Positions 1 to 64,000 of a stretch of 64,000 nucleotides of DNA are shown here, piece by piece (the first letter of the stretch is position 1; every line of letters begins with the position of its first letter). Where the stretch lies: positions 1-64,000 of the forward strand of contig PHAA01000009.1 in NCBI GenBank assembly GCA_002840245.1, read 5' to 3'. The position numbers and the translations under genes are program-made. This stretch comes from Firmicutes bacterium HGW-Firmicutes-15 (GTDB lineage: Bacteria; Bacillota; Syntrophomonadia; Syntrophomonadales; Syntrophomonadaceae). The notes beneath the pieces are model-generated. The model saw only the letters and a program-made list of their open reading frames with translations, was not told the DNA's origin and did not search any database.

Positions 1-450
1 GTTGTTTTTGTGTTCCATAGTCCTGGAGCACAGTGGTAGCACCCTGGGTCAGACACCAGAACATCACTATAGACGCAGATGCAGCGGACTGCATTTCCAG
101 AATCGGAGCATACCAGGACAGCGGTATTTTGCCATCGCCACGGAATCCGAACTGGGGTCCTAACTCAGCATCACAAATCGTTTTGTAGACTGGCTTGAAA
201 GACTCGGGGGTTACGACGGCATGCTCATCGCCGCCCACAAACGACGCACCGATTTCATCGGCATCTTTGTTAGCCGGGCACATAACGTCGCGGCAGATCT
301 TGAAGTTAACATCGAGGAAATTATCGATGTCATCGATTCCATAATATTCTTTATAGGCATCCAGGGATAACAGAGTTTTCATGTCGAGCCATTCTTTAAT
401 CACGAATTTAATGTCACGCGTATTCATTAGAAAAGTATTATGTGCCAAAA
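1..450 (-). CDS. acyl-CoA dehydrogenase, N-terminal part (runs off the window start)
   Basis: Reverse-strand translation ...MNTRDIKFVIKEWLDMKTLLSLDAYKEYYGIDDIDNFLDVNFKICRDVMCPANKDADEIGASFVGGDEHAVVTPESFKPVYK... resembles the acyl-CoA dehydrogenase N-terminal domain; sits upstream of thiolase and crotonase. Confidence 0.75.
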
Positions 451-502
451 CAATTCCCCCTCATTTTTTTATATTCTCTATCTAATTTAACTCCGCTCTT
501 TA

Positions 503-1687
503 CTATAGTAGGTTCTCGATAATTACGGTAGTACCCATGCCGCCGCCGATGCAGAGAGTGGCCAGACCATATTTGGATCCGCGTTTTTTCATTTCATATA
601 ACAAGGAGACCAAGATTCTGTTTCCAGATGCGCCTACTGGATGACCAATAGCAATAGCGCCGCCGTTAACATTAGTCTTCTCCATGTCGCCCCATCCCAT
701 TTCGCGTCCTACCGCAATGGACTGAGCAGCAAAAGCTTCATTGGCTTCAATCAGGTCTAAATCAGCAACAGTCAAACCAGCTTTTTCCAGAGCTTTCTTG
801 CTAGCAGGTACCGGGCCAATTCCCATGATCTTAGGATCACATCCGCCGGATGCATAACTTACTATTCTAGCCATAGGCTTAAGTCCTAATTCTTTAGCTT
901 TATCTGCGGACATTACGAGAACTGCAGATGCACCATCATTGATTCCAGAAGCATTACCAGCAGTTACACTGCCGTCTTTTTTGAAAGCTGGCTTCAATGC
1001 GGCCATTTTTTCAAGGGCAGCGCCCTTATTGGGGAATTCGTCAGTATCAAATACTATATCAGCTTTTTTACCCTTTATAACTACGGGAACGATTTCATCT
1101 TTAAACTTGCCAGCTGCGATAGCTGCGTTAGCTCTTTGCTGACTTTGGAATCCGAAAGCATCCTGTTCTTCTCTGCTTATTCCCCATTGATCATTGATGT
1201 TCTCAGCGGTAATACCCATGTGATAGCCATTGAAAGCTTCCCATAGGCCGTCTTTGATCATGGTGTCGATTAATACGTCGTTACCCATGCGATATCCGTA
1301 ACGAGCTTTAGCCAATGCATAAGGAGCTCCGCTCATGTTTTCCATTCCACCAGCCAGAACTATATCTGCATCCCCTGCTTTAATGATTTGGGCAGCTAAG
1401 CTCACAGCTCTTAAGCCGGAACCACAAACTTTATTGATTGTCATTGCAGTAGTTTCAACAGGAAGTCCCGCTTTAATCATGGACTGGCGTGCTACGTTCT
1501 GTCCCTGTGCAGCTTGGATTACGCATCCGAATATTACTTCTTCTACGAGTTTGGCATCAATTCCAGCTCTTTTGACAACTTCGGCCATTACGATGCTGCC
1601 GATATCGGTTACTGCCATATCTTTCAGTGCTCCATTAAAACTGGCAACTGGTGTGCGACATGCGCTTACGATTACTACTTCTCTCAC
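503..1687 (-). CDS. acetyl-CoA acetyltransferase (thiolase)
   Basis: Thiolase motifs [35 protein letters not shown]. Confidence 0.95.
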
Positions 1688-1755
1688 TTAAATGTCCACC
1701 TCTTCTTTCTTTATTCTATGCTCCAATTATTAAGAGCCTTTAAATTTCTAAATAT

Positions 1756-2538
1756 CTATTTCCCTGTAAATTGAGGTTTTCTTTTTTCTACAAAGGCTGT
1801 CATGCCTTCTTTTTGATCGGTAGTTGCAAAACAAAGACCAAACACATCAGCTTCAATGGTCATGCCCCGGTCAATATCCGTCTGCATTCCTTCGTTAGCG
1901 GCTACCTTGCTAAGACGAACCGCTACTTGACCCTTGCTCAATATGCGCTTGGCTATTTTTTTAACAAAATCCAATAATTCTTCTGGTTCTACTACGCTGT
2001 TCACCAATCCTATACGTAGGGCTTCCTTGGCATCTATTGCATCCGCTGTATAAAGCATTTGTTTGGCCATACCAGTTCCTACCAGACGGGGCAAACGCTG
2101 CGTTCCGCCGAATCCAGGAGTAATTCCCAGGCCCACTTCCGGTTGTCCGAATTTGGCAGTGGTTGCAGCAATCCGAAAATCACAACACATAGCTAATTCG
2201 CAACCTCCACCAAGCGCAAAACCATTGACAGCAGCAATAACCGGTTTTTCTAAGGCTTCAATCTGACGAAATGCGTCTTGCCCCAGAGCACCAAAAGCAC
2301 GCCCTTCCATGGCTGACAGGTTTTGCATGAAACTTATGTCTGCACCAGCAACAAAGGCTTTATCACCGGCACCAGTAATGATCAATACATCAATACCGGA
2401 GTCTTCTTTTACTTCTAATACTGCACTTTTAATCTCCAACAAGGTATCATTATTGAGAGCATTGAGAGCTTTGGGTCTATTAATAGTGAGTATGGCGACC
2501 CTATCTTCTCTTTCCAGCAGTACGTTTTCGTACGCCAT
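1756..2538 (-). CDS. enoyl-CoA hydratase / crotonase
   Basis: Crotonase motifs AGADISFM, GFALGGGCELAMCCDFRIA, PGFGGTQRLPRLVG; start taken at MAYENV. Confidence 0.93.
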   Translation of the reverse strand: MAYENVLLEREDRVAILTINRPKALNALNNDTLLEIKSAVLEVKEDSGIDVLIITGAGDKAFVAGADISFMQNLSAMEGRAFGALGQDAFRQIEALEKPVIAAVNGFALGGGCELAMCCDFRIAATTAKFGQPEVGLGITPGFGGTQRLPRLVGTGMAKQMLYTADAIDAKEALRIGLVNSVVEPEELLDFVKKIAKRILSKGQVAVRLSKVAANEGMQTDIDRGMTIEADVFGLCFATTDQKEGMTAFVEKRKPQFTGK

Positions 2539-2649
2539 TAAATTTCCTCCCTCCAATCACGTGTAATTCTCTTTGGATTACACCCCACTTCGGGATTGAC
2601 CCATATAAATGTTTAGTCTAGCAATACGACCAATAACTCCCCCCTTTCA

Positions 2650-2675
2650 ACTAATACAAAGAGGACTGTATTAGT
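2650..2675. promoter_or_regulatory. perfect 9-bp-arm inverted repeat upstream of crotonase (ACTAATACA-N8-TGTATTAGT)
   Basis: Read directly from sequence; ~110 bp upstream of crotonase start. Confidence 0.45.
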
Positions 2676-2958
2676 ATTGGATATCAGAAAACTTCTATTC
2701 AAATTTCGTAAATAGCAAATAGAACCCCTTAAACAGTTTGTCCAATTTTTATCCGTTTACAATAAAAGATCAAAAAAATGTGCCCCATACAGGTAGACTT
2801 GAAGGGTGATTATGCGAACTTACTTATGATTATATATTTATGTAGCAATAAACATGCCAAGATACAGCATTTACAGGCTTATCCTATGCAAATCCCAAAC
2901 TACCCGACCGCAATCGCTTTCCCATATATTGTCACCACTATACAGTTCGACGGTATTT

Positions 2959-3217
2959 AATGCATTTTTGCATTACTCGATGTACTATCGCATTAATTTT
3001 TAGAGCGCTACCCATAATTTATCACCCATGTACGCTTAATATATATCTATTCATTTAATCGCTATAACTACATTTTTATTTATTTTTTTCTATATTATTG
3101 TTCTTGTTCGACACTATTATCCACATAGGTGGATCTAAATAAATTACTATTATGGAAGCATGTCTACCAAAGATATATGCAAGAATAATGTTTTTAAGAA
3201 AAATGCATTGTCGCATC
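2959..3217. promoter_or_regulatory. three related operator-like sites (AATGC-N6-GCATT type) in the divergent intergenic region
   Basis: AATGCATTTTTGCATT (2959-2974), GATGTACTATCGCATT (2979-2994), AATGCATTGTCGCATC (3202-3217). Confidence 0.4.
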
Positions 3218-3390
3218 ATTATTAATATTGAAACTGCAAGCTAACTGTTTTAATAATTGGCCATGTTTTGTATACCCTACATTACCACTATTAACTTATA
3301 GAGTAAGGCTTTTTTTATGTTATAATATCCAGGAACAAAATCAGATCAATAAATTTTTAACTACTATAATATTTGCTTGGGAGTGATATT

Positions 3391-4791
3391 TTGGAAAAGA
3401 TAGCAATTCAAAAAGAATTAATTAAGATGTTTGGAAAAGATATGCTGCTCAATGAAGAACTTGATCTAATGTATTATTCATACGATAGTTCATTCTTGAC
3501 CAAACTGGAACCGGCTTCGCCTTACGCAGTAGTTTTCCCCAAATCAACCGAGGATATCCAGAAAATCATGCAGTTTGCGTATCAAAATAATATTAATGTG
3601 ATTCCTCGGGGAGCAGGTACAGGTGAAACGGGCGGGTGTGTAGCAGTAGAGGGCGGCATAGTCTTAGATTTATCTAAATGGGATGAAATCGTGGAAATAG
3701 ATGCCAAAAATATGCAGGTTATCGTACGCCCCGGTGTGATTCACGCCAAACTGAATGAAGAACTAGCGAAAGTCAATCTTTTCTTTCCTCCTGATCCAGG
3801 CAGCAGCCAGATGTGTACGATTGGTGGAATGGTAGCCAATAATGCCTCGGGTCTACGGGCTGTTAAATATGGGTGTACCGAGCAATATATTTTAGGCTTA
3901 GAAGTAGTTCTAGCTAATGGCGATGTTATTATTACCGGAGGTATGAAGTCTCGGGCCATAAAAAATGTTTCTGGCCTAAACCTGACCAAACTGATGGTTG
4001 GCTCCGAGGGCATTCTAGGAGTAATCACCAGGATCAGGCTGAGATGCTTCCCCAAGCCAAGGGCTAGAGGTATTGCTATGGCGGTTTTCGATCATCTAGA
4101 CGACGCACCAGCAGCAGTCTTGGATGTGTATCAGGCTGGCATTCTCCCATCTGGAATTGAAATACTGGATAGTTCTGCTATTACCGCTGTAAACCAATTT
4201 AAACCTCATATAAAACTACCCGCTGCCGAAGCTATCCTGCTATTTGAAGTAGATGGCAACCCACCCAGCGTTGAATTTGAAGGGAATGTAATCCAGGACG
4301 TCGTGGGGAAAAGAGCCCGCTCGGTTGAATGGGCCACGGATCCCAAGAGGATGGCCGAACTGTGGGAGGGCCGTGCCGTAACATCTACCGTAGCTACCCG
4401 GGTACGTTCAGATGGAAGCAGAGTTTTCGCCGGAGAAGATATAAGTGTCCCTCTTTCACGAGTAACTGAGGTCCTCCGTAAAATAAAGGCTCTGGGCGAA
4501 AAATATAATATTCAGGTGGTTAATTATGGACATATTGGTGATGGCAATGTTCATACCGCACCAGTAATTAACCCAGAAAATCCTGAGGAAGTTGAACGGG
4601 TATTAAAACTAGTCGATGAGATTCACCTTCTAGCTATCGAGTTGGAAGGTACAACAACGGGAGAACATGGGGTAGGTGCTGTTCGTCGACGCTATGCGGC
4701 ATTGGAACATGGCACTGCCCTGGATTATATGCGTAAAACCAAAGATGCTTTTGACCCTAAGGGAATTATGAACCCCGGAAAACTTATCTAG
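3391..4791 (+). CDS. FAD-binding oxidoreductase, GlcD/D-lactate dehydrogenase-like
   Basis: FAD-binding type 4 motifs PRGAGTGETGG, GGMVANNASGLRAVKYG, C-terminal GEHGVG...NPGKLI. Confidence 0.9.
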   Translation: MEKIAIQKELIKMFGKDMLLNEELDLMYYSYDSSFLTKLEPASPYAVVFPKSTEDIQKIMQFAYQNNINVIPRGAGTGETGGCVAVEGGIVLDLSKWDEIVEIDAKNMQVIVRPGVIHAKLNEELAKVNLFFPPDPGSSQMCTIGGMVANNASGLRAVKYGCTEQYILGLEVVLANGDVIITGGMKSRAIKNVSGLNLTKLMVGSEGILGVITRIRLRCFPKPRARGIAMAVFDHLDDAPAAVLDVYQAGILPSGIEILDSSAITAVNQFKPHIKLPAAEAILLFEVDGNPPSVEFEGNVIQDVVGKRARSVEWATDPKRMAELWEGRAVTSTVATRVRSDGSRVFAGEDISVPLSRVTEVLRKIKALGEKYNIQVVNYGHIGDGNVHTAPVINPENPEEVERVLKLVDEIHLLAIELEGTTTGEHGVGAVRRRYAALEHGTALDYMRKTKDAFDPKGIMNPGKLI

Positions 4792-4840
4792 AGGTTCTTG
4801 TCTTTCTAGGAGTTCAATTCTTGAGTAAGGAGAAACTGAT

Positions 4841-6121
4841 ATGCAATTTAAGGATTTGCCACCCGTAAAAGAACAATTAATGAAATGTGTGCGTTGCGGA
4901 AAATGCAGGAGCGTATGTCCTGTTTTTGCCGAAATTAGAAATGAAACAGCTGCCCCACGTGGGCACGTTTTTATGGTAGAAATGTTAAGAGACGGTAAGG
5001 TGGAAGCGAGTCAGCAGGTATATGATCGACTAAGTAATTGCTTGATGTGTGAAACATGCAGCGTGAACTGTCCATCCGGGATTGATATCCATGAACTGAA
5101 TGCCGCCGCCCGATCTTATGTCTATAAGAACAATACCAGTCTCGCTAAAGACATGATATTTGATACTATGTGGACCAATCCTGGACTTCTCAAAACAGCC
5201 ATTAAGATGATGTGGGGAGCCCAAAAGACAGGTATGCAATCATTAGCTCGCAGCTTAGGTATCACCAAATTATTACCGGGTGATATGCCCAAAGCTGAAC
5301 AGATTTTGACCAGTATCCCCTCTCGTTCTGCGAAAAGCCAGCTTGCTGAGATTAACAGAGCCCGGGGCGAGAAAAAATATACTGTGGGTTACTTTCTGGG
5401 ATGCGCTACAAATTTACTAAATCCCAAAGTTGCAGTGGCAACCGTGGATGTTCTTACCCGCAACGGCTGTGAGGTAATAATACCTGAGGGTATTAAATGC
5501 TGCGGCTTACCCCAGCTCGCTAACGGCAAAATGGATACCGCTCAGCAACTGGCAGCTCACAATGTTAAGGTTTTTAACGCGTACAACTTTGATTATATAG
5601 TTACTGACTGCGCTTCCTGCTCATCGGCTTTAGCGTCTAAAAACATGCATTTTTTATTAGGTGGATCAGAATTTGAAAATGAAGCAAAGAATTTTTCTGC
5701 TAAAGTAATCGATCTTACCAGTTTCCTGATCGATATTCTGGATGTAAAACCGCCAGCTAACGAGAAGACCAACAAAATTAAAATTACTTATCATGACCCC
5801 TGTCACCTGGCTAATGCACAGGGAATAAAAGCAGCGCCAAGAGAACTGCTGCAACGCATACCGGGGGTAGAACTGGTAGAAATGAAGGATGCCAACCGCT
5901 GTTGCGGAGGTTCTGGTACCTACAGTTTGACCCATTATGATTTATCCATGCAGATACTGGACCAAAAAATGCATAATGCCAAGCAAACCGGAGCCAGCAA
6001 GATAGCCACTTGTTGTCCTAGCTGTATGATGCAGTTGCGCCATGGGATCAACCGGGAGCATTGGAATGCTGAGGTGGTTCACCCGGTAGAGCTCTTAAGC
6101 GACAGCTATAAGAAAGTATAA
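4841..6121 (+). CDS. (Fe-S)-binding protein, GlcF-like, with two CCG domains
   Basis: CVRCGKCRSVCPV and CLMCETCSVNCPSG ferredoxin motifs, CCGLP and CCGGSGTY CCG-domain motifs. Confidence 0.92.
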   Translation: MQFKDLPPVKEQLMKCVRCGKCRSVCPVFAEIRNETAAPRGHVFMVEMLRDGKVEASQQVYDRLSNCLMCETCSVNCPSGIDIHELNAAARSYVYKNNTSLAKDMIFDTMWTNPGLLKTAIKMMWGAQKTGMQSLARSLGITKLLPGDMPKAEQILTSIPSRSAKSQLAEINRARGEKKYTVGYFLGCATNLLNPKVAVATVDVLTRNGCEVIIPEGIKCCGLPQLANGKMDTAQQLAAHNVKVFNAYNFDYIVTDCASCSSALASKNMHFLLGGSEFENEAKNFSAKVIDLTSFLIDILDVKPPANEKTNKIKITYHDPCHLANAQGIKAAPRELLQRIPGVELVEMKDANRCCGGSGTYSLTHYDLSMQILDQKMHNAKQTGASKIATCCPSCMMQLRHGINREHWNAEVVHPVELLSDSYKKV

Positions 6122-6123
6122 AA

Positions 6124-6846
6124 ATGAGTAAGAAATTAAAGAAAAGCATTTTTCGCAAAGTTCGCAATGCAAATTTAAAATACCAGCTGATTGAAGATGG
6201 AGACATAGTAGCGGTGGGCTTATCCGGCGGGAAAGACAGTACTATCCTGCTCTACTTTCTTTTTTTACTTAAGAAATATACCCCTCTCAACTTTAGCATA
6301 GTACCGGTTTATCTAGATCTGGGTTGGGAGAACGATATAGGTGAGCTGGAGGTCTTTTGCCAATCTCTGGGCCTTACCCTAATAACTGAGGAGACCCATA
6401 TCGGATATATAGTCTTTGAAGCCCGGCAAGAAAAGAACCCTTGTTCTTTGTGTTCTAACATGCGCCGGGGAGCCCTCAACCGGGTTGCTAAAGCCCATGG
6501 CTGCAACAAGGTGGCCCTGGGACATCACCTGGATGATGCAGTGGACACCCTATTTATGTCCATTTTATTCGAAAGCCGCTATCACCTTTTCAAACCCCGA
6601 ACCTATCTGGATAGGATGGATTTAACTGTCATAAGGCCGTTAATATATGTGGAGGAAAAGGAGATAAAGGCTATGGTCTCCATCCTCGACATTACTCCGG
6701 TAAAGAACCTTTGCCCTGCCGATGGCTACACCAAAAGGGATGAAATAAAGATACTCTTAGGAGATATTGAGGCCAAGTATCCTGGAGCAAGGAAAAATTT
6801 CTTGAGCTCTATCGAAAATGTGGATGCTGGCAGCTTTTGGTCATAG
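6124..6846 (+). CDS. TtcA/TilS-like ATP-binding tRNA-thiolation family protein
   Basis: PP-loop GLSGGKDSTILL, CSLCSNMRRGAL, GHHLDDAVDT. Confidence 0.85.
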   Translation: MSKKLKKSIFRKVRNANLKYQLIEDGDIVAVGLSGGKDSTILLYFLFLLKKYTPLNFSIVPVYLDLGWENDIGELEVFCQSLGLTLITEETHIGYIVFEARQEKNPCSLCSNMRRGALNRVAKAHGCNKVALGHHLDDAVDTLFMSILFESRYHLFKPRTYLDRMDLTVIRPLIYVEEKEIKAMVSILDITPVKNLCPADGYTKRDEIKILLGDIEAKYPGARKNFLSSIENVDAGSFWS

Positions 6847-6866
6847 ATTTACAACCCCTTATATCT

Positions 6867-6901
6867 CGAACGTTTGTTTTCAACGTTTTCTATGCTATAA
6901 T
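6867..6901 (+). promoter_or_regulatory. candidate SOS box (CGAACGTTTGTTTT) and -10 TATAAT upstream of lexA
   Basis: Near-match to the Gram-positive SOS box CGAACRNRYGTTYC; TATAAT at 6896-6901. Confidence 0.65.
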
Positions 6902-6927
6902 TTAGCAAAAGATGGGGAGGTTGCTTT

Positions 6928-7548
6928 ATGAATAGCTCAAATGATCTTAATCATCGACAGAAATTAATTCTGGATTTCATTCAGGAAAGAATACAGACCA
7001 AAGGTTATCCCCCTTCAGTTAGAGAAATTGGACAAGCAGTTGGTCTAAAATCAAGTTCCACCGTGCATGCCCACTTAGTTAAACTAGAAGAAAAGGGTTA
7101 TGTTAAAAAAGACCCATCTAAGCCAAGATCTATCATACCAGTTAACATGGAAAAATTACCGGCCTCAGACTTTTCTACCATAAGCCTGCCAGTAGTAGGT
7201 AATGTTGCGGCTGGGACTCCTATTTTGGCCACCGAAAATATTGAAGCTTATTTCCCTGTACCAGTTGATTTTGTGGGCAGCGGCAATCATTACATACTGC
7301 ATGTCAAGGGTGATAGCATGATTGAAGCTGGTATATTGGATGGAGATTATCTGATTGTCCGGGAGCAAAGCAATGCCTCCAACGGTGAAATAATAGTGGC
7401 TATGCTAGAAGACGAGGCAACTGTGAAAAGGTACTATAAGAGGGATCAGTATATCGAATTAAGGCCTGAAAACAGTTCAATGGAGCCAATAATTTCTTCA
7501 GAAATTGCTATTCTCGGCAAAGTGACCGGACTATTACGCCACATGTAA
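6928..7548 (+). CDS. lexA: LexA repressor
   Basis: N-terminal wHTH ([40 protein letters not shown]) and S24 domain GDSMIEAGI. Confidence 0.96.
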
Positions 7549-7563
7549 CCGGATAGAACTCTA

Positions 7564-7609
7564 AAAAGCCACCCGGACAGCAGTTCCCCACTGCTTCCAG
7601 GTGGCTTTT
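7564..7609. terminator. bidirectional rho-independent terminator between lexA and glnA
   Basis: AAAAGCCACC...GGTGGCTTTT stem between convergent genes. Confidence 0.85.
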
Positions 7610-7631
7610 ATTTCTATCATTAGTTAACGTA

Positions 7632-8960
7632 CTAGAATTTCTCCAAATATTCGTCGATTTCCCATTGGTGAACCCTGGAACTATATTTTTCCCACTCTTT
7701 GGTCTTGGCCAGAACAAAGCGTGAATAGATATGAGGTCCCAGCGCTTCCTGTATTAACAAATCCTGCTTTAATTCCCTAATGGCCTCATATAAATTTTCC
7801 GGCAAAGACGCTATCCCTTGCTCGTTTCGATCAGCCAACTCCATTTCATAGATATTCTGTTCTACCGACGCAGGAGGTGCTAATTTTTCCCGAATACCCT
7901 CCAAACCAGCTTTCAGAATAACTGCCAAGCCCAGGTAAGGATTACAAGAAGGATCTGGACTGCGTACTTCTATTCTGGTACCAATGCCACGCCGGGCAGG
8001 AATTCTAATTAATGGGCTTCTATTGCGGTAAGACCACGCAATATAAACCGGTGCTTCATAGCCTGGCACCAGGCGTTTATAAGAGTTGACCGTTGGGCTG
8101 GTAATGGCAGATATAGCCCGGGCATGCTTTAAAACCCCCGCTATGAAAAAGCGGCAGGACTCACTCAGGCCGTCCTCCTTACCCGCATCATAGAAGATAT
8201 TCTCCCCATCCTTAAATAAGGAAATATGCAGGTGCATTCCAGAACCAGCAATACCATGAACAGGTTTGGGCATAAATGTAGCATGCAAGCCATGGCGCTG
8301 AGCTACTGTTCTAACCACAATCCTAAAAGTCATAATGTTATCAGCCGTTCTAAGGGCATCCATGTACTTGAAATCAATCTCATGCTGGCCAGGGGCTAAT
8401 TCATGATGAGAAGCCTCAATTTCAAAACCCATACTTTGCAGTGTTTCTACCATATCCCGCCTTGCATCTTCCCCTCTGTCAACTGGCGGCAGATCAAAAT
8501 AGCTGGCTTTATCGTGGGTCACAAGGCTAGGTAAGCCATTATTATCCAAAGGGAACATAAAGAACTCTGGTTCGGGGCCAACCTGCATGGTATAACCCAT
8601 ATCTTTAGCTTCCTGCAAAACATTAGTCAGGGCATAGCGTGGACAACCAATAAACGGTTTGCCATCAGGATCATATATATCACAAATAAACCGTATCGTC
8701 TTACCAGATGAAACCGGACTCATCCAAGGAAGCACTAAGAATGAATTAATATCAGGTTTCAGATACATATCCGATTCTTCAATGCGCACAAACCCTTCTA
8801 TTGAAGACCCGTCAAACATTAATTCTCCATCCAAGGCCTTATCCAACTGTTCAACAGGTATGGAAATGCTCTTCATCACTCCCAAGATATCGGTAAATTG
8901 CAAGCGAATGAACTTTACGTTCTCTTCTTGGACGATCCTAAAAATATCTTCTCTATTCAC
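7632..8960 (-). CDS. glnA: type I glutamine synthetase
   Basis: DGSSIEGFVRIEESDMYL, PGQHEIDFKY, VNSYKRLVPGYEAPVYIAWSYRNRSPLIRIP. Confidence 0.96.
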   Translation of the reverse strand: MNREDIFRIVQEENVKFIRLQFTDILGVMKSISIPVEQLDKALDGELMFDGSSIEGFVRIEESDMYLKPDINSFLVLPWMSPVSSGKTIRFICDIYDPDGKPFIGCPRYALTNVLQEAKDMGYTMQVGPEPEFFMFPLDNNGLPSLVTHDKASYFDLPPVDRGEDARRDMVETLQSMGFEIEASHHELAPGQHEIDFKYMDALRTADNIMTFRIVVRTVAQRHGLHATFMPKPVHGIAGSGMHLHISLFKDGENIFYDAGKEDGLSESCRFFIAGVLKHARAISAITSPTVNSYKRLVPGYEAPVYIAWSYRNRSPLIRIPARRGIGTRIEVRSPDPSCNPYLGLAVILKAGLEGIREKLAPPASVEQNIYEMELADRNEQGIASLPENLYEAIRELKQDLLIQEALGPHIYSRFVLAKTKEWEKYSSRVHQWEIDEYLEKF

Positions 8961-9030
8961 GAAATACCCTCCTTTGAGTCTTTCATTTTATCAACCAAAT
9001 CAGGTTACCATATATAATCCGGTCTATCAA

Positions 9031-9564
9031 TCAAAAGATTATTATTAAAAATGAAACCAGCATCAGCGTAGCTAGCATCAGCTTGAAAGCGATTCCCGAG
9101 AATAGACCTATTACTGCTCCCATTCCTGAACGCAGAGCCTTATTCCAGTCGTTTCCGTCAATAAACTCACCGATGATTGCCCCTACCCAGGGTCCAATCA
9201 AAAGCCCCGCCGGAGGGAATATAAAAAGTCCCACAAAACTACCAATCACTGCCCCGTAAAGTCCCTTTTTGCTGGAGCCAAAATATTTTGCGCCCAAGTA
9301 AGTGGACAAATAATCAACAAACAAAGATAGAACTGTGACCCCAGCAATAATAGCCAGATACCTGGGGGTAACGGTTTGAAAACCGTCGTGCCATCCATAA
9401 GCTGCAATTGCAATAAAAACCAGGGGTACACCTGGTAATACAGGCACAAATGTTCCTGCAATTCCTAAAAGAATAACCGCCAAGGTAATTATCACTACCC
9501 AAACATCCATTACGTAACCCCTCCTGTTTTTAGTCTCTACCTCAGTATACGCCTTAGGGGACAT
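9031..9564 (-). CDS. DUF456 family membrane protein
   Basis: Multi-TM protein with GPWVGAIIGEFIDGND, typical of DUF456. Confidence 0.75.
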   Translation of the reverse strand: MSPKAYTEVETKNRRGYVMDVWVVIITLAVILLGIAGTFVPVLPGVPLVFIAIAAYGWHDGFQTVTPRYLAIIAGVTVLSLFVDYLSTYLGAKYFGSSKKGLYGAVIGSFVGLFIFPPAGLLIGPWVGAIIGEFIDGNDWNKALRSGMGAVIGLFSGIAFKLMLATLMLVSFLIIIF

Positions 9565-9615
9565 TCCCCTTAAGGGGTGTGTCCCCTTACCTTATCTGGT
9601 GTCCCCTTACCTTAT
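9565..9615. repeat. short tandem/palindromic GGGGACA/TGTCCCC repeat
   Basis: GTCCCCTTACCTTAT at 9581-9595 and again 9601-9615; adjacent AGGGGACATTCCCCTTAAGGGGTGTGTCCCC. Confidence 0.7.
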
Positions 9616-10833
9616 TACACCTTCCAAGAGTTGTTTAACCACGAAACGACAGTGCTCATAGCTCAAACCACCTTGTAAGTATACCGCATAAGGCTCTCTT
9701 AAGGGAGCATCACAGGATAATTCAATAGAGGAACCCTGGATAAAGGTTCCGGCAGCCATTACGATTTGATCGTTATATCCGGGCACTTGCCCGTATTCCA
9801 GCCTCACGTCGCTGTCCACCGGGGAACTGCTCTGGACTATCTGACAGAAACGGATTACCTCTTCGGCACTATTCATCTTAATAGCCTGTACAATATCACC
9901 ACGTGCTTCTCCCCAGCGAGGATAAACTTCGCAGCCGCATTTTTCAAAAACATAAGCGAGCAGCGCTGCTCCTTTCATGGCCTGCAGAACTGTATGAGGC
10001 GCCATGAAAATCCCCTGGTAAAGCAAGCGGTTGTTAATAAGACTGGCTCCCAATTCTTTACCCAGACCGGGAGCAGTAATCTGGTATGCTACATCTTGCA
10101 CTAGCTCTTTTCTGCCTGCGATATATCCCCCTGATGGGACTAAGCCCCCACCCGGGTTTTTAATAAGGGAACCGGCTATAAGGTCTACCCCTACCTGGGA
10201 TGGTTCACGGTAATCAGTAAACTCTCCATAGCAATTATCCACAAAGATTATCGTTTGCTGATTAGCAGCTCGAATCGTTTTAACCAGGATTTCTAAATCT
10301 TCTATTCTCAGAGATGGCCGTAAACTGTAACCTCTCGACCTCTGCAAAAGGACCAGTCGAGTATTGGAACCAATACTTGCCTGAATAGCCGGTAAATCAG
10401 GCCTGCCATCCGCAGTCAGCGCCACCTCTTTATACTTGATTCCTCTTTCTACCAGTGTCCCCCTTTCGGGATATTTCTTGCCGATTACTTTGGAAAGGGT
10501 ATCGTAAGGACTTCCTAAGAGGGAAATCATTTCATCACCAGGCCTCAAAAGGGCCATAAGGCAGGCCGATATGGCATGAGTACCCGAAACAATTTGAGAG
10601 CGAACCATGGCATCTTCAGCTCCCAGCACTTCTGCGTAGATAGCTTCTAATTCGTCTCTGCCTATATCTCCATAACCATAGCCGGTGGATGAATTAAAAT
10701 AGCTATCTCTTACCTTATGTCCTTGGAAGGCTTTAAGTATCTTCTCCTGATTATAATAAGATGTTTCCTCAAATAAATTAAAAACGCCACGCAAAGACTC
10801 CTCCGCCTGGCGTATCAAAGTTAAGCCATCCAA
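9607..10833 (-). CDS. ynbB: YnbB-type PLP-dependent (methionine gamma-lyase/aluminium resistance family) protein
   Basis: GTHAISACLMALLRPGDEM, FVDNCYGEFT, SLIKNPGGGLVPSGGYIAG; neighbour of glnA as in Bacilli. Confidence 0.85.
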   Translation of the reverse strand: MDGLTLIRQAEESLRGVFNLFEETSYYNQEKILKAFQGHKVRDSYFNSSTGYGYGDIGRDELEAIYAEVLGAEDAMVRSQIVSGTHAISACLMALLRPGDEMISLLGSPYDTLSKVIGKKYPERGTLVERGIKYKEVALTADGRPDLPAIQASIGSNTRLVLLQRSRGYSLRPSLRIEDLEILVKTIRAANQQTIIFVDNCYGEFTDYREPSQVGVDLIAGSLIKNPGGGLVPSGGYIAGRKELVQDVAYQITAPGLGKELGASLINNRLLYQGIFMAPHTVLQAMKGAALLAYVFEKCGCEVYPRWGEARGDIVQAIKMNSAEEVIRFCQIVQSSSPVDSDVRLEYGQVPGYNDQIVMAAGTFIQGSSIELSCDAPLREPYAVYLQGGLSYEHCRFVVKQLLEGVIR

Positions 10834-10855
10834 ATATTTTTACACCACTTTCTTC

Positions 10856-11107
10856 CTAGGATTTTGAGCCTCTATTTATCCGGTTATTTTTATCATATTT
10901 AATTTGATAAGATTGATTGCAACGACCACAAACCAGGTGCTTAAATTCTAGCACTTCTGGAGTATTGGGAGTCAAGTTAATTGTTCCAGGTACTCCGTCA
11001 GCGTGTATTTGGTAGGTTCTTGCTTTTAAATATGCTTCCTGGTAAAGCAAATCACTATCACATTCAGGACATTTAGGTTGATTATATTCCTTTTCAAATA
11101 AACTCAT
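10856..11107 (-). CDS. small zinc-ribbon hypothetical protein
   Basis: CPECDSDLL and CGRCNQSY CxxC pairs. Confidence 0.5.
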   Translation of the reverse strand: MSLFEKEYNQPKCPECDSDLLYQEAYLKARTYQIHADGVPGTINLTPNTPEVLEFKHLVCGRCNQSYQIKYDKNNRINRGSKS

Positions 11108-11178
11108 TAAACTCCCCCCACTTATTAAACAATTTCCTTCTATATTATAATATACTTAAGAGCATATCTGAAATCATA

Positions 11179-11283
11179 CTATTTTATAAAACCACTTGGC
11201 AAATCATCTTCTTCTATCATCATCAAATCCTTACGGTTTAGATAATCCTTATCCACAATCCACAAGGCTTGCAACCTGATCGA
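11179..11283 (-). pseudogene. C-terminal remnant of a SpoVK-like AAA ATPase gene
   Basis: Reverse translation [34 protein letters not shown] versus intact gene [34 protein letters not shown]. Confidence 0.92.
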
Positions 11284-11297
11284 TTATCAGTAAACCG

Positions 11298-12218
11298 TTA
11301 GATGAAATTTCTACCCCGGTAACAACCATACACAAAATGACCTTCTGATACTTCGAACAACCGATTATTTTCTTCTGAATTAGCACCGATACTCAAATTA
11401 TGTTTTATACGAATTCTCTCCCTGGCACTATCTGGATCAGGAACAAGTATTGATGAGAACAATGCCTTAGTGTAAGGATGAATCGGATTGCGATATAACT
11501 CCTTGGTTTCGGCCAACTCAACAATTTTTCCATGATACATAACGCCGACTCGATCGCAGACATACCTTACCATGGCTAGGTCATGGGAAATAAATAAACA
11601 AGTCAGGCCGTTCTCGTGTTGAAGTTTTTTAAATAAATTGATAATTTGAGCTTGGATAGAAACATCTAAAGATGCAATCGGTTCATCTGCGATGATGAAT
11701 TCGGGATCAAGACTAAGCGCCCGGGCAATTCCTACCCGTTGTCGCTGTCCCCCTGAACATTCATAAGGGTAATGGTCCAGATAGATTTTATCCAGTCCCA
11801 CTAAATTTAAAAGCTCGTAAACCTTTTCACTGCGTTCTTCTTTCTTCTTATATAATTTTTGAATTATAAGCGGCTCCTCAATAATTTCTTTTACTGTCAT
11901 CCGTGAGTTGAGGGATGACGTTGAGTCTTGAAAGATGATTTGCATATTTCTATAAATAAATGTCTTTTCCGCCCTATAAGTTTTAGGATCTGATATAAGT
12001 TTTCCTCTATAATATATTTCTCCCCCGGTGGGTTGATAGATATTAATAATGCTTCGGCCAGTTGTGGATTTTCCTGAGCCGGATTCACCCACCAAACCCA
12101 ATATCTCGCCTTTATAGATATCGAAAGATATATCATCAACTGCTTTAATAAGGGTATTTCTAGCTAGCTTAAAATACTGCTTTAAATTCTTTACTTCCAA
12201 TAATTTTTCAGTCTTCAC
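11298..12218 (-). CDS. oligopeptide/nickel-type ABC transporter ATP-binding protein (OppF/DppF)
   Basis: Walker A GESGSGKST, signature SGGQRQRVGIARAL, Walker B FIIADEP. Confidence 0.93.
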   Translation of the reverse strand: MKTEKLLEVKNLKQYFKLARNTLIKAVDDISFDIYKGEILGLVGESGSGKSTTGRSIINIYQPTGGEIYYRGKLISDPKTYRAEKTFIYRNMQIIFQDSTSSLNSRMTVKEIIEEPLIIQKLYKKKEERSEKVYELLNLVGLDKIYLDHYPYECSGGQRQRVGIARALSLDPEFIIADEPIASLDVSIQAQIINLFKKLQHENGLTCLFISHDLAMVRYVCDRVGVMYHGKIVELAETKELYRNPIHPYTKALFSSILVPDPDSARERIRIKHNLSIGANSEENNRLFEVSEGHFVYGCYRGRNFI

Positions 12219-12240
12219 TACATTTCACTCCAGAAACTGA

Positions 12241-12277
12241 GGGACTGTAAAGAAATAAACTATTCCTTTACAGCCCC
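12241..12277. terminator. hairpin between oppD- and oppF-like genes
   Basis: GGGACTGTAAAG...CTTTACAGCCCC inverted repeat. Confidence 0.5.
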
Positions 12278-13275
12278 TGAAATCTTACCGGTGGCTGTAC
12301 TTTCGGAGCATCCTGGTGCAAAAGCCAGGTTGCGGCACTATGGGTGGCGCTGATTTTAAACATGGGAGGTTCAGCTAGATAGTCTATCTTCAAGGCATAT
12401 TTATTCCTTTGGGCAAAAGCATCTCCCCGGGGCAGGTGCAATAGATTGGGGGGCATTCCTGATATGCAATTTAATAATCCCTCATCGGAATCTATTTTAG
12501 GTAAAGAAGACATTAATCCCCAGGTATAGGGGTGGCGGGGATCGTAAAAAATATCTTGAGCGGTACCTATCTCGACAATCTTGCCGGCATACATGACTGC
12601 GATCCTTTGGGCTAATTGAGCAGCTACGCCTAAATCGTGGGTAATAAAAATGATCGATATGCCAGTTTTGGCTTGTATTTCCTGAATGAGTTCCAATATT
12701 TGCGCCTGGATAGTCACGTCCAAAGCAGTGGTTGGTTCATCGGCAATTAACACTTTCGGATTGCAGGCCAGGGCAATAGCAATAACACTTCTTTGTCTCA
12801 TTCCCCCGGAAAAATGATGCGGATATTGAGCGTGCCTATTTTCGGCATCATCCAGCCCGACCAGTTCCATCAATTCGATACTTTTCTTTTTGGCTGCACT
12901 TTTGCTGATCTTTTGATGAATGAGCACCGCTTCCATAATCTGTTTGCCAATAGTAATGGTAGGATTTAACAAAGTCATAGGGTCTTGAAAGATCATCGAA
13001 ATCTCTTTGCCTCTCACCCTATCCATGGACTTGGGCGATAGCTTGGTCATATTCTCCCCATTAAGGATAACTTCACCGCTTTTTATTGAACCATTCTCGG
13101 GCAGGATGCGTAAAATGCTTTTGCATAATACTGATTTACCACAGCCTGATTCTCCCAGTATGGCTAAGGTTTCCCCTTTTTTCAGAGAGAATGAAACATC
13201 TCTTACCACCTGCACTTCGCCTTCTTCAGTGCTAAAGCTAACCGCCAAATGATTCACTTCTAATAAATTGCTCAT
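12268..13275 (-). CDS. oligopeptide/nickel-type ABC transporter ATP-binding protein (OppD/DppD)
   Basis: [35 protein letters not shown]. Confidence 0.93.
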
Positions 13276-13294
13276 ATCTCCACCCGTTTCTCAA

Positions 13295-13329
13295 AAACCA
13301 CAAAGGAGCCGGCAGCTCCTTTGTGGTTA
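13295..13329 (-). terminator. strong hairpin downstream of the SBP gene
   Basis: CCACAAAGGAGC-cggca-GCTCCTTTGTGG. Confidence 0.75.
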
Positions 13330-13339
13330 AATTATGTTC

Positions 13340-14899
13340 TTACTGAATTGTCCAGTCAGTAACATTCCAGAATATGCCCACACCATGATGGCCTAAAACT
13401 GTTTCCGGGGTTATCCCCTGTAGATTCGGCTTGGCCACATACAAGGCATCAATATAGGTAATAAAGGTATAGGGCATATCCTTGGTCAATTCGGTTTGGA
13501 ATTCTTGATAATATTTTAATCTATCTGCTTTTACATCGGTTTCTCTGGCTTTAGTTAATAACTCATCAACCTTGGCATTGGAATAGCTGCTGTAATTATT
13601 ACCTTTTCCGGTTCCAAAAACCTTATAAGTATGGTCATCCGGATCAAAAGGACTTCCCCAACCAATCAGATAGGCGTCCTGATTATCCCAATCAATTTTG
13701 GACTGTACCGCAACCTTCATGTCCACGCCAATGGCTTTAAACTGTTGGACACAGATATTGGCTATGTCGGCTCTGACCCTGTCTCCTTCCTTGCAGACCA
13801 CGGTAAATGATAATTTCGTGCCATTCTTGGCATAGATGCCATCCTGACCGAGCTTCCAACCCGCTTTTTCCAATTCTGCTTTCGCTTTAGCCGGGTTATA
13901 GTCAAATTTCTCCATAGCGGGATTGTTATATTCCCCGACCTGAATAGGTGAATAGGCTACTTTGCCATGGCCTAAAAGGACACTATCCAAAATAGCTTGG
14001 CGATCAATGGCGTAGCTTAAAGCATTGGGTAATTCCCGATTCACTTTAAACAATGGATTGTTGAAATTATACATAATACCCCGGTAGTCTGATGTTTTCA
14101 TGTTATAGACCGTAAAAGCCTTATTGTTTTCAAACTGGTTCAAATCCTGGGGTGTAACTTGTGCCAAATCTAATTCTCCGGATTTTAATTGCAGGGCTCG
14201 GGCTTTGGTGTCTTCGACGATTTTAAAGATCACTTTATCAATTTTCGGTTCTTTTATATAGAAATCCTTGTTTTTTACCAGGGTAATACTCTGGCCCTTG
14301 TCCCAGCTGGCCATTTTGTATGGGCCGGTTCCAATGGGAAACTGATTGAATTTATCGGTCGCAATATCTTTTCCTTCCAGCAGGTGTTTAGGCAAGATGC
14401 CGATGGTCAAGTAATCCAGCATGGCTACATTGGGTGCCTTTAAGGTTATTTTCAACGTCGTATTGTCTGCCACTTCTATCTTAGTAATGTCTTCATAGTT
14501 GGAGGCTATTTCCGAAGCATTTTTGGGATTCATAATGGTTTCCAAAGTAAACTTCACGTCTTCAGCAGAAAAAGGTTGGCCGTCATGCCATTTAACATCT
14601 TTACGCAGCTTAAAAGTATAGGTATTGGTCGCTTTATCAAGGGTCCAGCTTTCGGCCAGATCCGGAATCACCTTATTGTCTTTATCATGAACCGTCAGTC
14701 CGCTAAAAATAAGGGAGTTTATTTCGCCATGTTCATATAAAGCTGGATTAATACTGCTATAATCCCCGCTGCCGTAAACCAGGACCGTTTCCTTGGCAGC
14801 GTCCGAGGTCTTTTTTGCAGCTCCTCCACAGCCTGCCATTAGAAGTATGCCCATTAGCAATGCCAAACCTAAAATCAACCTTTTGTTAACTTTCATCAT
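13340..14899 (-). CDS. family 5 extracellular solute-binding lipoprotein (OppA/NikA-type)
   Basis: Lipobox LLMAGCGG; SBP_bac_5 features (LAESWTLDKATNTYTFKLRKDVKWHDGQPFSAEDVKFTLE). Confidence 0.93.
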   Translation of the reverse strand: MMKVNKRLILGLALLMGILLMAGCGGAAKKTSDAAKETVLVYGSGDYSSINPALYEHGEINSLIFSGLTVHDKDNKVIPDLAESWTLDKATNTYTFKLRKDVKWHDGQPFSAEDVKFTLETIMNPKNASEIASNYEDITKIEVADNTTLKITLKAPNVAMLDYLTIGILPKHLLEGKDIATDKFNQFPIGTGPYKMASWDKGQSITLVKNKDFYIKEPKIDKVIFKIVEDTKARALQLKSGELDLAQVTPQDLNQFENNKAFTVYNMKTSDYRGIMYNFNNPLFKVNRELPNALSYAIDRQAILDSVLLGHGKVAYSPIQVGEYNNPAMEKFDYNPAKAKAELEKAGWKLGQDGIYAKNGTKLSFTVVCKEGDRVRADIANICVQQFKAIGVDMKVAVQSKIDWDNQDAYLIGWGSPFDPDDHTYKVFGTGKGNNYSSYSNAKVDELLTKARETDVKADRLKYYQEFQTELTKDMPYTFITYIDALYVAKPNLQGITPETVLGHHGVGIFWNVTDWTIQ

Positions 14900-15048
14900 C
14901 TTCCCCCCTGAATATTTTTTCTCCTCTAGCCCTAAACCCTGACTTACAATCTAAACTATCTATCCCCTTTCCGTATAAGAATTATTAAGAGCTTTATCAG
15001 GTACAACAGCGATTATTTTTGATCTAATAAATGCAGCACTGACTTGTC

Positions 15049-15954
15049 TTATAAGTTGCTAAATTCTTTATTGTTTTTCTTGCGCACATAATCACCTATA
15101 TTGGTGATGCAAAACAAAGTAACTACCAGGAATACTCCGGGAATCAAGATAATCCACCAATAATTTGAGAGCAAGGCTTTCTCCGCCAACGAAAGCATGC
15201 TGCCCCAGGAAATAATTTCAATGGGCAGTCCGATTCCCAAAAAACTCAAGGTGGATTCGGTGGCAATGGCCGATCCTATGTTCATTACAACCATAAACAT
15301 GATGGCTGAAATGAAGTTAGGGAGAAGATGCCGTTTTAATATGTAAAAGAATTTTCCCCCTGCGCATTTAGCGGCCAGGATATATTCACTGTTTCTAATT
15401 TGCCTTACTTCACTGCGCACAATTTTTGAAATATTCATCCAACTGGTTATCCCAATAACAATTGATATGGATAACGGATTGGATTGTCCTATCATGGCTT
15501 GAATGAAAATGATAATCAGAATGGATGGTATACTCAGGGCGATTTCAGTAAATCGCATCATCATATCATCTATTAATTCAGACGCTACACCACTGATGCT
15601 GCCATATACCACGGCAATGGAAGTAGATATGACGGTAGCCAAAATACCGATAAACAAAGATATTCTGCCGCCATACCAGATCATAGAAAATATATCTCTG
15701 CCTAAAGAATCTGTCCCGAAGTAAAAAGTGCGGTTAGGAGCTGCATTAATATTTCTCAAATCCATATATGTCGGCTGATGATTCATCGTTACCCCGGAAA
15801 ATGCGCATCCCATGATTATGATCAGCAATACCCCCATCGATATATAGGGTTTTTCCTGCAGCGATTTTAGGAAACTTGTTTTTTTGGTTACATTTATCTT
15901 TTCGGCAAGATAATTTTCGCCAACTATATCGAAGTCGCCGTATTGCAGTTCCAA
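15049..15954 (-). CDS. ABC transporter permease (OppC/DppC)
   Basis: FGTDSLGRDIFSMIWYGGRISL N-terminal signature, permease TM pattern. Confidence 0.9.
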   Translation of the reverse strand: MELQYGDFDIVGENYLAEKINVTKKTSFLKSLQEKPYISMGVLLIIIMGCAFSGVTMNHQPTYMDLRNINAAPNRTFYFGTDSLGRDIFSMIWYGGRISLFIGILATVISTSIAVVYGSISGVASELIDDMMMRFTEIALSIPSILIIIFIQAMIGQSNPLSISIVIGITSWMNISKIVRSEVRQIRNSEYILAAKCAGGKFFYILKRHLLPNFISAIMFMVVMNIGSAIATESTLSFLGIGLPIEIISWGSMLSLAEKALLSNYWWIILIPGVFLVVTLFCITNIGDYVRKKNNKEFSNL

Positions 15955-16931
15955 TCAATCTCACTCCGATCATGTTTCATGCGGGGATCTATTTTGTCGT
16001 TAATCACCTGGGCCAGCATATTTACGAAAACAACCAGTATTCCGGTTATTAAGCAGAGCACCAGCAGCATATTATAATCATGATATTTAGCACTCTCAAA
16101 ACAGAGCGAGCCAAGTCCCGGATAAGAAAAAACTTTTTCAACTACATAAGTTCCTCCTAAAATATGAGGAACAGATATGGCCATGATGGTAATATAGGAT
16201 GGCATAATATTTCTCAAGCAATGTTTATAAACAATCTGCTTTTTATTCAAACCCTTAACTTTGCATAACAACACATAATCCTGTCTGATTTCTTCAACTA
16301 ATTTATTGCGAATCATGTAGGTGTAATACCAGAGGTGGCTTAATACCAGCACCGTTAAAGGCAATACCAGATGCCCTATCCTGCTGGTTAGATTGTTCGA
16401 TTGCCCCAGTGCATAGGCACCACTGGAAGGTAATATTCCTAAATTAATACTAAAAATCAAGATCAGCAGCAACGATACCCAAAATGATGGAATACAGCTG
16501 GTTACAACCCCCACTTTGCAGATGATTTTATCGATCGTCTGGTCCTCATGTAAAGTGCAAAAAATCCCCAAAAGCAGAGCTAATAAAAAGTTCAATGTAT
16601 ACGCAAGTCCACCGAGAATAATGGTATTTTTATATACATCTCCAATTACGACCGTAACGTCCTGTTTGTATTTATAAGATATACCGTATTCGCCATGAGC
16701 CGCATTCGCTAGCCAGTCTATATATTGCTTATATATAGGGGCGTTCAATCCCAGCTTGTCCATGGCCTCCAGTTTTTGGGCAGTATTCATCCTTTCAACG
16801 CCATCCCCGTAATAAGACATCAGAGGATCGCCCGGTGACAATCTGGACATATAAAAAACAATGATGGACAACAGAACGATAACCAAAACGAACTGTATTA
16901 CTTTTTTCCCCAGGTAAATTACATCATTCAC
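15924..16931 (-). CDS. ABC transporter permease (OppB/DppB)
   Basis: MSRLSPGDPL, HCLRNIMPSYITIMA...VEKVFSYPGLG; start set at a GTG (16931) preceded by AGGGCAGGA, although the ORF track extends to 16961. Confidence 0.85.
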   Translation of the reverse strand: MNDVIYLGKKVIQFVLVIVLLSIIVFYMSRLSPGDPLMSYYGDGVERMNTAQKLEAMDKLGLNAPIYKQYIDWLANAAHGEYGISYKYKQDVTVVIGDVYKNTIILGGLAYTLNFLLALLLGIFCTLHEDQTIDKIICKVGVVTSCIPSFWVSLLLILIFSINLGILPSSGAYALGQSNNLTSRIGHLVLPLTVLVLSHLWYYTYMIRNKLVEEIRQDYVLLCKVKGLNKKQIVYKHCLRNIMPSYITIMAISVPHILGGTYVVEKVFSYPGLGSLCFESAKYHDYNMLLVLCLITGILVVFVNMLAQVINDKIDPRMKHDRSEIDWNCNTATSI

Positions 16932-16950
16932 AACGTCCTGCCCTTTCATA

Positions 16951-17015
16951 ATAAAAAACAAAAAACCACGAAACTTCAGCTTCTTAATTAATAAGAGGCC
17001 AAACCTTCATGGTTT
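16951..17015 (-). promoter_or_regulatory. intrinsic-terminator-like hairpin plus U-tract in the oppB leader (candidate attenuator)
   Basis: Minus strand AAACCATGAA...TTTCGTGGTTTTTTGTTTTTT upstream of oppB. Confidence 0.5.
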
Positions 17016-17070
17016 AATTTTATAGTTATTAAACTATCATTATTCTAACGCGAATTTGATTTGAAATAAG

Positions 17071-17088
17071 CTTAGTCTTCTGACTAAG
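17071..17088. promoter_or_regulatory. perfect inverted repeat CTTAGTC-TTCT-GACTAAG
   Basis: Read directly; in the divergent oppB/EamA intergenic region. Confidence 0.45.
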
Positions 17089-17257
17089 TTTCACGCAAGA
17101 TTCATCTTACATGCATATGTTAAACGAAATTACTTTTTTTATCAAGTTTACCAATAATGTCGTATAATCTTTTTGATGTGTAGCAATTGTTAATTTGATA
17201 ATACTATAATCGGTATACTGATATGATAGGACTAACAATCTATGGGGGTGGGTACGT

Positions 17258-18325
17258 ATATTTAAGAAAGAATTTACACCAGCGCTATATGCTATCTTAG
17301 CTGCAATTCTATTTGGAGCAAGCGCTCCTATATCTAAACTGTTACTAACCAGAATTGATCCGATTTTTATGGCTTCATTTTTATACCTTGGAAGTGGCAT
17401 TGGCTTAGCTCTTCTAAAATTGCTTCTGCATTTTAAATACAGTGATTTGATCGACGAAGCACATATTAATGGAAGTGATATCCCCTGGCTTGCCATCGCA
17501 GTAATATCAGGTGGCGTGCTTGCTCCTATTCTTTTAATGTTTAGCTTAAAAGCAACCCCTGGGGCTACTGCATCACTTCTTTTAAATTTCGAAAGTGTCG
17601 CAACTTCTCTAATTGCAATTCTTGTTTTTAAAGAATCTGCTGATAAGCGAGTGTGGTCTTCCATATTACTCATTACTTTGGGAAGTATATTACTCTCTTT
17701 GAATCCAACCGCACCGTGGGGTTTTTCCTGGGGTGCATTAGGTATTATTATAGCCTGCATATTCTGGGGAATTGATAACAACTTTACCTGTAAAATTTCG
17801 CTTAAAGATCCAATGACTATTGTAATAATTAAAGGGCTATGTGCAGGTAGCTTTTCTTTAGTACTTGGATTCACTTTTGGTAGTCCATTCCCTTTAATTA
17901 AAATGATATTTCCAACTATGATATTGGGATTTTTAAGCTATGGCATGAGCATTTTTCTATTTATTAAAGCAATGAGAGCGCTTGGAGCGGCTAGAACAAG
18001 TGCATTATTTAGTACTGCCCCATTTATTGGGTCAATTATTGCTCTATCCATATTTAATGAATCACAAGGAAAACTATTTTTTATTTCTGCTCTAATAATT
18101 GTAGTTGGCGTCGTACTTCTGCTCTTTGAAAATCACGGGCATAGTCATATACATACAACCGCGGATCATAATCACAGGCATAATCATTATGATAGCCACC
18201 ACAATCATTATCATAACGAGAATCAGATACCAGAAAGCGAATATCACACGCACAGTCATGCTCATGAATCGACGGAACATACACATCTGCACAAACCGGA
18301 TATACATCATAGACATTCACATTAA
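17258..18325 (+). CDS. EamA/DMT-superfamily transporter with His-rich C-terminal tail; 5' end in question (no canonical start in frame before 17369)
   Basis: Upstream in-frame IFKKEFTPALYAILAAILFGASAPISKLLLTRIDPIFMAS is typical first-TM EamA sequence; tail NHGHSHIHTTADHNHRHNHYDSHHNHYH...HHRHSH. Confidence 0.8.
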   Translation: MFKKEFTPALYAILAAILFGASAPISKLLLTRIDPIFMASFLYLGSGIGLALLKLLLHFKYSDLIDEAHINGSDIPWLAIAVISGGVLAPILLMFSLKATPGATASLLLNFESVATSLIAILVFKESADKRVWSSILLITLGSILLSLNPTAPWGFSWGALGIIIACIFWGIDNNFTCKISLKDPMTIVIIKGLCAGSFSLVLGFTFGSPFPLIKMIFPTMILGFLSYGMSIFLFIKAMRALGAARTSALFSTAPFIGSIIALSIFNESQGKLFFISALIIVVGVVLLLFENHGHSHIHTTADHNHRHNHYDSHHNHYHNENQIPESEYHTHSHAHESTEHTHLHKPDIHHRHSH

Positions 18326-18590
18326 TATTTTCATAATATCCCATAGCAACGATACGGTTCCTCATCGTACCAGTCTCCGTCATCCATTAATCCTTAACTA
18401 TTTTGGTGAAGATCTACATAATGCCTGCCACAGTTCCAAATCTGGCTTCTTAACATTTAACTATTTCATAGCAGCGATTTTGCCTTTGTGTACAGTTAGC
18501 ATATTCTTATTGGGATTTTAATTATTATAAAAGTTTGAAAAGATTTCATAAATATAGAACAACGGGCAAGTATAGCATTTGAGGGGAACC

Positions 18591-19502
18591 CTATTTTATC
18601 AAACCGTTTGGCAAATCAACTTCTTCAATCATCATCAAATCCTTGCGGGTTAGATACTCCTTATCCACAATTCGCAGGGCCTGCAACCTGATGGACTTTT
18701 CAACAAGATTGCGTACATACCGAGCATTGCCGCTATGCGGATGGCGATTTTTAGTAAAATCATCTAAATTACACTTTAGTTTCCAGCGGCATTTATTACT
18801 GAGTTCATAATCCCTTTCACAATACATTTGCAATGCAATTCGAAAAAGCTCATCATTATCATAGTCCGTAAAATCAATCTGTACTGGAAATCGTGACCTA
18901 AGACCCGGATTAGATTTTAGGAAAAAATCCATTTCACTGCAATAACCGGCCAGGATAACAATAAGATTATCACGATTATCCTCCATACTTTTGACCAAGG
19001 TGGCAATTGCCTCTTTACCAAAATCCTTTTCTCCTCCCTGAGCTAAGGTATAAGCTTCATCCACAAAGAGGATTCCTCCCATGGATTTCTTAATGATCTC
19101 TTTGGTCTTTTGTGCCGTATGACCAATGTACTCTCCAACCAGGTCAGCTCTTTCAGCTTCTACCAGATGTCCTCTGCCTAAAACCCCAATATCATGGAAT
19201 ATCCTGCCCAGTATCCTGGCCACCGTAGTTTTACCGGTTCCTGGATTTCCTTTAAAAACCGCATGCAGAACTGTAGGACACGCTTTCAGCTGTTTTTGGG
19301 CTCTCTGTTTTTGAATCAAAGAAAAAGCGGTCACTTCAGCAATGTTTCTTTTCACCTGTTTCAGGCCAATTAGCTGTTCCAGCTCATTAAATGCGTCGGT
19401 GCGGGCAAATGATAGCGGAGCCACCTCTGGATCTGCAGCAACCCCCCGGCTATCATTCGCAACAGTTTTAAACTTCATTGATATTTCCATTCCTACCACC
19501 AC
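18591..19502 (-). CDS. spoVK: SpoVK / CbxX-CfqX family AAA ATPase
   Basis: [46 protein letters not shown]; location near hfq/ynbB. Confidence 0.88.
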
Positions 19503-19591
19503 TTTTATTTAATCTAAACTATATATATGAAAAATAGATCAAAGTGGTGACACTGATTGCTTCTATAACCTGTGCATCTACTTGTTGCAAA

Positions 19592-20494
19592 TTAAAACTC
19601 TGGACCGCTCTTCTTGAAGCCCTTACCCAAAACTTCAATAGTTTCATTGATAGTAATAAATGCTTGGGAATCAATCTGAAATACAATTTCTTTTAAGCGT
19701 GGCAGTTGGGTCCTAGCTACGGTAACCATAATGATGTCCCTGGTTTTATCGGTGTAGGCTCCCCGTCCAGCCAGATAAGTACACCCACGATTCAGATTAT
19801 GAAGGATTTCCGCAGCTATATCCGTACATTGTTCGGAAACTATCATAGCTGTTTTGCTCAGATTGGACCCTGTCTGCACGTTGTCTACTACTTTGCTGCT
19901 TACATACATGGATATAGCCGAAAAAAGGGTCAATTCAATATTTGAGGCAAAAAGAAAAACTCCCAGTATTATTAGGTTAATTGAGAAAAAAATGCTGCCG
20001 AAATTATACCCCCAAAAATTACTGATGATCACCGCTATAATATCCATGCCCCCGGACGAACCCTTACTACGCAAGCAGATTCCACTGCCTAAGCCTGAAA
20101 GAACTCCCCCTAGTATGGCCGATAACAGCAGATTGTTTATTCCCAGATCCAAATGCCAGTTCTGAGTAATCCTCAGAAATAGCGTTAGGGCGAGCATTCC
20201 TATGAGACTGTAAAGAGCAAATCGCTTACTAATGAATTTATATCCCATAATAAAAATTGGTATGTTAAGACCTATGTACCACACCCAGATGTCAACACCG
20301 ACAAGAAACTTAAGTATAATAGCAATCCCGGTGACCCCTCCAGTCAAAATGTGAGCCGGAACCAGAATCACTTCTATGGAAAGAGCAAGTATAAAAGATC
20401 CCATCAGAATGCCTAAGATGTCTTGATATGAGATCTTTTCTTTAAATTTTTTCAATTGAGATGCCACTCTACCCATAGGCTCACTTATGTTCAT
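19592..20494 (-). CDS. YitT family protein (DUF161/DUF2179)
   Basis: SKGSSGGMDIIAVIISNFWGYNFGSIFFSINLIIL, C-terminal IIMVTVARTQLPRLKEIVFQIDSQAFITI. Confidence 0.85.
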   Translation of the reverse strand: MNISEPMGRVASQLKKFKEKISYQDILGILMGSFILALSIEVILVPAHILTGGVTGIAIILKFLVGVDIWVWYIGLNIPIFIMGYKFISKRFALYSLIGMLALTLFLRITQNWHLDLGINNLLLSAILGGVLSGLGSGICLRSKGSSGGMDIIAVIISNFWGYNFGSIFFSINLIILGVFLFASNIELTLFSAISMYVSSKVVDNVQTGSNLSKTAMIVSEQCTDIAAEILHNLNRGCTYLAGRGAYTDKTRDIIMVTVARTQLPRLKEIVFQIDSQAFITINETIEVLGKGFKKSGPEF

Positions 20495-20884
20495 AATCTA
20501 CCTCCTCACAAGCGTTAACAACTCGATATCCTACTATAACTAATATCATTCGCAATTTAGTTATTTTCATTACATGTCTTTTGCTTGTGACTATATAGGG
20601 AGGCATTTTGAGTGTGGCGATTTTGCGAGCGTAAGAGAGCAACCGGGTCGGTGCGTGCAAATTAAAGTAAAACCACCTCAGTAGATGGATTAATTGCACC
20701 CAAGCTTTTTAATTTTATGAATATTTACTTACCAAACCTTTAATCAAATCCGAGTAATCTTTTATAATAAATAGATCAAAGTGCTGGCTCAGATAGAAAT
20801 CAGATAATTAAGCTCCCGTTGACCTGATATCGACGAGAACTTAACAAGAATTGTATCGATCATAGTACTCCAGGAAATCCAAGG

Positions 20885-21133
20885 CTATTCATCCTCATTC
20901 CTAGCATCCATATTAATAACTCCTATAGGCTTAAGAGGTGCAACCGTTGATATGGCATGCTTGTACACAAGCTGTTGCCGCCCTTCTAACTCGACAATAA
21001 CTGTAAAGTTATCAAAACCCCTAACCAAACCTTTTAATTGAAATCCGTTTACAAGGAAAATTGTAACCAATATTTTGTCCTTCCTTACCTGATTCAGAAA
21101 GGCATCTTGTAGATTAAACTGGTTCTTGGTCAT
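20885..21133 (-). CDS. hfq: RNA chaperone Hfq
   Basis: [42 protein letters not shown]...[12 protein letters not shown]. Confidence 0.97.
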
Positions 21134-21196
21134 AAAGGTAAATCCCCCTATTTATTTATTTTTCCATAAATGTCATAAACAATACCTATTTATATT

Positions 21197-22129
21197 CTAC
21201 ATACTATATAATTGTCCTTCCATAAGATTATAAATTTTTTTCACCAGGATAGCTGGGTTAGAATAATCTGCTACATTAATCCACTGTATGCGTTTGTCTT
21301 TATTAAACCAGGTATATTGCCTCTTAGCATAACGACGGGTCTCCCTCTTAATATCCTGCAGTGTCTCCTGCCAGGTAATCATACCTTCCAGATAACAGTA
21401 AATCTGCTTATAGCCCAGAGCCTTCATAGAATTAAGGGATAAATCATATCCCTTTTCTCTTAGCTCTGCAACTTCCTCAACCAAGCCGTCAGCTATCATT
21501 TTGTCGACTCTTTCCTCAATACGAGCATAGAGCTGGTCTCTTTCCAGGAAAAGTCCTACTACCGAAAGATTATAGGCAAAACGATTCCTGGTCTGAAAAT
21601 CAGAGAAGGCTTGGCCAGTCAGGTCATGAACTTCCAGAGCCCTTATCATTCGCTTTTTATCATTAGGCCCGATTTTCAAGGCATACTCCCTATCAACCAA
21701 CAGGAGCTGCTCATACAGATAATCAATTCCATTTTCCAGACATGCCTGTTCCCATTTACAACGCACTGCCTCTTTGGATTCTATAGGAAAAAAGTCATAA
21801 TCATCTACCACAGCTTGGTAATATAGTCCGGTTCCTCCTACTAGAATAGGAATTTTTCCCCGTTCAGTAATGCTTCTGATTTCCTGCTGAGCCAACTTCT
21901 GGTAGTCTGCTACGGTAAAAATAACATCAGGGTCCACAATGTTAATTAAATGATGGGACGCCATACTTAGCTCTGCAATGCTGGCTTTAGCAGTGCCAAT
22001 ATTCATACCTTTGTAGACCTGCATTGAATCGCAGGATATAATTTCCCCTTTTAATTCTTGCGCCAGGCTTATGGATAGCTCTGTTTTACCGACAGATGTT
22101 GGACCCACCAATGCAGCTAATTTCAACAT
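21197..22129 (-). CDS. miaA: tRNA dimethylallyltransferase
   Basis: LVGPTSVGKTELSI, SCDSMQVYKGMNIGTAK, GGTGLYYQAV, KRETRRYAKRQYTWF. Confidence 0.96.
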   Translation of the reverse strand: MLKLAALVGPTSVGKTELSISLAQELKGEIISCDSMQVYKGMNIGTAKASIAELSMASHHLINIVDPDVIFTVADYQKLAQQEIRSITERGKIPILVGGTGLYYQAVVDDYDFFPIESKEAVRCKWEQACLENGIDYLYEQLLLVDREYALKIGPNDKKRMIRALEVHDLTGQAFSDFQTRNRFAYNLSVVGLFLERDQLYARIEERVDKMIADGLVEEVAELREKGYDLSLNSMKALGYKQIYCYLEGMITWQETLQDIKRETRRYAKRQYTWFNKDKRIQWINVADYSNPAILVKKIYNLMEGQLYSM

Positions 22130-22162
22130 AAAACTCTCCTGTGTTACGACATAAACTTTTGT

Positions 22163-22942
22163 TTAGTTTACTATTATGACCCCATACGCGATGGGGTTAT
22201 GCTTGCTCCCTAGTACTTTTTGGAATCCCAGCCTTTCAATTTCGACACCTTCAAGCAAGGTTTTCAGTACTACGCGTTTTCGGGCTACGCGACAGGCTTC
22301 CTGAATAGTATCTTTATTAAGAGCATCATGATTAGCTAATTTCCTCAGGGGTGAAATAGCTTGACTGCGCCAAATAGGCTTGGTGAACATAGGATCAAAG
22401 TAAACAATATCATAAGACTGATCACCTTGCTGGCGCAAAAACTCTTTATGATCACTATTAATTACCTCTACTCTGTTAATTGCCTGATTCAACCACGCCA
22501 TATTCCCATGGTAAAGTTTCATGCCCCAACCTATTACATGGGCAACTGCGGTTTGGTATTCCAGACCGGTAATTTTACCGGTCTTACTAAAATAGGCAGC
22601 CACAATAGCATCTGCACCCATCCCCAAGGTACAGTCTAGAAAACTGTCTTCCTGGTTCAATTGGCAAGCTTTAATCAATAAGTCTTCCCGACCCTTTTTG
22701 CGATATTCGGCAATCCTGACCTTGGCCATACTAGGATGAAAAAACAACTTCTCATTTTCAACATAAAGAATCGGCCCTTCTGTTTCCCAAACTATAATCC
22801 CTTCTGCGCCATGTTCTGCGGCCAGTTTTGCCAGGCTGCTGCTACGGCGAGGAATATATTCCAGCTGGCTTTCCTTTATAAACTGTGCCATGGTCTCGTT
22901 TACGCTGGCTACGGACTGGGGAGTAGTAACAATATATTTCAT
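22163..22942 (-). CDS. class I SAM-dependent methyltransferase, RsmJ-like
   Basis: DCTLGMGADAIVAAYF, YDIVYFDPMFTKP. Confidence 0.7.
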   Translation of the reverse strand: MKYIVTTPQSVASVNETMAQFIKESQLEYIPRRSSSLAKLAAEHGAEGIIVWETEGPILYVENEKLFFHPSMAKVRIAEYRKKGREDLLIKACQLNQEDSFLDCTLGMGADAIVAAYFSKTGKITGLEYQTAVAHVIGWGMKLYHGNMAWLNQAINRVEVINSDHKEFLRQQGDQSYDIVYFDPMFTKPIWRSQAISPLRKLANHDALNKDTIQEACRVARKRVVLKTLLEGVEIERLGFQKVLGSKHNPIAYGVIIVN

Positions 22943-22944
22943 TA

Positions 22945-24744
22945 TTATTTCCTTTTAAAACGTTTATCTAATTCCTGATGGCTCAACTGAATTATCGTTG
23001 GTCTGCCATGAGGGCAGTTGTTGTAATCATCTACTTGGAGCAGATCGTTTATTATAGCAGCCATTTCCTGCCGGCTTAAGCTCTGCCCTGCTTTAACCGA
23101 ATGCTTACAGGCTATCATGGCAAAAATCTCTTTTTTTAGATCTGCAGGACGTTCATCCTCATTGAGGTCCAATATCTCTTTGATGACCTCAATTTCCTGT
23201 CCCCGCAGAAGAGTTGGAGCCGACCTGATAACAACAGCATTAGAACCTAACGCTTCAATATCAAAACCTATCTCCTGGAGCATTTCCATTTTCACTTCCA
23301 ACCGATCCATCTGAGCTGTAGAGAGGTCAAAAGCGAGCGGAAACGCCAATAATTGAGAATCAGAGGCCATAGAACTACTTTCCAGCAAACGGTTAAAATT
23401 TATTCTTTCATGGGCAGCATGCTGGTCTACCACCCAGAGGGTTTCGTCTTTTTCCAACAGGATATAGGAATTAAAGCATTGTCCAATAACAGCATATTCG
23501 CTAGTATCTGGAGCCAACTCGGTAGGAATCACTCTGTCCACTTCAATTCTGGCTGTTGTTAAACCAGCATCACCAAAAGATAATTTCTGATCACTCACCA
23601 TATCAACTTCTGAAGCCATATAGTTTACATAGGCAGATTTATCAGCAGTTCCCCGACTGGTTAGGGAATGAAATGTAGATTCTAAGTCCGTAATTGCGCT
23701 ACTATCTGAAAACGAGGGTTTCTCTAGTCTATCTCGAATTCCCCGACTGACCATGTGGAAAATAGTTTTTTCATCTCGGAAACGGATTTCTGTTTTCTGG
23801 GGATGTACATTTACATCCACCTCATTACTATCAACCGTGAGAAACAGAATAACCGCCGGGTATTCACGCGAGAGCAGGCGGCCTCGGTAGCCTTCATCCA
23901 CAGCCCTTGCTAACATGGGACTCTTTATAAACCTATTATTGATATAAAAAAACTGGTTCTTACGGTTCATCCGCCGAAATTCCGGTTTGGAAATGAGACC
24001 ATGCAAAGAATAGTTTTCTCCCTCCCACTCTATATCAATAAAGTTGGAGGCAAAATCCTGACCGTAGATAGAAATCACCGTATCCCGAAGCAACCTTAAT
24101 TGTGAGCCATAGCGAACATCAGGCGTACCCGAAGGGTGATTGCCGTTCCCCGGCGTCTTAAAATAAAGCTTTTTCTCATTTGAGAAGGAAAATGAAATAT
24201 CCGGACGGGACAGAGCAAGTTTAGTTATTATTTCATGGATATGAATACCCTCGCTTACGGTGGATTTTAAAAACTTTTTGCGTGCCGGGGTATTGAAAAA
24301 AATATCCCGAACAATAATCTTGGTTCCTGGGGCAGTAGGATAAGGCTCAATCTCCTTAACCTTACCACCTTCCAAAAAAGTTCTAGTTCCAGCGCACGAT
24401 TCACATTGGCTGTATAATTCTATCCTGCTAACGGATGCAATACTAGGCAAAGCTTCTCCTCTAAAACCCATGGTATGAATGCGTAGCAGATCCGATTCGT
24501 CAGATATTTTACTGGTAGCATGACGTTGAAAAGCCAGAGCTACATCAGTAGCAGCAATCCCCGCCCCATTATCCGCAATTTCAATCCGATCGATTCCGCC
24601 TCCGGCAATAACTACGGCAATCCTGCTGCTGCCTGCATCGATAGCATTCTCTACCAATTCCTTTACCACCGAAGCCGGTCTTTCAACAACCTCGCCAGCG
24701 GCAATTTTATTAATCAGCCTATCATCCAGAAGCTTAATTGCCAT
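22945..24744 (-). CDS. mutL: DNA mismatch repair protein MutL
   Basis: MAIKLLDDRLINKIAAGEVVERPASVVKELVENAIDAGSS; GFRGEALPSIASV; start moved to the canonical MAIKLLDD. Confidence 0.96.
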   Translation of the reverse strand: MAIKLLDDRLINKIAAGEVVERPASVVKELVENAIDAGSSRIAVVIAGGGIDRIEIADNGAGIAATDVALAFQRHATSKISDESDLLRIHTMGFRGEALPSIASVSRIELYSQCESCAGTRTFLEGGKVKEIEPYPTAPGTKIIVRDIFFNTPARKKFLKSTVSEGIHIHEIITKLALSRPDISFSFSNEKKLYFKTPGNGNHPSGTPDVRYGSQLRLLRDTVISIYGQDFASNFIDIEWEGENYSLHGLISKPEFRRMNRKNQFFYINNRFIKSPMLARAVDEGYRGRLLSREYPAVILFLTVDSNEVDVNVHPQKTEIRFRDEKTIFHMVSRGIRDRLEKPSFSDSSAITDLESTFHSLTSRGTADKSAYVNYMASEVDMVSDQKLSFGDAGLTTARIEVDRVIPTELAPDTSEYAVIGQCFNSYILLEKDETLWVVDQHAAHERINFNRLLESSSMASDSQLLAFPLAFDLSTAQMDRLEVKMEMLQEIGFDIEALGSNAVVIRSAPTLLRGQEIEVIKEILDLNEDERPADLKKEIFAMIACKHSVKAGQSLSRQEMAAIINDLLQVDDYNNCPHGRPTIIQLSHQELDKRFKRK

Positions 24745-24745
24745 C

Positions 24746-26095
24746 TTATAAAACCGTTTCCAAACTGAGGGCAGATTCCAATGACTTATATACATCTTTG
24801 ACCCGGTCCTGTAAATATACATAGTTATACTTATTGCGACTTCCGGTCATATCTTCATAAAGCTTTTGAGCCTCTGCCTGGCAATCAGGGCAGCCGTAGC
24901 TGGGTACGCTTAGGCAGTATACCCGATTTAAACCCCACCTGGGATGCTGCGCGCTGGATTCTATTACCCGGTAACCTGCACAGTGTTCACACATGCGTAA
25001 CTGGGTGGATTGTTCCTCATGAATGCCATCGGTGTCATAGAATATACTTTTGTAATAGGTGTACATCTTTTTGTGTTCCAGTCGGTTCCGGGCGATAACT
25101 TCTTCCCGCTGCCTGAAGTTGGCCAGCTGGGTCGCTACCAATTTCTCTATATATTGCATGTTCTGGGAGGATTCTTTGAAACGGGTCGGAGAGTAATCGG
25201 GCTCTCTGAGATTAGAGTAGTCTATCCCGGCCATGGCCATGATTATACCCATGTTTACATAGGGCAAAGCCGTTTCGACTGAATAACCTCCTTCTAACAC
25301 TGCGATGTCCGGGGCTAATTTGCTGTTAAGGATCGCATAGCCCTGGGCTGAAAAGCACATATTAGCCAGAGGGTCGCTGTAATGGTTATCCTGACCGGCA
25401 GAATTCACTACCAGTTCAGGCTTAAATTCATCTAAGATTGGCAAGACCAGATTATCGAGCACATAATGAATTCCCATATCGGTCGTGCGTGGCGGCAGGG
25501 GGATATTAATAGTTGAGCCATAAGCCAACGGTCCTCCTAACTCCTCAATAAAGCCAGTTCCCGGATACAGAGTTCTGCCGTCCTGATGAAAAGATATAAA
25601 CAGAATATCGGGATCATGCCAAAACATTTCCTGGGTTCCATCTCCATGGTGTACATCCGTATCCACAATCGCAATCTTACGCAGGCCATATTTCTTGCGC
25701 AGGTATTCAACCATGATCGCTTCATTGTTTATGTTGCAAAAGCCTCGATTTCCATGCGCTACCGTCATGGCATGATGACCGGGTGGTCTCACTAAAGCAA
25801 AACCATTCTTCACCTCACCCTTCATTACCGCATCAGCTATAACCAGAGATGATCCAGCTGATACCAGGTGAGCCTCCGTTATCTGCGCATCAACGTCAGG
25901 AACACAAAAGTGAACCCGGGCAATATCTTTTCTCTCCGCCATGCGCGGTTTATATTCCCTGATCTGAGGCAGATCCATAATGCCCTCTTCAAATATCTGA
26001 TCGCGCGTGTAAAGAAGCCGTTCCTCCCTTTCGGGATGGGTTGGAGATATAGCCCAGTCAAAAGCCGGAAAAAAGATTAAGCCGGTTGGTTTCAT
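24746..26095 (-). CDS. histone deacetylase/AcuC-family protein with C-terminal Cys-rich (zinc-ribbon-like) extension
   Basis: RPPGHHAMTVAHGNRGFCNINNEAIM, DTDVHHGDGTQEMF, SFHQDGRTLYPGTG; C-terminal CEHC...CLSVPSYGCPDC. Confidence 0.88.
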   Translation of the reverse strand: MKPTGLIFFPAFDWAISPTHPEREERLLYTRDQIFEEGIMDLPQIREYKPRMAERKDIARVHFCVPDVDAQITEAHLVSAGSSLVIADAVMKGEVKNGFALVRPPGHHAMTVAHGNRGFCNINNEAIMVEYLRKKYGLRKIAIVDTDVHHGDGTQEMFWHDPDILFISFHQDGRTLYPGTGFIEELGGPLAYGSTINIPLPPRTTDMGIHYVLDNLVLPILDEFKPELVVNSAGQDNHYSDPLANMCFSAQGYAILNSKLAPDIAVLEGGYSVETALPYVNMGIIMAMAGIDYSNLREPDYSPTRFKESSQNMQYIEKLVATQLANFRQREEVIARNRLEHKKMYTYYKSIFYDTDGIHEEQSTQLRMCEHCAGYRVIESSAQHPRWGLNRVYCLSVPSYGCPDCQAEAQKLYEDMTGSRNKYNYVYLQDRVKDVYKSLESALSLETVL

Positions 26096-27774
26096 CTGCT
26101 CACCCCCTGATATTCTTCAATAAAGCCGGGTGATATTTGTACCCCTACGTCAAATATCTTCCCCACAGTATCCCATCCTCTGATTACATTAAACTGTTCT
26201 TCCAGGTAAAATTCGGCCTCCCCAGCATACTGCTCCATGCCTCTGGACTTCGCAATCTCTACTAAATGATGCTGAGCTAGCTCTTTAGCATCTTTCATTT
26301 GAAAGGATCGTCCTGCTGGGATACTGCCGCTTAAACCATCCTGATCTATGGCGAAAACCTTATTCTGAGTATCTATATGAACCTGTAATGCCAAAGTGGG
26401 ACGAGCAACACAGGCCCCCAGAGCATTTGCAACCGCTGCATATTTGGGTATTCTGCACTCTACTTGCATACGCCCAGCCAGACCCGGTACAATTGCTGCC
26501 GAAGCAGCGCCTATTCCTATAAGCTCCTCTACATCGAACTTACGACCATGAACTACCTCCCATACCCGGTAGGCTGGCTCATTTTCCCATTCCATGAACA
26601 TCTCCTGGATGGCTTCCTGAATGCGATTAAATACTGTATCCTCTACCGCTCGGCACAGCGTTTCCATATCAATTCCAGTACCTTTAATAAGCTCAGCTAG
26701 TTTTTGGCTTGATTGCAGCGCCACCCCAATCCCGAGTTGGTATTTCTGATTGAAAACATCGGTAACGGTAGGATAATCTCCTCCAAAACAGGCCGCGGCT
26801 CCCCTTCGTCTGCTCAGAACATTAATATTGCCCTGGTCAATACTTATGGGACTATCTCCCCCCATGGGGATAGAACGCACCGAAAATGCGTTGATGTGAG
26901 TATAATGCCCTTGAATAGTGGCACCCTTAGACGCATACAGAGGATGTCCACCTATTAAGAGCGATATATCTACAGTCGTGCCACCAATATCAAGTACTAC
27001 TGAATTCTTGGGATTCATAGTCAAAGCTTTCCCCCCCATAGTACTGGCAGCAGGACCGGTAAAAACCGTCTCACAGGGCTTGGAGCGCGATATTTGTAGA
27101 GGCATGGTGCCTCCATCTGCCTTTAAAATATCAACTTGTGTTTGAATTCCTCTCTCAGCCAATGCCTTTTCTATCTCGCTGGCAAAATCCTCCCAGGTTG
27201 ATTGGGTCATCACCGAATAATAGGTGGTCACTATTCGACGGAGAAAATTAAGCTGCCCAGCTGTCTCGCTGCCAATGGCTACTTCCATCTGAGGATCCCT
27301 TTTCATTATAATTTTGCGAACCTCTTGCTCCTGACTACTATTACGGTTGGAGAATTTACCAACTACCGCGATTTTTTTGATACCCCGCACTTTAATAGCA
27401 TCGACCGCCTTTTCCACCTCTGCCTTGTCAATAGCTTCTAGTTCCCGACCTCTAAAATCAACGCTTCCTTTTAAGAAAAAGGTATCATTAAATAAACGGT
27501 AAGTATCTAATGGTAATCCCGGCCCAGGCAACAAGAGCAAAGCTGTTTTATCCCCACTATCGGTAGCCAGCAGGTTGGTTACCAGAGTAGTACTAAAAAC
27601 AATTCTGTGAATTTTCGCCCCAGCTGAAGCTGTCAACAAATCATCCAAGACCTTTAGCAGCGTGGTCTTCAAGTTTTGCTGATCAGTAGGTTGTTTTACC
27701 GAGGTGACTACTGCCTGCCCATCGAATAAAACCCCATCGGTAAAAGTTCCGCCGACATCAATACCTATCAACAT
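26092..27774 (-). CDS. hydantoinase/oxoprolinase family protein
   Basis: MLIGIDVGGTFTDGVLFDG, VFTGPAASTMGGKAL, VVLDIGGTTVDISLLIGG. Confidence 0.9.
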   Translation of the reverse strand: MLIGIDVGGTFTDGVLFDGQAVVTSVKQPTDQQNLKTTLLKVLDDLLTASAGAKIHRIVFSTTLVTNLLATDSGDKTALLLLPGPGLPLDTYRLFNDTFFLKGSVDFRGRELEAIDKAEVEKAVDAIKVRGIKKIAVVGKFSNRNSSQEQEVRKIIMKRDPQMEVAIGSETAGQLNFLRRIVTTYYSVMTQSTWEDFASEIEKALAERGIQTQVDILKADGGTMPLQISRSKPCETVFTGPAASTMGGKALTMNPKNSVVLDIGGTTVDISLLIGGHPLYASKGATIQGHYTHINAFSVRSIPMGGDSPISIDQGNINVLSRRRGAAACFGGDYPTVTDVFNQKYQLGIGVALQSSQKLAELIKGTGIDMETLCRAVEDTVFNRIQEAIQEMFMEWENEPAYRVWEVVHGRKFDVEELIGIGAASAAIVPGLAGRMQVECRIPKYAAVANALGACVARPTLALQVHIDTQNKVFAIDQDGLSGSIPAGRSFQMKDAKELAQHHLVEIAKSRGMEQYAGEAEFYLEEQFNVIRGWDTVGKIFDVGVQISPGFIEEYQGVSR

Positions 27775-27788
27775 TTAACCATACCCCC

Positions 27789-30362
27789 CTACTTTCCTGC
27801 ATGTTCTTTCCACCGGTACAATGTCATTAATGCATCACGAGGACTAAGACTATCTATATTAAGCTGTTCCAGTTCAACCAGAACCATGTTTCTATCATCT
27901 TGAAAAAGGCTCATTTGTTCAAGTCCAGACTTCGGTTTATGACCTTCATCTATTTCCAGACCGCCCAAAATATCATAGGCCCTGGTAATAATACTGTTCG
28001 GAATCCCTGCCAATTTGGCCACATGGATGCCATAACTCTTGTCAGCCTTGCCTGGCAATACCTTTTTGAGGAAGCTAACCACTTCCCCGGATTCCAGTAC
28101 CGATACAGATAGGTTGAAGATACCCGAACGGCTGTCTGCCAAACGCGTCAATTCGTGGTAATGGGTTGCAAAAAGAGTTTTAGCCTCGATTTTATCGTGT
28201 ATAAATTCACTAGCTGCTTGGGCTATACTCAAACCATCATAGGTACTTGTCCCTCGACCAATTTCATCAAGTATAACCAGGCTGTTCTTACTAGCGCTGT
28301 TTATTATCTTGGCAAGTTCAAGCATCTCCATCATAAATGTGCTTTGACCTGCAGCCAGGTCGTCCGAAGCGCCAACGCGGGTGAAAACACGGTCTACTAT
28401 ACCAATTCTAGCCTCATCAGCAGGAACAAAGCTACCCATCTGCGCCATGATGGTCAAAATAGCAGTCTGCCGCATATAGGTGCTTTTTCCACCCATGTTA
28501 GGCCCGGTGATAATTGCAAAGCGATATGTATGATTATCCAATTTAATATCATTAGGGACAAATCGTGCATCTTGCAGAGATTTTTCTACCACCGGATGGC
28601 GTCCTGCTTTGATCTCAATTTTACCATCCTGGCTTAAAACCGGACGTACATAATCATTAAGATAAGCCACTTGGGCAAGGGAAGCCAAAATATCTAAAAC
28701 AGCTACTGAACCTGCGCTATCCAGGATAGATGATATATAGTTTTGAAGATTGTCGCGTATTTCCAGGAAACAGTTATATTCCAGTTCATATAGTTTTTCC
28801 CTGGCGCCAAGTATTTTTTCTTCATAGTTCTTTAATTCTTCATTTATAAAACGCTCGGCATTGACCAGGGTCTGCTTTCTTATGTAATCCTGAGGAATCG
28901 AGGTGCGATTGCTATTGCCGATTTCTATATAATAGCCAAATACTCGGTTAAAACCTATTTTTAACGATTTAATGCCGGTGCGTTCTTTTTCTCGATTTTC
29001 AAAATCAATCAGCCATGTTTTTCCCTGTGAAGCCAATCGTTTAAACTCATCAATTTCCTCATGGTAACCCTCTTTTATGATTCCACCTTCTTTTATAGAC
29101 ATGGGTGGATCATCGTGAATGGCCTTATCAAGGATTTCATAAACCTCCAGCAGCGGGTCAAGCTGAGCAATTTCCAAAAGTAAAGAGCCCTTACAGTATC
29201 CTAATATTTCCTTAATGACCGGGAGTACCCCCAGAGAATTCTTTAAAGCCAGCAAATCTCTCGGGCTTACTATTCCGCTGCCCAGTTTACCCGCCAACCG
29301 CTCCAGATCATAAATCTTATTCAGCAATTCGCGACTTTCCTGACGCAGTTTCAGTCCATTCAGCAATTCTTCCACTGAATCCAAGCGCCGGTTCAGCTGT
29401 TCAATATCCATCAAAGGCTGTTCCACCCATTTTCTCATGGACCTTTTACCCATAGGGGTACGGCATTGATCCAGAATTGCCAGCAGGGATCCCTCCTTCC
29501 TTCCATCTCGGAGGGAAGAAGTGAGTTCTAAGTTCCGGCGGGTAAAAGCGTCCAATTCCATGAAACTTCTGTTCTGATATACGGAAATGTTCTGAATATG
29601 ATTTAGCCTCGATTTTTGCGTTTTGTACAAAAAAGATATGATGGCTCCTGCTGCCATTACTCCAGCGGTATAATCCTTTAACCCGTATCCATCCAAGCTA
29701 GCTACGCTGAAATGCTGTATTAATACTTGCCGGGCTTCTTCCAATGTCGTCATACCTTCATTTATTCTCGTAAATAACATGTCCTTGCGGGAGAAATCAT
29801 CCTGCCACAGAGAGTCCAAGATACTTGCTGCTGGTAAAAGGCATTCTGCCGGTTCCACCCTCTGTAACTCGCTATCCAGAATGGCTTGGCTATCAGAACC
29901 GCTCATCTCCGTCACCCAAAAAGATCCTGTGGAAATATCAATATAGGCAAAGCCAATCAATTCTTCTACAACAATGACTGCAGCCAGGTAATTATTTCTG
30001 CCCTCATCCAGCATCATATCGTCCAATATGGTTCCCGGCGTAATGATTCTGGTAACTTCCCGTTTAACGATACCAATTGCTTGTTTGGGATCTTCAACCT
30101 GGTCGCATATGGCAACTTTGTACCCCTTGCCTATAAGACGGGCTATGTAGTTATTAACCGCATGATGAGGCACCCCGCACATTGGAATTTTCGTGCCCCC
30201 TCCATCTCGGGCAGTCAGAACAATCTCCAGCTCCCTCGAAGCGATCTGGGCATCCTCAAAAAACATCTCATAAAAATCACCCAGGCGAAAGAGAAGAATT
30301 GAATCCTGCTGGTCTTTTTTAATGCTCAAATATTGTTCTATCATGGGCGTATAACCTGCCAC
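27789..30362 (-). CDS. mutS: DNA mismatch repair protein MutS
   Basis: TPMIEQYLSIKKDQQDSILLFRLGDFYEMF, ITGPNMGGKSTYMRQ, LDEIGRGTSTYDGLSIA, FATHYHELT. Confidence 0.97.
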   Translation of the reverse strand: MAGYTPMIEQYLSIKKDQQDSILLFRLGDFYEMFFEDAQIASRELEIVLTARDGGGTKIPMCGVPHHAVNNYIARLIGKGYKVAICDQVEDPKQAIGIVKREVTRIITPGTILDDMMLDEGRNNYLAAVIVVEELIGFAYIDISTGSFWVTEMSGSDSQAILDSELQRVEPAECLLPAASILDSLWQDDFSRKDMLFTRINEGMTTLEEARQVLIQHFSVASLDGYGLKDYTAGVMAAGAIISFLYKTQKSRLNHIQNISVYQNRSFMELDAFTRRNLELTSSLRDGRKEGSLLAILDQCRTPMGKRSMRKWVEQPLMDIEQLNRRLDSVEELLNGLKLRQESRELLNKIYDLERLAGKLGSGIVSPRDLLALKNSLGVLPVIKEILGYCKGSLLLEIAQLDPLLEVYEILDKAIHDDPPMSIKEGGIIKEGYHEEIDEFKRLASQGKTWLIDFENREKERTGIKSLKIGFNRVFGYYIEIGNSNRTSIPQDYIRKQTLVNAERFINEELKNYEEKILGAREKLYELEYNCFLEIRDNLQNYISSILDSAGSVAVLDILASLAQVAYLNDYVRPVLSQDGKIEIKAGRHPVVEKSLQDARFVPNDIKLDNHTYRFAIITGPNMGGKSTYMRQTAILTIMAQMGSFVPADEARIGIVDRVFTRVGASDDLAAGQSTFMMEMLELAKIINSASKNSLVILDEIGRGTSTYDGLSIAQAASEFIHDKIEAKTLFATHYHELTRLADSRSGIFNLSVSVLESGEVVSFLKKVLPGKADKSYGIHVAKLAGIPNSIITRAYDILGGLEIDEGHKPKSGLEQMSLFQDDRNMVLVELEQLNIDSLSPRDALMTLYRWKEHAGK

Positions 30363-30406
30363 TTTTTACAATACCTCCCTGGGAAATATAATTTAAACTG
30401 CATACA

Positions 30407-30437
30407 AAGAAAGACTTAGTAAATCTAAGCCTTTCTT
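30407..30437 (-). terminator. hairpin downstream of ylbF
   Basis: AAGAAAG-a-CTTAG...CTAAG-c-CTTTCTT. Confidence 0.55.
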
Positions 30438-30461
30438 ATGATAATTCATTTTCAGAATAAG

Positions 30462-30845
30462 CTACATACCGCAGCTGCCACCGCAGGAACCGCAATCGGA
30501 AGAGCATTCTTCACCGGATATAGCCTGATTTAGGGCAAAATACACACCCTGCATGAGATTATTAAATTTCTCCTGCACCTGGATAAGTTCTTGCACCATC
30601 GGATTGGTGTTGAGCTGTTGCTGCAATATTTCCAAGTGGTTCTCTTCTGTAGGAGTAACCAGCAGGCCATCCTGCAGCTTGTTGTCAGTCTTAGCTCTGG
30701 CTTCCTGATAGCGCGCAATCAAGCTGGAAGCTTCCTGGTCCTCGCTAAGCCTAATCTGCATGTTCTTCAGAGCATCAATCTCTGAGGATTGCGATATGGC
30801 TGCACCTAATTCAAAGGCCATTTTAATAATTTCGTCTGTAGTCAC
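30462..30845 (-). CDS. YlbF/YmcA family regulator with Cys-rich C-terminus
   Basis: YlbF-like helical sequence, tail CSSDCGSCGGSCGM; located upstream of mutS. Confidence 0.75.
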   Translation of the reverse strand: MTTDEIIKMAFELGAAISQSSEIDALKNMQIRLSEDQEASSLIARYQEARAKTDNKLQDGLLVTPTEENHLEILQQQLNTNPMVQELIQVQEKFNNLMQGVYFALNQAISGEECSSDCGSCGGSCGM

Positions 30846-30880
30846 TCTTTATTCCTCCCGTTCATCTTTTTATTAGTTTT

Positions 30881-30955
30881 CACCCTCCACCCTTCGGGTA
30901 CTACTGGTGCTCCCGTTGGTCGCAATTAAGATTGCGGATGCAATTAAGGTTACAC
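30881..30955 (+). repeat. intergenic repeat family, locus 1 (CGGGTACTACTGGTGCTCCC core)
   Basis: CACCCTTCGGGTACTACTGGTGCTCCCGTTGGTCGCAATTAAGATTGCGG; core also at 49523 and 60944/60984. Confidence 0.85.
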
Positions 30956-32290
30956 TGTTTCAGCAAATACAGAAAAAGTCTTTCCTTTAGTTATTTTAAC
31001 ATTTATTAACTTTCCTATTAAGTCTTTGGAACCAGAAAATATAACAATGCGATTATTTCGGGTTCGGGCAGTTAGTTTATCCTCATTGGTTTTACTAATG
31101 CCTTCCACCAGAACATTCTGGATGCTACCTTCCAGGGTTCGATTCAATTCAGCCGCAATTCCATATTGAAGCTCATTTAAACGAATCAATCTATTCTTTT
31201 TCACATCTAGGTCAAGTTGATCATCCATTAGGGCTGCTCTGGTGCCGCTGCGAATGGAATATAAGAAGGTAAAGGCAGCATCAAATCTCACCTTTTCCAC
31301 CATATCCAGAGTTTCTAAAAAATCGGACTCTGTTTCTCCGGGGAACCCCACAATCAAATCGCTGGTAATTGCAACTCCGGGTATTTGTTCTCTCATCTTA
31401 TCCACTAGTTTCAGATAATGATCACGGGTATAACCACGGTTCATCTTTTGTAAAATAGTATTACTTCCAGCTTGCAGAGGAACATGAATGTGCTCGCATA
31501 ATTTCTCCCCATTGGCAATGGTATCGATAAGTTTATCAGACATATCCTTGGGATGAGATGTGGCAAAACGAATTCTATCCAATCCTTCAACTTTATCTGC
31601 CATCACCAGGAGATCAGCAAAATCATAATTTTCACTTAAACCTTTACCATAGGAATTAACATTTTGCCCTAGAAAGGTTACTTCCTTATAGCCAGAATTG
31701 ACTAATTGTATCACTTCAGTAATAATTTCCTGAGGATGCCTACTTCTTTCCCGCCCTCGGGTATAGGGAACGATACAGTAACTACAGAAATTATTGCACC
31801 CATACATAATATTTACGAAAGCACTGATGCCTTCCTTGCGTTTCGAAGGTAGTGACTCAATAACTTCCCCATGTTGCTGCCAGACCTGTACCACTTTCTT
31901 TTGGGTGGCTCGAAACTGTTCGATAAGATAGGGTAATTCGTGCAGATTATGGGTTCCAAAAATGATGTCGACACCCTGCCTTTTCAGCCTGGTCACAACC
32001 CCAGGCAGTTGAGCCATACAGCCACCGAAGGCAATAATAAGATTTGGGTGCTTTTTCTTGAGTTTATTGATTTCTCCCAGTTTTCCATATACCTTGTTTT
32101 CGGCAGAATGCCTGACACTACAAGTATTAAATAGTACCAGGTCAGCTTCTACTAGCGCGGCTTCTTCTATATAACCCATGCCATCAAGTAAACCCGAGAT
32201 TATTTCAGAATCACGAACATTCATCTGACAGCCGTAAGTGAGAATGTGATATGTTAACTTTTTCCCATTCTTATGGGATTCTTCGATCAT
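30950..32290 (-). CDS. miaB: tRNA-2-methylthio-N6-dimethylallyladenosine synthase
   Basis: YHILTYGCQMNVRDSEI, radical SAM YGCNNFCSYCIVPYTRGRERSR. Confidence 0.97.
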   Translation of the reverse strand: MIEESHKNGKKLTYHILTYGCQMNVRDSEIISGLLDGMGYIEEAALVEADLVLFNTCSVRHSAENKVYGKLGEINKLKKKHPNLIIAFGGCMAQLPGVVTRLKRQGVDIIFGTHNLHELPYLIEQFRATQKKVVQVWQQHGEVIESLPSKRKEGISAFVNIMYGCNNFCSYCIVPYTRGRERSRHPQEIITEVIQLVNSGYKEVTFLGQNVNSYGKGLSENYDFADLLVMADKVEGLDRIRFATSHPKDMSDKLIDTIANGEKLCEHIHVPLQAGSNTILQKMNRGYTRDHYLKLVDKMREQIPGVAITSDLIVGFPGETESDFLETLDMVEKVRFDAAFTFLYSIRSGTRAALMDDQLDLDVKKNRLIRLNELQYGIAAELNRTLEGSIQNVLVEGISKTNEDKLTARTRNNRIVIFSGSKDLIGKLINVKITKGKTFSVFAETV

Positions 32291-32557
32291 TAATAATCAT
32301 CCTTAATTTTTGATTAATATTACACCAAACTGGACTAAATAACAAAGGGCTTTTGTTCGTCAGTTCATCTATAAATTATAGCTTTCGCTGGAGTTGTTCT
32401 TTGTCTATATATCATGCAGGTCTGGCACTATGGATCTAGTCATCAACCAGTCCTGGATTTCTCTCTCTAGTAACGTACAGGCGTGATAAGTTCGTAGTAC
32501 ATCCTTCACATAATAAGAACAATCCGACCTAGAATCGTTACTTCTAAGTTTGTATTA

Positions 32558-33451
32558 TTATCTAACTGCTTTTTCTCCTATTTTTTCGCCCATAACTACA
32601 TTTGTTTCATATCCTTTATTTGTCTGATCAATTATATCTTCATCTAGTTTTACATTACTCTTCTCAAAAAATAGTATGGTAGTTGAGCCACCAAATTTAA
32701 AATATCCTTTTTCATCACCTTTTTTGACTCTTTTTCCCGGAACATAAGTTTGTATTATTGATCCCACAAATGTTGCACCTACTTCTATACATAATACATC
32801 ACCGAAATTATCTGAATGAAAAATGCTCCATTCTCTTAAATTTTTACAGAAAAGCTCAGTTACTGACTTTAGTGCAATTGGATTCACAGAATAATAATCA
32901 CCTTTTATTTTTTTTGTTTCTTCACATATACCATTATCAATAAAGCTAAACCTGTGACAATCCGTTGGACTGAGTCGAAGAATTAGGCAGGTACCTTCTG
33001 AAAACTTTGATACTAATCTTGAGTCATTGATAAGCTTGTTAAAGCTATACGTATAACCTTTAACTTGTACTAATTTATTCAAGTCAATATTATCATAAGC
33101 CACAAGTTTGCCATCACCAGGAGATATTAGTGAGCCTAATACGCTATCTATAGGTCTTGACTCTTTAGTCAGTTTTCTAGTAAAAAAATCATTAAATGAT
33201 TCGAATTGATCCAGTTTTTTTTCACAGATACATATATCAATACCAAAATCTCTAATGAAAGCCGAAATCTTTTTTTTGCTCATTTTACTATCACAGAAGC
33301 AGCCATATATCTTAGAAAAAAGCTTTTTCTTAACTATTAATTCTAATAGCTTCATTCCAATCGGTGAAGAATAAATCCACCTAAGATATGTATCTCCTAC
33401 TACTTGCTCAATCTCATATTTCTTAGTTCTTCTATTATAAAATTTATTCAT
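32558..33451 (-). CDS. psd: phosphatidylserine decarboxylase
   Basis: [43 protein letters not shown] (GGST maturation motif). Confidence 0.92.
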
Positions 33452-33698
33452 AATATAAACCTAAACCCTTTCATGCAAATAAAGTGATTGATTATTATTA
33501 TCACTTGTTATCTATATTGTAAATATATAATACTTGAATTTCGTATAAATTTACTTGGACAAAACCGCTGTCGTGTTGGTAAGGCGACGAAATCTGTAAT
33601 CCAGGATCATAATCTATTGAAACTTCCTGAATTGTCTGCAAATGCCTTAATATTTATATGCAGTGCTTACTGCTAATAACTTTTAAGGCGAATGCAAC

Positions 33699-33998
33699 AT
33701 GGAAAACCCGGAACAAATATTAATACGGATGAAAGAAGACATCCTGCTTCGCGGCCTATCAAAAAGCACACTGGAAAGCTACCCCTCAAAAGCCCGAATT
33801 TTTTCGGAGTATTATAAACGCCCAAAAAAACAGCTAAATGAACAAGACATTCGCAATTTCCTTTGCTATTTAATTAACGAGAAAAAGGTTGCGCCCGCAA
33901 CTGCGAATAATTACAGTGCAGCCATACGGTTTCTCTTTGCCGTAAGAACTTACCCAACAAAAGCAAAAAATAATCCGTACCCTATCCCGCCTGGATGA
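33699..33998 (+). pseudogene. truncated tyrosine recombinase/integrase (N-terminal SAM-like core-binding domain only)
   Basis: MKEDILLRGLSKSTLESYPSKARIFSEYYKRP...FLCYLINEKKVAPATANNYSAAIRFLFAV, then non-homologous tail and stop; no catalytic domain. Confidence 0.75.
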
Positions 33999-34135
33999 TT
34001 TTTATTGCTTTTCTGATGATATCGACCTAGGTAAAAGATGGTAAAGTAGAAAGGCTCGTTTTCTATTCGAATCGGGGTGAAATGACACATAACTTCTACT
34101 ACAACTAAAATGTGGTTCAACCCATTTATATCGCA

Positions 34136-34207
34136 CTACCTCAAAGCGTTGATCTGACAGCCATATGTTAAAATGTGGTATCTACGAGGATTATCCAAAT
34201 GATTCAT
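34136..34207 (-). pseudogene. N-terminal remnant of a miaB-like gene
   Basis: Reverse translation MNHLDNPRRYHILTYGCQINALR* versus intact MiaB ...KKLTYHILTYGCQMNVRDSE. Confidence 0.82.
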
Positions 34208-34229
34208 GATAGGGAATTCCTTTACTAAG

Positions 34230-34892
34230 TTAATTATTTTGAGCAGAAATATGCTTTAGCTTTTTTACAGCCTGACCGATATCGGCAGCTTTAAAAATAT
34301 ATGAACCTGCTACCAGTACATTTGCACCTGCATTCACCACTTCTTGACCAGTATCAGCATTTATCCCTCCATCAACCTGCAAATAGGCGGATGAACCAGA
34401 CCTGTCCAGCATAGCTTTTAAGGAGGCAATTTTCCCGGTTACTGAGGAGATGAAACTCTGACCGCCAAAACCTGGATTAACACTCATCGCCAGGATCAGG
34501 TCCAGGTCTGACAGTACATTTTCCACAACTGATACGGGAGTGCCAGGATTAAGTGCTACGCCTGCTTTTATTCCGGCATCCTTAATCATATAAATAATTC
34601 GATGCAAATGGGGACATACCTCGGCATGAACCGTAATGAGATCAGCACCAGCCTTAATAAAGGCGGGAATAATATTCTCCGGTCTCTCTATCATCAAATG
34701 AACATCCATGAAGAGTTTAGTCTCCTGTTTAATATCAGCCACTATTTGCGGACCAATGGTAATGTTCGGCACAAAATGTCCATCCATAACATCGATATGC
34801 AGCCAATCAGCCCCGGCGTTCTCCACTTTATGTACATCTTCAGCCAAATTTGCAAAATTAGCTGATAGAATCGAAGGTGCAAGTAAAGCCAC
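34230..34892 (-). CDS. rpe: ribulose-phosphate 3-epimerase
   Basis: APSILSANFANLAEDV, HIDVMDGHFVPNITIGP, MSVNPGFGGQSF. Confidence 0.97.
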   Translation of the reverse strand: MALLAPSILSANFANLAEDVHKVENAGADWLHIDVMDGHFVPNITIGPQIVADIKQETKLFMDVHLMIERPENIIPAFIKAGADLITVHAEVCPHLHRIIYMIKDAGIKAGVALNPGTPVSVVENVLSDLDLILAMSVNPGFGGQSFISSVTGKIASLKAMLDRSGSSAYLQVDGGINADTGQEVVNAGANVLVAGSYIFKAADIGQAVKKLKHISAQNN

Positions 34893-35770
34893 TAGTAAGA
34901 TCTCTCCTTTTCCATGGTTTCCTCCAGCATAGCTATATAATTGTGATAACGTGACAGCAGTATTTTCTGTTCTTCAACAGCCGTTTTAATTCCGCACTCA
35001 TTTTCCCGATAGTGCAGACAATTATCAAACTTGCAAATGTGGGAAAAAGCATCAAAATCAGGAAAGTAATTGCGCAGCTCTTCTCTTCTAAGAACCGGCA
35101 TATCCATGACACTAAACCCAGGGGTATCAACTATCCACCCTCCACGAGGCAAAGGATATAGTTCCGAATGCCTGGTAGTGTGCTTACCCCGGCCAATTTT
35201 ACTGCTAACCTCCTGAGTTCTTACATTTACTTCCCCGGTTAGGTATTTGAGCATACTGGATTTGCCGGTTCCTGATGGTCCTGCAAAGACCGCAATTTCG
35301 CCAGCAACATTATCGCTCAAAGTCTCCATGCCAATATTTTGTTTGGCAGATGTTTGAATAACCTTAAAGCTGGCGGGATAGTAGTTTAAAATCATACTAG
35401 TCTGCTCATCTGGAGCTAGATCACACTTGTTAAGAATGATATAAGGAGTAATTCGATTAAATTCCGCTAGAAAAAGCAGACGGTCCAGCAGTACCAGGTC
35501 AGGCTTAGGCTTGTCGCAGGCCATTACAATTAATACCAATGTTACATTGGCTACCCAGGGCCGGTTAAGCTCATTGTCACGTGGCAGGACCTTTTCCAGA
35601 ATACCCTGGCCGATTTCCAGCGGGGTAAACATCACCCGGTCTCCACTCAGTATTTTTTGCTTAACCTTACCTCTCAATTTACATTCATAAATGTTACTTT
35701 TATGGTCCTGTACATAATAGAAACCGCCATAATTTTTTAATACCAGGCCTTGCTCTTGCGTCACGGTCAT
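34892..35770 (-). CDS. rsgA: ribosome small subunit-dependent GTPase RsgA
   Basis: LNKCDLAPDE, GPSGTGKSSMLKYL, IVDTPGF, Zn motif CKFDNCLHYRENECGI. Confidence 0.95.
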   Translation of the reverse strand: MTVTQEQGLVLKNYGGFYYVQDHKSNIYECKLRGKVKQKILSGDRVMFTPLEIGQGILEKVLPRDNELNRPWVANVTLVLIVMACDKPKPDLVLLDRLLFLAEFNRITPYIILNKCDLAPDEQTSMILNYYPASFKVIQTSAKQNIGMETLSDNVAGEIAVFAGPSGTGKSSMLKYLTGEVNVRTQEVSSKIGRGKHTTRHSELYPLPRGGWIVDTPGFSVMDMPVLRREELRNYFPDFDAFSHICKFDNCLHYRENECGIKTAVEEQKILLSRYHNYIAMLEETMEKERSY

Positions 35771-35799
35771 GTTTGTCCTCCGGTTATATCCATCTAGGT

Positions 35800-37641
35800 T
35801 CACAAAAGCGGGTAAGTTTTAGTGGGAATGTCATTGAGCAGAACTTCAGCTGTTCCGGTTCCACTATAATTTATGCCCACACTGACCGTTTCACCAGCTC
35901 TGTGAAGAATACTATAAACTTGTCGAGTTCCTCTAGCGTCATTAACACGTATCACTACTTTATAATATTGCTGGTCCGATGGCAGCTTGAATTCCAGGGT
36001 TTGGGTTTTAGAGACAGGCCCTGGCCCGGTGCTAAGAGTAATTATTACTTTAGTTCCTTCATCTACCAGAACCCCCGCGGCAGTATCCTGATCCGCTACT
36101 TGATCGGCAAAATATGCAGTGCTTTCCTGTCGTTTAATTTCACCTAAGACCAGCTTATTTTCCTGCAGTTTTTTGGTAGCGGCATCTTGTGTCAATCCCT
36201 TTAAATTAGGCATAGCTACCTTATTGGGAGCTTTACCTTTACTAACTGCATAATTTACGCTAGTTCCTGGTTTAGCCATGGTATCAGCTTCCGGTTTTTG
36301 GGCAAGGACTATTCCCTCAGCTTTTGTTTCATCATAACGTCCCTCAGGTTCTCCCAGATTCAAACCTATTTTAGCTAGTCTATCCCCGGCCGCCTTAACA
36401 TCAATTCCGACGATATTCGGCACTTTAACCTTCTCCGAGCCCAGACTGATTTTCACATTAATCTTAGCATTAGCTTTTACCTTACGACCTTTAAGCGGGT
36501 CCTGGGAAATGACTGCATCCTTTTCAACCGTGTCACTAGCCTCATAGCCAATTACATTCATTACCAGATCAAGTTTTTCAAGTTCATTCTGTCCTTTGGT
36601 GATGTTCATCCCTACAATATCAGGCACGGCAATCTCTTTGCCAAAGATATTTGGCCCCATCGTATACATAACTCCGAAGAGAAGCCCGATAATCGCCATC
36701 GCGATTAACGCTACACCTGCAGGACGTAATTTCCTCTTTTTCACATTAGCTTCATCCCTTTCTCCCAGCCCTGTTGTCATAGCCATGGATTTATTACCGC
36801 TGCGCTTGCCAGCGTATTTTGCGGTTTCATTATTCATGTTTAACAGTGCATTACGCATGTCCAATGCTGTAGAAAATCGGTTGGCTGGAACTTTCTCCAT
36901 CGCTTTATATATTATGCCCTCTAATGCGGGCGGTATTGCATTATTTATGTTGCGAGGAGAAGGCGGAATATCATGGATATGCCGGAGCGCTATCGTTATG
37001 GGGCTATCAGCATCGAAAGGAACTTTGCCAGTAAGCATTTCATACAGGATACATCCTATAGAATAGATGTCAGTGGTTCTATTGATGGCTTCTCCCCGAG
37101 CCTGCTCCGGTGAAAAGTAGTGAACTGACCCGACAATGTTGTTTCCATAAGTAATTGTTCCAGTGCTAACTGCTCTTGCTATACCGAAATCAGCTACTTT
37201 TACCATTCCATGTTCAGTAATCAGGATGTTATGAGGTTTAATATCCCGGTGAATAATGCCTTTCTCATGGGCATGATGAACCCCGTCACACACCATTATG
37301 GCAATATCAACCGCCCGTTCTATTGAGAGTGGGGCCTGACTGCGGATCATGTCTTTCAAGGTCTTTCCATCCACTAACTCCATGACAATGTAATAAATAT
37401 CATTTTCTTGTCCAACATCATAAATATTCACAATGTTAGGATGAGAAATACGCGCTGCAGACAAAGCCTCGGTTTTAAATTTCTCCACAAAATTCTTGTC
37501 CCGGGAAAATTCATCTTTCAATATTTTGACAGCGACAATTCTATCCAGAACTCTGTCCCTAGCCTTATAGACGGTGGACATTCCGCCTTCCCCAATTATC
37601 TCGATTAACTCATAGCGACCACCTAATACCGTGCCGTTCAA
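35800..37641 (-). CDS. prkC: PrkC/Stk-type Ser/Thr protein kinase with PASTA repeats
   Basis: GEGGMSTVYKARD, HRDIKPHNILI, TM segment, three PASTA modules. Confidence 0.95.
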   Translation of the reverse strand: MNGTVLGGRYELIEIIGEGGMSTVYKARDRVLDRIVAVKILKDEFSRDKNFVEKFKTEALSAARISHPNIVNIYDVGQENDIYYIVMELVDGKTLKDMIRSQAPLSIERAVDIAIMVCDGVHHAHEKGIIHRDIKPHNILITEHGMVKVADFGIARAVSTGTITYGNNIVGSVHYFSPEQARGEAINRTTDIYSIGCILYEMLTGKVPFDADSPITIALRHIHDIPPSPRNINNAIPPALEGIIYKAMEKVPANRFSTALDMRNALLNMNNETAKYAGKRSGNKSMAMTTGLGERDEANVKKRKLRPAGVALIAMAIIGLLFGVMYTMGPNIFGKEIAVPDIVGMNITKGQNELEKLDLVMNVIGYEASDTVEKDAVISQDPLKGRKVKANAKINVKISLGSEKVKVPNIVGIDVKAAGDRLAKIGLNLGEPEGRYDETKAEGIVLAQKPEADTMAKPGTSVNYAVSKGKAPNKVAMPNLKGLTQDAATKKLQENKLVLGEIKRQESTAYFADQVADQDTAAGVLVDEGTKVIITLSTGPGPVSKTQTLEFKLPSDQQYYKVVIRVNDARGTRQVYSILHRAGETVSVGINYSGTGTAEVLLNDIPTKTYPLL

Positions 37642-37657
37642 TATCCGTACCTCCTAA

Positions 37658-38407
37658 TCAAACGCATAATAGCACAATAGTAATATTATCATAACCACCC
37701 TTACTTAGGGCCAGCTCAAGTAATTCCTTGGCAACTATTTCAGGGTCATCTGCACCTCTAAGAATCTCATAAATTTTCTCATCTTCTACGAGGTCAGTCA
37801 GGCCGTCAGTGCACATCAACACCCAATCCCCCGCCTGTACTTCCTCTTGGTAAATATCAACCTGTACCTGATTCTCTACTCCAACTGCCCTGGTTAAGAC
37901 ATGATTATAGACATTGGAACGCATATCTTCCTTCTTAAGTAACCCATCGCTAAACATCTGTTCGGCCAGGGTATGATTCCGGGTAACTTTGATTAGTTGG
38001 TTTTCTTTATAAAGATATAAACTGCTATCACCTACATGAGCCACTACTATATTGCCATCATAAATTACCGCCGCAGTCAGGGTAGTTCCCATTTCATTGA
38101 GAGTATCATCATTTTTGCCCTTTTCCCAGATAATCCGGTTGGCCATCCTGACGGCAGATTGAAGAGCGGGGATGATTTCCTCTGCAACAGTAAAAACAAG
38201 ATTTTCTTGTATTGTTTCCACTGCCAGAAGTGAGGCCACATCTCCACCCTTATGTCCGCCCATACCATCGCATACAACGAAAATGCGCTTATCCTGATCA
38301 ATGAAAAAATGGTCTTCATTTCTTTTTCTGTGCAGTCCTATGTCTGAAATTCCAGCTACCCTCATAATCCACCTTCTAGCGTTCTCTTTTTGCAGCCAAT
38401 TGGCCAC
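37658..38407 (-). CDS. prpC: PrpC/Stp-type PP2C protein phosphatase
   Basis: GLHRKRNEDHFF, VCDGMGGHKGGDVAS, AHVGDSSLYL, CTDGLTDLV. Confidence 0.94.
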   Translation of the reverse strand: MANWLQKENARRWIMRVAGISDIGLHRKRNEDHFFIDQDKRIFVVCDGMGGHKGGDVASLLAVETIQENLVFTVAEEIIPALQSAVRMANRIIWEKGKNDDTLNEMGTTLTAAVIYDGNIVVAHVGDSSLYLYKENQLIKVTRNHTLAEQMFSDGLLKKEDMRSNVYNHVLTRAVGVENQVQVDIYQEEVQAGDWVLMCTDGLTDLVEDEKIYEILRGADDPEIVAKELLELALSKGGYDNITIVLLCV

Positions 38408-39449
38408 AAGCAGCTTCGATATCGGAGCCTCGTTCCTCTCTAAGAGTTACGTTCAAACCACCTTCCGTCAGCCAATTATAAAATTGTCTGATTTGACCTG
38501 GGGAAGGTCTCTTGAATTCCAGGCCACTTACTTCATTATAAGGAATAAGGTTTACATTCGCCAGCAAAGGTTTTAATAATTTGATCATAGCACGAGCATC
38601 GGTCAAGTCCATATTGACCCCGTCCAACATAATATACTCAAAGGTAACCCTGCGCCCGCTAATTTCGATATATTCTGCAACTGATTCCATTAGCAATTCC
38701 AGAGGATATTTCCGGTTAAGAGGGATTAATCGACTCCTAAGCTCATTATTGCAGGCATGTAGAGATACTGCCAGGGTAATCTGTATTTTTTCCCTAGCCA
38801 GCCTTTGTATGCCCTTTACTTCACCTGCAGTAGATATAGTAATATGCCTCTGCCCAATATCAATCCCGCGATGATCGTTGAGCATATAAACTGATTTGAG
38901 CACCTCATCATAATTTAGCATCGGTTCCCCCATGCCCATGTAGACTATGTTGGTAATCAGTTGCCTATCCTGGATCTTCAATCTTTTAGCTAATTCCCGT
39001 CGTGATCCCAAGACCTGACCGGCCATCTCATAAGCCTGTAGACTCCTTTGAAAACCGGAAGCTCCGGTTGCGCAAAAGGCGCATCCTACCGGACATCCTA
39101 CCTGGGTAGAAATGCATAGCGAATAACGATCATTTTTATCCCCACCCTGAGGTATAAGCACCGTTTCCACTTTCTTCTTATCCTTCATTTCCAAAAGGAA
39201 TTTACGCGTATTATCCTTCGAAACGCGTTGTTTGAGTACCCGCGGAATTGATATTGTCGCGTTTTCATCTAATCGTAATCTAAGCTCCTTAGGTATGTCA
39301 CTCATTTCATAAAACGAGCTTACTTCCTTGCGGTATATCCATCCATAAATTTGCTTGGCCCTGAATCTGGGCTGTCCCTGAGAAAGCAAATAGTTTTCCA
39401 AATCCCCTATATCCATTCCCAAAAGTTCCGTTTTATTTTCCATATTCAT
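38376..39449 (-). CDS. rlmN: 23S rRNA/tRNA adenine C2-methyltransferase
   Basis: STQVGCPVGCAFCATGASGFQRSL, YMGMGEPMLNYDEV. Confidence 0.96.
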   Translation of the reverse strand: MNMENKTELLGMDIGDLENYLLSQGQPRFRAKQIYGWIYRKEVSSFYEMSDIPKELRLRLDENATISIPRVLKQRVSKDNTRKFLLEMKDKKKVETVLIPQGGDKNDRYSLCISTQVGCPVGCAFCATGASGFQRSLQAYEMAGQVLGSRRELAKRLKIQDRQLITNIVYMGMGEPMLNYDEVLKSVYMLNDHRGIDIGQRHITISTAGEVKGIQRLAREKIQITLAVSLHACNNELRSRLIPLNRKYPLELLMESVAEYIEISGRRVTFEYIMLDGVNMDLTDARAMIKLLKPLLANVNLIPYNEVSGLEFKRPSPGQIRQFYNWLTEGGLNVTLREERGSDIEAACGQLAAKRER

Positions 39450-39450
39450 A

Positions 39451-40848
39451 TTAAAAGCTTTTTTTCCTCCTTATTTTGGCATAAAACATACCATCGGTTT
39501 CATATTTTCCGGGTAGTACAGTCAACATACCCCCGGCAGCCTTTTCTTTATCTTCTCTATCTAAAGGGAAAAAGGATATGTCCTCGGCAAAACCTTCCAG
39601 GACAAAATCCGGATTAATACTAATAAATTTTTTCACCAACTCATCATTCTCTTCCCGGTTTATGGTACAGGTGGAATAAATCAATCTTCCGCCAGGAAGC
39701 ACCATTGAAGCTGCCTTTTGAAGTAAACTGCATTGCAACGATGATAATTCTGATATGATATCCGGGGTTTTTCTCCAACGAGAATCAGCGCGACGGTTTA
39801 AAACCCCCAGACCAGAACAAGGCACATCCAATAAAACTCCCTGCCCTTGCTTTAAGCCTTCGCTAATACTCAGAATATCTTGCTTATGAACTTTAACGAT
39901 AGCAATACCCAGTCGAGTACAATTATTTGCAAGTAAAACCAGTTTATGATCATAAATATCATATGCATCGATGGTCCCCATATTATTCATTTGTTCGGCT
40001 ATGAAACTGGTCTTTCCTCCCACCCCACAACACAGGTCAATAATATTTTCGCCCTCTTGCGGCTTAAGTATAGAAACCGTCAGCATTGAAGCTTCATTTT
40101 GTACATAAAAACGACCGGCTTGAAAAGCAGTAATCTCTTCCAGGCTTTTTTCCATCGACTCAACTTGCATTCCCCAAGGGGTTCTATTACTGGCCTGGCA
40201 ATGAATTCCTTCTTTACTTAGGGTATCTATTAACTCATCCCTGCTTCCCAATAACTCGTTATTGCGTAAAATTTGAACTGGTCTATGATTGAAGTATAGC
40301 AACATATCTCGGGTAGCAGGTATTCCATACTCCTCTAAACATTTTTGCACCAACCATTCCGGCTGAGAATAATATACCGCCAAGTATTCTATACTGTCCA
40401 CTGGATCCGGATATTTTATAGAATCACGGCCTCTAATTATGTTGCGCAAGACTCCATTAACTACCCCCGAAAGTTTGGAACCGGCCTTCTTGCGACTTAG
40501 CTCCACAGCACTATTAACCGCAGCATAGTCCGGTATCTTGTCCATAAAAAGAACTTGATAAAGGGAAATACGCAAACAATTCCTCAACCAGGGATTTTGT
40601 TTTTCCAGAGGCTTTTGCAAAAAAAGATTAAGCACCCAATCCAGGTGCTTTAGCATTCTAATGGTTCCATTTACGATCTCTGTGACCAGATGCCTGTCAT
40701 CTACCAATAAGGGGAATTTCCTTAAATACTGGTCAAGCTCAATATTGGTATAAGCACCTTTTTCCATGACATTATAAACTATTTCCAGCGAAAGTTCACG
40801 CGGATCTTTGAAGACCTTGCTTGGTCTATCGTCAGATCTAGTCATCAT
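39451..40848 (-). CDS. rsmB: 16S rRNA m5C967 methyltransferase
   Basis: NusB-like N-terminus, DLCCGVGGKTSFIAEQM, DVPCSGLGVLNRRADSRWRK, YSTCTINREEND. Confidence 0.95.
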   Translation of the reverse strand: MMTRSDDRPSKVFKDPRELSLEIVYNVMEKGAYTNIELDQYLRKFPLLVDDRHLVTEIVNGTIRMLKHLDWVLNLFLQKPLEKQNPWLRNCLRISLYQVLFMDKIPDYAAVNSAVELSRKKAGSKLSGVVNGVLRNIIRGRDSIKYPDPVDSIEYLAVYYSQPEWLVQKCLEEYGIPATRDMLLYFNHRPVQILRNNELLGSRDELIDTLSKEGIHCQASNRTPWGMQVESMEKSLEEITAFQAGRFYVQNEASMLTVSILKPQEGENIIDLCCGVGGKTSFIAEQMNNMGTIDAYDIYDHKLVLLANNCTRLGIAIVKVHKQDILSISEGLKQGQGVLLDVPCSGLGVLNRRADSRWRKTPDIISELSSLQCSLLQKAASMVLPGGRLIYSTCTINREENDELVKKFISINPDFVLEGFAEDISFFPLDREDKEKAAGGMLTVLPGKYETDGMFYAKIRRKKSF

Positions 40849-41515
40849 TTCCCCCCATAAATATCATTACATAATAAAGTAGGTTGGAAATAGACGATAG
40901 CGTCGCGGCTAGATAAGTAAGGGCAGCTGCACCCAGAACCTTTTTTACCATAGGTATCTCATCATTGCTCACCAAACCTGCTTCAGTCAATTGTAAGACT
41001 GCTCGACGCGACGCATTTAACTCTACCGGCAGGGTTACCAGTTGAAACACGACCACCGCCGAAAATAGAATAATACCTAAAAACAATAAATTAAGGCTGT
41101 TCATTAGCATCCCTACTAGTATTATTGGAAAAGAAGCCGTAGAAGCCAGGTTGGTAACTGGCACCAGCGCATGGCGCAGTTCCAGCGGTCCATATTTTTC
41201 GTGGTGCTGTATCGCGTGACCTACTTCATGAGCGGCGACGCCGATGGCGGCAATTGAGTTGCTTCCATAAACTGTCTCTGATAAATGCAAAGTAAGGGTT
41301 CGGGGATCATAATTATCAGAAAGACTACCTGCAATTGGTTCAATCCCCACCGTATTGCCCATACCATTCCTCTGCAAAAGACTATTAGCGACATCTGCAC
41401 CACTATAGCCTCGCGCAGATCTTATCTGAGAATACTGTTTAAATGTCGATTTAACCTTAAACTGAGCATAAAATGACAAAAGTAACGCGGGTAAGATAAA
41501 GATTAAATAAGTCAT
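40838..41515 (-). CDS. YugP-type zinc metallopeptidase
   Basis: GVAAHEVGHAIQHHEKY, multi-TM. Confidence 0.92.
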   Translation of the reverse strand: MTYLIFILPALLLSFYAQFKVKSTFKQYSQIRSARGYSGADVANSLLQRNGMGNTVGIEPIAGSLSDNYDPRTLTLHLSETVYGSNSIAAIGVAAHEVGHAIQHHEKYGPLELRHALVPVTNLASTASFPIILVGMLMNSLNLLFLGIILFSAVVVFQLVTLPVELNASRRAVLQLTEAGLVSNDEIPMVKKVLGAAALTYLAATLSSISNLLYYVMIFMGGNDD

Positions 41516-41518
41516 ATG

Positions 41519-42337
41519 TTATCCTCCTTTACACATGGTTAGTAATGCTTGTTCTACTTTATCAAGTTCTACGTTGGTATTGACACATGGGCCGTTGGGC
41601 CGACAATTCAAGACACCCAGAACAGGTAAATATCCCGAATCCTGAATCCCCATGGAAAGATCTCTTTCACAGGCTACGGCAACAACTCCCCGAGGCTTGC
41701 ATTCTTCTATGAATTTACGAGCTAAGGTCCCACCGGTGGCCACTTTAATAGCCGCATGGTATTTTTCACCCAGCTCGATGAGGTCACTAATGCAACACTT
41801 CCCACAATGTTTGCAGTTGTTGATGTCCATAGTTATTTTATGAGGACAATCTGAATCTTGTAAGCAGTGTGGCAAAAGAATCATAACTTGATTGCCTGCC
41901 AAGACTAGCTTCTTTGATTTTACCAGATTATTGTTTACGGCAATATAGGAACGCAGTATACTCTCTTTACTTATACCAGCAATGCGTCCGATAATAAGAG
42001 TAATAGGAAAAAGTATATCATTAGCAATACGAGTAATACTATCCAATGAGGGTATACTCTTAGATCTAATGATCATGATGATAATCGCCATAATTCCTAT
42101 ACCCAGTATTATAAATATTGCTCCCAAAATAGAAATAATACTAATTAGCAGTATTTTGCTTAAAATTATATCCCGATTTTGCAGCAAATACCACGTAACA
42201 ATAGCCAGCAAAGCTACCATAAACATGCTGCCCACCAGAAGTCCTACATAAACGCGTTTTTTGGTCTCCACATCGCTATCCTCCATGAAGTCATCAAAAG
42301 CATTAGCCACCGAGAGTATCACCCGGAGCCAATTCAA
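41519..42337 (-). CDS. DUF116 family protein
   Basis: LPHCLQDSDCPHKITMDINNCKHCGKC...ACERDLSMGIQD Cys-rich signature with N-terminal TMs. Confidence 0.85.
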   Translation of the reverse strand: MNWLRVILSVANAFDDFMEDSDVETKKRVYVGLLVGSMFMVALLAIVTWYLLQNRDIILSKILLISIISILGAIFIILGIGIMAIIIMIIRSKSIPSLDSITRIANDILFPITLIIGRIAGISKESILRSYIAVNNNLVKSKKLVLAGNQVMILLPHCLQDSDCPHKITMDINNCKHCGKCCISDLIELGEKYHAAIKVATGGTLARKFIEECKPRGVVAVACERDLSMGIQDSGYLPVLGVLNCRPNGPCVNTNVELDKVEQALLTMCKGG

Positions 42338-43235
42338 AGCCTTTTAAAAAATCACCGCAGGAAATACGCTTTTTGCCTTCCTTCTGGATCTCTATTATTT
42401 CCAATATACCCTGTCCTGTTTGTACCTGGAAACCGTCTTTGGTGAGTCCTGTTACCTGACCAGCCGCCCCTATCTCTTTATCACTTATTAGCCGAGTGCC
42501 AAATATTTTAAACTTTTCTCCATTAAACGAGGTAAAAGCGGCCGGTTTTGGGCTTAGAGCCCTAACCCGGTTGCGTATTTTTATAGCACTATCATTCCAG
42601 TCAATTTCCTCATCTTTTCGCGTCAACATAGCAGCATAACTGCTGCGATGATTATCCTGCTTTCTTCGAGGACAAGAGCCACTGGCCAACACTGCAATGG
42701 TATCTATCAGTAAATCAGCTCCCACTTGTGCAAGAATGCTTTCCACTTCACCATGATCCATATCTTCATCTATATCCACAGGCATTTGCAGTATAATATC
42801 ACCAGTATCCAAGCCTTCATTCATAAACATGGTGGTAACCCCACTCACTCTATCCCCTGCCATGATTGCCCTCTGAATAGGGGCCGCCCCTCGGTAATGG
42901 GGCAGTAAAGAGGCATGTACGTTAATACATCCCAACCGGGGTGAATCAAGTATTTCCGATGGTATAATCTGCCCATATGAAACCACCACGATTAAATCCG
43001 CCTCCCAATTACGCAACATATCTATGGAGTCGTCATCTTTAATTCGGGCAGGTTGAAAAATATCGTAATTATGTTCTAATGCCAGGTCTTTTATTGGAGA
43101 AGACATTACTTTTTTACCTCGGCCTTTGGGCCGATCCGGCTGAGTTACTACTCCGACAATTTCATATTGCGAATCAATTATTTTTGCCATTGAAGGTATT
43201 GCAAAGTCAGAAGTTCCCATAAAGACAATTTTCAA
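42303..43235 (-). CDS. fmt: methionyl-tRNA formyltransferase
   Basis: MKIVFMGTSDFAIPSM, CINVHASLLPHYRGAAPIQRAIMAGD. Confidence 0.96.
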   Translation of the reverse strand: MKIVFMGTSDFAIPSMAKIIDSQYEIVGVVTQPDRPKGRGKKVMSSPIKDLALEHNYDIFQPARIKDDDSIDMLRNWEADLIVVVSYGQIIPSEILDSPRLGCINVHASLLPHYRGAAPIQRAIMAGDRVSGVTTMFMNEGLDTGDIILQMPVDIDEDMDHGEVESILAQVGADLLIDTIAVLASGSCPRRKQDNHRSSYAAMLTRKDEEIDWNDSAIKIRNRVRALSPKPAAFTSFNGEKFKIFGTRLISDKEIGAAGQVTGLTKDGFQVQTGQGILEIIEIQKEGKKRISCGDFLKGFELAPGDTLGG

Positions 43236-43255
43236 AGCCAGTCCCCTCCCTTTGT

Positions 43256-43714
43256 CTAATCTGAGTCTGTTCTTATTTTTATCGCCTTATCTGGAAAAAG
43301 GACCCCATCTAGATGATCAATTTCATGCTGTAGAACTTTTGCTAACATATCAGTGGCTTCCAACTCGATGCTTTCACCCTTAGGATTTAAACCCTTAACC
43401 CTAATTTTTTGAGCCCGCTTGAGCCAACCGACCTTACCCGGTACGCTCAAACAACCTTCACTGCCAAATCTTTCCCCCTCGAAATCGATAATCTCAGGAT
43501 TGATGATCTCAAGTAAATTGTCTCCTGGATCAACTACAATAATACGTTTGCTAATTCCGATCTGGGGTCCTGCCAATCCAACACCATCGGCTGCATACAT
43601 CGTATCACGCATGTTTTCCAATACTCGTAAAATACCCGCGTTAATATTTTTAACTGGCAGGGACTTCTGTCTTAATACCGGATCAGGATCGACAAGTATT
43701 TTATATACAGACAT
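43256..43714 (-). CDS. def: peptide deformylase
   Basis: GVGLAGPQIG, EGCLSVPG, LQHEIDHLDGVLF. Confidence 0.96.
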   Translation of the reverse strand: MSVYKILVDPDPVLRQKSLPVKNINAGILRVLENMRDTMYAADGVGLAGPQIGISKRIIVVDPGDNLLEIINPEIIDFEGERFGSEGCLSVPGKVGWLKRAQKIRVKGLNPKGESIELEATDMLAKVLQHEIDHLDGVLFPDKAIKIRTDSD

Positions 43715-43725
43715 AGCTGCCCTCC

Positions 43726-46125
43726 TTATATCGTAGAGATAGGATTAAAATCCATATCCATTTTAACATCTTTGGGGACTCCTGTGGTGAGAATATACTT
43801 TCCAATACTCCGCAGCAGGGATAAACTAGCACATTTTATTATAATCTGATAGCGGAAGCGATTGCGAATTTTGTATATGGGACAGGATGCAGGTCCCAAC
43901 ACCATAATTTCTTCCTCGCTAGCATCAATAATTTCTTCTATGCGATGGGCAATAGCATTTGCTGATTGCTGAACCTTAGCTTCTGCTTCCGAACTGAAAA
44001 CGATTCTTAACAACTGGGTATAGGGCGGATAAACCAAGAGTTTTCGCAAGCTGATTTCCTGCTCATAGAACCTTCGGTAATCCTGACTGCCAGCCAACCT
44101 GATTATAGGGTTATCAGGATTATAAGTCTGTATTACTACTTCACCAGCGGTATTACTCCTACCTGCCCGCCCTGCAGCTTGAACCAGCAATTGAAAACAC
44201 CTCTCCCCGGCCCGAAAATCAGGTATATTTAGTATACTGTCGGCGTCAACTATCCCTACCAAAGAAACATTAGGGAAATCCAGGCCTTTGGCAACCATCT
44301 GGGTGCCTATTAGTATATCAATTTCCTTCCTTTTCATGCGGTCAAGGATAGATTTTTGGATACCTTTTCTCTTACTGCTGTCCATATCCAATCTCTCCAC
44401 CCTAGCTTCGGGGAAAAGACTCCTGACTTCTTCTTCTATCTTTTGCGTACCTGCACCTATAAGCTGAAGATGTTTACTTCCACAGCTGCTGCATTCAGAC
44501 TTTTGTTCTACATGGTTATTGCAATAATGACATACATTTTGCTGAATGTCCTGATGATAGGTCATCGCGACTGAGCAAGAAGGACACGAAGCAATATTAC
44601 CACATTCCCAGCATATAGTCATGGGTGAATATCCCCGGCGATTAATAAACACTATGATTTGTTCACCCCGGCTCAAGTTCTGGCCCATTTTATCCCTCAA
44701 AAACGGAGAAATCAAACTTCGGGACTCGTTTTTAAAAGCTTTTCGCAAATCTTCGATTATAACCCTCGGTATCTGACCCCCGCCCACCCTTTTTTTAAGT
44801 ACCAGCAGTTTAGCCGAACCTTCCTGGGCAGAATGAAAGGTTTCCAAGGATGGGGTCGCGCTGCCTAAAAGAATTACCGCTGATTCCAAGTATGCACGCT
44901 GCCGGCCTACATCCCTAACATGATAGCGGGGTAGTTCTTCTTGTTTAAAACTCCCCTCCTGTTCTTCATCAATAATAATAAGCCCCAAATCAGCTACCGG
45001 TGCAAAAACAGCCGATCGTGCACCTAGAACCAATCTCGCTTCTCCTCTTTTTATCCTTCTCCATTCGTCGTAGCGTTCCCCTGGAGACATTCCGCTGTGA
45101 AGAACCGCCATCTCTCCGATACGAGCAGCAAAAACATCCACAAATTGCCTGGTTAGAGCTATTTCTGGAACCAGGACTATGACGCCTTTCCCATTGGCAA
45201 TGGCTATTTGGGCAGCTTGCAAGTAAACTTCAGTTTTCCCGCTGCCGGTCACCCCGAAGAGAAGCAGTTCTCTCATTTCTCGGCTCTGCAAGGCTTTTTC
45301 CATCTGTTTCAGTGCCAGATCCTGCTCGTCATTCAGTTGCACCCTTCTACCCAGCAGGATGTTGGTCTTACGTTCTATCACAACAAAACCCTTTTTGATC
45401 AGAGCCCTCATCGTTGCCGGGGACACTGTTCTGTCCATGTAGTCTCTATCAAGTTGGGAAGCAGATAATAATAGTTCCATAGCTTCAGCCTGTCGGGGTG
45501 CTTTTCGCTTAAGCGCGGATAAGTCTTTTTCCGATTCAAATTGCCCCAATGCATAGACATAGCCCTTTTTATATTCATGGCCCATACGATATACTCCAGA
45601 ACCAGTTATAAAACCGCTCTTTTCCCAATCGGTCAATTCACCAATGCTTGCATATTTCAAGGCATGACTCAACTCAATCTCCCCATGCTGCCAAAGCTCA
45701 GTAAACAGATCATGATTTAGATTGAAGGCCTTTTCTCCCAATTTTTTAAAACCAGCCTCATCTATAGCAGGCAAAATAACTTGCTTGGTTTTATGATGTA
45801 GAATCCTAGGAACCATAATATTAAGGGTTAGAGATAAGGGGCAGAGATAATATTCAGCCATCCAGCGGGCCAGGGCTAGCAATGATCGATCAAAAACTGC
45901 CTCTACATCCAAAACCTTTATCAGGGATTTTATTGGATTCTGGGCAGATACCTCGTATTCTTCCAACTCCCCCACGATAAACCCTTCTACTTTCCTGTTC
46001 CGAAAATCAACCAGAACCCGTTTGCCAAAAGTAGCCTCTGACAGTAATTTTTCTGGAACGCTATAGGTATAAGAGCCATCTAATTTGCTAGTGGGTAAAT
46101 TCATGACAAGTTCTACGCATTTCAT
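43726..46125 (-). CDS. priA: primosomal protein N' helicase
   Basis: GVTGSGKTEVYLQAAQ, DEEQEGSFKQEELPRYHVRDV, zinc cluster CWECGN...CPSCSVAMTYH. Confidence 0.96.
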   Translation of the reverse strand: MKCVELVMNLPTSKLDGSYTYSVPEKLLSEATFGKRVLVDFRNRKVEGFIVGELEEYEVSAQNPIKSLIKVLDVEAVFDRSLLALARWMAEYYLCPLSLTLNIMVPRILHHKTKQVILPAIDEAGFKKLGEKAFNLNHDLFTELWQHGEIELSHALKYASIGELTDWEKSGFITGSGVYRMGHEYKKGYVYALGQFESEKDLSALKRKAPRQAEAMELLLSASQLDRDYMDRTVSPATMRALIKKGFVVIERKTNILLGRRVQLNDEQDLALKQMEKALQSREMRELLLFGVTGSGKTEVYLQAAQIAIANGKGVIVLVPEIALTRQFVDVFAARIGEMAVLHSGMSPGERYDEWRRIKRGEARLVLGARSAVFAPVADLGLIIIDEEQEGSFKQEELPRYHVRDVGRQRAYLESAVILLGSATPSLETFHSAQEGSAKLLVLKKRVGGGQIPRVIIEDLRKAFKNESRSLISPFLRDKMGQNLSRGEQIIVFINRRGYSPMTICWECGNIASCPSCSVAMTYHQDIQQNVCHYCNNHVEQKSECSSCGSKHLQLIGAGTQKIEEEVRSLFPEARVERLDMDSSKRKGIQKSILDRMKRKEIDILIGTQMVAKGLDFPNVSLVGIVDADSILNIPDFRAGERCFQLLVQAAGRAGRSNTAGEVVIQTYNPDNPIIRLAGSQDYRRFYEQEISLRKLLVYPPYTQLLRIVFSSEAEAKVQQSANAIAHRIEEIIDASEEEIMVLGPASCPIYKIRNRFRYQIIIKCASLSLLRSIGKYILTTGVPKDVKMDMDFNPISTI

Positions 46126-46160
46126 TTATATCCCCCCTAACAGTAAACCATAAATATCTA

Positions 46161-46183
46161 AAAGGCGGGGAATTCCCGCCTTC
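46161..46183 (-). terminator. rho-independent terminator downstream of metK
   Basis: AAAGGCGGGGAATTCCCGCCTT hairpin. Confidence 0.75.
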
Positions 46184-46219
46184 TATTTGCTGTTTGCAAT
46201 TTTCAAACCTTAGCTCCGA

Positions 46220-47410
46220 CTACAGTCCAGCAGACTCGCGAATAATATCCGCTTTGTCAGTTCTTTCCCAGGTGAAATCCGGGTCATTTCTGCCAAAATG
46301 CCCATAAGCAGCCGTTTTTTTATAGATAGGTCTCCTTAAATCCAAATCCCTTATAATAGCCGCTGGTCGAAGATCAAAATGCTTCTCAATCAACTCGACT
46401 ATTTTCTCCTCTGAAATCTTATTCGTATTAAAAGTCTCCACAGAAATAGATACCGGATGAGCTACCCCTATGGCATATGCCAGCTGGATTTCCAGGCGAT
46501 CAGCTACCCCAGCAGCTACCATATTCTTAGCTACATACCGGGCTGCGTAAGCTGCTGAGCGATCCACTTTAGTGGGATCCTTACCTGAAAAAGCTCCTCC
46601 CCCATGCCGGGCCATGCCGCCGTAAGTGTCCACTATAATTTTCCTGCCGGTTAAACCACAATCCCCCTGTGGGCCACCAATAACAAAGCGACCAGTGGGG
46701 TTAATGTAGTATTTAGTATTACTATCCAGCATTTCAGCCGGAATAACTTCCCGCACTACTTTTTCAATTATATCCTTCTCAATGGTTTCATGATCAATCT
46801 CCGGATGGTGTTGGCTGGAAACCACTACCGTATCCACTCTAACCGGCTTATTTCCGTCATACTCAACTGTCACCTGGGTTTTGCCGTCGGGACGCAAATA
46901 AGTGATGATTCCCTCTTTCCTTACATCAGTTAAACGTTTAGCCATCTTGCTGGCTAAAAAAGCCGGCATAGGCATAAATGCTTCAGTTTCGTTGGATGCA
47001 TAACCAAACATCATCCCCTGATCTCCGGCTCCAATAGCGTCCAGTTCACTGGAGGAAATTTCTCCAGTTTTGATTTCTAATGCTTCATTAACGCCCATGG
47101 CAATATCAGTCGACTGCTCATCTATAGCAGTTAAAACTGCACAGGTATCACAATCAAATCCATATTTGGCTCTGGTGTACCCTATTTCCGCAATGGTACT
47201 GCGAACCAGTTTAGGTATATCAACATAACAATCCGTGGTAATCTCACCCGAAACTAATACCAGTCCAGTGGTCACTATGGTTTCACATGCTACTCGCGCA
47301 TAAGGGTCCTGGGCAATCATCGCATCCAAAATAGAATCAGATATTTGGTCAGCCATCTTATCTGGATGACCCTCGGTAACTGACTCGGACGTGAACAACC
47401 TTTTTGTCAC
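46220..47410 (-). CDS. metK: S-adenosylmethionine synthetase
   Basis: [48 protein letters not shown]. Confidence 0.97.
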
Positions 47411-47438
47411 AACAATACTCCCCTTTCATCCTGAAGAA

Positions 47439-48635
47439 TTACATCAATTCCACTACCCTATCAATGATGGCAGCGGCAACCATATCTTTGCTCATTTTAG
47501 GCAAAGCTACAAGCTCGCCTGCTCTGTTTATTAAAGTAACTATATTGGTGTCGGTGGCAAACCCTGCCCCCTCCATCGTTACATCGTTAGCTACGATTAA
47601 ATCCAGGTTTTTGGATACCAACTTTTTACGAGCGTTTTCCAGAACATTCTCTGTTTCTGCTGCAAACCCTACCATAATAAGATTATCCTGTTTTCTCTTA
47701 CCTAGTTCTTTAAGTATATCCGGGTTTTCCACTAATTCCAGGGTCAGCTTGCGGGACTTATCCTCGGTTTTCTTCATTTTCTGTTCAGCAACATTGGCAA
47801 TGCGGAAGTCCCCCACTGCTGCCGCACCTATGATAACATCACAGGCAGATTGGTATTTCAACATAATTTCGCACATCTCTTGAGCACTCCATACTGAAAC
47901 ATGTTTCACATTGGGAGGTGCGGAAAGAGGTGAAGGGCCGCTCACCAGGATTACATCAGCTCCCCTTTGAGCTGCTTCTCTGGCCAAGGCAAAGCCCATC
48001 TTACCAGTACCCCGATTGCTTATAAAGCGTACCGGGTCAATATCTTCACAGGTTGTACCTGCATTTATCATAATTCGCTTACCAAAAAGATCATTGTTGG
48101 GGGAAAGAAGTGCAATAATCTGCTGATATATGTCTGCGATTTCAGGCAGTCTGCCTTTACCACTTACACCACAAGCCAGAACACCACTATCAGGGTCCAT
48201 AAAATGGTATCCGTAATTCACAAGTGTATTAATGTTGTCCTGGACGATAGGATTGTTATACATATTGGTGTTCATTGAGGGAACTACCAGTACCGGGGCT
48301 GTATTGGCCACTACCACCGTAGATAGTAAATCATCGGCCAGTCCATGGGCCATTTTGGCGATAAAATTGGCAGTTGCAGGAGCAATAACCAGCAAATCCA
48401 ATTGTTCAGCAACACCAATGTGCTGCACTTTCCACTCCAGGGATTCAGTCCACAGATCTGTTACCACTTCTCTGCCCGATAGGGTTTTTAAAGTTAATGG
48501 AGTAATAAACTTACTGGCTCCTTCGGTCATCATAACAATGACGTCTAAGTCATCCTTTTTCAATTTACTCACCAGGTCGGCTATTTTATAAGAAGCAATA
48601 CCCCCGGTAATGCCAATGCCAACCGTTTTAACCAT
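47439..48635 (-). CDS. coaBC: bifunctional phosphopantothenoylcysteine decarboxylase/synthase
   Basis: GITGGIASYKIADLVS, PSMNTNMYNNP, NAGTTCEDIDPVRFISNRGTGKMG. Confidence 0.95.
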   Translation of the reverse strand: MVKTVGIGITGGIASYKIADLVSKLKKDDLDVIVMMTEGASKFITPLTLKTLSGREVVTDLWTESLEWKVQHIGVAEQLDLLVIAPATANFIAKMAHGLADDLLSTVVVANTAPVLVVPSMNTNMYNNPIVQDNINTLVNYGYHFMDPDSGVLACGVSGKGRLPEIADIYQQIIALLSPNNDLFGKRIMINAGTTCEDIDPVRFISNRGTGKMGFALAREAAQRGADVILVSGPSPLSAPPNVKHVSVWSAQEMCEIMLKYQSACDVIIGAAAVGDFRIANVAEQKMKKTEDKSRKLTLELVENPDILKELGKRKQDNLIMVGFAAETENVLENARKKLVSKNLDLIVANDVTMEGAGFATDTNIVTLINRAGELVALPKMSKDMVAAAIIDRVVELM

Positions 48636-48638
48636 ATA

Positions 48639-48866
48639 TTAAACCTCCTTACCGAGCAAACTTTCTTCTTTGTTAATTATGATTACCCGAGAGTGAATAA
48701 TATCTTCCAAAGCTTCCGTTACCATACTGGAGAGACGGTAGTTTTCATCATTCCTCCGTTTTTCAGATAATGATCTCGCCCGCTGGGCTGCGGCCACTAC
48801 CACGGCATATTTGCTTTGCCCAATATTAATTAAATCTTTGGTTGAAGGTGGAATCAAATATATCAC
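48639..48866 (-). CDS. rpoZ: RNA polymerase omega subunit
   Basis: SKYAVVVAAAQRARSLSE, located between coaBC and gmk. Confidence 0.92.
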   Translation of the reverse strand: MIYLIPPSTKDLINIGQSKYAVVVAAAQRARSLSEKRRNDENYRLSSMVTEALEDIIHSRVIIINKEESLLGKEV

Positions 48867-48869
48867 CCC

Positions 48870-49451
48870 TTAATACATATTCTTAACCCGGCATCGCTCG
48901 GCAATAATAATAGACTGCACTTTATTCATTGCCTCATCCAACTCATCGTTGATGACTAGGTAATCATAATGAATAACCATAGCCATTTCCTCCCGGCAAG
49001 CGGCCAATCTGGTTTGGATACTTTCCGGGGAATCCTTACCTCGTCCATTAATCCTTTGCGCAAGGGCTTCGATGCTAGGTGGCTGGATAAAGATAAATAC
49101 CCCTTCGGGCATTTTGTCTTTCACCTTTAATGCTCCTTGAATATCGATTTCCAGCAATACATCATACCCTCTTTGAATGTTATCCATCACATATTTTCTG
49201 GGTGTACCATACATGTTGGAGTAAACCGGAGCATATTCAAGAAACTCATCATTTTCTAGCTTGGCAGTAAATTCCTCGGGACTTAAATAAAAGTAATCCA
49301 GACCCTCCATCTCTCCCTCCCTCATAGAGCGGGTGGTGGCCGAAATAGATAGTTTAATATCCTGCAATTTCAGAAGCAGAGCATCTTTAATAGTTCCCTT
49401 GCCGACCCCGGATGGGCCTGAAATCACAAACAAAATTCCCCTTCTGACCAT
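48870..49451 (-). CDS. gmk: guanylate kinase
   Basis: FVISGPSGVGKGTIKDALL, TTRSMREGEMEGLDYFYLS. Confidence 0.96.
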   Translation of the reverse strand: MVRRGILFVISGPSGVGKGTIKDALLLKLQDIKLSISATTRSMREGEMEGLDYFYLSPEEFTAKLENDEFLEYAPVYSNMYGTPRKYVMDNIQRGYDVLLEIDIQGALKVKDKMPEGVFIFIQPPSIEALAQRINGRGKDSPESIQTRLAACREEMAMVIHYDYLVINDELDEAMNKVQSIIIAERCRVKNMY

Positions 49452-49463
49452 ACTTCACTCCAC

Positions 49464-49700
49464 TTCCACCCTTCACCCATCGGGTACTCCCGATGTTCCC
49501 GATGGTCACCTATTTAAGGTTGCGGGTACTACTGGTGCTCCCTAGCTGTCGCCACTAAAGCTGCACCCTGCGGGCACTACTGGTGCTCCCACCCTTCACC
49601 CTTCGGGTACTCCCGATGTTCCCGAGGGTCACCTATTAGGGTTGCGGGTACCACCGGTGCATCCTTACGGATGCCAATAAGGTTGCTGGCAGTCGCTATT
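49464..49700 (+). repeat. intergenic repeat family, locus 2 (several tandem modules between gmk and remA)
   Basis: CGGGTACTACTGGTGCTCCC 49523-49542, CGGGCACTACTGGTGCTCCC 49571-49590, variants CGGGTACTCCCGATGTTCCC near 49481 and 49604. Confidence 0.88.
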
Positions 49701-49714
49701 GAGGTAGCTCGAGA

Positions 49715-50020
49715 TTACACATCTTCACTGGCTGTATCCTTGGAAGTCAGTCGGTTAGCAACTGTTTCTGGCTGAACCGCAGATAAAATAACATGACTAC
49801 TGTCAACTACAATAACTGCTCTGGTTCTGCGCCCATAGGTTGCATCAATCAATACCCCTTTTTCTCTGGCTTCCTGAATAATACGTTTTATAGGAGCTGA
49901 TTCAGGGCTTACAATGGCTATGATTCTATTGGCAGCAACTATGTTACCAAAACCTATGTTTACTAACTTTATATCCATATTCTCCCGGGTAAAACCGGAT
50001 TCACCTCCCAATCTACTCAA
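49715..50020 (-). CDS. remA: extracellular matrix regulator RemA (DUF370)
   Basis: [51 protein letters not shown]. Confidence 0.94.
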
Positions 50021-50891
50021 TGTTTTGTAACTGTTCGCGTATTTTTTCCAACTCTGCCTTTACCTCAACAACCACCTGGCTCATTTGAATATCATTGGCT
50101 TTGGATGCAACTGTGTTAATCTCCCTGAACATCTCTTGCACTAAAAAATCACATTTGCGTCCAATAGAATCTCCATCCTGCAACAGTTCGTCCAGATGCT
50201 TGATATGGCTCTTAAGTCTTACAATCTCTTCGGTAATACTCGCCTTGTCAGCAAATATGGCTACTTCTTGAAGTAGTCTCCCCTCATCAAATACACTCGA
50301 GCTTAACATTTCATTAATGCGGTTGCGCAGTTTTTCCTGGTATTCCTGCGCTACTAGCGGCGACCTCTTTTCCAGTATTTCCACCTCTGACAGTATATAA
50401 GCATTCCTAGCTAATATATCTTTCCCTAAGTTAGCTCCCTCTTTGCAGCGCATTTCCACCAGGCTGCCTATTGCCACATCTAAGGTCTTTTTTAGCACTA
50501 ACCATATTAATTCAGGGTCTTCCTCTTGATCAGCCAGATTAAAAATGTCCGGCAGTCTAAATATGTCAACAACTGTAATATCGGGTGAAATATTTAGATT
50601 TTCTGCTAAATCCTTCAATGAATCATAATAAGCTATCGCCAGATCTTTGTCAACCTTGATTTTTCTCGCCGATTCGTTCGTTTTCTCGATATTTATACCT
50701 ATTTCAAGCCTACCCCGGCTTAGATTTTTCTTAAGTTCATCCTTGACTCTATCCTCCAAAAAAGCATAGCGGCGGGGAATTCGGATATGTGCATCAAAAA
50801 AACGATGGTTGACCCCCTTCAATTCACAGCTAATCTCATAACCGTTCTCATTAACCTGGCTCCGTCCGAAACCGGTCATGCTTTTCAACAT
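50013..50891 (-). CDS. yicC: YicC family endoribonuclease
   Basis: [30 protein letters not shown]-terminal [22 protein letters not shown]. Confidence 0.94.
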
Positions 50892-52045
50892 TAAAAATCA
50901 ACCCTTCCTATGGCAGCATACATTCTATCAAATGCCTCCTGCATTCTTTCTTTACCTACGGTCAAGGCAATTCTAAAATACCCTTCACCATATTCCCCAT
51001 ATCCGTTTCCAGGAGTAATAATGACCCCGGCTTTTTCCAGAATCAACTCTGCAAATGAAGCAGAATTATAACCCTTCGGTACAGGCGCCCAGAAGTAGAA
51101 ACTAGCCTGAGGCGGCTTTACCTTCCAGCCCATTCTTTCCAAGCCAGCCAGAGCGATACTTCTCCTTTCGGTATAAATGGCATTTGCATTATCAATGCAG
51201 TCCTGCGGCCCGCGCATAGCTTCTATAGCCGCATACTGGATAGCCTGAAAGACCCCCGAATCAACATTAGATTTGAACCTTCCTAATACCTCCACAGCGT
51301 ATGCATTACCTACCGCACAGCCTATTCTCCATCCGGTCATGTTATAGGTCTTTGACATTGAATGGAATTCTATGCCCACTTCCTTAGCACCTCGAGCCTG
51401 GAGAAAACTTAGTGGTTTTAACCCGTCAAAAGCCATTTCCGTGTAGGGGGCGTCATGACATACTAATATATCGTAAGTCCGGGCAAACTCAACCACTTTT
51501 TCAAAAAAGGGCAGATCGGCAACCACCCCAATCGGATTATTAGGATAATTAATAAACATCAGTTTAGCTGCCCGGGCAATTTCGGCTGGAATGTCTTCCA
51601 AGATGGGCAGGTAAGCGTTTTCCTCCTTTAGTGGCATGAAATGGGATTTCCCTCCGGCTAGTAAAGTCCCAATATTATATACCGGATAACCTGGGTCAGG
51701 AACTAAGCTAATATCACCTTGATCTAAATAGGCAAATGAGATATGAGCAATACCTTCCTTGGAACCCAACAAGGATACTACTTCGCTCTTTGGATCCAAA
51801 TCCACGTCAAAACGCCGTTTATACCACTCAGCAACAGCCTGCCTGTATTCCAGCAAGCCCACCGAACTAGGATACTGATGGTTGGCCGGGTCATAAATAC
51901 TCTGCGCCATCCTGTCAATAATATGCCTGGGAGTGGGTATGTCAGGATCTCCTATCCCCAAGTTAATAATGTCAATCCCCTGCTCCTTAGCTTCACTAAT
52001 CTTCTTCTCGATCCTGGCAAATAAATACGGGGGCAAGTTTTGCAT
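50891..52045 (-). CDS. dapL: LL-diaminopimelate aminotransferase-like class I/II aminotransferase
   Basis: [39 protein letters not shown]; adjacent to dapF. Confidence 0.85.
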
Positions 52046-52115
52046 TGCTAAGCTTTCTTTCACGATATATGTACCTCCTAAATATAATATATACACGGGA
52101 AATTGATAGACGCCT

Positions 52116-52958
52116 TTAAGCCTGTCCTAATTCTATCCTACCTGAAAACACCTCGGTGGCCGGGCCTGTCATGTAAATATGATTATCCTGCTCTTTCCAT
52201 TCAATAAATAAATCTCCCCCAAGCAAGTGAATAGTTGCTGCTCGGCCTGTATGACCATTAAGAACGGCGGCCACCAGGGTAGCACAAGCTCCCGTTCCAC
52301 AAGCCAGGGTTATCCCTGCTCCCCTTTCCCAGACCCTCATAATCATCTCATCCCGATCTATTACCTGGACGAATTCAACATTGGTTTTGGCAGGAAATAG
52401 CTGATGCGTTTCCAGTGCCGGACCCCATAGCGCAACAGGTGTTTTATCGATATCAGTTACAAATATAACACAGTGGGGATTACCCATAGATACCCCCGTC
52501 AATTCAAATTCTCCATTTACTGTACTGGCCTTAACCTTAACATTAGCTCCAACTCCAAGCATGGGAATTAAAGCCCTGCTTAAAATCGGCTCCCCCATAT
52601 CCACTGTTATAGATACAACCTGTCCATCCATGACTTTGACTTCCGGATATATTGGCCCAGCCAAGGTCCTCACTGAAACACTGGTTTTATCCACCAAATG
52701 GTGTTCATAAACATAACGAGCCACACAGCGAATACCATTTCCGCACATTTCCGGCTCTGAACCGTCAGAATTGAAGATGCGCATAAACACGTCCATTTCT
52801 AAATCTCGCCCTATCGCTATTAAACCATCAGCACCAACCCCAAAATTGCGGTCACAAACAGCTTTCGCGTGCGGCTGCAAGGCATCAGCATCTTCCCACG
52901 AGCTCACCTCAACGATGACAAAATCATTACCTAGACCATGCATTTTTACAAAATTCAT
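52116..52958 (-). CDS. dapF: diaminopimelate epimerase
   Basis: [47 protein letters not shown]. Confidence 0.96.
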
Positions 52959-53000
52959 CTCTATCCTCCCTGATATAAAGGTTACTCTTAAATATTTTTA

Positions 53001-55709
53001 TCAACCTATTTTAACATAATTATAACGGTAAGCAAAAAGCTCTCGGCAGGTATACAATATATATCTCCAGATAAGTTTGAATCCTGAGAATAAAATAATA
53101 ACCAGCCATTCCCACCAGGAAAGAGCTACAGTTTTAAATACCTCTTGTAAGAATGGAATATATATGGCTGATAGCTGCATAACTACAGAGCATAGAACTG
53201 CAGCTACTAAAAATTTATTTTTAAAGAAACCGAGCTCAAACGGCGAATACTGCTCAGAGCGACATTCAAAGACATAAAAAAGCTGGGCAAAAACCAGGGT
53301 AGTAAAAGCCATGGTCCGAGCCAGGGGTAATGCGTCAACTCCATTCATTCTGGACCAAAAAGAGCCGATTAGAAAAGCGGTAATAGTTATTGCTGCGATA
53401 TAGGTTCCCCTGCTAAAAATAATCCAACCCAACCCTCGCGCAAAAATACTTTCATCTTTAGGTCGTGGCTTCCGATTCATAATACCTGGTTCAGGTGGCT
53501 CTACTCCTAATGCCATCGCGGGCAGACCATCGGTAACCAAGTTTACCCAGAGAAGTTGTATAGGCAGCATGGGCAAAGGAAGGCCCATGAGAGAAGATAC
53601 CAACATGACTAGAACTTCACCGATATTGCAGCCCAGCAGATATCTAATAAACTTCCTGATGTTGTCATATATAGCTCTGCCTTCGTATATTGCCTGCACG
53701 ATTGTGGAAAAATCATCATCGGTAAGAATCATAGAAGAAGCTTCTTTACTTACCTGGGTACCACTTATGCCCATGGCTATACCAATATCGGCCGCCTTAA
53801 TGGCCGGTGCATCGTTAACCCCATCACCAGTCATAGCAACTACCTGATTCCTGTTTTTAAGAACCGTTACGATACGGTTTTTGTGTTGAGGAGATACCCT
53901 GGCAAAAACCCGATCCTGCATAGCTCTTTTATATAAAACTTCGTCATTTAAACCATCAATTTCTTGGCCATTTACTACTGAGGAACCTTTACTAATACCT
54001 ATTTCACGGGCGATTGCAGCAGCAGTTAGAGGATGATCGCCGGTTATCATAATAGGTGTTATTCCCGCACTAAGGCATTTTTCAACTGAAGTTGCTGACC
54101 CAGGCCGAGGCGGGTCAATCATTCCACACACCCCTACCAAAATCAAGTCAGATTCCAAGGCATTTTCCACCTGATGCTCCCATCTCTCATTATTCAGACT
54201 TTTACATGCAAAGCCCAGTATACGCATGGCATTTGAAGCCCATTTTTCTTGCATTTGCAGAAAATAGCGCTGGTCATCAGCACAAATTCGCATTATTTTT
54301 TGGTCCTTCATTATATAAGAGCAAGAGTTAATGATCACGTCTAGTGCACCCTTTACCATCAGAAAAGGTCCGTCTTCTTCTACTACCACACTCATTTTTT
54401 TACGTTCGGAATCAAATGGAATTTCTCTTAACAAGCTTTTCTTTTGGATATTTTTGGCTTTATAGGCCATGGCGAGTAATGCTGCTTCCGTGGGATCACC
54501 TTGGATTTCATATCGACCGTTGACTTCGCTCAGGTTAGAATTATTGCAATTTACCGCAATATCCAACAAGGTTCTGATCGTTTTGTCCTGAAGCGGATGG
54601 ATCTCATTTTGCTGAGAAATAAACCTACCGACCGGTTCATAACCGTCGCCTTCTATTTCAATCAACTTATCACGGGTGGCTAATTTTTTCACTGTCATTT
54701 GGTTACGGGTTAGGGTTCCAGTTTTATCAGAGCATATTACTGTAGTGCACCCCAGGGTTTCTACTGCGGGCAGCTTTCTTACGATAGCATTTCTTTTGGA
54801 CATTCTCTGCACACCTAGGGCTAAAACCACTGTTACTATAGCGGGCAATCCCTCGGGTATGGCAGCAACCGCCAGACTGATTCCAGCCATAAACATCGTC
54901 ATGACATCTTCACCCCGTAAAATACCAAGTACTGCAACGACTGTACAAACCAGAACACATATTATAATCAGAACTTTACCCAGTTGATCTAGTTTCATCT
55001 GTAATGGCGTCATTTCTTTTTCAGTATCTCTCATCATTCCGGCAATCTCACCCATAATGGTTTGCATTCCAGTACCCACCACAACCCCCAAGCCCCTCCC
55101 CCTGCTGATGGCGGTACCCATGAAAACCATGTTATCCCGCTCACCTAATAAGCAATCAGGATTGCAGATATGGGCAGCGTTTTTTTCTACCGGTACAGAT
55201 TCACCGGTTAGGGCTGATTCATCTACCTGAAGTCCGAAGGATTGCAGCAACCGGACATCGGCAGGCACCTTGTCTCCCGTATCCAAAAACACTATATCCC
55301 CTGGCACTAATTCTGATGCTGCGATTTTCAGCCTTTTTCCCCCTCTAAGAACCATGGCAAAAGGCGAGGCCATTTTTTTTATTTCTTCCAAAGATCGTTC
55401 AGCTTTATATTCCTGGATAAAACCCAAAATGGCGTTTATTACTACTATAGTCATTATAGTAATCGCATCTACCATAGCTCCAATTACACCGGATACTACG
55501 GTTGCACCCAGAAGTACTAGAACCATGGTGTCAGTGAATTGATCCAACAGAATTCTATAGGGTTTTATTGAAGGTTCTGCTTCCAGAACGTTGCTGGAAT
55601 GAAGCTGGCGATGTACGACTTCCTTTATACTAAGACCTTGTTTCATATCGCTATCTACGGCTGCCAGAGTATCATTAATATTTTTATGCCACCATAAATT
55701 TTCTGCCAT
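53001..55709 (-). CDS. calcium-type P-type ATPase
   Basis: ICSDKTGTLTRNQMTV, MITGDHPLTA, AMTGDGVNDAPAIKAADIGIAMG, AIPEGLPAIVT. Confidence 0.95.
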   Translation of the reverse strand: MAENLWWHKNINDTLAAVDSDMKQGLSIKEVVHRQLHSSNVLEAEPSIKPYRILLDQFTDTMVLVLLGATVVSGVIGAMVDAITIMTIVVINAILGFIQEYKAERSLEEIKKMASPFAMVLRGGKRLKIAASELVPGDIVFLDTGDKVPADVRLLQSFGLQVDESALTGESVPVEKNAAHICNPDCLLGERDNMVFMGTAISRGRGLGVVVGTGMQTIMGEIAGMMRDTEKEMTPLQMKLDQLGKVLIIICVLVCTVVAVLGILRGEDVMTMFMAGISLAVAAIPEGLPAIVTVVLALGVQRMSKRNAIVRKLPAVETLGCTTVICSDKTGTLTRNQMTVKKLATRDKLIEIEGDGYEPVGRFISQQNEIHPLQDKTIRTLLDIAVNCNNSNLSEVNGRYEIQGDPTEAALLAMAYKAKNIQKKSLLREIPFDSERKKMSVVVEEDGPFLMVKGALDVIINSCSYIMKDQKIMRICADDQRYFLQMQEKWASNAMRILGFACKSLNNERWEHQVENALESDLILVGVCGMIDPPRPGSATSVEKCLSAGITPIMITGDHPLTAAAIAREIGISKGSSVVNGQEIDGLNDEVLYKRAMQDRVFARVSPQHKNRIVTVLKNRNQVVAMTGDGVNDAPAIKAADIGIAMGISGTQVSKEASSMILTDDDFSTIVQAIYEGRAIYDNIRKFIRYLLGCNIGEVLVMLVSSLMGLPLPMLPIQLLWVNLVTDGLPAMALGVEPPEPGIMNRKPRPKDESIFARGLGWIIFSRGTYIAAITITAFLIGSFWSRMNGVDALPLARTMAFTTLVFAQLFYVFECRSEQYSPFELGFFKNKFLVAAVLCSVVMQLSAIYIPFLQEVFKTVALSWWEWLVIILFSGFKLIWRYILYTCRELFAYRYNYVKIG

Positions 55710-55850
55710 TCTTACGCCTCCGTTAAACCTTTTTCACAAATTCTTATTCATAAAAGGCTTACAAAAGACCAGAGGACAGGCCAAAAGCCCATCCTCTTAA
55801 GATTGTTAACTATTTCCTTTGTATGATTGCAACTCTAAAAACAAATGATC

Positions 55851-56483
55851 TTATGACTTTGCAATTATTCTACCCAGGTTTTGTACTTCTTCTTCATTTA
55901 ATGACGTCTCTTCAACTGTGGACAGAAATACCATATCTTTATATTCATAGGGTTGGCCAGTCTGAAGAGCTTCGAATCCTCCGCATGATTTAAGGACGTA
56001 GTCCCTAACCTTTTTTCCAAATAAAACAACATAACTTGGCTTTAAAATATCCATTTCCTCCAATAAGTAGGTCAAGCAGTTAATAATAACTTCACCAGAA
56101 GGTTTGATTGGAATCCCATCACAAATATCTCTGCTCAGCTTACAGATGTTATCACGACCTAGCATTTTGCCTGGAATAATACAGCTGTAACTCTGCCGAT
56201 TAGAGCATGCCTTAGGGTGACATCGAACCATAAACGTATGATAAACTCTCTCAATATTAAATTCCTGTTTGATCTTATTTCTTAATTCAATAAGCCAATT
56301 AGTATCGCGGGTGAAAGAATTTTCACACTCAAATACCAGGAAAACCTGAGGCTCTAGATCACCCTTGCCCCGCGATGGCCTGCTAGTACACATTGTCAAA
56401 GATAGGCATCTAGAGCATTGTCCAACCCGGTCTTCCAATCTAATAATTGACTTTATATTCTGGTCCCTGCTGCTTTCATCCAT
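55851..56483 (-). CDS. uracil-DNA glycosylase superfamily-like protein (tentative)
   Basis: N-terminal CSRCLSLTMCTSRP, central HTFMVRCHPKACSNRQ, LKPSYVVLFGKKV. Confidence 0.5.
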   Translation of the reverse strand: MDESSRDQNIKSIIRLEDRVGQCSRCLSLTMCTSRPSRGKGDLEPQVFLVFECENSFTRDTNWLIELRNKIKQEFNIERVYHTFMVRCHPKACSNRQSYSCIIPGKMLGRDNICKLSRDICDGIPIKPSGEVIINCLTYLLEEMDILKPSYVVLFGKKVRDYVLKSCGGFEALQTGQPYEYKDMVFLSTVEETSLNEEEVQNLGRIIAKS

Positions 56484-56645
56484 AAAAAATCCTCCGATTT
56501 ATTATCGCTAAAACTAATAATGCAATTTTCTATGTAATAGCTTGCTAAATGTAAATTTTTACTTTTAATGTAGTATTCGACAGGTATTGGTTTGATTCCT
56601 CTTTATATCATGTATTATCTTTCTTTTCAACCATTATTACAAAAA

Positions 56646-56667
56646 ATTACCGCCCAATGGCGGTAAT
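56646..56667 (-). terminator. hairpin ATTACCGCC-caat-GGCGGTAAT
   Basis: Perfect 9-bp stem. Confidence 0.6.
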
Positions 56668-56734
56668 TACAATAACAATATTTAATCAAGTAAGAAGGCT
56701 ATTCAAACGAAGTCATTGAAAAAATTAATAATCA

Positions 56735-57118
56735 TCAATTAATCTTATACAAATACTCACGAGTTCTAGTACTTATACCCCAGGTAGCATCAGTCAACCT
56801 GGTAGAAATATAACTTCGGATGTTATCATCCATTTCCGGGTTCTCCAGATCAAAAAAGATATAGAAAGCCCTTAAAATATCGTTCATATTCATTAATAGT
56901 CTTTCTGGCGGGGCCATCTTAAGTAGACTGTCCTTTTTTCCATAGAAAAAGACCATTCTCCTCAATACCCACATTATTTCAACATTGCTAAATAATCTTT
57001 TATCCATAATTTCAGTAAGTAGATTATCAGGGCCAATAACTGATTCACGTGTTTCAAGATCTTTCCATTCGCTGGTTTCTGTTATTGTCATGGGAAGACC
57101 CAATATGTTTTTTTCCAC
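56735..57118 (-). CDS. hypothetical protein
   Basis: 127-aa ORF in operon orientation; family not recognised. Confidence 0.55.
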   Translation of the reverse strand: MEKNILGLPMTITETSEWKDLETRESVIGPDNLLTEIMDKRLFSNVEIMWVLRRMVFFYGKKDSLLKMAPPERLLMNMNDILRAFYIFFDLENPEMDDNIRSYISTRLTDATWGISTRTREYLYKIN

Positions 57119-57132
57119 TTATAAACCTCCTG

Positions 57133-57960
57133 CTATCTGATAACTCTTTTTGCTCCTACATATGTGTTTGCATAATAACCATTAGTCAATGAAGAATAAA
57201 TAACTCCTCCGCTATGTGGAGAACTGGAATGAATGAAACTACTGTCACCGCTATATATCCCTACATGATCGATTCCCGAACCAGAACAAGCAAAAAATAC
57301 TAAATCTCCTGGGAGAAGGTCACCTTGGGCAACAGTTACACCATATCCGTATTGAGATGCAGCCGTTCTGGGCAAATCTACTTGGAATTGACCAAGCACA
57401 TATTTAGCAAAACCAGAGCAGTCAAAGCCTCCAGGGCCAGAACCGCCATATCTATAAGGTGTTCCTAAGTATTGGGCTGCTTTTTCCACAACCCTTGAGC
57501 CACTGACATTCCCACCTGCTCTAGATACAGGTGGATTGTAAACAACTGTACCGTTAACCTTCAAGACATCTCCAACATTCAGTGCATCGCTAGTCAAACC
57601 ATTTAATGCCCTGATGTTCTGTACGCTGGTTCCAAATTTGCGTGAAATGTCCCAGAGGTTATCTCCAGATACTACTGTATATGTCGAAGAATCCCCGGTT
57701 GGCGCTTGTACCACCTCAGGAGCTGAATATCCGCCCAGATTTAGTATCTGACCTATACTAAGATTATCGGAATGAAGTCCATTTATCTGTTTAATTGTAT
57801 CAACACTAACTCCGGTGGAATTTGATATGTTCCACAAACAATCCCCGGATTGTACAACATAGGAGGATTGACTGGCCAAACTCGTCCCAGAAAACATCAA
57901 CATAAAAGCCATTAAAAACCACACAAAACTAATTCTTCGCATTCTACCCCTGCCCCTCAT
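57133..57960 (-). CDS. secreted LysM (x2) NlpC/P60 endopeptidase
   Basis: Signal peptide, SYVVQSGDCLWNISN and TYTVVSGDNLWDISRKFG LysM modules, FDCSGFAKYVLGQF, DHVGIYSGDSSFIHSS. Confidence 0.94.
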   Translation of the reverse strand: MRGRGRMRRISFVWFLMAFMLMFSGTSLASQSSYVVQSGDCLWNISNSTGVSVDTIKQINGLHSDNLSIGQILNLGGYSAPEVVQAPTGDSSTYTVVSGDNLWDISRKFGTSVQNIRALNGLTSDALNVGDVLKVNGTVVYNPPVSRAGGNVSGSRVVEKAAQYLGTPYRYGGSGPGGFDCSGFAKYVLGQFQVDLPRTAASQYGYGVTVAQGDLLPGDLVFFACSGSGIDHVGIYSGDSSFIHSSSPHSGGVIYSSLTNGYYANTYVGAKRVIR

Positions 57961-58029
57961 AAAAATCCAGCAATAATTTGATAGTATTTTGCTAAGTTCT
58001 ACAAGAGTAGGGTGAATTCCTGCTAAAAA

Positions 58030-58884
58030 CTAAATTTTATCTATTTTATTTTGATTTTTATATGCATAATATGCTCGAATCTTCTCCATCATATCCGTAT
58101 TGATGCCAGCAAAACCTAGTCGATTACGGCTCTCACTGCTTCCCCCGCCATGAAAATCTGATCCCCCAGTTATTAATAAACAGTGCTGCCTGGCTAGGCG
58201 GGTAAATTCCATTATTTGATCACTATTGTGTTCGGGATAAAATATTTCTAAACCCTCTACACCCATGCTAATAATCTTGCCTATTTTTCCGGAATCCTTA
58301 ATCAATCCTGGATGCGCCAAAATGCTGATTCCCCCGGCTTGTTTAACCAACTCTATAGCCTCTGCAGGTAAAAATTTATAGCGCGGTATGTAGCCTGGCT
58401 TGCCCCGGTCAATATATTTCCGGAACGCCTCCTCCTCTGATAACACATACCCTGCCTGCTGCAGAGCTCTGGCAATATGGGGCCTGCCAATGAGATCACC
58501 CTGAGCAAGTTTTTTTACGTTTTCAAAACTTATACTCAATCCAATTTCCTTCAGTTTATCAATCATCTTCTCCGCTCTTTGGTATCTCTGAGTACGAATT
58601 TCCATTAACCTATTAATAAGATGTTCATCATGATAATCAATAAAATAGCCCAGAATATGTACTTCATCATCACCAAAATCAGTGTTGAGTTCGATTCCAG
58701 GAATAAAATCGATATTTTTACCATGTGCCTGAATAAATTGTAGGGCAGGTTCCAGTCCATCCACGGTATCATGGTCAGTTATGGCTATACCCGCCAGACC
58801 TATTTGGGCAGCCTTTGTAATCACCTGTTCCGGTGTCTCTACCCCATCTGAAGCTGTGGTATGAACGTGCAAGTCGTATAGCAT
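58030..58884 (-). CDS. PHP-domain phosphoesterase (RNase AM/TrpH-like)
   Basis: DLHVHTTASDGVETPEQV, GIAITDHDTVDGL, ILAHPG, GGSDFHGG. Confidence 0.92.
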   Translation of the reverse strand: MLYDLHVHTTASDGVETPEQVITKAAQIGLAGIAITDHDTVDGLEPALQFIQAHGKNIDFIPGIELNTDFGDDEVHILGYFIDYHDEHLINRLMEIRTQRYQRAEKMIDKLKEIGLSISFENVKKLAQGDLIGRPHIARALQQAGYVLSEEEAFRKYIDRGKPGYIPRYKFLPAEAIELVKQAGGISILAHPGLIKDSGKIGKIISMGVEGLEIFYPEHNSDQIMEFTRLARQHCLLITGGSDFHGGGSSESRNRLGFAGINTDMMEKIRAYYAYKNQNKIDKI

Positions 58885-58938
58885 TTAATTCCCTGCTTTC
58901 CAAATAAACTATTTATAACATAATAACTCAAGGTTCGT

Positions 58939-59352
58939 ATTTGACGGATTATGGCAACAGCAAATATACTGATACAATTCCCCAATGAACGATATTTTGC
59001 TGTTGACTGTGATCTGGGGTTAACAGATTTAGTAATTCTGCTTGCTCCCATCTCCGGAGGCTCGTTCTACCAGCTGCTTGCCGGGCGAGCTTCAGGGGCA
59101 CCCTGTCAAATCTCCCATCCGAGGTCGATGACAGGCGAGGAACAGGACGTTCCGAGCCGGGCACCGCCCACGGACGGGCGGTTGGCCGGGTACCCTCAGG
59201 AACTCATCTGGCAAGCAGTTGACAGCCCGAGACTCCGGAGCCTGGAGCTGGCAGAATTGCTGAATTTGTCCACCCAGCTTCCGCTCAACAGCAAATCCCG
59301 TTTCCCTTATACCTTAGTACTTCAGAAGTTTGCTGCGCATAATCAGTCAAAT
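58939..59352. repeat. ~414-bp imperfect palindrome (giant hairpin), centre ~59146
   Basis: Paired segments share one centre: ATTTGAC 58939/GTCAAAT 59346; CAGCAAA 58958/TTTGCTG 59329; TTTGCTGTTGA 58996/TCAACAGCAAA 59285; CAGATTTAGTAATTCTGC 59024/GCAGAATTGCTGAATTTG 59251; GGAAC 59139/GTTCC 59149. Confidence 0.9.
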
Positions 59353-59389
59353 GCGCAATAATCGAATCCATTAGCCTATGTAGCATCAT

Positions 59390-60319
59390 CTATATAACCT
59401 GCCTAATTACCCCCAGAGCATTTTCACTTAGTATCATTTCTATTTCGCGTTGTAAAAATCCTCTCCGAGCCATAATTACAGGAAGCTCAACATATCCTCC
59501 TACCTGCGGGATAACCATATTATCTGCTCCATCAAAATCAGAACCCAATGCAACGTGTTCAACCCCAATCAGGTCAGCAATATACGCTATATGGTCAAGC
59601 ATATCTTCTACACTTGCACTGCCTTCTTTGACAAAGTCTGCTACCTGAGTGACCCCAATCACTCCCCCATGCTCAGCCAAAGCCCGCAGTTGTGTATCAT
59701 CCAAGTTCCTCCAGTGCGGACATAAGGCTCTAGCATTGGCATGGGTAACCAACACTGGTTTAGAATAGTAAGTCAGGGCCTCATAATAAGACTTAGGGGA
59801 AATATGAGCTAGATCCAGCATTATTCCCAAATCACTCATTTCCTCTACTATTTCTTTTCCCTTGCGGGTTAATCCCCCGGCACTTTCTCCTTCTCCTACT
59901 CCATCTGCTAGTAGATTGCGATGGTTCCATGTCAATCCCATGCTTCGCAAACCCAATCTGTAAAGTAATCTTAATATCTCCACATCATTCCCCAAGCATT
60001 CTGCTCCCTCCAAATGCAAAACACAAGCCAGTCTATTGAAATTATCTGATTTTAATAGATCACTGCTATTTTTGAGATGATAAGCATATAAATTCTTGCT
60101 TTCCATTTCCGCTAAGAATTTCTCTATTTGCTTTAAGACCTGCCTTAAAGAAGAATTTCTGTCAGTTGGCATGGTAAAAAGAGCAAAAAACTGCAAGCAA
60201 ACATTTGCTGCTTTTGCTCTTTCCAGATCAAATTGGGCTTCGTTTCTTAGTAGGGAAGCGCCACTTGAGCTTAAATTGGAAATAGTATCACAGTGTAAAT
60301 CCACAATTTTCATTTTCAT
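59390..60319 (-). CDS. membrane dipeptidase (M19)
   Basis: DLHCDTI, GLTWNHRNLLADGVGE, DLAHISPKSYYEAL, PVLVTHANARALCPHWRN, GSDFDG. Confidence 0.94.
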   Translation of the reverse strand: MKMKIVDLHCDTISNLSSSGASLLRNEAQFDLERAKAANVCLQFFALFTMPTDRNSSLRQVLKQIEKFLAEMESKNLYAYHLKNSSDLLKSDNFNRLACVLHLEGAECLGNDVEILRLLYRLGLRSMGLTWNHRNLLADGVGEGESAGGLTRKGKEIVEEMSDLGIMLDLAHISPKSYYEALTYYSKPVLVTHANARALCPHWRNLDDTQLRALAEHGGVIGVTQVADFVKEGSASVEDMLDHIAYIADLIGVEHVALGSDFDGADNMVIPQVGGYVELPVIMARRGFLQREIEMILSENALGVIRQVI

Positions 60320-60407
60320 CCTCCTTAACGCTTCTTACAATAAAATAACCTGCCGTAAAAAGCAGGTTATGAATCAATTTTACTATCATGAAATATCCAG
60401 AAAACAA

Positions 60408-60668
60408 TTACCTGGGTTCAATTATCAATTTAATAGCCGTTCTTTCCTCATTATCAATCATGATATCTGTAAAAGCAGGTATACAAATCAGATCCATACC
60501 ACTGGGAGCTACAAATCCCCTTGCAATTGCTATGGCTTTAATTGACTGGTTAATTGCCCCAGCACCAATTGCCTGAATTTCGGCGGAACCTTTTTCCCTG
60601 AGAACTCCTGCAAGTGCTCCTGCAACAGAATTTGGACTAGACTTCGCTGAAACCTTCAATACTTCCAT
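60408..60668 (-). CDS. spoVS: stage V sporulation protein S
   Basis: MEVLKVSAKSSPNSVAGALAGVLREKGSAEIQAIGAGAINQSIKAIAIARGFVAPSGMDLICIPAF. Confidence 0.97.
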   Translation of the reverse strand: MEVLKVSAKSSPNSVAGALAGVLREKGSAEIQAIGAGAINQSIKAIAIARGFVAPSGMDLICIPAFTDIMIDNEERTAIKLIIEPR

Positions 60669-60813
60669 CAAATAGCCTCCCTCACTACAAAAAATAGTTA
60701 ATAATTAAATATGTAGGTTGCTCTATTGAAGTATATTCTAAATGATTTCAGTAATTCCTTCTTTTTGCAGCGTTTTTTGGATATTTTTTCTTTTTAATAT
60801 TTTTTTTTACATT

Positions 60814-61050
60814 TAGGGACTATCCAGGGATAAATAAGGCAAAATACTCCGCTTATTGTATGTGCTAGACAAGGCTTCAAAGCGTGGTAATAACAGAAAT
60901 GCCCGAAGGATGTGAACACCAGCAACATTAGTTGCAACCTTGAGGGAGCATCAGTAGTACCCGCAACCTTAATCGCGACCATCGGGAGCATCAGTAGTAC
61001 CCGAAGGGTGAAGGGTGAAGGGCGCACGTTTTGATAACGAAGTATGAGCT
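60814..61050 (+). mobile_element. MITE-like element, copy A (carries a nested intergenic repeat)
   Basis: TAGGGACTATCcaGGgATAAAtAAGGCAaAATACTCCG...CTAGACAAGGCtTCAAAGCG...TTTTGATAACGAAGTAT shared with copy B in inverted orientation. Confidence 0.75.
60904..61023 (-). repeat. intergenic repeat family, locus 3 (two cores, nested in MITE-like copy A)
   Basis: GGGAGCATCAGTAGTACCCG at 60944-60963 and 60984-61003 (reverse of CGGGTACTACTGATGCTCCC). Confidence 0.85.
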
Positions 61051-61091
61051 AGGAAAATATCGGAGTAAATTACCTATTTTATAATAATCTT

Positions 61092-61907
61092 TTACTCATC
61101 TAAAACATGTGAATATCTCTGTATCCCTAAGACCTTATTACTATTTTCATCGAGGCTTAGAATAACTCCCTGCAATTGCGCAGGGCCTCCAGCTACCTCA
61201 AAACGAGCAGGACGACCATTCAAAAACTTCTGAATGATAGCCTCTTTTTCCATACCAAGTATGGAGTAAACGGGTCCGGTCATGCCCAGATCTGAAATAT
61301 AGGCTGTTCCCTCCGGCATAATTCTTTCATCCGCGGTCTGGATATGGGTATGAGTACCTAAAACTGCATTAACTTTTCCATCAAAATAGTAGCCAAAAGC
61401 CAGCTTCTCAGAGGTAGCTTCAGCATGAAAATCAACAATTGTGTAGTCAACTTTGTCACGCAAGTCCTGCAGTATATCACTTACAGTTTTAAATGGGCAG
61501 TCCAATGGGGATAAATAGATTCGACCGGAAGCATTAATAACTGCTATCTTCTTATTGAAGCCAGCCGTATACACATGGTAACCCTGGCCAGGACAATCAC
61601 CTGGATAGTTGGCGGGCCTGATAAGCCTGGGTTCATCATCAATAAAGCTAAAAATACTTTTGTTGTCCCATACATGGTTTCCCATGGTGAGAACGTCTAT
61701 TCCGGCAGCCAACAATTCTTCTTTCACTTCTTTGGTTATTCCGCGTCCACCTGCCGCATTTTCAGCATTAGCAATGGTAAAGGAAATTTCGTACTCTCTT
61801 TGTAGTTTGGGAAGCAACTTTTTCACAATATTTCTGCCCGGTTTGCCAACAATATCACCTATAACCATTATGTTCAAAAAATTGTCCCCCAATATAGGGA
61901 CTATCAA
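61092..61907 (-). CDS. ymdB: YmdB family (TIGR00282-type) metallophosphoesterase
   Basis: MVIGDIVGKPGRNIV, GNHVWDNKSI, DFHAEATSEKLAFGYYFDGKVNAVLGTHTHIQTAD; true start probably at MNIMVIGD, just inside the ORF. Confidence 0.95.
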   Translation of the reverse strand: MIVPILGDNFLNIMVIGDIVGKPGRNIVKKLLPKLQREYEISFTIANAENAAGGRGITKEVKEELLAAGIDVLTMGNHVWDNKSIFSFIDDEPRLIRPANYPGDCPGQGYHVYTAGFNKKIAVINASGRIYLSPLDCPFKTVSDILQDLRDKVDYTIVDFHAEATSEKLAFGYYFDGKVNAVLGTHTHIQTADERIMPEGTAYISDLGMTGPVYSILGMEKEAIIQKFLNGRPARFEVAGGPAQLQGVILSLDENSNKVLGIQRYSHVLDE

Positions 61908-62059
61908 AAAATAAACTAGTCATTTATTCCGGTCTTTTTCACCCTATACTTCGTTATCAAAGCTTGAACATACATTCAGTATGACTGCGCTTTGACGCCT
62001 TGTCTAGTGCGAAAAATCCTCGGAGTATTCTGCCTTGTTTATTCCTTGATAGCCCCTTA
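61895..62059 (-). mobile_element. MITE-like element, copy B, 165 bp with ~20-bp terminal inverted repeats
   Basis: TAGGGACTATCAAAAAATAAAC at left end versus reverse complement of right end TAAGGGGCTATCAAGGAATAAAC; internal sequence matches copy A inverted. Confidence 0.8.
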
Positions 62060-62548
62060 TTTGTTAAAAACAAAGACCCGGCCTTCATCTCGGTAGGCAA
62101 AGATATTTTGATAGGGTTGTCTGGATTCCTTTATTTTTTTCAACAAAGTGTCTTTAATATCTCTTGAAAGGGCTGCTTCCGCAAGCATATCATTGTCGTC
62201 TCTTACCAGCAAAGAAGCAAATTCTTGGCGAATCAACAAGACAAACAACTCTATTTCTTCTTCCCTCAAAGATAGGTTTGCTCTATATAACCTCATAATA
62301 GTTATACCAGATTTTTCTATAAACTCCAAATCCATATAAGCCGGTTCAATATTAAGCATATTGTGAAGTAGAGCTATCGATTGACGATATCTCGTAATAA
62401 AGTTACTACGATGCTTGTCACCTATACAACCGTTCAGGGCTACTTCAATCTTAATAATATCCTTTTCAGCATCATATTTAACTGCACTTAGTTCACTATA
62501 ACGAATGAATGAGGACAATATCGCATCCACACCTGAATCCTTTTGCAT
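62057..62548 (-). CDS. hypothetical protein between rny and ymdB
   Basis: 163-aa ORF in operon orientation; stop codon lies at the edge of MITE-like copy B. Confidence 0.5.
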   Translation of the reverse strand: MQKDSGVDAILSSFIRYSELSAVKYDAEKDIIKIEVALNGCIGDKHRSNFITRYRQSIALLHNMLNIEPAYMDLEFIEKSGITIMRLYRANLSLREEEIELFVLLIRQEFASLLVRDDNDMLAEAALSRDIKDTLLKKIKESRQPYQNIFAYRDEGRVFVFNK

Positions 62549-62664
62549 TAATTCATCTTCCCCTTTATTGTTGTTAATAATCTTTTCCTTATCCGTGTAG
62601 TGAAATCCTGCTTTGAACGATTTGTAAAATAAGCCAATTCAGGGGCGGTCAAGAAATAAAAGAA

Positions 62665-62690
62665 ACACAGGATCCTGTGAGATCCTGTGT
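62665..62690 (-). terminator. rho-independent terminator downstream of rny
   Basis: ACACAGGATC-CTGTGA-GATCCTGTGT followed on the minus strand by TTTCTTTTATTTCTT. Confidence 0.88.
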
Positions 62691-62703
62691 TCCATGGAAA
62701 AAA

Positions 62704-64000
62704 CTATTTTGCTAATTCTACTGAACGAGTCTCTCTAATTACCATAACCTTAATCTGCCCTGGATAATCGAGCTCCTGTTCTATTTTACGGGCGATCTCT
62801 CTAACCAGGTTTATTGTTCCTAGATCATCGATTTCTTCGGGCTTGACTATAATTCTAATCTCGCGGCCAGCTTGAATGGCGTAGGATTTGTCTACCCCCG
62901 CAAATGAATTGGCTACGTTTTCAAGTTTTTCCAAGCGTTTAATATAGGTTTCCAGCGTTTCTCTTCTAGCTCCTGGACGTGACGCCGAAATGGCATCCGC
63001 TGCTTGAACTAATATTGCCTCAATGGTTTGCGGTGCAACATCTCCATGATGTGCTTCGATGCCGTGAATAACTTCCTTGCTCTCCCGGTATTTTTTAGCT
63101 AAATCTACCCCGATTTCAACATGCGGACCTACTACCTCATGATCCACCGCTTTGCCAATATCATGCAACAGACCGGCCCTCTTAGCAAGTACAATATCAA
63201 CATCCAATTCCGCTGCCATAACCCCGGCCAGATGTGATACCTCAATCGAATGCTTAAGGACATTTTGTCCATAACTGGTTCTGTATTTTAGCCTTCCCAG
63301 AAGTCTAATGAGTTCGGGATGCAATCCATGTACCCCTACGTCAAAAGCTGCCTGTTCCCCAAGCTCTCTAAGCTGTTGGTCTATCTGAAGCTTAGCTTTG
63401 TCAATCATTTCCTCAATCCGGGCAGGATGAATTCTACCGTCGGAAACTAGATTTTCCAGGGCCACCCTGGCAATCTCCCGGCGTACCGGATCGAATGAAG
63501 ATAGGATTACCGCTTCCGGTGTATCATCAATGATCAAATCTACCCCCGAAAGGGTTTCAAAGGTACGAATATTACGACCTTCTCTGCCGATAATACGGCC
63601 CTTCATTTCATCATTGGGAAGTGCCACTACCGATACTGTGGTTTCTGATACCACATCGGCCGCACATCTCTGTATAGCCAGCGAGATAATATTCTTCGCT
63701 CTCTTGTCTGACTCTTCCTTGGCCTCATTTTCCAAGCTTCTGATCATTACAGCAGTTTCCTGCCGTATCTGTTGTTCCACATTATATAGGAGTAACTCTT
63801 TAGCCTCCTCAGTAGTTAAAGCCGAAAGTCTTTCCAGCTCTTTTAACTGCTGAGTAAGTATCATTTGTAAATCCTGCTGGGTCTTTTCAATGTCTTTTTC
63901 TTTATCCTGGAGGCCCTGCTCTTTCTTTTCTATGTTATCGGTCTTTTTTTCAATCAGCTCTTCTTTTTGCAGTACCCGCCTTTCCAGGCGATCCAGGTCT
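62704..64000 (-). CDS. rny: ribonuclease Y (5' end beyond window)
   Basis: KH domain [52 protein letters not shown] domain [12 protein letters not shown]; coiled-coil continues to 64000. Confidence 0.96.

Follow-up and report, generated by a model that had tools for sequence, protein, structure and literature searches.

Giant palindrome of a Syntrophomonas genome as a probable deletion product of a composite mobile element with TwoAYGGAY-like cargo

TwoAYGGAY RNA (Rfam RF01731) was described by Weinberg et al. (2010; PMC2864571), is filed as cis-regulatory in Rfam and has been of unknown function since then, although it has been proposed to bind and sequester CsrA (PMC4333381). In the searchable literature it figures as an RNA of unknown function, and we found no statement there that it is mobile. 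Miniature inverted-repeat transposable elements (MITEs) and the REP palindromes of REPIN/RAYT systems (PMC3116915, PMC2817692) are, like TwoAYGGAY RNA, each already known. Our search of the literature on nested palindromes, on Syntrophomonas repeats and on RAYT-associated REPINs in Firmicutes returned no direct precedent for the arrangement reported here, which we encountered in a stretch of 64,000 nucleotides (contig PHAA01000009.1 of Firmicutes bacterium HGW-Firmicutes-15, positions 1 to 64,000; hereafter the window).

A giant palindrome and its sister copies

An initial annotation of the window had placed a near-complete imperfect palindrome at 58939-59352, between a dipeptidase and a PHP-phosphoesterase gene. 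The palindrome is real, lies at that position and is far above chance; its extent had been slightly underestimated, as the element that contains it is bounded by end motifs and spans about 58926-59361 (Table 1). When positions 58920-59370 (451 nt) were folded, the plus strand reached -213.1 kcal/mol (shuffled sequences, -136.9 +/- 6.2; z -12.4) and the minus strand -203.4 kcal/mol (shuffled sequences, -144.8 +/- 5.5; z -10.6), and none of 100 shuffles folded as well. Aligned without gaps, the left arm and the reverse-complemented right arm share 202 columns, 147 of which are Watson-Crick, and the region matched itself on the minus strand by BLAST at 70% over 300 bp.

The host genome (G000; 3.47 Mb, 84 contigs) contains further copies of the element at C49:48487-49228, C72:9803-10587 and C31:28336-29177 as well as shortened copies at C49:40755-41073 and C37:74497, and several more copies are present in a genome of the same genus (G006). 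Full copies measure ~740-930 bp, and homology between them extends over the entire element even for copies at different loci: the C49 copy is 85% identical over 749 bp to a copy on contig C114 of G006, and two G006 copies residing at different sites are 94% identical over 687 bp. In this full-length architecture, common to the two species, the interior is made up of two inverted units of ~215 bp, UL and UR, which are about 79% identical, are each palindromic themselves and are separated by a spacer. Aligned with the C49 copy, the left 217 bases of the window element correspond to the left end and the right 220 bases to the right end, while ~293 bp of the middle are absent, a deletion deduced from diverged copies rather than from an allelic intact copy; GGC is common to both sequences at the join. 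Positions 58921-59136 are 83% identical to the C49 copy and 94% identical to the left arm of the C72 copy, whereas positions 59134-59353 are 91% identical to the C49 copy. The H module (Table 1) constitutes the sole cargo of the C37 copy (L025).

Table 1. Positions of the features of the window element and of its flanking genes.
Feature	Position	Strand	Basis
Complete composite mobile element, copy with a (probable) internal deletion	58926..59361	.	palindrome fold, end motifs, empty sites
Dipeptidase gene, one flank of the element	59390-60319	-	
PHP phosphoesterase gene, other flank of the element	58030-58884	-	
Left O terminal inverted repeat (AACTCAA..TTCG..TTGAC.GATTATG)	58926..58961	+	model R1, E 8.3e-6
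Right O terminal inverted repeat	59330..59359	-	model R1, E 4.3e-7
H module, left arm (CAGCAAA...TTTGCTG)	58958..59002	+	sequence reading; present in other copies
H module, right arm (CAGCAAATCCCG...AGTTTGCTG)	59289..59335	+	sequence reading
One half of the inverted, TwoAYGGAY-like unit UL (sense = -)	59022..59136	-	copy matches
One half of the inverted, TwoAYGGAY-like unit UR (sense = +)	59134..59272	+	copy match
Deletion junction UL/UR, 3-bp GGC microhomology	59134..59136	.	match ranges, junction sequences
R2 (TwoAYGGAY-like core model) match, 62.8 bits, both GGA-loop hairpins kept	59098..59219	+	
R2 match on the opposite strand, overlapping, 34.9 bits	59073..59193	-	
Apex hairpin GGAAC-AGGAC-GTTCC, first GGA loop	59139..59153	+	sequence, R2 alignment
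Second hairpin, loop CCACGGACGG, fits AYGGAY	59157..59189	+	R2 alignment
UL-derived second hairpin, loop UCGGAU, AYGGAY lost	59102..59135	-	R2 alignment

These comparisons make it highly probable that the palindrome represents one copy, shortened by an internal deletion, of a dispersed, composite and nested mobile element of the genus Syntrophomonas. Since the outer half of UL is joined to the outer half of UR, the window element is palindromic by construction, and this fusion explains both its symmetry and its lack of a wobble bias: the excess of plus-strand wobbles originally counted on three segments was not borne out over the full arms, which give 12 plus-strand (G-T) and 12 minus-strand (A-C) wobbles. 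The two alternatives offered in the initial annotation, a MITE or two inverted copies of a repeat, both turned out to be right for the locus, which is a dispersed MITE-like composite holding two inverted copies of one unit. Long inverted repeats commonly suffer deletion at microhomologies, and the window copy, taken alone, is ordinary and presumably a relic. It illustrates that a simple internal deletion between two inverted copies can produce a spectacular giant hairpin, and the interesting part is the family to which this copy leads.

The dipeptidase-PHP gene pair is kept in three relatives (G001, G002 and G005), where the intergene measures only about 30-40 bp, identifying the window site as an insertion that is empty in these genomes. 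As both genes lie on the minus strand and almost abut in the relatives, the element has probably landed within an operon. In the sequence of events that we propose, the outer shell of the element (O) would have inserted between the two genes with a cargo of inverted UL and UR units, homologous to TwoAYGGAY RNA and joined by a spacer, whereupon the deletion at GGC would have removed the spacer along with the facing halves of the units and fused their outer halves head to head.

Two other interpretations of the hairpin were rejected. The only strong match of the window in a relaxed Rfam search was to MIR918 (68.7 bits, both strands, with a cut-off of 268 bits), and we read it as reflecting hairpin shape only because this microRNA-precursor model is one long hairpin. 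A protein-coding reading was dismissed as well: neither of the two ORFs that overlap the element had a Pfam match, and the other element copies possess no frame comparable in length to the 136-aa ORF of the window.

The outer shell and its cargoes

The end model of O (AACTCAA..TTTCGCAGTTGACTGATTATGCGCA) recognised 26 ends in G000, including both ends of the window element, and 34 in G006, and few or none in other congeners. The shell encloses at least four different cargoes, namely a GTCATTCTGAACGAAG..GGATGAC repeat (L026, L027, L028, L168), RAYT-type REPs (L093, L110, L116, L175), a ACACAGACGGACAC repeat (L176) and the U composite, and one copy is devoid of cargo (C79:102509-102576; L166). 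Cargo turnover is seen at orthologous sites that have the O shell in common and differ in its content (C64 of G000 versus C112 of G006; C18 of G000 versus C42 of G006). Target duplications of 6-8 bp flank 5 of 15 paired O copies (the clearest being ACAGTTA, GTTATAA and ATTATATA), a number that was never equalled in 20,000 shufflings of right against left flanks (permutation p < 5e-5); no target duplication was recognisable at the ends of the window copy. O thus combines terminal inverted repeats, lack of coding capacity and insertion polymorphism, the hallmarks of a MITE, and would presumably be moved by a transposase acting in trans. No autonomous transposase was seen for either O or the second, GATTCCNCTGC-ended shell described below, and the paired O ends of G000 and G006, all less than about 0.9 kb apart, include no autonomous parent.

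Several contigs end inside O cargo repeats (C18, C30, C59 and C68 of G000 and several G006 contigs), and the copy number is therefore underestimated owing to assembly breaks. REP-like sequences also occur elsewhere. The window contains a dispersed repeat of this kind (CGCAACCTTAAT..GCGACC..GGGAGCAT..AGTACCCG..GGGTG) at 49473-49525, 49596-49647 and 60961-61011. The same CGCAACCTTAAT-type repeat forms tandem runs in G026 and recurs in the C31 copy, whose two arms carry it at mirror positions. The C31 copy carries two different REP-like inserts at mirror-image positions of its two arms (L023:1091-1141 and 1701-1752; 1212-1265 and 1573-1625), which suggests arm-to-arm copying or insertion before the units were paired. 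At five Syntrophomonas loci (L104, L106, L097, L098 and L105), RAYT genes are flanked by inverted GGGACG-type repeats, each with its own sequence (GGGGACGG in most, GGGACGTTC in L097).

The unit U and TwoAYGGAY RNA

At curated Rfam thresholds the window and the first five sister loci had no match, in keeping with the initial failure to recognise a known RNA family. U-like units are present, however, in the relatives G001, G023, G025, G026, G027, G031 and G034, and in a relaxed search several U units aligned across all 168 positions of TwoAYGGAY RNA. The best score in the genus was 38.2 bits (L091), below the gathering score of 43 bits; no U unit of G000 reached the latter, and the window itself did not match RF01731 even at relaxed thresholds. 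When 61 relatives were searched with the RF01731 model, above-threshold matches were obtained in five (G009, with 54.5 bits, G048, G017, G045 and G056), with 28 matches in all in G017, and 14 control genomes yielded zero above-threshold matches.

The core structure of 23 U units is well conserved (95.4% of cells paired), and in 16 of its 27 pairs both sides have changed. Cells with double changes number 104, compared to 30.6 +/- 4.6 in shuffled alignments and 5-19 when the structure was slid, and the covariation score is 0.497 (shuffled, 0.203 +/- 0.014; slid, <=0.09). In five or more genera the units retain a branched tip that shows compensatory changes, and the strand chosen by the Rfam model is the better-folding one in nearly all U units. 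While G-U and A-C oppositions number 65 and 48, respectively, over the whole U stems, lineage-level events in the conserved core amount to 26 versus 7 on the fitted structure, 15 versus 4 for pairs predicted from both strands and 18 versus 11 when the predicted structure is that of the opposite strand; in view of this last ratio, we consider the support for strand polarity moderate and not strong. U probably functions, or functioned in the past, as a folded single strand, either RNA or, less likely, single-stranded DNA. The wobble evidence for a structured plus-strand RNA failed at the locus, yet the idea of an RNA proved right one level down, both inverted units being divergent TwoAYGGAY-like RNAs whose covariation is real.

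A core model of U (R2) gave eight matches in G000, all in inverted pairs and distributed over four elements, the two strands of the window element included. The best window match (62.8 bits) falls below those of uninterrupted units (105-125 bits), scores that express relation to sister copies and not an independent family assignment, R2 having been trained in part on G000 U units. Overlapping matches on both strands are as expected of a chimera: the plus strand of the window element holds most of one TwoAYGGAY-like RNA and the minus strand part of another. The loop of the second hairpin reads ACGGAC on the window plus strand and ACGGAU or AUGGAC in most units, and the apex loop reads ACAGGAC rather than AYGGAY, except in G023 where ACGGAC fits. 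In the U alignment (A3), GCGAAG opposite AAGC is conserved and resembles the reported tandem-GA stem, the comparison extending to canonical pairs only.

One point against the proposed explanation is that common ancestry of UL and UR gives a palindrome regardless of any RNA role. A MITE or inverted repeat devoid of RNA content, its complementarity reflecting the symmetry of inverted copies and nothing else, would account for the symmetry, the terminal inverted repeats, the target duplications and the dispersal. We nevertheless regard such a purely DNA-level explanation as unlikely, given the upkeep of the branched tip across genera, the full-length alignment of U to a curated RNA family and the preponderance of G-U over A-C on one strand, which shrinks on the opposite-strand structure.

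U appears in Syntrophomonadaceae to travel as cargo of mobile elements. R2 matched 20 times in G023, 27 times in G026 (2,936,195 bp) and 10 times in G027. In G023, U lies within an element of ~271 bp with ends GATTCC(N)CTGC (terminal inverted repeat GATTCCNCTGC), and a 6-bp target duplication flanks all nine copies in which both ends were recognised; three U copies of G026 have duplications of 6-7 bp, bringing U copies in this second shell with 6-7-bp duplications to 12 of 22 testable ones (permutation p < 5e-5). The GATTCCNCTGC ends number 51 in G023, 54 in G026 and 110 in G009, and a reversed control pattern had zero matches. Additional GATTCCNCTGC elements examined at eight loci (G009 and G023) contain cargo other than U, R2 matching only L282, the already known TwoAYGGAY locus of G009, and in G031 single U units are found with O-like ends. 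One and the same structured unit hence occurs in two kinds of MITE shell, each of which is also found with other cargo. As side observations, G009 harbours a family of AT-rich MITEs that measure 227 bp and have GATTCCACTGCAAAAA ends (e.g. C1, 51891-52117; L276; 110 end matches in a genome of 2.36 Mb), and a U-bearing element of G026 (L255:548-731) lies near a cobalamin riboswitch (134 bits).

U most likely serves as a structured passenger that mobile elements carry and that is transcribed along with the element or the host operon; regulation of the two flanking genes is less likely. The palindromic cargo could enter shells by transposition, as the exact match of RAYT-type REPs to RAYT flanks would suggest, or by recombination. 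More tentatively, TwoAYGGAY could be not an ordinary host sRNA but the conserved structured part of a mobile-element family, acquired by two or more unrelated MITE shells, its one-strand fold being kept for the spread or persistence of the element; the fold might, for example, be maintained because a transcript or single strand is recognised by a host or transposase factor.

A rival reading takes up the published proposal for TwoAYGGAY: U would be a CsrA-sequestering sRNA, and mobile elements would have spread it owing to a benefit for the host. GGA-bearing hairpin loops are conserved, and csrA was detected in 12 of 17 examined element-carrying genomes, including G000. However, csrA was undetectable in G023 (99% complete, 20 copies) and in G041 (96% complete, 2 matches at E <= 0.1), and multi-copy genomes without CsrA weaken the idea; moreover, the AGGAC apex loop of most units is one base short of AYGGAY, and multi-copy spread with target duplications fits selfish dispersal. 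A sponge of this sort therefore seems to us rather improbable, and we favour the passenger role of U with modest confidence.

The function preferred in the initial annotation, a locus-specific plus-strand RNA of ~400 nt, can draw on the very stable folding of both strands and on the two GGA hairpins retained on the plus strand, with their R2 score. The site is empty in three relatives, though, the sequence is chimeric, derived from two inverted units and matched on both strands, the wobble bias is absent and the score stays below that of uninterrupted units, all of which renders such an RNA very unlikely. Movement of the hairpin as a REPIN or REP cluster by a RAYT transposase is mostly refuted and retains hardly any credibility: RAYT genes are present and REP modules in sister elements match RAYT flanks (31/31 bp for a G006 RAYT, 21/21 for a G000 RAYT), but those REPs are inserts in other copies that the window element lacks, and its O and U layers do not match RAYT flanks.

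Comparison with known systems

Taken together, the data place a TwoAYGGAY-like RNA in many copies and in two types of transposable shell, including genomes seemingly devoid of csrA. If this is true, an orphan RNA family is reframed as a mobile-element RNA, and the way is open to direct tests of the CsrA idea as well as of a part played in mobility.

Akin to the REPs of REPIN/RAYT systems, the sequences described here are intergenic palindromes, and RAYT-type REPs are nested in sister O elements of G006; by contrast, the O and U layers of the window are much longer, unmatched by RAYT flanks and associated with shells that have 6-8-bp target duplications. O resembles MITEs in being short and non-coding, with inverted ends, target duplications at some copies, many copies and empty sites, and differs from them in that its parent transposon was not found, its cargoes are nested and exchangeable, and a structured RNA unit is among them. 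U shares with TwoAYGGAY RNA the two adjacent GGA-loop hairpins on a stem and the poorly conserved outer stem; its conserved GCGAAG..AAGC stretch is reminiscent of the tandem-GA stem described for that RNA, and its match spans model positions 1-168 on the predicted strand. It differs from TwoAYGGAY RNA in that the copies of the genus score under the gathering threshold, in that AGGAC frequently takes the place of AYGGAY in the apex loop and in that U is dispersed, with many copies inside elements bearing terminal inverted repeats and target duplications and, in Syntrophomonas, as inverted pairs.
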